Both the position numbers and the translations under genes were made by a program. The notes below the pieces were generated by a model. It did not search any database, had not been told where the DNA came from, and was given only the letters and a program-made list of their open reading frames with translations. From the NCBI GenBank assembly GCA_001803565.1, contig MHDQ01000293.1, forward strand, positions 1 through 6,342: a DNA stretch of 6,342 nt. Direction: 5' to 3'. Shown in pieces: positions 1 through 6,342 of the stretch. Position 1 is the stretch's first letter. Each line of letters starts with the position of its first letter. The stretch comes from Nitrospinae bacterium RIFCSPLOWO2_12_FULL_45_22. Its GTDB lineage: Bacteria > 2-12-FULL-45-22.

Positions 1-5
1 AAGCT

Positions 6-50
6 CCCCCTATAATCTGATTGTTTAATAAGCAATCAGATTATAGGGGG
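6..50. repeat. Perfect 18-bp inverted repeat with 9-nt loop
   Basis: The arms at 6-23 (CCCCCTATAATCTGATTG) and 33-50 are exact reverse complements, and a T-A pair at 5/51 extends them. The loop is 24-32. Neither strand has a T-run after the stem, so a standard intrinsic terminator is unlikely although the stem is strong. It may be the end of a small palindromic mobile element or a structured transcript end. The gene to its left is outside the window. Confidence 0.8.
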
Positions 51-97
51 AAATAAATGATTCGTCAACTATACCTATAAATTTGTCGTGCACCCAT

Positions 98-150
98 GTA
101 GGCACGAATTTTATTCGTGCTATTAAAAGCACGGATAAATCCGTGCCTAC
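98..150. repeat. REP-like double-hairpin palindromic element
   Basis: Two small hairpins sit side by side. The first has arms 102-109 and 113-120 (GCACGAAT / ATTCGTGC). The second has arms 129-136 and 139-146 (GCACGGAT / ATCCGTGC). The whole unit is also a large imperfect palindrome, because 98-120 (starting GTAGGCACG) is nearly the reverse complement of 129-150 (ending CGTGCCTAC). This layout is typical of REP/BIME or MITE-like dispersed elements mobilised in trans by IS200-type or RAYT transposases. No transposase is present here. Confidence 0.7.
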
Positions 151-435
151 AATATTTTCATAGCTCACATCGCCCCTTTAGGCATGAAGGTTTTTCAGAA
201 GGTGGAATCAATTTGGTATATATTAGTATCGGTAATTAATTACACGGAGATGAGGGAAAATCCGAGGGCTCAGAATGCCCCGGATCCCAATATGAACCAT
301 CAAGGAGTTGTTTATATATCTATGAAAAAGTATATCCGAATCGAATGATTAAATCATCAAAAATCAATCACCTCCCAAGAACGGCAAGGATGAAGATGGT
401 TTAAGGCCCCGTTAGATAGCCTATAAACACCAAAT
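151..435. other. Non-coding leader upstream of the TA block
   Basis: No ORF with coding character is visible on either strand. The stretch holds a bulged hairpin at 260-285: ATCCG and GGGC pair with GCCC and CGGAT, leave A265 bulged, and are flanked by GGG/CCC that could extend the stem with an internal loop. A weak promoter candidate lies at 308-336. The hairpin lacks a following T-run, so it is not a plain terminator. A structured leader is possible, but I recognise no riboswitch family. Confidence 0.45.
308..336 (+). promoter_or_regulatory. Weak sigma-70-type promoter candidate for the TA block
   Basis: TTGTTT at 308-313 and TATATC at 331-336 are separated by 17 nt. They could drive transcription into the antitoxin gene about 115 nt downstream. 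Both boxes are imperfect and the region is AT-rich, so chance is a real alternative. Confidence 0.25.
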
Positions 436-441
436 AGGAGG
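436..441 (+). promoter_or_regulatory. Shine-Dalgarno site AGGAGG ahead of the VapB-like gene
   Basis: AGGAGG lies 9 nt before an ATG at 451 and 16 nt before the in-frame ATG at 458. The spacing fits ATG 451 far better. However, ATG 451 opens a frame that stops after nine residues (MGYVIKREI), which is the main evidence for a start-proximal frameshift in the antitoxin. Confidence 0.6.
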
Positions 442-457
442 AAGGTTGCCATGGGAT

Positions 458-670
458 ATGTCATCAAGAGGGAAATATAGTAAAGGTGTTGTTTGCTTAC
501 TAGAAGAAGCCTCCCTCGGTGAAGGAGAGGAGGTATTTATAGTTTCCGAAGACAAAAGTAAAGAAAGTATCTTAGAAAAAACCTTTGGGATATGGGAAGA
601 CCTCCCTGATTTTCTGAAAAAGGTTAGGGAAAATGCGGAGAAGAGAATAAAGGGGCTGAGAATTGATTGA
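458..670 (+). CDS. VapB-type antitoxin (DUF104/AF2212-like), probably frameshifted at its 5' end
   Basis: This is a 70-residue protein if started at ATG 458; TTG 446 is in frame but sits against the ribosome site. The N-terminal motif RGKYSKGVVCLLEEASLGEG followed by EVFIV matches the short beta-strand antitoxins of the VapB/DUF104 type. The charged C-terminal half (from IWEDLPDFLKKV) would contact the toxin. Its partner role is supported by an overlapping PIN-domain stub downstream: the antitoxin stop at 668-670 overlaps the stub start at 663. The best-spaced ATG (451) is out of frame. Removing one A near 466 would fuse it as MGYVI-RGKYSKGVV, which is the more usual start for this family. 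The copy may therefore be poorly translated or dead. The family call is from motif recognition only. Confidence 0.7.
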   Translation: MSSRGKYSKGVVCLLEEASLGEGEEVFIVSEDKSKESILEKTFGIWEDLPDFLKKVRENAEKRIKGLRID

Positions 671-746
671 GACAGTTGTTTTGAACTCAGATGTTCTCAT
701 TGACCATCTGCGTGGTTATCATAAGGCGAAGGTATTTTCAAAGTGA
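663..746 (+). pseudogene. Truncated VapC-type PIN-domain toxin (N-terminal stub)
   Basis: A frame starting at TTG 663 encodes 27 residues, MIETVVLNSDVLIDHLRGYH and seven more, then stops at 744-746. The segment LNSDVLIDHLRG is the first strand and helix of a VapC PIN ribonuclease, whose usual form is L-D-T/S-N/D-V-L-I-D-x-L-R-G. Full toxins run to about 130 residues, so the later catalytic acids are all missing. The first catalytic Asp position also reads Asn (AAC at 684-686). It overlaps the VapB-like gene by 8 nt, the normal vapBC arrangement. The stop TGA shares its A with the ATG of the mntA-like gene (TGATG), so the stub may survive as a coupling leader for that gene. Confidence 0.75.
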
Positions 747-1165
747 TGAAGAAAGAGGAACTGATTACCGTTCTTAAAGAGGTTATGGAGAAAGATGAAG
801 AAATTCTGTTTGCCTACCTTTATGGTTCTTATGCCCTTGATGCTAGTCATTGGGAGAGTGATATTGATATTGCTGTTTATATTAAACCCACGGATATAGA
901 AGGATACCTGAAGAAAGAGAAGGAGCTTTGGACTACTCTAATAATTACCTTTCACAATGACCATATCGATCTTAGAATACTAAATACCTTACCTCTTTTA
1001 TTAAAATATAAAGTAATTAAGGAAGGGATACCGATTTTGATAAAGGATGAATCAGAGAGGGCTGATTTTGACACTATGGTTATGAATAGGTTCTTTGAAT
1101 TAAAACCCTATCTGGATGAGTATAACCATATGTTTAGGTTGAGAATGGAGAAAAAAATTGATTAG
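746..1165 (+). CDS. mntA: MntA-type nucleotidyltransferase antitoxin (type VII TA)
   Basis: The protein has 139 residues from ATG 746; GTG 743 is an alternative start two codons' worth upstream of residue 2. The motif YGSY then SDIDIAV gives exactly G27-S28, ten residues, then D39-I-D41. This is the GSX10DXD signature of minimal nucleotidyltransferases, and D75 (HIDLRIL) is the likely third metal-binding acid. In characterised HepT/MntA pairs this enzyme transfers AMP units to a Tyr next to the HepT RX4HXY motif and so blocks the toxin. All key residues are present. The start overlaps the VapC-stub stop (TGATG) and the only upstream purine run is a distant GAAGG, so translational coupling is likely. 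The end overlaps the HepT start by 8 nt. The gene is notably AT-rich (about 22% GC in 961-1020), unlike the minus-strand gene that follows. Confidence 0.88.
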   Translation: MKKEELITVLKEVMEKDEEILFAYLYGSYALDASHWESDIDIAVYIKPTDIEGYLKKEKELWTTLIITFHNDHIDLRILNTLPLLLKYKVIKEGIPILIKDESERADFDTMVMNRFFELKPYLDEYNHMFRLRMEKKID

Positions 1166-1594
1166 GAAAAATCGGATAATTGAATATCTTGATAACATTC
1201 AAAGACAGATAGAAGATATTAAATCTATTCCTGTTTTGAATAAAGATTTTTTTCTCGACAAGAAAAACTCAATCCAAATAAAGGCTATAAAATATAGTTT
1301 AGCTTGTGCTATTCAAGATATAACACGAATATCTGTCCATATTGCCTCTGCACTCTCTCTTTGGAGGGTCAGAGAGAGTGAAGCAGAGGCGCCATCCTAG
1401 CCCTTTCAGGTAATGGAATAATTCCTAAGGAGTTTGCCGAGAGGATAAAAGGAATGCCTGCCTTCAGGAATAGGATAATCCATGATTATTTACCCAATGA
1501 GTTTGATGCCGCCAGGCTCTTTGAGTGTTTACAAAATCTGGATGATTTTAATATCTTTTGCAGATATATCATAGGATGGATTTCGGAAGTATGA
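1158..1594 (+). pseudogene. hepT: HepT-type (DUF86) toxin ribonuclease, frameshifted
   Basis: Translation begins at TTG 1158, preceded by GGAG at 1147-1150, and runs as an all-helical HepT N-half (RIIEYLDNI, then KYSLACAIQDITRISVHIAS) to a stop at 1398-1400. The C-half continues in another frame from about 1391 to TGA 1592-1594. It starts AILALSGNGIIPKEFAER and contains FRNRIIHDY, which carries the diagnostic RX4HXY motif (1466-1489). One missing base near 1389-1391 explains the break. Restoring it gives about 145 residues, the usual length. The truncated 80-residue product lacks the catalytic R-H-Y motif, so no active toxin is expected. It overlaps mntA by 8 nt, a typical operon pair. The break lies at the foot of a strong inverted repeat (1344-1390). 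A sequencing error is the main alternative. Confidence 0.85.
1344..1390. repeat. Quasipalindrome inside hepT
   Basis: The arm GCCTCTG plus CACTCTCTCT (1344-1360) is the reverse complement of AGAGAGAGTG (1371-1380) and CAGAGGC (1384-1390). The only interruptions are the loop 1361-1370 and a 3-nt bulge AAG at 1381-1383. This makes 17 pairs within coding sequence. The inferred hepT frameshift falls immediately at its right foot. Confidence 0.8.
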
Positions 1595-1598
1595 TTGA

Positions 1599-2213
1599 TT
1601 ATGATTGCAGTTCCAGAAATTTGCTGCGCACGTAAGGATGGAGCTGTTTGGCAAAATCAGCCGTTAAATGATGCTGCTGGATTAGTCGTTGTACATCCGC
1701 TAGATCCTGCAACCGATCCTTTGCGGTCATACCCGAAGAAAGCTTGAGCTCGATGAGCGATTTCAGGTTGATAACCTTGATCCCTTCGTGGGTCTCTATC
1801 ACTACCTGCGGATCTGGAAATGCAACCGGCTTTGGCTTCCCGTCTCCGGGGAACTCACCAGTGACCACAAATTCGATCCGTACTCCTGTCTCAACATCCC
1901 GTAGATTCCGGCTTTCCGGCCCAAGCCGAACATAGCCGCGTCCTATTAGCTCTTCATGCATCTTAGCCAATCCCTCGCCTGACACCAGAAGGTCAATGTC
2001 CTCAGTGAAGCGCCGCACCCCATGCAAAACGAGGGCATAACCACCAACGAGGCTGTACGAAACCCCCAACCCATCCAGACGCTTTGCCAGGCGTTCGTAT
2101 GTCGTTCTCAACCTTCCCCGCCCTTGGTACAACTGGTCCCCCTCATCTAGTACCAAATCGAAGGAGATTTCAAGTTCGCTTTCATACGGACGTATCTTAC
2201 TCCTTGACACCAT
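1599..2213 (-). CDS. Solitary nucleotidyltransferase-fold protein (AbiEii/DUF6036-like)
   Basis: The protein has 204 residues. The core motif is YSLVGGYALVLHGV then RRFTEDIDLLV. It gives the GG (57-58) and D72-x-D74 metal-binding pair of the nucleotidyltransferase superfamily, with E114 (VRIEFVV) as a plausible third acid. The later segment LKSLIELKLSSGMTAKDRLQD followed by LADV resembles the K...(K/R)D..D signature of AbiEii/DUF1814/DUF6036-type proteins, many of which act as TA toxins or in phage defence. No cognate antitoxin gene adjoins it, so the function is open. ATG 2213 is chosen because AAAGG lies about 11 nt upstream on the minus strand. It is convergent with hepT, with a 4-nt gap and no visible terminator. 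GC is about 58% in 1801-1860, far above the TA cluster, which suggests a separate origin. Confidence 0.75.
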   Translation of the reverse strand: MVSRSKIRPYESELEISFDLVLDEGDQLYQGRGRLRTTYERLAKRLDGLGVSYSLVGGYALVLHGVRRFTEDIDLLVSGEGLAKMHEELIGRGYVRLGPESRNLRDVETGVRIEFVVTGEFPGDGKPKPVAFPDPQVVIETHEGIKVINLKSLIELKLSSGMTAKDRLQDLADVQRLIQQHHLTADFAKQLHPYVRSKFLELQS

Positions 2214-2289
2214 TTGTCATTACCTTTCCACTCTGCAACCAACTCCCATAATCCATCCCTAAATCACGAAGATGAAATCCTCAAAGAGG

Positions 2290-2316
2290 CTAGGTTCAAA
2301 TCCTGGTGTTTTACCA
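2290..2316 (+). other. tRNA T-arm-like fragment with CCA
   Basis: CTAGG, the loop TTCAAAT and CCTGG form a well-paired T-arm (2290-2306, one G-T pair). It is followed by seven nt and CCA at 2314-2316, and preceded by a CCTC/GAGG mini-hairpin (2279-2289) like a long variable arm. No D-arm, anticodon arm or matching 5' acceptor strand is visible. It is therefore at most a tRNA 3' remnant, such as an old integration site, and may be chance. Confidence 0.25.
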
Positions 2317-2335
2317 ACTCTTAATTTCAACCAAA

Positions 2336-2365
2336 ATAATACAAAATATATGGCAGTAATGTCAA
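2336..2365 (-). promoter_or_regulatory. Sigma-70-type promoter for the minus-strand nucleotidyltransferase
   Basis: Read on the minus strand, TTGACA (complement of 2360-2365) and TATTAT (complement of 2336-2341) are separated by 18 nt. The -35 is perfect and the -10 has one mismatch. Transcription would start near 2329, which gives a leader of about 115 nt before ATG 2213. Confidence 0.6.
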
Positions 2366-2696
2366 GCCTATTCGACTCCTAGTCTACTAGTACCTCCTCA
2401 GCTAGCTATCTCAAGCTAGGTAAAATCTTCCTTCCGGAATAGGTTTAAGGTAAGACCTACTCCCCATAGCCTCACTTACAAAATTGTCTGTCTGAATTAC
2501 GTTTTTGTCTTTTCTGCCCATAAAGAAAATCCTTCACCAAAGGGGCTGAACTGTTACGAAAATCCTTCACCAAATAGGCAAAAGTTACCTACCCAAATCT
2601 CCTCTAACCACCCATTTCTATAAGGAGATCTACCCTACTCTAAACCCCTCTACCAATTTCCCCATTAAAGAGCTATCTGCCTTAATATTTTTGAGT
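2366..2696. other. Intergenic region upstream of the sigma-54 promoter
   Basis: No coding frame is convincing. The stretch holds short palindromes (CTAGT/ACTAG at 2379-2390, AGCTAGCT at 2400-2407) and a 17-bp direct repeat at 2525 and 2558. It also has a 7-bp inverted pair, ATCTCCT 2597-2603 with AGGAGAT 2623-2629. The plus strand is strongly pyrimidine-rich from about 2585 to 2665. Confidence 0.5.
2525..2574. repeat. 17-bp direct repeat, candidate enhancer (UAS)
   Basis: GAAAATCCTTCACCAAA occurs exactly at 2525-2541 and 2558-2574. The 33-bp period is close to three helical turns, so both copies lie on the same DNA face. They sit about 124-173 bp upstream of the -24 element, within the usual distance for activator sites of sigma-54 promoters. 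The activator-binding role is an inference. Confidence 0.5.
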
Positions 2697-2712
2697 TGGC
2701 ATAATATTTGCT
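2697..2712 (+). promoter_or_regulatory. Sigma-54 (RpoN) -24/-12 promoter
   Basis: TGGCATAATATTTGCT matches the consensus TGGCAC-N5-TTGCW with one mismatch. The GG at 2698-2699 and GC at 2710-2711 have the obligatory 12-nt spacing. Transcription would begin around 2722, just upstream of a leader of about 86 nt that ends in the Shine-Dalgarno site at 2793. This rules out the upstream TTG at 2719 as the translation start. Such promoters need an AAA+ activator bound upstream, so the secreted-protein operon is likely under signal-dependent control. Confidence 0.75.
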
Positions 2713-2792
2713 TGAGTATTGCCGATAAAAGATTTTAGGGCAGATTTCATTATGCCATTTCTGTTCCTCGATAAGAAGAGACTATTAAAATT

Positions 2793-2801
2793 AAAGGAGG
2801 T
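2793..2801 (+). promoter_or_regulatory. Strong Shine-Dalgarno AAAGGAGGT fixing the start at 2809
   Basis: This near-perfect anti-16S match lies 7 nt before ATG 2809. That ATG is followed directly by a canonical Sec signal peptide. The longer in-frame extension to 2719 would place 30 residues in front of the signal and start before the predicted transcript. Confidence 0.85.
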
Positions 2802-2808
2802 AAATCAG

Positions 2809-5800
2809 ATGAAGAGTCATCTTCCAAAAAATTTAATCTTTTCCTCTACCTTTACCTTTCTAATTCTCTCCCTATTTATATTGGCCTCCTTTAACCCCAT
2901 CCAGGCCAGTACCAGCTCAATAAAGCTATCCTGGGAGCCTAATACTGACGCTGATTTAGCAGGATATAAGCTCCATTATGGGACTTCCTCCGGGAACTAT
3001 ACCAATACCATAAATGTAGGTAATGTGACCAGCTATGACCTATCTGGTCTGGAGAGTAGCAATACTTACTATATTGCTGCCACTGCTTATAATAGCTCTT
3101 CCTACGAAAGTATGTACTCCAATGAAGTAAGCGCGACTATTGGTAGTTCTGTCGATATTCCAACCGATGACCCACCCCCGGCTGATGATCCACCTCCTAC
3201 TGAAACCCTACCCCCGGCTGATGATCCACCTCCTACTGAAACCCTACCCCCGGTTTCATCCCTAGACCCCTCTGGCAAGCCCAAATCCCTTACCAATCCG
3301 TACGGGGTATATATTTGGCAGGATACCGATGACCTGGAGTGGCACCTCTGGACCACCTATGCCCCTAATGGCTTCAAGGATAACTATAAAGGGACAACTA
3401 TGACCCCGGTATCGGGCAAGATCACCCAGGCCAGCTATTATTCCCCTGAAGATTCTTATGAGACCATAACCTGGGATGCTGCCAGGGTTCATATAGACAA
3501 TATGGACGTCAATGGTACCGGTGGTATAGATGGGGTAGACTTCAAGGTAGATGGCTCCGAGGTAAGCTTCAAGATCGTCTTTTCAGGCTCCATCTCCCCT
3601 AAAAACATCTTTATCGGGGCCAATCTTGCTAACCCCGACTCCACCAGCTTTACCCTGAAAGGGCTAGTTACCGGAGAATCACCTCCTACCAATAGTCCAC
3701 CCCCGGCTGATGATCCACCTCCTACTGAAACCCTACCCCCGGCTGATGATCCACCTCCTACTGAAACCCTACCCCCGGTTTCATCCCTAGACCCCTCTGG
3801 CAAGCCCAAATCCCTTACCAATCCGTACGGGGTATATATTTGGCAGGATACCGATGACCTGGAGTGGCACCTCTGGACCACCTATGCCCCTAATGGCTTC
3901 AAGGATAACTATAAAGGGACAACTATGACCCCGGTATCAGCTAAGATCACCCAGGCCAGCTACTATTCCCCGGATTGGTCGGGAGAGACCATCACCTGGG
4001 ATGCTACCCGAATCCATGTTGACAATATGGACGTCAATGGTACCGGTGGTATAGATGGAGTAGACTTTCAGGTAGATGGTGCTGAGGTGAGCTTTAAGAT
4101 CGTCTTCTCTGGCTCTATCTCCCCTAAAAATATCTTTATCGGGGCCAATCTTGCTAACCCCGACTCTACCAGCTTTACCCTCAAAGGACTGGTTGCCGGG
4201 GAATCGCCCCCTACGGAGACACCGCCACCAGCTTCATCCATAGACCCTTCGGGCAAGCCCAAATCCCTTACCAATCCCTACGGGGTATATATCTGGCAGG
4301 ATACGGATGACCTGGAGTGGCACCTCTGGACCACCTATGCCCCTAATGGCTTCAAGGATAACTATAAAGGGACAACTATGACCCCGGTATCGGGCAAGAT
4401 CACCCAGGCCAGCTACTATTCCCCTGAAGATTCTTATGAGACCATAACCTGGGATGCTACCCGCATTAATATCAACAATATGCAGATCAATGGTACCGGT
4501 GGTATAGACGGAGTAGACTTCAAGGTAGATGGCTCCGAGGTTAACTTCAAGATTGTATTTAATGGTTCTATCTCTCCAGATAATATCTTTATCGGCGCCA
4601 ACCTGGCTCACCCTACCTCCACCAGCTTCACCCTCAAAGGTAAGACCTTAACCAGCAATCAATTGTCATCCTTGTCTTATGTTTACGGGAATGAATTGCC
4701 CCTACCTCCTCCTCCCCCTTCCTATAAGAAGAATATTCCCGTTAGTTCCCTGATCTTTCCCTTAGTGATATCAGACAGTCAATTCAGCACCACCCTAAGC
4801 CTGATAAATCCCTCTGCCTCTACCTCTATTACCATGACCCTATACAGCTCTGATGGGTCCTCTATCTCTACCTCTACCTCTGCCTTTCCTGCTGGAGAAA
4901 CCATGGAAGGATCATTGACCGATTTCTTCCCTAATATTCAGCAGCCTACAACACAGAACGTAGAACGTAGAACCCAGAACGCAGAAGGCGGAATATTCTG
5001 GATAATGATAGAATCTACCGAAAAGATTAAGGGTTTTGCAACTATTAGCCAGTCATCAGTCATCAGTCATCAGTCATCAGTTTACCAGCTACCTGCAATA
5101 GCTTCTGGGGCTAACACCCTCTATTTTCCTCTTGTAATGTCCGATGAAGCATGGCAGACACATTTGTCTATTCTGAATCCAAATGATGAAGAAGCCCCTT
5201 TGGTACTAACTCCCTATGATAAGGATGGCTATCCCTTAGCAGAGTATTCCAGCGTTGGCTCTTTGAAAGGGAAGGTCCTCTCTATTAAATATGTCCAGGA
5301 ATATTTTGTTGACTCTCTCCCTCCTGGCACAGCCTGGATAAAACTGGAGAGTGATAGTAAAATCATAGGAGTGGAGACAATTTCCACTATGGATAACCAC
5401 AATATTTATATGCTCCCAGCCGCAGTCAATGGCTATTCTACCCTGAATTTTCAGCTCCCTGTAATGGCTGTAGGAGAAGATTACGCCCAACGCAGAACGT
5501 CGAACGTTGAACACCAACAATCGAACGTCGAACGTCAAACGTCGAACGGATATCTTATCCTGTTGAATTTAAGCTTGCAGCAGGGCGCCACTTTCTCTAT
5601 AAATGCCTATGATAGCGATGGCAACCTGGTAGGATACAGCTCATCTATTGGCATTGCCCCGGGAGCACTAAAATTTGATACCATTTCACACTATTTTGAT
5701 GGATACTTACCCCCACAGAGTACCGGGATTAAAATAGACTCTGATGGCGCTCTCAATGGATTTGTACTATTCGATGGGAAAATCATTTTCCCCGAAAACC

Positions 5801-5850
5801 AATTACCCACTCAACTACTCGACAACTCAACCTCAACAGCGAGGAGGTAG
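2809..5850 (+). CDS. Secreted multidomain repeat protein (FnIII, triplicated 137-aa module, beta-repeat C-terminus)
   Basis: This is a 1013-residue exported protein. A Sec signal peptide (1-33; basic MKSHLPK, hydrophobic core, cleavage after NPIQA) is followed by a fibronectin type III domain (about 37-111: IKLSWEPNTDADLAGYKLHYG to YSNEVSATI). Pro-rich linkers with PADDPPPTETLP units follow. Three 137-residue modules occupy 149-285, 324-460 and 475-611. Each has GVYIWQDTDDLEWHLWTTYA and GIDGVDF; I recognise no family for them, though their Trp/Tyr content suits glycan binding. After a PPPPPP linker come three divergent beta-type repeats of about 105-130 residues (about 642-763, 764-871, 873-995). 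The first two show FPLV-SD...LS-L-NP cores, the third a weaker match. Three heptanucleotide arrays interrupt these repeats. No transmembrane anchor, LPxTG or PEP-CTERM ends the protein. It is probably co-transcribed with the glycoside-hydrolase-like gene 3 nt downstream under the sigma-54 promoter. A role in polysaccharide binding is an inference. Confidence 0.85.
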   Translation: MKSHLPKNLIFSSTFTFLILSLFILASFNPIQASTSSIKLSWEPNTDADLAGYKLHYGTSSGNYTNTINVGNVTSYDLSGLESSNTYYIAATAYNSSSYESMYSNEVSATIGSSVDIPTDDPPPADDPPPTETLPPADDPPPTETLPPVSSLDPSGKPKSLTNPYGVYIWQDTDDLEWHLWTTYAPNGFKDNYKGTTMTPVSGKITQASYYSPEDSYETITWDAARVHIDNMDVNGTGGIDGVDFKVDGSEVSFKIVFSGSISPKNIFIGANLANPDSTSFTLKGLVTGESPPTNSPPPADDPPPTETLPPADDPPPTETLPPVSSLDPSGKPKSLTNPYGVYIWQDTDDLEWHLWTTYAPNGFKDNYKGTTMTPVSAKITQASYYSPDWSGETITWDATRIHVDNMDVNGTGGIDGVDFQVDGAEVSFKIVFSGSISPKNIFIGANLANPDSTSFTLKGLVAGESPPTETPPPASSIDPSGKPKSLTNPYGVYIWQDTDDLEWHLWTTYAPNGFKDNYKGTTMTPVSGKITQASYYSPEDSYETITWDATRININNMQINGTGGIDGVDFKVDGSEVNFKIVFNGSISPDNIFIGANLAHPTSTSFTLKGKTLTSNQLSSLSYVYGNELPLPPPPPSYKKNIPVSSLIFPLVISDSQFSTTLSLINPSASTSITMTLYSSDGSSISTSTSAFPAGETMEGSLTDFFPNIQQPTTQNVERRTQNAEGGIFWIMIESTEKIKGFATISQSSVISHQSSVYQLPAIASGANTLYFPLVMSDEAWQTHLSILNPNDEEAPLVLTPYDKDGYPLAEYSSVGSLKGKVLSIKYVQEYFVDSLPPGTAWIKLESDSKIIGVETISTMDNHNIYMLPAAVNGYSTLNFQLPVMAVGEDYAQRRTSNVEHQQSNVERQTSNGYLILLNLSLQQGATFSINAYDSDGNLVGYSSSIGIAPGALKFDTISHYFDGYLPPQSTGIKIDSDGALNGFVLFDGKIIFPENQLPTQLLDNSTSTARR
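3253..3663 (+). repeat. 137-residue module, copy 1
   Basis: This 411-nt unit runs from Val-Ser-Ser-Leu-Asp-Pro to Thr-Leu-Lys-Gly. Together with the preceding linker, 3172-3413 reads identically to 3697-3938 (242 bp, period 525 nt). Its middle part carries the PEDSYET variant, shared with copy 3 and not with copy 2. Confidence 0.9.
3778..4188 (+). repeat. 137-residue module, copy 2
   Basis: This is another 411-nt unit. The first third is identical to copy 1, but the middle reads PDWSGET in place of PEDSYET and carries VSAKITQ in place of VSGKITQ. Its 3' third is close to copy 1 with scattered silent changes. Confidence 0.9.
4231..4641 (+). repeat. 137-residue module, copy 3
   Basis: This is also 411 nt. 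It follows a shorter linker (GESPPTETPPPAS) that lacks the doubled PADDPPPTETLP units. It shares PVSGKITQASYYSPEDSYET with copy 1 but is the most diverged copy towards its end (INNMQINGTGG, NGSISPDNIF). Confidence 0.9.
4947..4988 (+). repeat. Heptanucleotide array (CAGAACG/TAGAACG type), six units in coding sequence
   Basis: Five clear 7-bp units run from 4954 to 4988 (CAGAACG, TAGAACG, TAGAACC, CAGAACG, CAGAAGG), with one degenerate unit TACAACA before them. They encode TTQNVERRTQNAEG in the first C-terminal beta repeat. The two sister repeats lack this segment. Confidence 0.85.
5050..5081 (+). repeat. Heptanucleotide array CAGTCAT x4.6 in coding sequence
   Basis: Four exact CAGTCAT units plus CAGT occupy 32 nt and encode the heptapeptide-periodic SQSSVISHQSSV in the first C-terminal beta repeat. 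The unit differs from that of the other three arrays, so it is a second repeat class. Confidence 0.95.
5484..5546 (+). repeat. Heptanucleotide array (CGTCGAA type), about nine units in coding sequence
   Basis: From 5491 to 5546 there are eight 7-bp units. CGTCGAA occurs three times, with the variants CGCAGAA, CGTTGAA and CGTCAAA and two decayed central units. CGCCCAA at 5484 may be a ninth. The array encodes QRRTSNVEHQQSNVER and onward in the third C-terminal beta repeat. At this point the second repeat aligns without a gap once the array is removed. Confidence 0.85.
5841..5847 (+). promoter_or_regulatory. Shine-Dalgarno GAGGAGG for the downstream secreted hydrolase
   Basis: The site lies 6 nt before ATG 5854 and inside the last codons of the upstream gene, whose TAG is at 5848-5850. 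This arrangement supports tight operon coupling of the two secreted proteins. Confidence 0.8.
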
Positions 5851-5853
5851 ACA

Positions 5854-6342
5854 ATGTTAAGAAAGAAATTGTTCTCCATTCTTTGTCCGTTCTTCATCCT
5901 GGGTCTAACGTTGAACGTAGAACGCATAACGTTACCCGTTTCACCTTTATCCGCCTATGCCGCAACCTCAGGGGTCTCTATAATAGACGGTGAAGACTGG
6001 TCATTACCTTCCTGGGTAACTAGCTGGTCGCCTTATGGGGGGATATACTGGCAGTATCCGTCAAGAATGTCATATGTTACTAATCCAAATTTAGATGTTT
6101 TTGCGGCTAATTTTAACTGGAAGGACATTCATATAAAAGACGGAACTTATGATTGGTCAACAATAGACAATAAATTAACGCAAATAGCAGGTGCCGGCAA
6201 AAAAGGAATGTTGATATGGGAACATAGAAGGGTAGAGAATATACCTCAATGGGTTAAGGATAAATACCCATCGACAACTATTTACGGCAATTGGCTTTTC
6301 GCGTATTGGGAACCTGGTCCTGTTTCAGAACTTAAGAAATTC
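5854..6342 (+). CDS. Secreted TIM-barrel glycoside hydrolase-like protein, N-terminal part (cut by window end)
   Basis: The first 163 residues of an open frame that leaves the window. A Sec signal peptide (MLRKKLFSILCPFFILGL onward, cleavage near AYA-A at about 36) is interrupted by a heptamer array that encodes LNVERIT. The mature start is rich in Trp. The segment NFNWKDIHIKDGTYDW, then STIDNKLTQIAGAGKKGML and IPQWV, follows the W-x-x-I/L-E-P-x-x-G-x-Y-x-W-x-x-I-D...A...GK pattern. That pattern marks the first strands of GH42/GH-A-type and DUF4832-type barrels. The exact GH family and the catalytic glutamates cannot be seen because the C-terminal part is missing. It is translated from a strong ribosome site, 3 nt after the stop of the FnIII/repeat protein. 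This suggests that the two proteins act together outside the cell on a polysaccharide. Confidence 0.75.
   Translation, partial: MLRKKLFSILCPFFILGLTLNVERITLPVSPLSAYAATSGVSIIDGEDWSLPSWVTSWSPYGGIYWQYPSRMSYVTNPNLDVFAANFNWKDIHIKDGTYDWSTIDNKLTQIAGAGKKGMLIWEHRRVENIPQWVKDKYPSTTIYGNWLFAYWEPGPVSELKKF
5907..5934 (+). repeat. Heptanucleotide array (AACGTNG type), four units inside a signal peptide
   Basis: AACGTTG, AACGTAG, AACGCAT and AACGTTA follow one another with period 7. The outer units share AACGTT. Removing the 21 nt between them leaves the frame and restores an uninterrupted hydrophobic signal peptide (FFILGLTLPVSPLSAYA). Confidence 0.85.

What the first reader, a model, noticed from the sequence alone, without database searches (positions are those of the whole stretch)
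4947..5934. Heptanucleotide arrays repeatedly inserted in coding sequence of a secreted-protein operon
Four 7-bp tandem arrays lie within about 1 kb in two adjacent genes, all inside coding sequence. Three share an AACGTNG-type unit and one is CAGTCAT. Seven is not a multiple of three, so only sets of three units keep the frame. Sister-domain comparison fits added lengths of 42 nt at the first site, about 60-63 at the third and 21 at the fourth. Heptameric STRR repeats are known mainly from non-coding DNA, classically in cyanobacteria. A set that colonises exported proteins looks like an unusual source of new surface peptides or of phase variation, since gaining or losing one unit would switch the gene off.
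Basis: partly seen in the sequence, partly recalled or inferred. Interest (0 to 1): 0.75.

Follow-up and report, generated by a model that had tools for sequence, protein, structure and literature searches.

The report
Heptamer repeats from a hidden element
Short 7-base repeats found inside two bacterial genes most likely derive from the repeat-built ends of small mobile elements that, in bacteria from more than 15 phyla, surround genes for a small four-helix-bundle protein, which links a repeat type that has had no explanation since it was first seen in cyanobacteria to a likely source.

Summary
In detail: four 7-bp arrays lie in frame in two adjacent genes, three with an AACGTNG unit. The interpretation needs revision. 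In this genome the same unit forms the two inverted arms around a four-helix-bundle gene (PF05635, "23S rRNA intervening-sequence protein", IVP). This holds widely. In 63 of 78 IVP loci from more than 15 phyla the gene sits between inverted arrays of 7-9-nt units (far windows of the same loci 3/255; control gene family 1/29), and each locus has its own unit. Cyanobacterial plasmids give four or five sites where arrays and IVP gene are absent together in relatives, so they move as one unit. Many solo arrays are inverted pairs (MITE-like). Arrays avoid coding sequence (7/57 against 85% coding), but some sit in frame: in a cysN-like gene, and in hsdM, hsdS and hsdR around an IVP element. The window is therefore not a special surface-protein or phase-variation system. 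Its arrays are best read as single-arm, in-frame derivatives of this element. I found no paper in the open-access library searched that links IVP genes to heptamer arrays. How the element moves is unknown: reverse transcriptases show no association, Y1 transposases co-occur.

The parts
4950..4986 (+). Array 1, AACGTNG-type heptamers, in frame (TQNVERRTQNAE); right-arm polarity (GAAC+3)
5050..5081 (+). Array 2, CAGTCAT x4.6, perfect, in frame (QSSVISHQSS)
5489..5548 (+). Array 3, AACGTNG-type heptamers, in frame (QRRTSNVEHQQSNVERQTSN)
5907..5932 (+). Array 4, AACGTNG-type heptamers inside the signal-peptide region of the second gene (TLNVERIT)
2719..5850 (+). Host gene 1: secreted multidomain protein (fn3, three ~450-bp repeat domains, three DUF5719-like sister domains); likely start at 2809
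5854..6342 (+). Host gene 2 (runs off the contig): exported protein with a weak GH42-like match

Best explanation
The window's arrays are in-frame derivatives of a small mobile element family whose ends are inverted tandem arrays of a 7-nt (sometimes 8-9-nt) unit. The full form carries one gene, a PF05635 four-helix-bundle protein (IVP), between a left array (often GTTCNNN) and a right array (often NNNGAAC). It sits mostly between co-directional genes, where the transcript can fold with the arms paired around the IVP gene. Copies without the gene persist as closely spaced inverted pairs (MITE-like) or as single arms. Inside coding sequence only stop-free, frame-keeping copies survive, at sites that tolerate extra residues; elsewhere in coding sequence they are removed by selection. 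Shown: shared unit with the IVP element of contig 92, the IVP/array association across phyla, presence/absence sites, orientation bias, in-frame coding copies. Inferred: that the window's single arms come from such an element rather than arising independently; that the arms are kept because a repeat-built stem still pairs after gain or loss of units; the enzyme that moves it.
For: Own genome: AACGTNG arms flank the IVP gene at C92:26.9-27.3 kb, and the same unit recurs as inverted pairs at C92:28.05 kb (inside a cysN-like gene), C219, C302 and C30. At least six of nine IVP genes in this genome have such flanks, each with its own unit. Across phyla: period-7 arrays 0.78/kb (upstream) and 1.58/kb (downstream) within 250 bp of IVP against 0.05-0.22/kb beyond; none of period 4-6 or 10-13 within 250 bp. 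Inverted-arm score >=13 in 63/78 against 3/255 far windows; 17/20 strong IVP loci in other genomes against 1/29 for control family PF01909. GTTC upstream 3.28 against GAAC 0.87 per 150 bp, reversed downstream. Empty sites: Nostoc/Calothrix plasmids. Orientation: both neighbours co-directional 44, both opposite 0. RNA fold pairs the arms around the C92 gene, z -3.5. Coding copies in hsdM/hsdS/hsdR around a same-unit IVP element.
Against: The window arrays have no inverted partner within 300 bp and do not fold, and no IVP gene lies on this 6.3-kb contig. The heptamers are short and degenerate, so descent cannot be proven by alignment. No orthologue without the arrays was found. The CAGTCAT unit is not that of any IVP element seen in this genome. 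No mobilising enzyme was identified.
Confidence: 0.68

Rival explanations
1. The arrays are ordinary heptameric microsatellites that grew in place by replication slippage in permissive loops, unrelated to the IVP element.
For: Window arrays are single-arm and unfolded; CAGTCAT is a perfect array.
Against: Three separate sites share one unit that also forms IVP element arms and inverted pairs elsewhere in the genome. Arrays in the sample are confined mainly to periods 7-9 (33, 22, 4 against 0-4 for others except 14, a multiple of 7) and 23/57 have an inverted partner within 160 bp against 1 direct, which slippage does not give.
Confidence: 0.2
2. Contingency loci: heptamer number switches the secreted proteins on and off (phase variation).
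For: Seven is not a multiple of three; a frame shift in array 1 or 4 soon meets stops; the CAGTCAT array is perfect.
Against: Three of the four arrays are degenerate. Such arrays occur in cysN and in type I restriction genes and are mostly intergenic. A study of heptamers in Xanthomonas and Nostoc also judged phase variation unlikely (PMC4692102).
Confidence: 0.07
3. On the mobiliser (not exclusive with the best explanation): the element is moved by a Y1 (REP-associated/IS200-like) tyrosine transposase acting on the hairpins, that is, a REP/REPIN relative.
For: Y1_Tnp is present in 23/23 IVP-bearing and 17/37 IVP-free genomes, Fisher p 4e-6.
Against: Of 20 Y1 loci examined most lack heptamer arrays, although many have other inverted flanks. 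The co-occurrence may only reflect genomes rich in mobile DNA.
Confidence: 0.2
4. On the mobiliser (not exclusive with the best explanation): the element is an RNA-level, Avd-like retroelement in which the IVP protein recruits a reverse transcriptase in trans.
For: PF05635 is structurally related to DGR Avd (PMC10053308); insertions are strongly sense-oriented.
Against: Reverse transcriptases show no association: 6/23 against 10/37 genomes, p = 1.
Confidence: 0.15

Closest known systems
23S rRNA intervening sequences (IVS) with an S23/IVP gene (Leptospira, Coxiella)
   Same: Terminal inverted repeats around a PF05635 gene, gene within a transcript; proposed to be mobile (PMC4990558).
   Different: None of 18 loci scanned has an rRNA match; arms are tandem heptamer arrays with locus-specific units; the elements sit between protein genes and leave gene-less copies, some in coding sequence.
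STRR heptamer repeats of cyanobacteria
   Same: 7-bp tandem repeats, hairpin-forming, between operon genes, function unknown (PMC2670836); Nostoc and Calothrix plasmid IVP genes are flanked by such heptamers.
   Different: STRR were not known to be tied to a gene; here they are, and outside cyanobacteria too.
Rickettsia palindromic elements
   Same: Small repeats inserted in frame in unrelated protein genes (PMC10969869).
   Different: RPEs are ~150-bp palindromic families; here the unit is a 7-mer array, a gene-carrying form exists, and the window copies are single-armed.
Heptanucleotide elements of Geobacter metallireducens and TAACTGA repeats of Beggiatoaceae
   Same: Multi-copy heptamer arrays, within and between genes (PMC2700814, PMC4679880).
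   Different: Interpreted there as regulatory sites; link to IVP not examined, and not tested here in those genomes.

Membership tests
23S rRNA intervening sequence (IVS) | Located inside the 23S rRNA gene | tested here: not met
   18 IVP loci scanned, no rRNA match
23S rRNA intervening sequence (IVS) | Inverted terminal repeats enclosing a PF05635 gene | tested here: met
   For the element family; the window itself carries arrays only
STRR repeats | Tandem 7-bp units, several copies, mostly non-coding | tested here: met
   Period 7 dominates in the genome sample, 50/57 not inside coding sequence
STRR repeats | The named cyanobacterial unit sequences | not tested
   The published unit consensuses were not retrieved; the units here differ from locus to locus
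Rickettsia palindromic element | Palindrome able to fold as a hairpin | tested here: not met
   Window arrays lack an inverted partner and do not fold; the cysN copy does fold, z -4.7
Rickettsia palindromic element | In-frame insertion in protein genes | tested here: met
Phase-variable simple sequence repeat | Uniform repeats with length variation in the population | tested here: inconclusive
   Three arrays degenerate, one perfect; no reads available
MITE | Short, non-coding, terminal inverted repeats matching a gene-carrying element | tested here: met
   For solo inverted pairs with the same unit as an IVP element in the genome; not for the single-arm window copies
MITE | Target-site duplication | tested here: inconclusive
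   TACTAAG (7 bp) and ATTCTAR at two plasmid sites, unclear at the others
Diversity-generating retroelement | Reverse transcriptase with Avd, template and variable repeat | tested here: not met
   No association of RT with IVP across 60 genomes

The most novel reading that the evidence does not exclude
A widespread, undescribed class of bacterial mobile element: IVP genes framed by inverted heptamer arrays, spreading sense-oriented through operons of more than 15 phyla, whose solo arms account for much of the unexplained heptamer (STRR) repeat load of bacteria and occasionally write new peptides into proteins.
Probability: 0.55. Interest if true: 0.88.

Novelty: new variant of a known kind. 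Interest (0 to 1): 0.77.

Why it matters
Heptamer repeats have been used as fingerprints and described as having no known function or mobile-element link, and IVP proteins are a common, functionally blank family. Tying them together gives both a testable identity: one small element with a defined gene, defined ends and natural empty sites. It also shows a route by which short non-triplet repeats enter coding sequence in frame.

Tried and rejected
An alignment of diverse IVPs could not seed the collection scan; a single protein did. Orthologues of the window protein: none in the 60-genome set. Genus-level search around G041 held one genome only. Phage collection: no IVP match. Reverse transcriptase association: none. 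Y1 genes as carriers of heptamer arms: mostly no. Rfam on the window: nothing. Special link to secreted proteins: rejected.

Full report
Observation. The four arrays exist where stated and are far beyond chance. All lie in open reading frames, and the host gene's frame is stop-free through every array. The three sister domains of the first protein differ by insertions at two of the sites: about 11-15 residues at site 1 and about 22 at site 3. At the CAGTCAT site the excess is only about 4 residues. Three arrays are degenerate; CAGTCAT is perfect.

Genome context. The window is the whole of contig 293 of a 3.67-Mb draft genome. AACGNNG arrays occur at few other places. On contig 92 they flank, in inverted orientation, a 126-aa gene of family PF05635 (23S_rRNA_IVP, 1.7e-35), and a further inverted pair lies inside the next gene, a cysN-like GTPase. 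Alignment of that GTPase with solved EF1A/CysN structures shows the pair as an extra loop in the second domain, with homology resuming in frame on both sides. Contigs 219, 302 and 30 carry intergenic inverted pairs.

The IVP link. All nine PF05635 genes of the genome were examined. At least six sit between repeat arrays that are reverse complements of each other, and each locus has its own unit: AACAAAG, AACGTNG, CCTAGAA, an 8-mer YAATAACC, ATGAGCT and CATTCCG types. A scan of 84,980 species genomes gave 80 relatives from more than 15 phyla, including one archaeal MAG and the complete genome of Desulfosarcina widdelii. Within 250 bp of the gene, arrays of period 7, 8 or 9 are strongly enriched and other periods are absent. 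Upstream arm against reverse-complemented downstream arm: median score 18, against 9 for the same strand, 9 for other loci's arms and 8.5 for windows 1 kb away. At score >=13 this is 63/78 loci against 3/255 far windows. In the other genomes of a 60-genome set, 17 of 20 strong IVP loci pass against 1 of 29 loci of a control family. Most weak PF05635 matches do not show it. The polarity is consistent: GTTC upstream, GAAC downstream. The three AACGTNG arrays of the window have the GAAC polarity on the coding strand.

It moves as a unit. In Nostoc plasmids one operon X-Y-Z carries an IVP element between Y and Z in one plasmid and a different one between X and Y in others, and each site is empty, without any array, in related plasmids. 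Two more sites (an integrase/hypothetical junction and a two-gene operon) and the nrdB-nrdA junction have empty relatives too. Candidate 6-7-bp duplications are seen at two sites (TACTAAG; ATTCTAR) and are unclear at others, so no claim is made. These plasmid arrays look like the heptamer STRR repeats of cyanobacteria.

Orientation. Both neighbours run in the direction of the IVP gene in 44 of the 80 loci and both run against it in none, while neighbouring genes agree in 76% of cases there. A Nostoc plasmid shows one exception. The C92 element folds as RNA with its arms paired around the gene (z -3.5). This suggests, but does not prove, that the transcript matters, as in 23S rRNA intervening sequences. 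None of 18 loci scanned has an rRNA match.

Solo copies. In 0.81 Mb of the genome there are 33, 22 and 4 arrays of period 7, 8 and 9 and few of other periods (14 is a multiple of 7); a Markov control gives none. Of 57, 23 have an inverted partner within 160 bp and 1 a direct one. Arrays on one contig share a unit more often than arrays on different contigs: 8/21 against 199/1566 (the pairs are not all independent). Only 7 of 57 lie in coding sequence although 85% of the DNA codes. Contig 44 repeats the situation of the window: an IVP element of CATTCCG type lies in a run of same-strand genes in which hsdM, hsdS and hsdR all carry in-frame arrays of that unit. In hsdM about 33 residues stand where the solved homologue has 4. 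The window is thus one case of a general pattern, and exported proteins are not special.

Mechanism. The best account is a small element with repeat-built inverted ends. A stem made of tandem units keeps pairing when units are gained or lost (inference). Gene-less and single-arm derivatives remain, and in coding sequence only frame-keeping, stop-free ones survive. The mobilising activity is unknown. Reverse transcriptases do not track IVP genes (6/23 against 10/37, p = 1); Y1 transposases do (23/23 against 17/37, p 4e-6), but most of the 20 Y1 genes examined lack heptamer arms.

Limits. The window copies are single-armed, do not fold, and have no orthologous empty site. Their descent from the element rests on shared unit, polarity and the parallel with contigs 92 and 44. 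The literature search covers open-access PubMed Central only; nothing there linked IVP genes with heptamer arrays, and one study states that such heptamers were generally not associated with mobile elements. The claim of novelty is limited to that library.

Verdict. Observation confirmed; the reading as surface diversification or phase variation is replaced by a widespread IVP-heptamer element, of which these are unusual coding relics.

Noticed in passing
window 1348-1400: A palindrome (GCCTCTGCACTCTCTCT ... AGAGAGAGTGAAGCAGAGGC) lies in a HepT-like gene (ORF 1158-1400) next to a nucleotidyltransferase gene, and the open frame ends just after it; possibly a gene-breaking insertion.
   Followed up: no
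window 5-51 and 97-151: A 23-bp near-perfect inverted repeat and a REP-like TGTAGGCACG.../...CGTGCCTACA hairpin at the contig start; the genome holds five Y1 transposase matches.
   Followed up: partly
window 3166-4640: Three copies of a roughly 450-bp domain (about 86% matches) joined by 36-bp proline-rich linker repeats in the same secreted protein.
   Followed up: no
L201 (contig 44) 2020-14881: Type I restriction genes hsdM, hsdS and hsdR all carry in-frame heptamer arrays of one unit around an IVP element; whether the enzymes still work is unknown.
   Followed up: partly
L074 and L094, around 4001-4354: What looks like the same IVP insertion site (similar downstream gene) in two genomes, but with quite different array lengths and units (7-mer against 8-mer), suggesting fast array turnover.
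   Followed up: no
G009 contigs 2, 3, 7, 12, 13: 19 short PF05635 matches, mostly in divergent pairs about 30-200 bp apart; a different arrangement from the single-gene element.
   Followed up: no
L180 2350-3010: IVP gene between cas6 and cas4 on a Pseudanabaena plasmid with long same-strand AAAAGCT arrays on both sides, an exception to the inverted rule; L181 has one between cas10 and cmr3.
   Followed up: no
60 genomes: Y1_Tnp occurs in every IVP-bearing genome and in fewer than half of the others.
   Followed up: partly

Follow-up and report, generated by a model that had tools for sequence, protein, structure and literature searches.

A heptamer array in a protein loop of a Nitrospinae bacterium as a candidate arm-type piece of S23p (PF05635) mobile elements

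A tandem array of AACGTAG-type heptamers (array 1) lies inside an open reading frame of the 3.67-Mb draft genome of Nitrospinae bacterium RIFCSPLOWO2_12_FULL_45_22. We put at a little under 0.6 the probability that this array is an unpaired fragment, of the arm type, from a family of small mobile elements carrying S23p genes, and that it settled in a protein loop by the route of such elements. S23p, the protein of Pfam family PF05635, is the four-helix protein of 23S rRNA intervening sequences (IVS). Full membership of the family is not claimed for array 1, where an S23p gene and an inverted partner were both looked for and neither was found. The window, that is, the whole stretch of DNA analysed, comprises a complete contig of 6342 bp (Table 1).

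Table 1. Positions, in the window, of the host reading frame, its C-terminal repeats and the four heptamer arrays
Feature	Position	Strand	Remarks
Host ORF	2719..5850	+	1043 aa; likely start ATG 2809
C-terminal repeat 1	4741..5103	+	holds arrays 1 and 2
C-terminal repeat 2	5113..5424	+	without array; internal comparison
C-terminal repeat 3	5437..5820	+	array 3 near start, none at the array-1 position
Array 1	4950..4991	+	six AACGTAG-type heptamers; codons 4948-4989 give TTQNVERRTQNAEG
Array 2	5050..5081	+	CAGTCAT heptamers, 4.6 perfect copies, QSSVISH peptide; later loop of repeat 1
Array 3	5489..5550	+	AACGTCG-type heptamers; near start of repeat 3
Array 4	5907..5932	+	AACGTTG-type heptamers; near N-terminus of next ORF (5854..), in a putative signal-peptide region

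The host protein and its contig

The host protein has a signal peptide-like start followed by an fn3 domain, three repeats of ~450 bp and three C-terminal repeats of ~105 aa. The ~450-bp repeats (3166-4640), of the 'DPSGKPKS...' type, encode DPSGKPKSLTNPYGVYIW... and proline-rich linkers, and their near-identity suggests a recent tandem duplication. Searches of the C-terminal repeats against Pfam, NCBIfam and PDB sequences gave only sub-threshold matches (DUF5719, E 7e-4, under its cut-off). When close relatives of the whole protein were sought among genome contigs, matches were confined to the N-terminal residues 33-107, in a Thermoplasmata MAG; a protein search in 60 relatives, from a collection holding just one of the same order, gave no match, and a paralogue was not found in the genome itself.

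Elsewhere in the contig, a perfect hairpin (CCCCCTATAATCTGATTG...CAATCAGATTATAGGGGG) and then two adjoining small palindromes (GGCACGAAT..ATTCGTGC and GCACGGAT..ATCCGTGC) occupy 1-60 and 95-150. The interval 743-1590 holds a Polbeta nucleotidyltransferase ORF and then an apparent partner gene, which seems to be interrupted at a short hairpin (CACTCTCTCT...AGAGAGAGTG) around 1350-1400; past this hairpin, reading resumes in a different frame, as judged by eye. An AbiEii-like nucleotidyltransferase ORF (Pfam E 2e-6) lies on the minus strand at 1599-2213. The window had no match in Rfam.

Extent and reading frame of array 1

The heptamer array that an earlier note had placed inside the ORF is indeed present: Tandem Repeats Finder reports 5.3 copies at 4950-4986, and lag-7 matching carries the array on to 4993. 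The interval given for it, 4947-4988, was off by one relative to the codons for the array peptide; the count of six heptamers holds. Read from 4950, the units are AACACAG, AACGTAG, AACGTAG, AACCCAG, AACGCAG and AAGGCGG, the sixth being decayed, and the edges of the array and of its codons lie ~2 nt apart.

A pure AACGTAG array would present TAG every 21 nt whichever frame is read. In array 1 both in-frame TAG slots are CAG, and TAG persists out of frame only; array 3 has TCG in all three of its in-frame slots. These substitutions show that coding has acted as a filter on the arrays. Array 1 contains no palindrome, no hairpin was found among arrays 1-3, and an RNA hairpin made by the window arrays was considered as a candidate and rejected since none was found. 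That the array is kept for a role in DNA or RNA, as a protein-binding or regulatory repeat, and is not a relic of insertion, finds a parallel in the upstream TAACTGA heptamer arrays proposed as translational control sites (PMC4679880). We consider such a role highly improbable here, as arrays 1-3 are degenerate, lie deep in coding sequence and not upstream of their own gene, and form no hairpin.

Array 1 as a loop insertion

Array 1 had been described as a clean insertion of 14 residues, exactly six heptamers. With F (DFFP / EYF / HYF) and W/G-I (FWIMIES / AWIKLES / TGIKIDS) as anchors, repeat 1 exceeds each of repeats 2 and 3 by 14 residues, so that the length difference stands; "clean" and "exactly" were overstated, because the boundaries are ambiguous and the length of the loop varies among homologues. 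It was also too strong to say that the repeats align without gaps only if TTQNVERRTQNAEG is removed: this cut is not unique, scoring 40 against 39 and 38 for two alternative 14-residue cuts. With standard gap penalties, and also in MAFFT with the array kept, the gaps fall elsewhere. An HMM showing one 14-aa insert was built on array-removed sequence, which makes its result partly circular, while an HMM built from repeats 2 and 3 only aligned poorly in the region and did not recover a single gap. The best estimate of the length is 42 nt, with a genuine margin of a few residues.

Repeats 2 and 3, which have no array, do offer the internal before/after comparison that had been proposed, but a weaker one than it looks because the repeats are merely ~30-35% identical. 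The search for an array-less homologue, also proposed earlier, succeeded, in that a profile search recovered distantly homologous domains with no array at this place from two other genomes (L037, L038). The segment is thus missing from both paralogous and homologous domains. In an AlphaFold model of repeat 1 from a three-row alignment (mean pLDDT 62), residues 63-83 are predicted as coil with strands on both sides, the second beginning at residue 84; the array corresponds to residues 70-83, where pLDDT is ~30. The assignment of the array residues to a core strand was accordingly rejected, and the conserved core strand that had been named as evidence against an insertion does not appear, in a model whose confidence is low. 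A single-sequence AlphaFold model of the whole C-terminal region has a mean pLDDT of 42, too low to be of use, and Foldseek of the repeat-1 model against the PDB returned nothing with E <= 0.001.

The reverse history, in which the long loop of repeat 1 is ancestral and the heptamers arose in place, or in which the loop shrank in the other repeats, would accommodate a repeat alignment that is not unique and a loop that differs by several residues among homologous domains at this site. It is nevertheless very unlikely in our judgement: the extra residues are missing from repeats 2 and 3 as well as from the distant homologues, the extra stretch is where the array is located, and the remaining arrays of the protein and the genome occupy other variable places. 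Overall, the reading of array 1 as a probable loop insertion is supported.

Heptamer arrays across the genome

Array 1 is not a product of chance, as 709 kb of sampled sequence contain 34 lag-7 segments with a score of at least 14 and an order-2 Markov shuffle contains none. Some of the sampled stretches were picked for their array hits, so that the density of arrays is over-estimated; the comparison with shuffles and controls is independent of this choice. In the same sample, lag 8 gave 16 segments and lags 5 and 10 none, and period 7 stands out over 5, 6, 9 and 10. Many heptamer families are represented (AACNTNG, TGACCAA, AGTGAGC, TAAATTC, GATCAGG and others), mostly in intergenic positions or at gene ends. 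An inverted partner no more than 700 bp away, or a hairpin formed by the array itself, was seen for at least 19 of the 34 arrays, against 1 of 34 control placements.

Some arrays lie within other protein genes. A CoA-enzyme activase gene (C225) contains an inverted heptamer pair inside its ORF, in frame; by BLASTP lengths, the array stretch accounts for 46-52 residues absent from seven full-length homologues of other families and 28 absent from an eighth, which is a better before/after case than the repeats of the window. In an oxidoreductase, an array lies between the Fer4_20 and Pyr_redox_2 domains. A 63-nt heptamer array with an open frame was also noted in the dnaX linker before the DnaX_C domain (L018 10734-10796).

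S23p genes between inverted arrays

Two inverted array pairs, ~400 bp apart, each enclose one gene, and both genes belong to PF05635 (23S rRNA intervening-sequence protein). Nine PF05635 genes are present in the genome. Eight of them are flanked left and right by 7- or 8-mer arrays that are inverted copies of each other, and the arrays of nearly every gene have a private repeat sequence. The association extends to 29 other genomes of different families: counted with one scoring scheme on the best-scoring PF05635 gene of each genome, arrays flank both sides in 17 of the 27 genes with full flanks and at least one side in 26. Control intervals 900-1200 bp away gave 2 and 8 of 31, respectively, and random intervals of the own genome had arrays on both sides in 4 of 1500 cases. 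The two arms of an element have equal period in 24 of 27 (7, sometimes 8 or 9) and match as inverted copies with a median score of 19 within elements versus 5 between them. Periods of 8 or 9, equal on both arms, were seen in elements L082, L096, L097, L100 and L106.

The same architecture recurs in 12 cyanobacterial plasmids from named hosts, with an inverted flank similarity of at least 13 in eight. S23p genes of cyanobacterial plasmids also lie within CRISPR-Cas operons (L134, L136, L138) (cas10-cmr3, cas6-cas4). The open-access literature, to which our search was confined, yielded no account of PF05635 genes being generally flanked by heptamer arrays.

Reciprocal empty sites in Nostoc plasmids

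The plasmids pNsp_c (Nostoc sp. ATCC 53789) and pC052_D (Nostoc sp. C052) have a common backbone of 89-99.7% identity, in which the S23p element follows the WP_104899637 gene in one plasmid and precedes that gene in the other. The two plasmids are thus reciprocal empty sites, each with ~420-500 bp of extra DNA where the other has an uninterrupted junction, and the gene between the two insertion sites is 99.7% identical. Both insertions (L129 1431-1933, L139 1438-1856) are located at stop/start junctions, where the start codon downstream is preserved. These sites show that the unit has moved and that S23p elements are mobile; S23p may be the agent of that movement. The upstream Nostoc arm ends in a TAAATG stop/start, which may couple the translation of S23p to that of the gene upstream.

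Origin of the window arrays

Arrays 1, 3 and 4 are tandem heptamer arrays of the arm type. Among the 27 arm pairs compared, their best match is to the arms of the PF05635 element on contig C92 (scores 21, 21.5 and 15, respectively). Array 2 belongs to a different heptamer family and has no close match, its top score among the compared arms being 12.5. The AAC arrays of the window share one orientation. No inverted partner for the window arrays lies near, the best inverted match in the contig scoring 9, and the contig has no PF05635 gene, all nine of the genome being on other contigs; it is therefore the heptamer family, by itself, that links the window arrays to the element. We also considered whether remains of a PF05635 gene might be hidden between the window arrays, and rejected this because the stretch consists of the C-terminal repeats.

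Array 1 could instead be an ordinary heptanucleotide microsatellite, grown by slippage in a permissive loop, its likeness to the arms reflecting a common mutational process. Heptamer arrays occur widely in the absence of PF05635, and many bacteria show an over-representation of heptamers (PMC4692102); some arrays are near-perfect (CAGTCAT, 4.6 copies), and copy number beside the Coxiella S23p gene differs by strain (PMC4990558). Arrays in this genome are, moreover, far more numerous than PF05635 genes, so that a self-sustaining slippage process is possible. We hold this origin to be unlikely, although it deserves serious weight. Arrays 1, 3 and 4 occupy non-corresponding sites within 1 kb and belong to one heptamer family, a pattern not easily obtained from independent slippage events. 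The excess of period 7 over its neighbours, the presence of inverted partners for about half of the arrays, a feature that slippage does not generate by itself, and the in-frame TAG that a growing pure AACGTAG array would meet in each 21 nt also speak against it.

The data presented above have led us to favor the origin of array 1 in the S23p element family. The full element would consist of a heptamer array, an S23p gene (PF05635) and an inverted heptamer array, with S23p perhaps acting on the arms to move the element and with the arrays lengthening or shortening through slippage or hairpin-templated copying. Solo arms may result from the loss of one arm or from a separate spread of arrays, and array 1 would have arrived by this solo-arm route, a single array settling between two strands of a putative secreted beta-sandwich repeat. 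The frame would have been kept since the array is 42 nt long, and the reading kept open by CAG in the units with an in-frame TAG slot.

A broader proposal is more tentative, and we give it somewhat less than an even chance: that PF05635 genes across bacteria lie at the heart of a hitherto undescribed class of mobile elements, with ends made of inverted 7-9-mer arrays whose sequence is private to each element and whose period and symmetry are kept. Empty inverted pairs and solo arrays, both of which the genome also contains, could then seed further arrays, in-frame insertions included.

Relation to known repeat systems

The IVS of Coxiella burnetii is a suspected mobile element with inverted termini and an S23p ORF, and three tandem GACAGAT heptamers, variable in number among strains, immediately precede the S23p start (PMC4990558). 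The elements described here resemble the 23S rRNA IVS in having a PF05635 ORF between terminal inverted repeats; they differ in lying outside rRNA, at gene junctions, and in having element-specific arms of 7-, 8- or 9-mer arrays. Array 1 departs further from the IVS, being located in a protein-coding ORF without an S23p gene, in a window free of Rfam matches.

Rickettsia palindromic elements (RPE) form families of ~150 bp with a conserved sequence and encoded peptide (PMC10969869). They are palindromic repeated DNA lying in frame in unrelated protein genes, whose products tolerate them, and the activase insertion resembles them in this. Here, in contrast, it is the tandem-array architecture that is conserved and not the sequence, and array 1 is single-armed and not palindromic.

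Known heptamer families include TAACTGA and GGGAATC arrays (PMC4679880, PMC4692102). The TAACTGA repeats of Beggiatoaceae and cyanobacteria are distributed genome-wide, mostly between genes, with some in ORFs at tolerant places, and present stops in every frame in one orientation (PMC4679880). They consist of one fixed heptamer, with no partner gene described, whereas the genome studied here has many degenerate families and an association with PF05635, and the units of the window are AACGTAG/AACGTCG and CAGTCAT. The tandem repeats within genes of Borgs add disordered segments and leave the frame unbroken (PMC9879509). Borg units are divisible by three; with a unit of 7, the frame is kept only by the total length of the array, and stops need purging.

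Significance

Proteins of PF05635 came to notice with the 23S rRNA intervening sequences, and to our knowledge no function has been established for them; we likewise know of no accepted origin for the abundance of heptamer arrays in bacteria. Linking PF05635 to the arrays makes both testable, since the arms define a possible target for S23p and reciprocal empty sites show movement. Ends whose sequence varies from copy to copy while period and symmetry persist are unlike those of ordinary transposons, suggesting that copying rewrites the arms. Finally, the in-frame insertions show a route by which arrays give proteins new segments.
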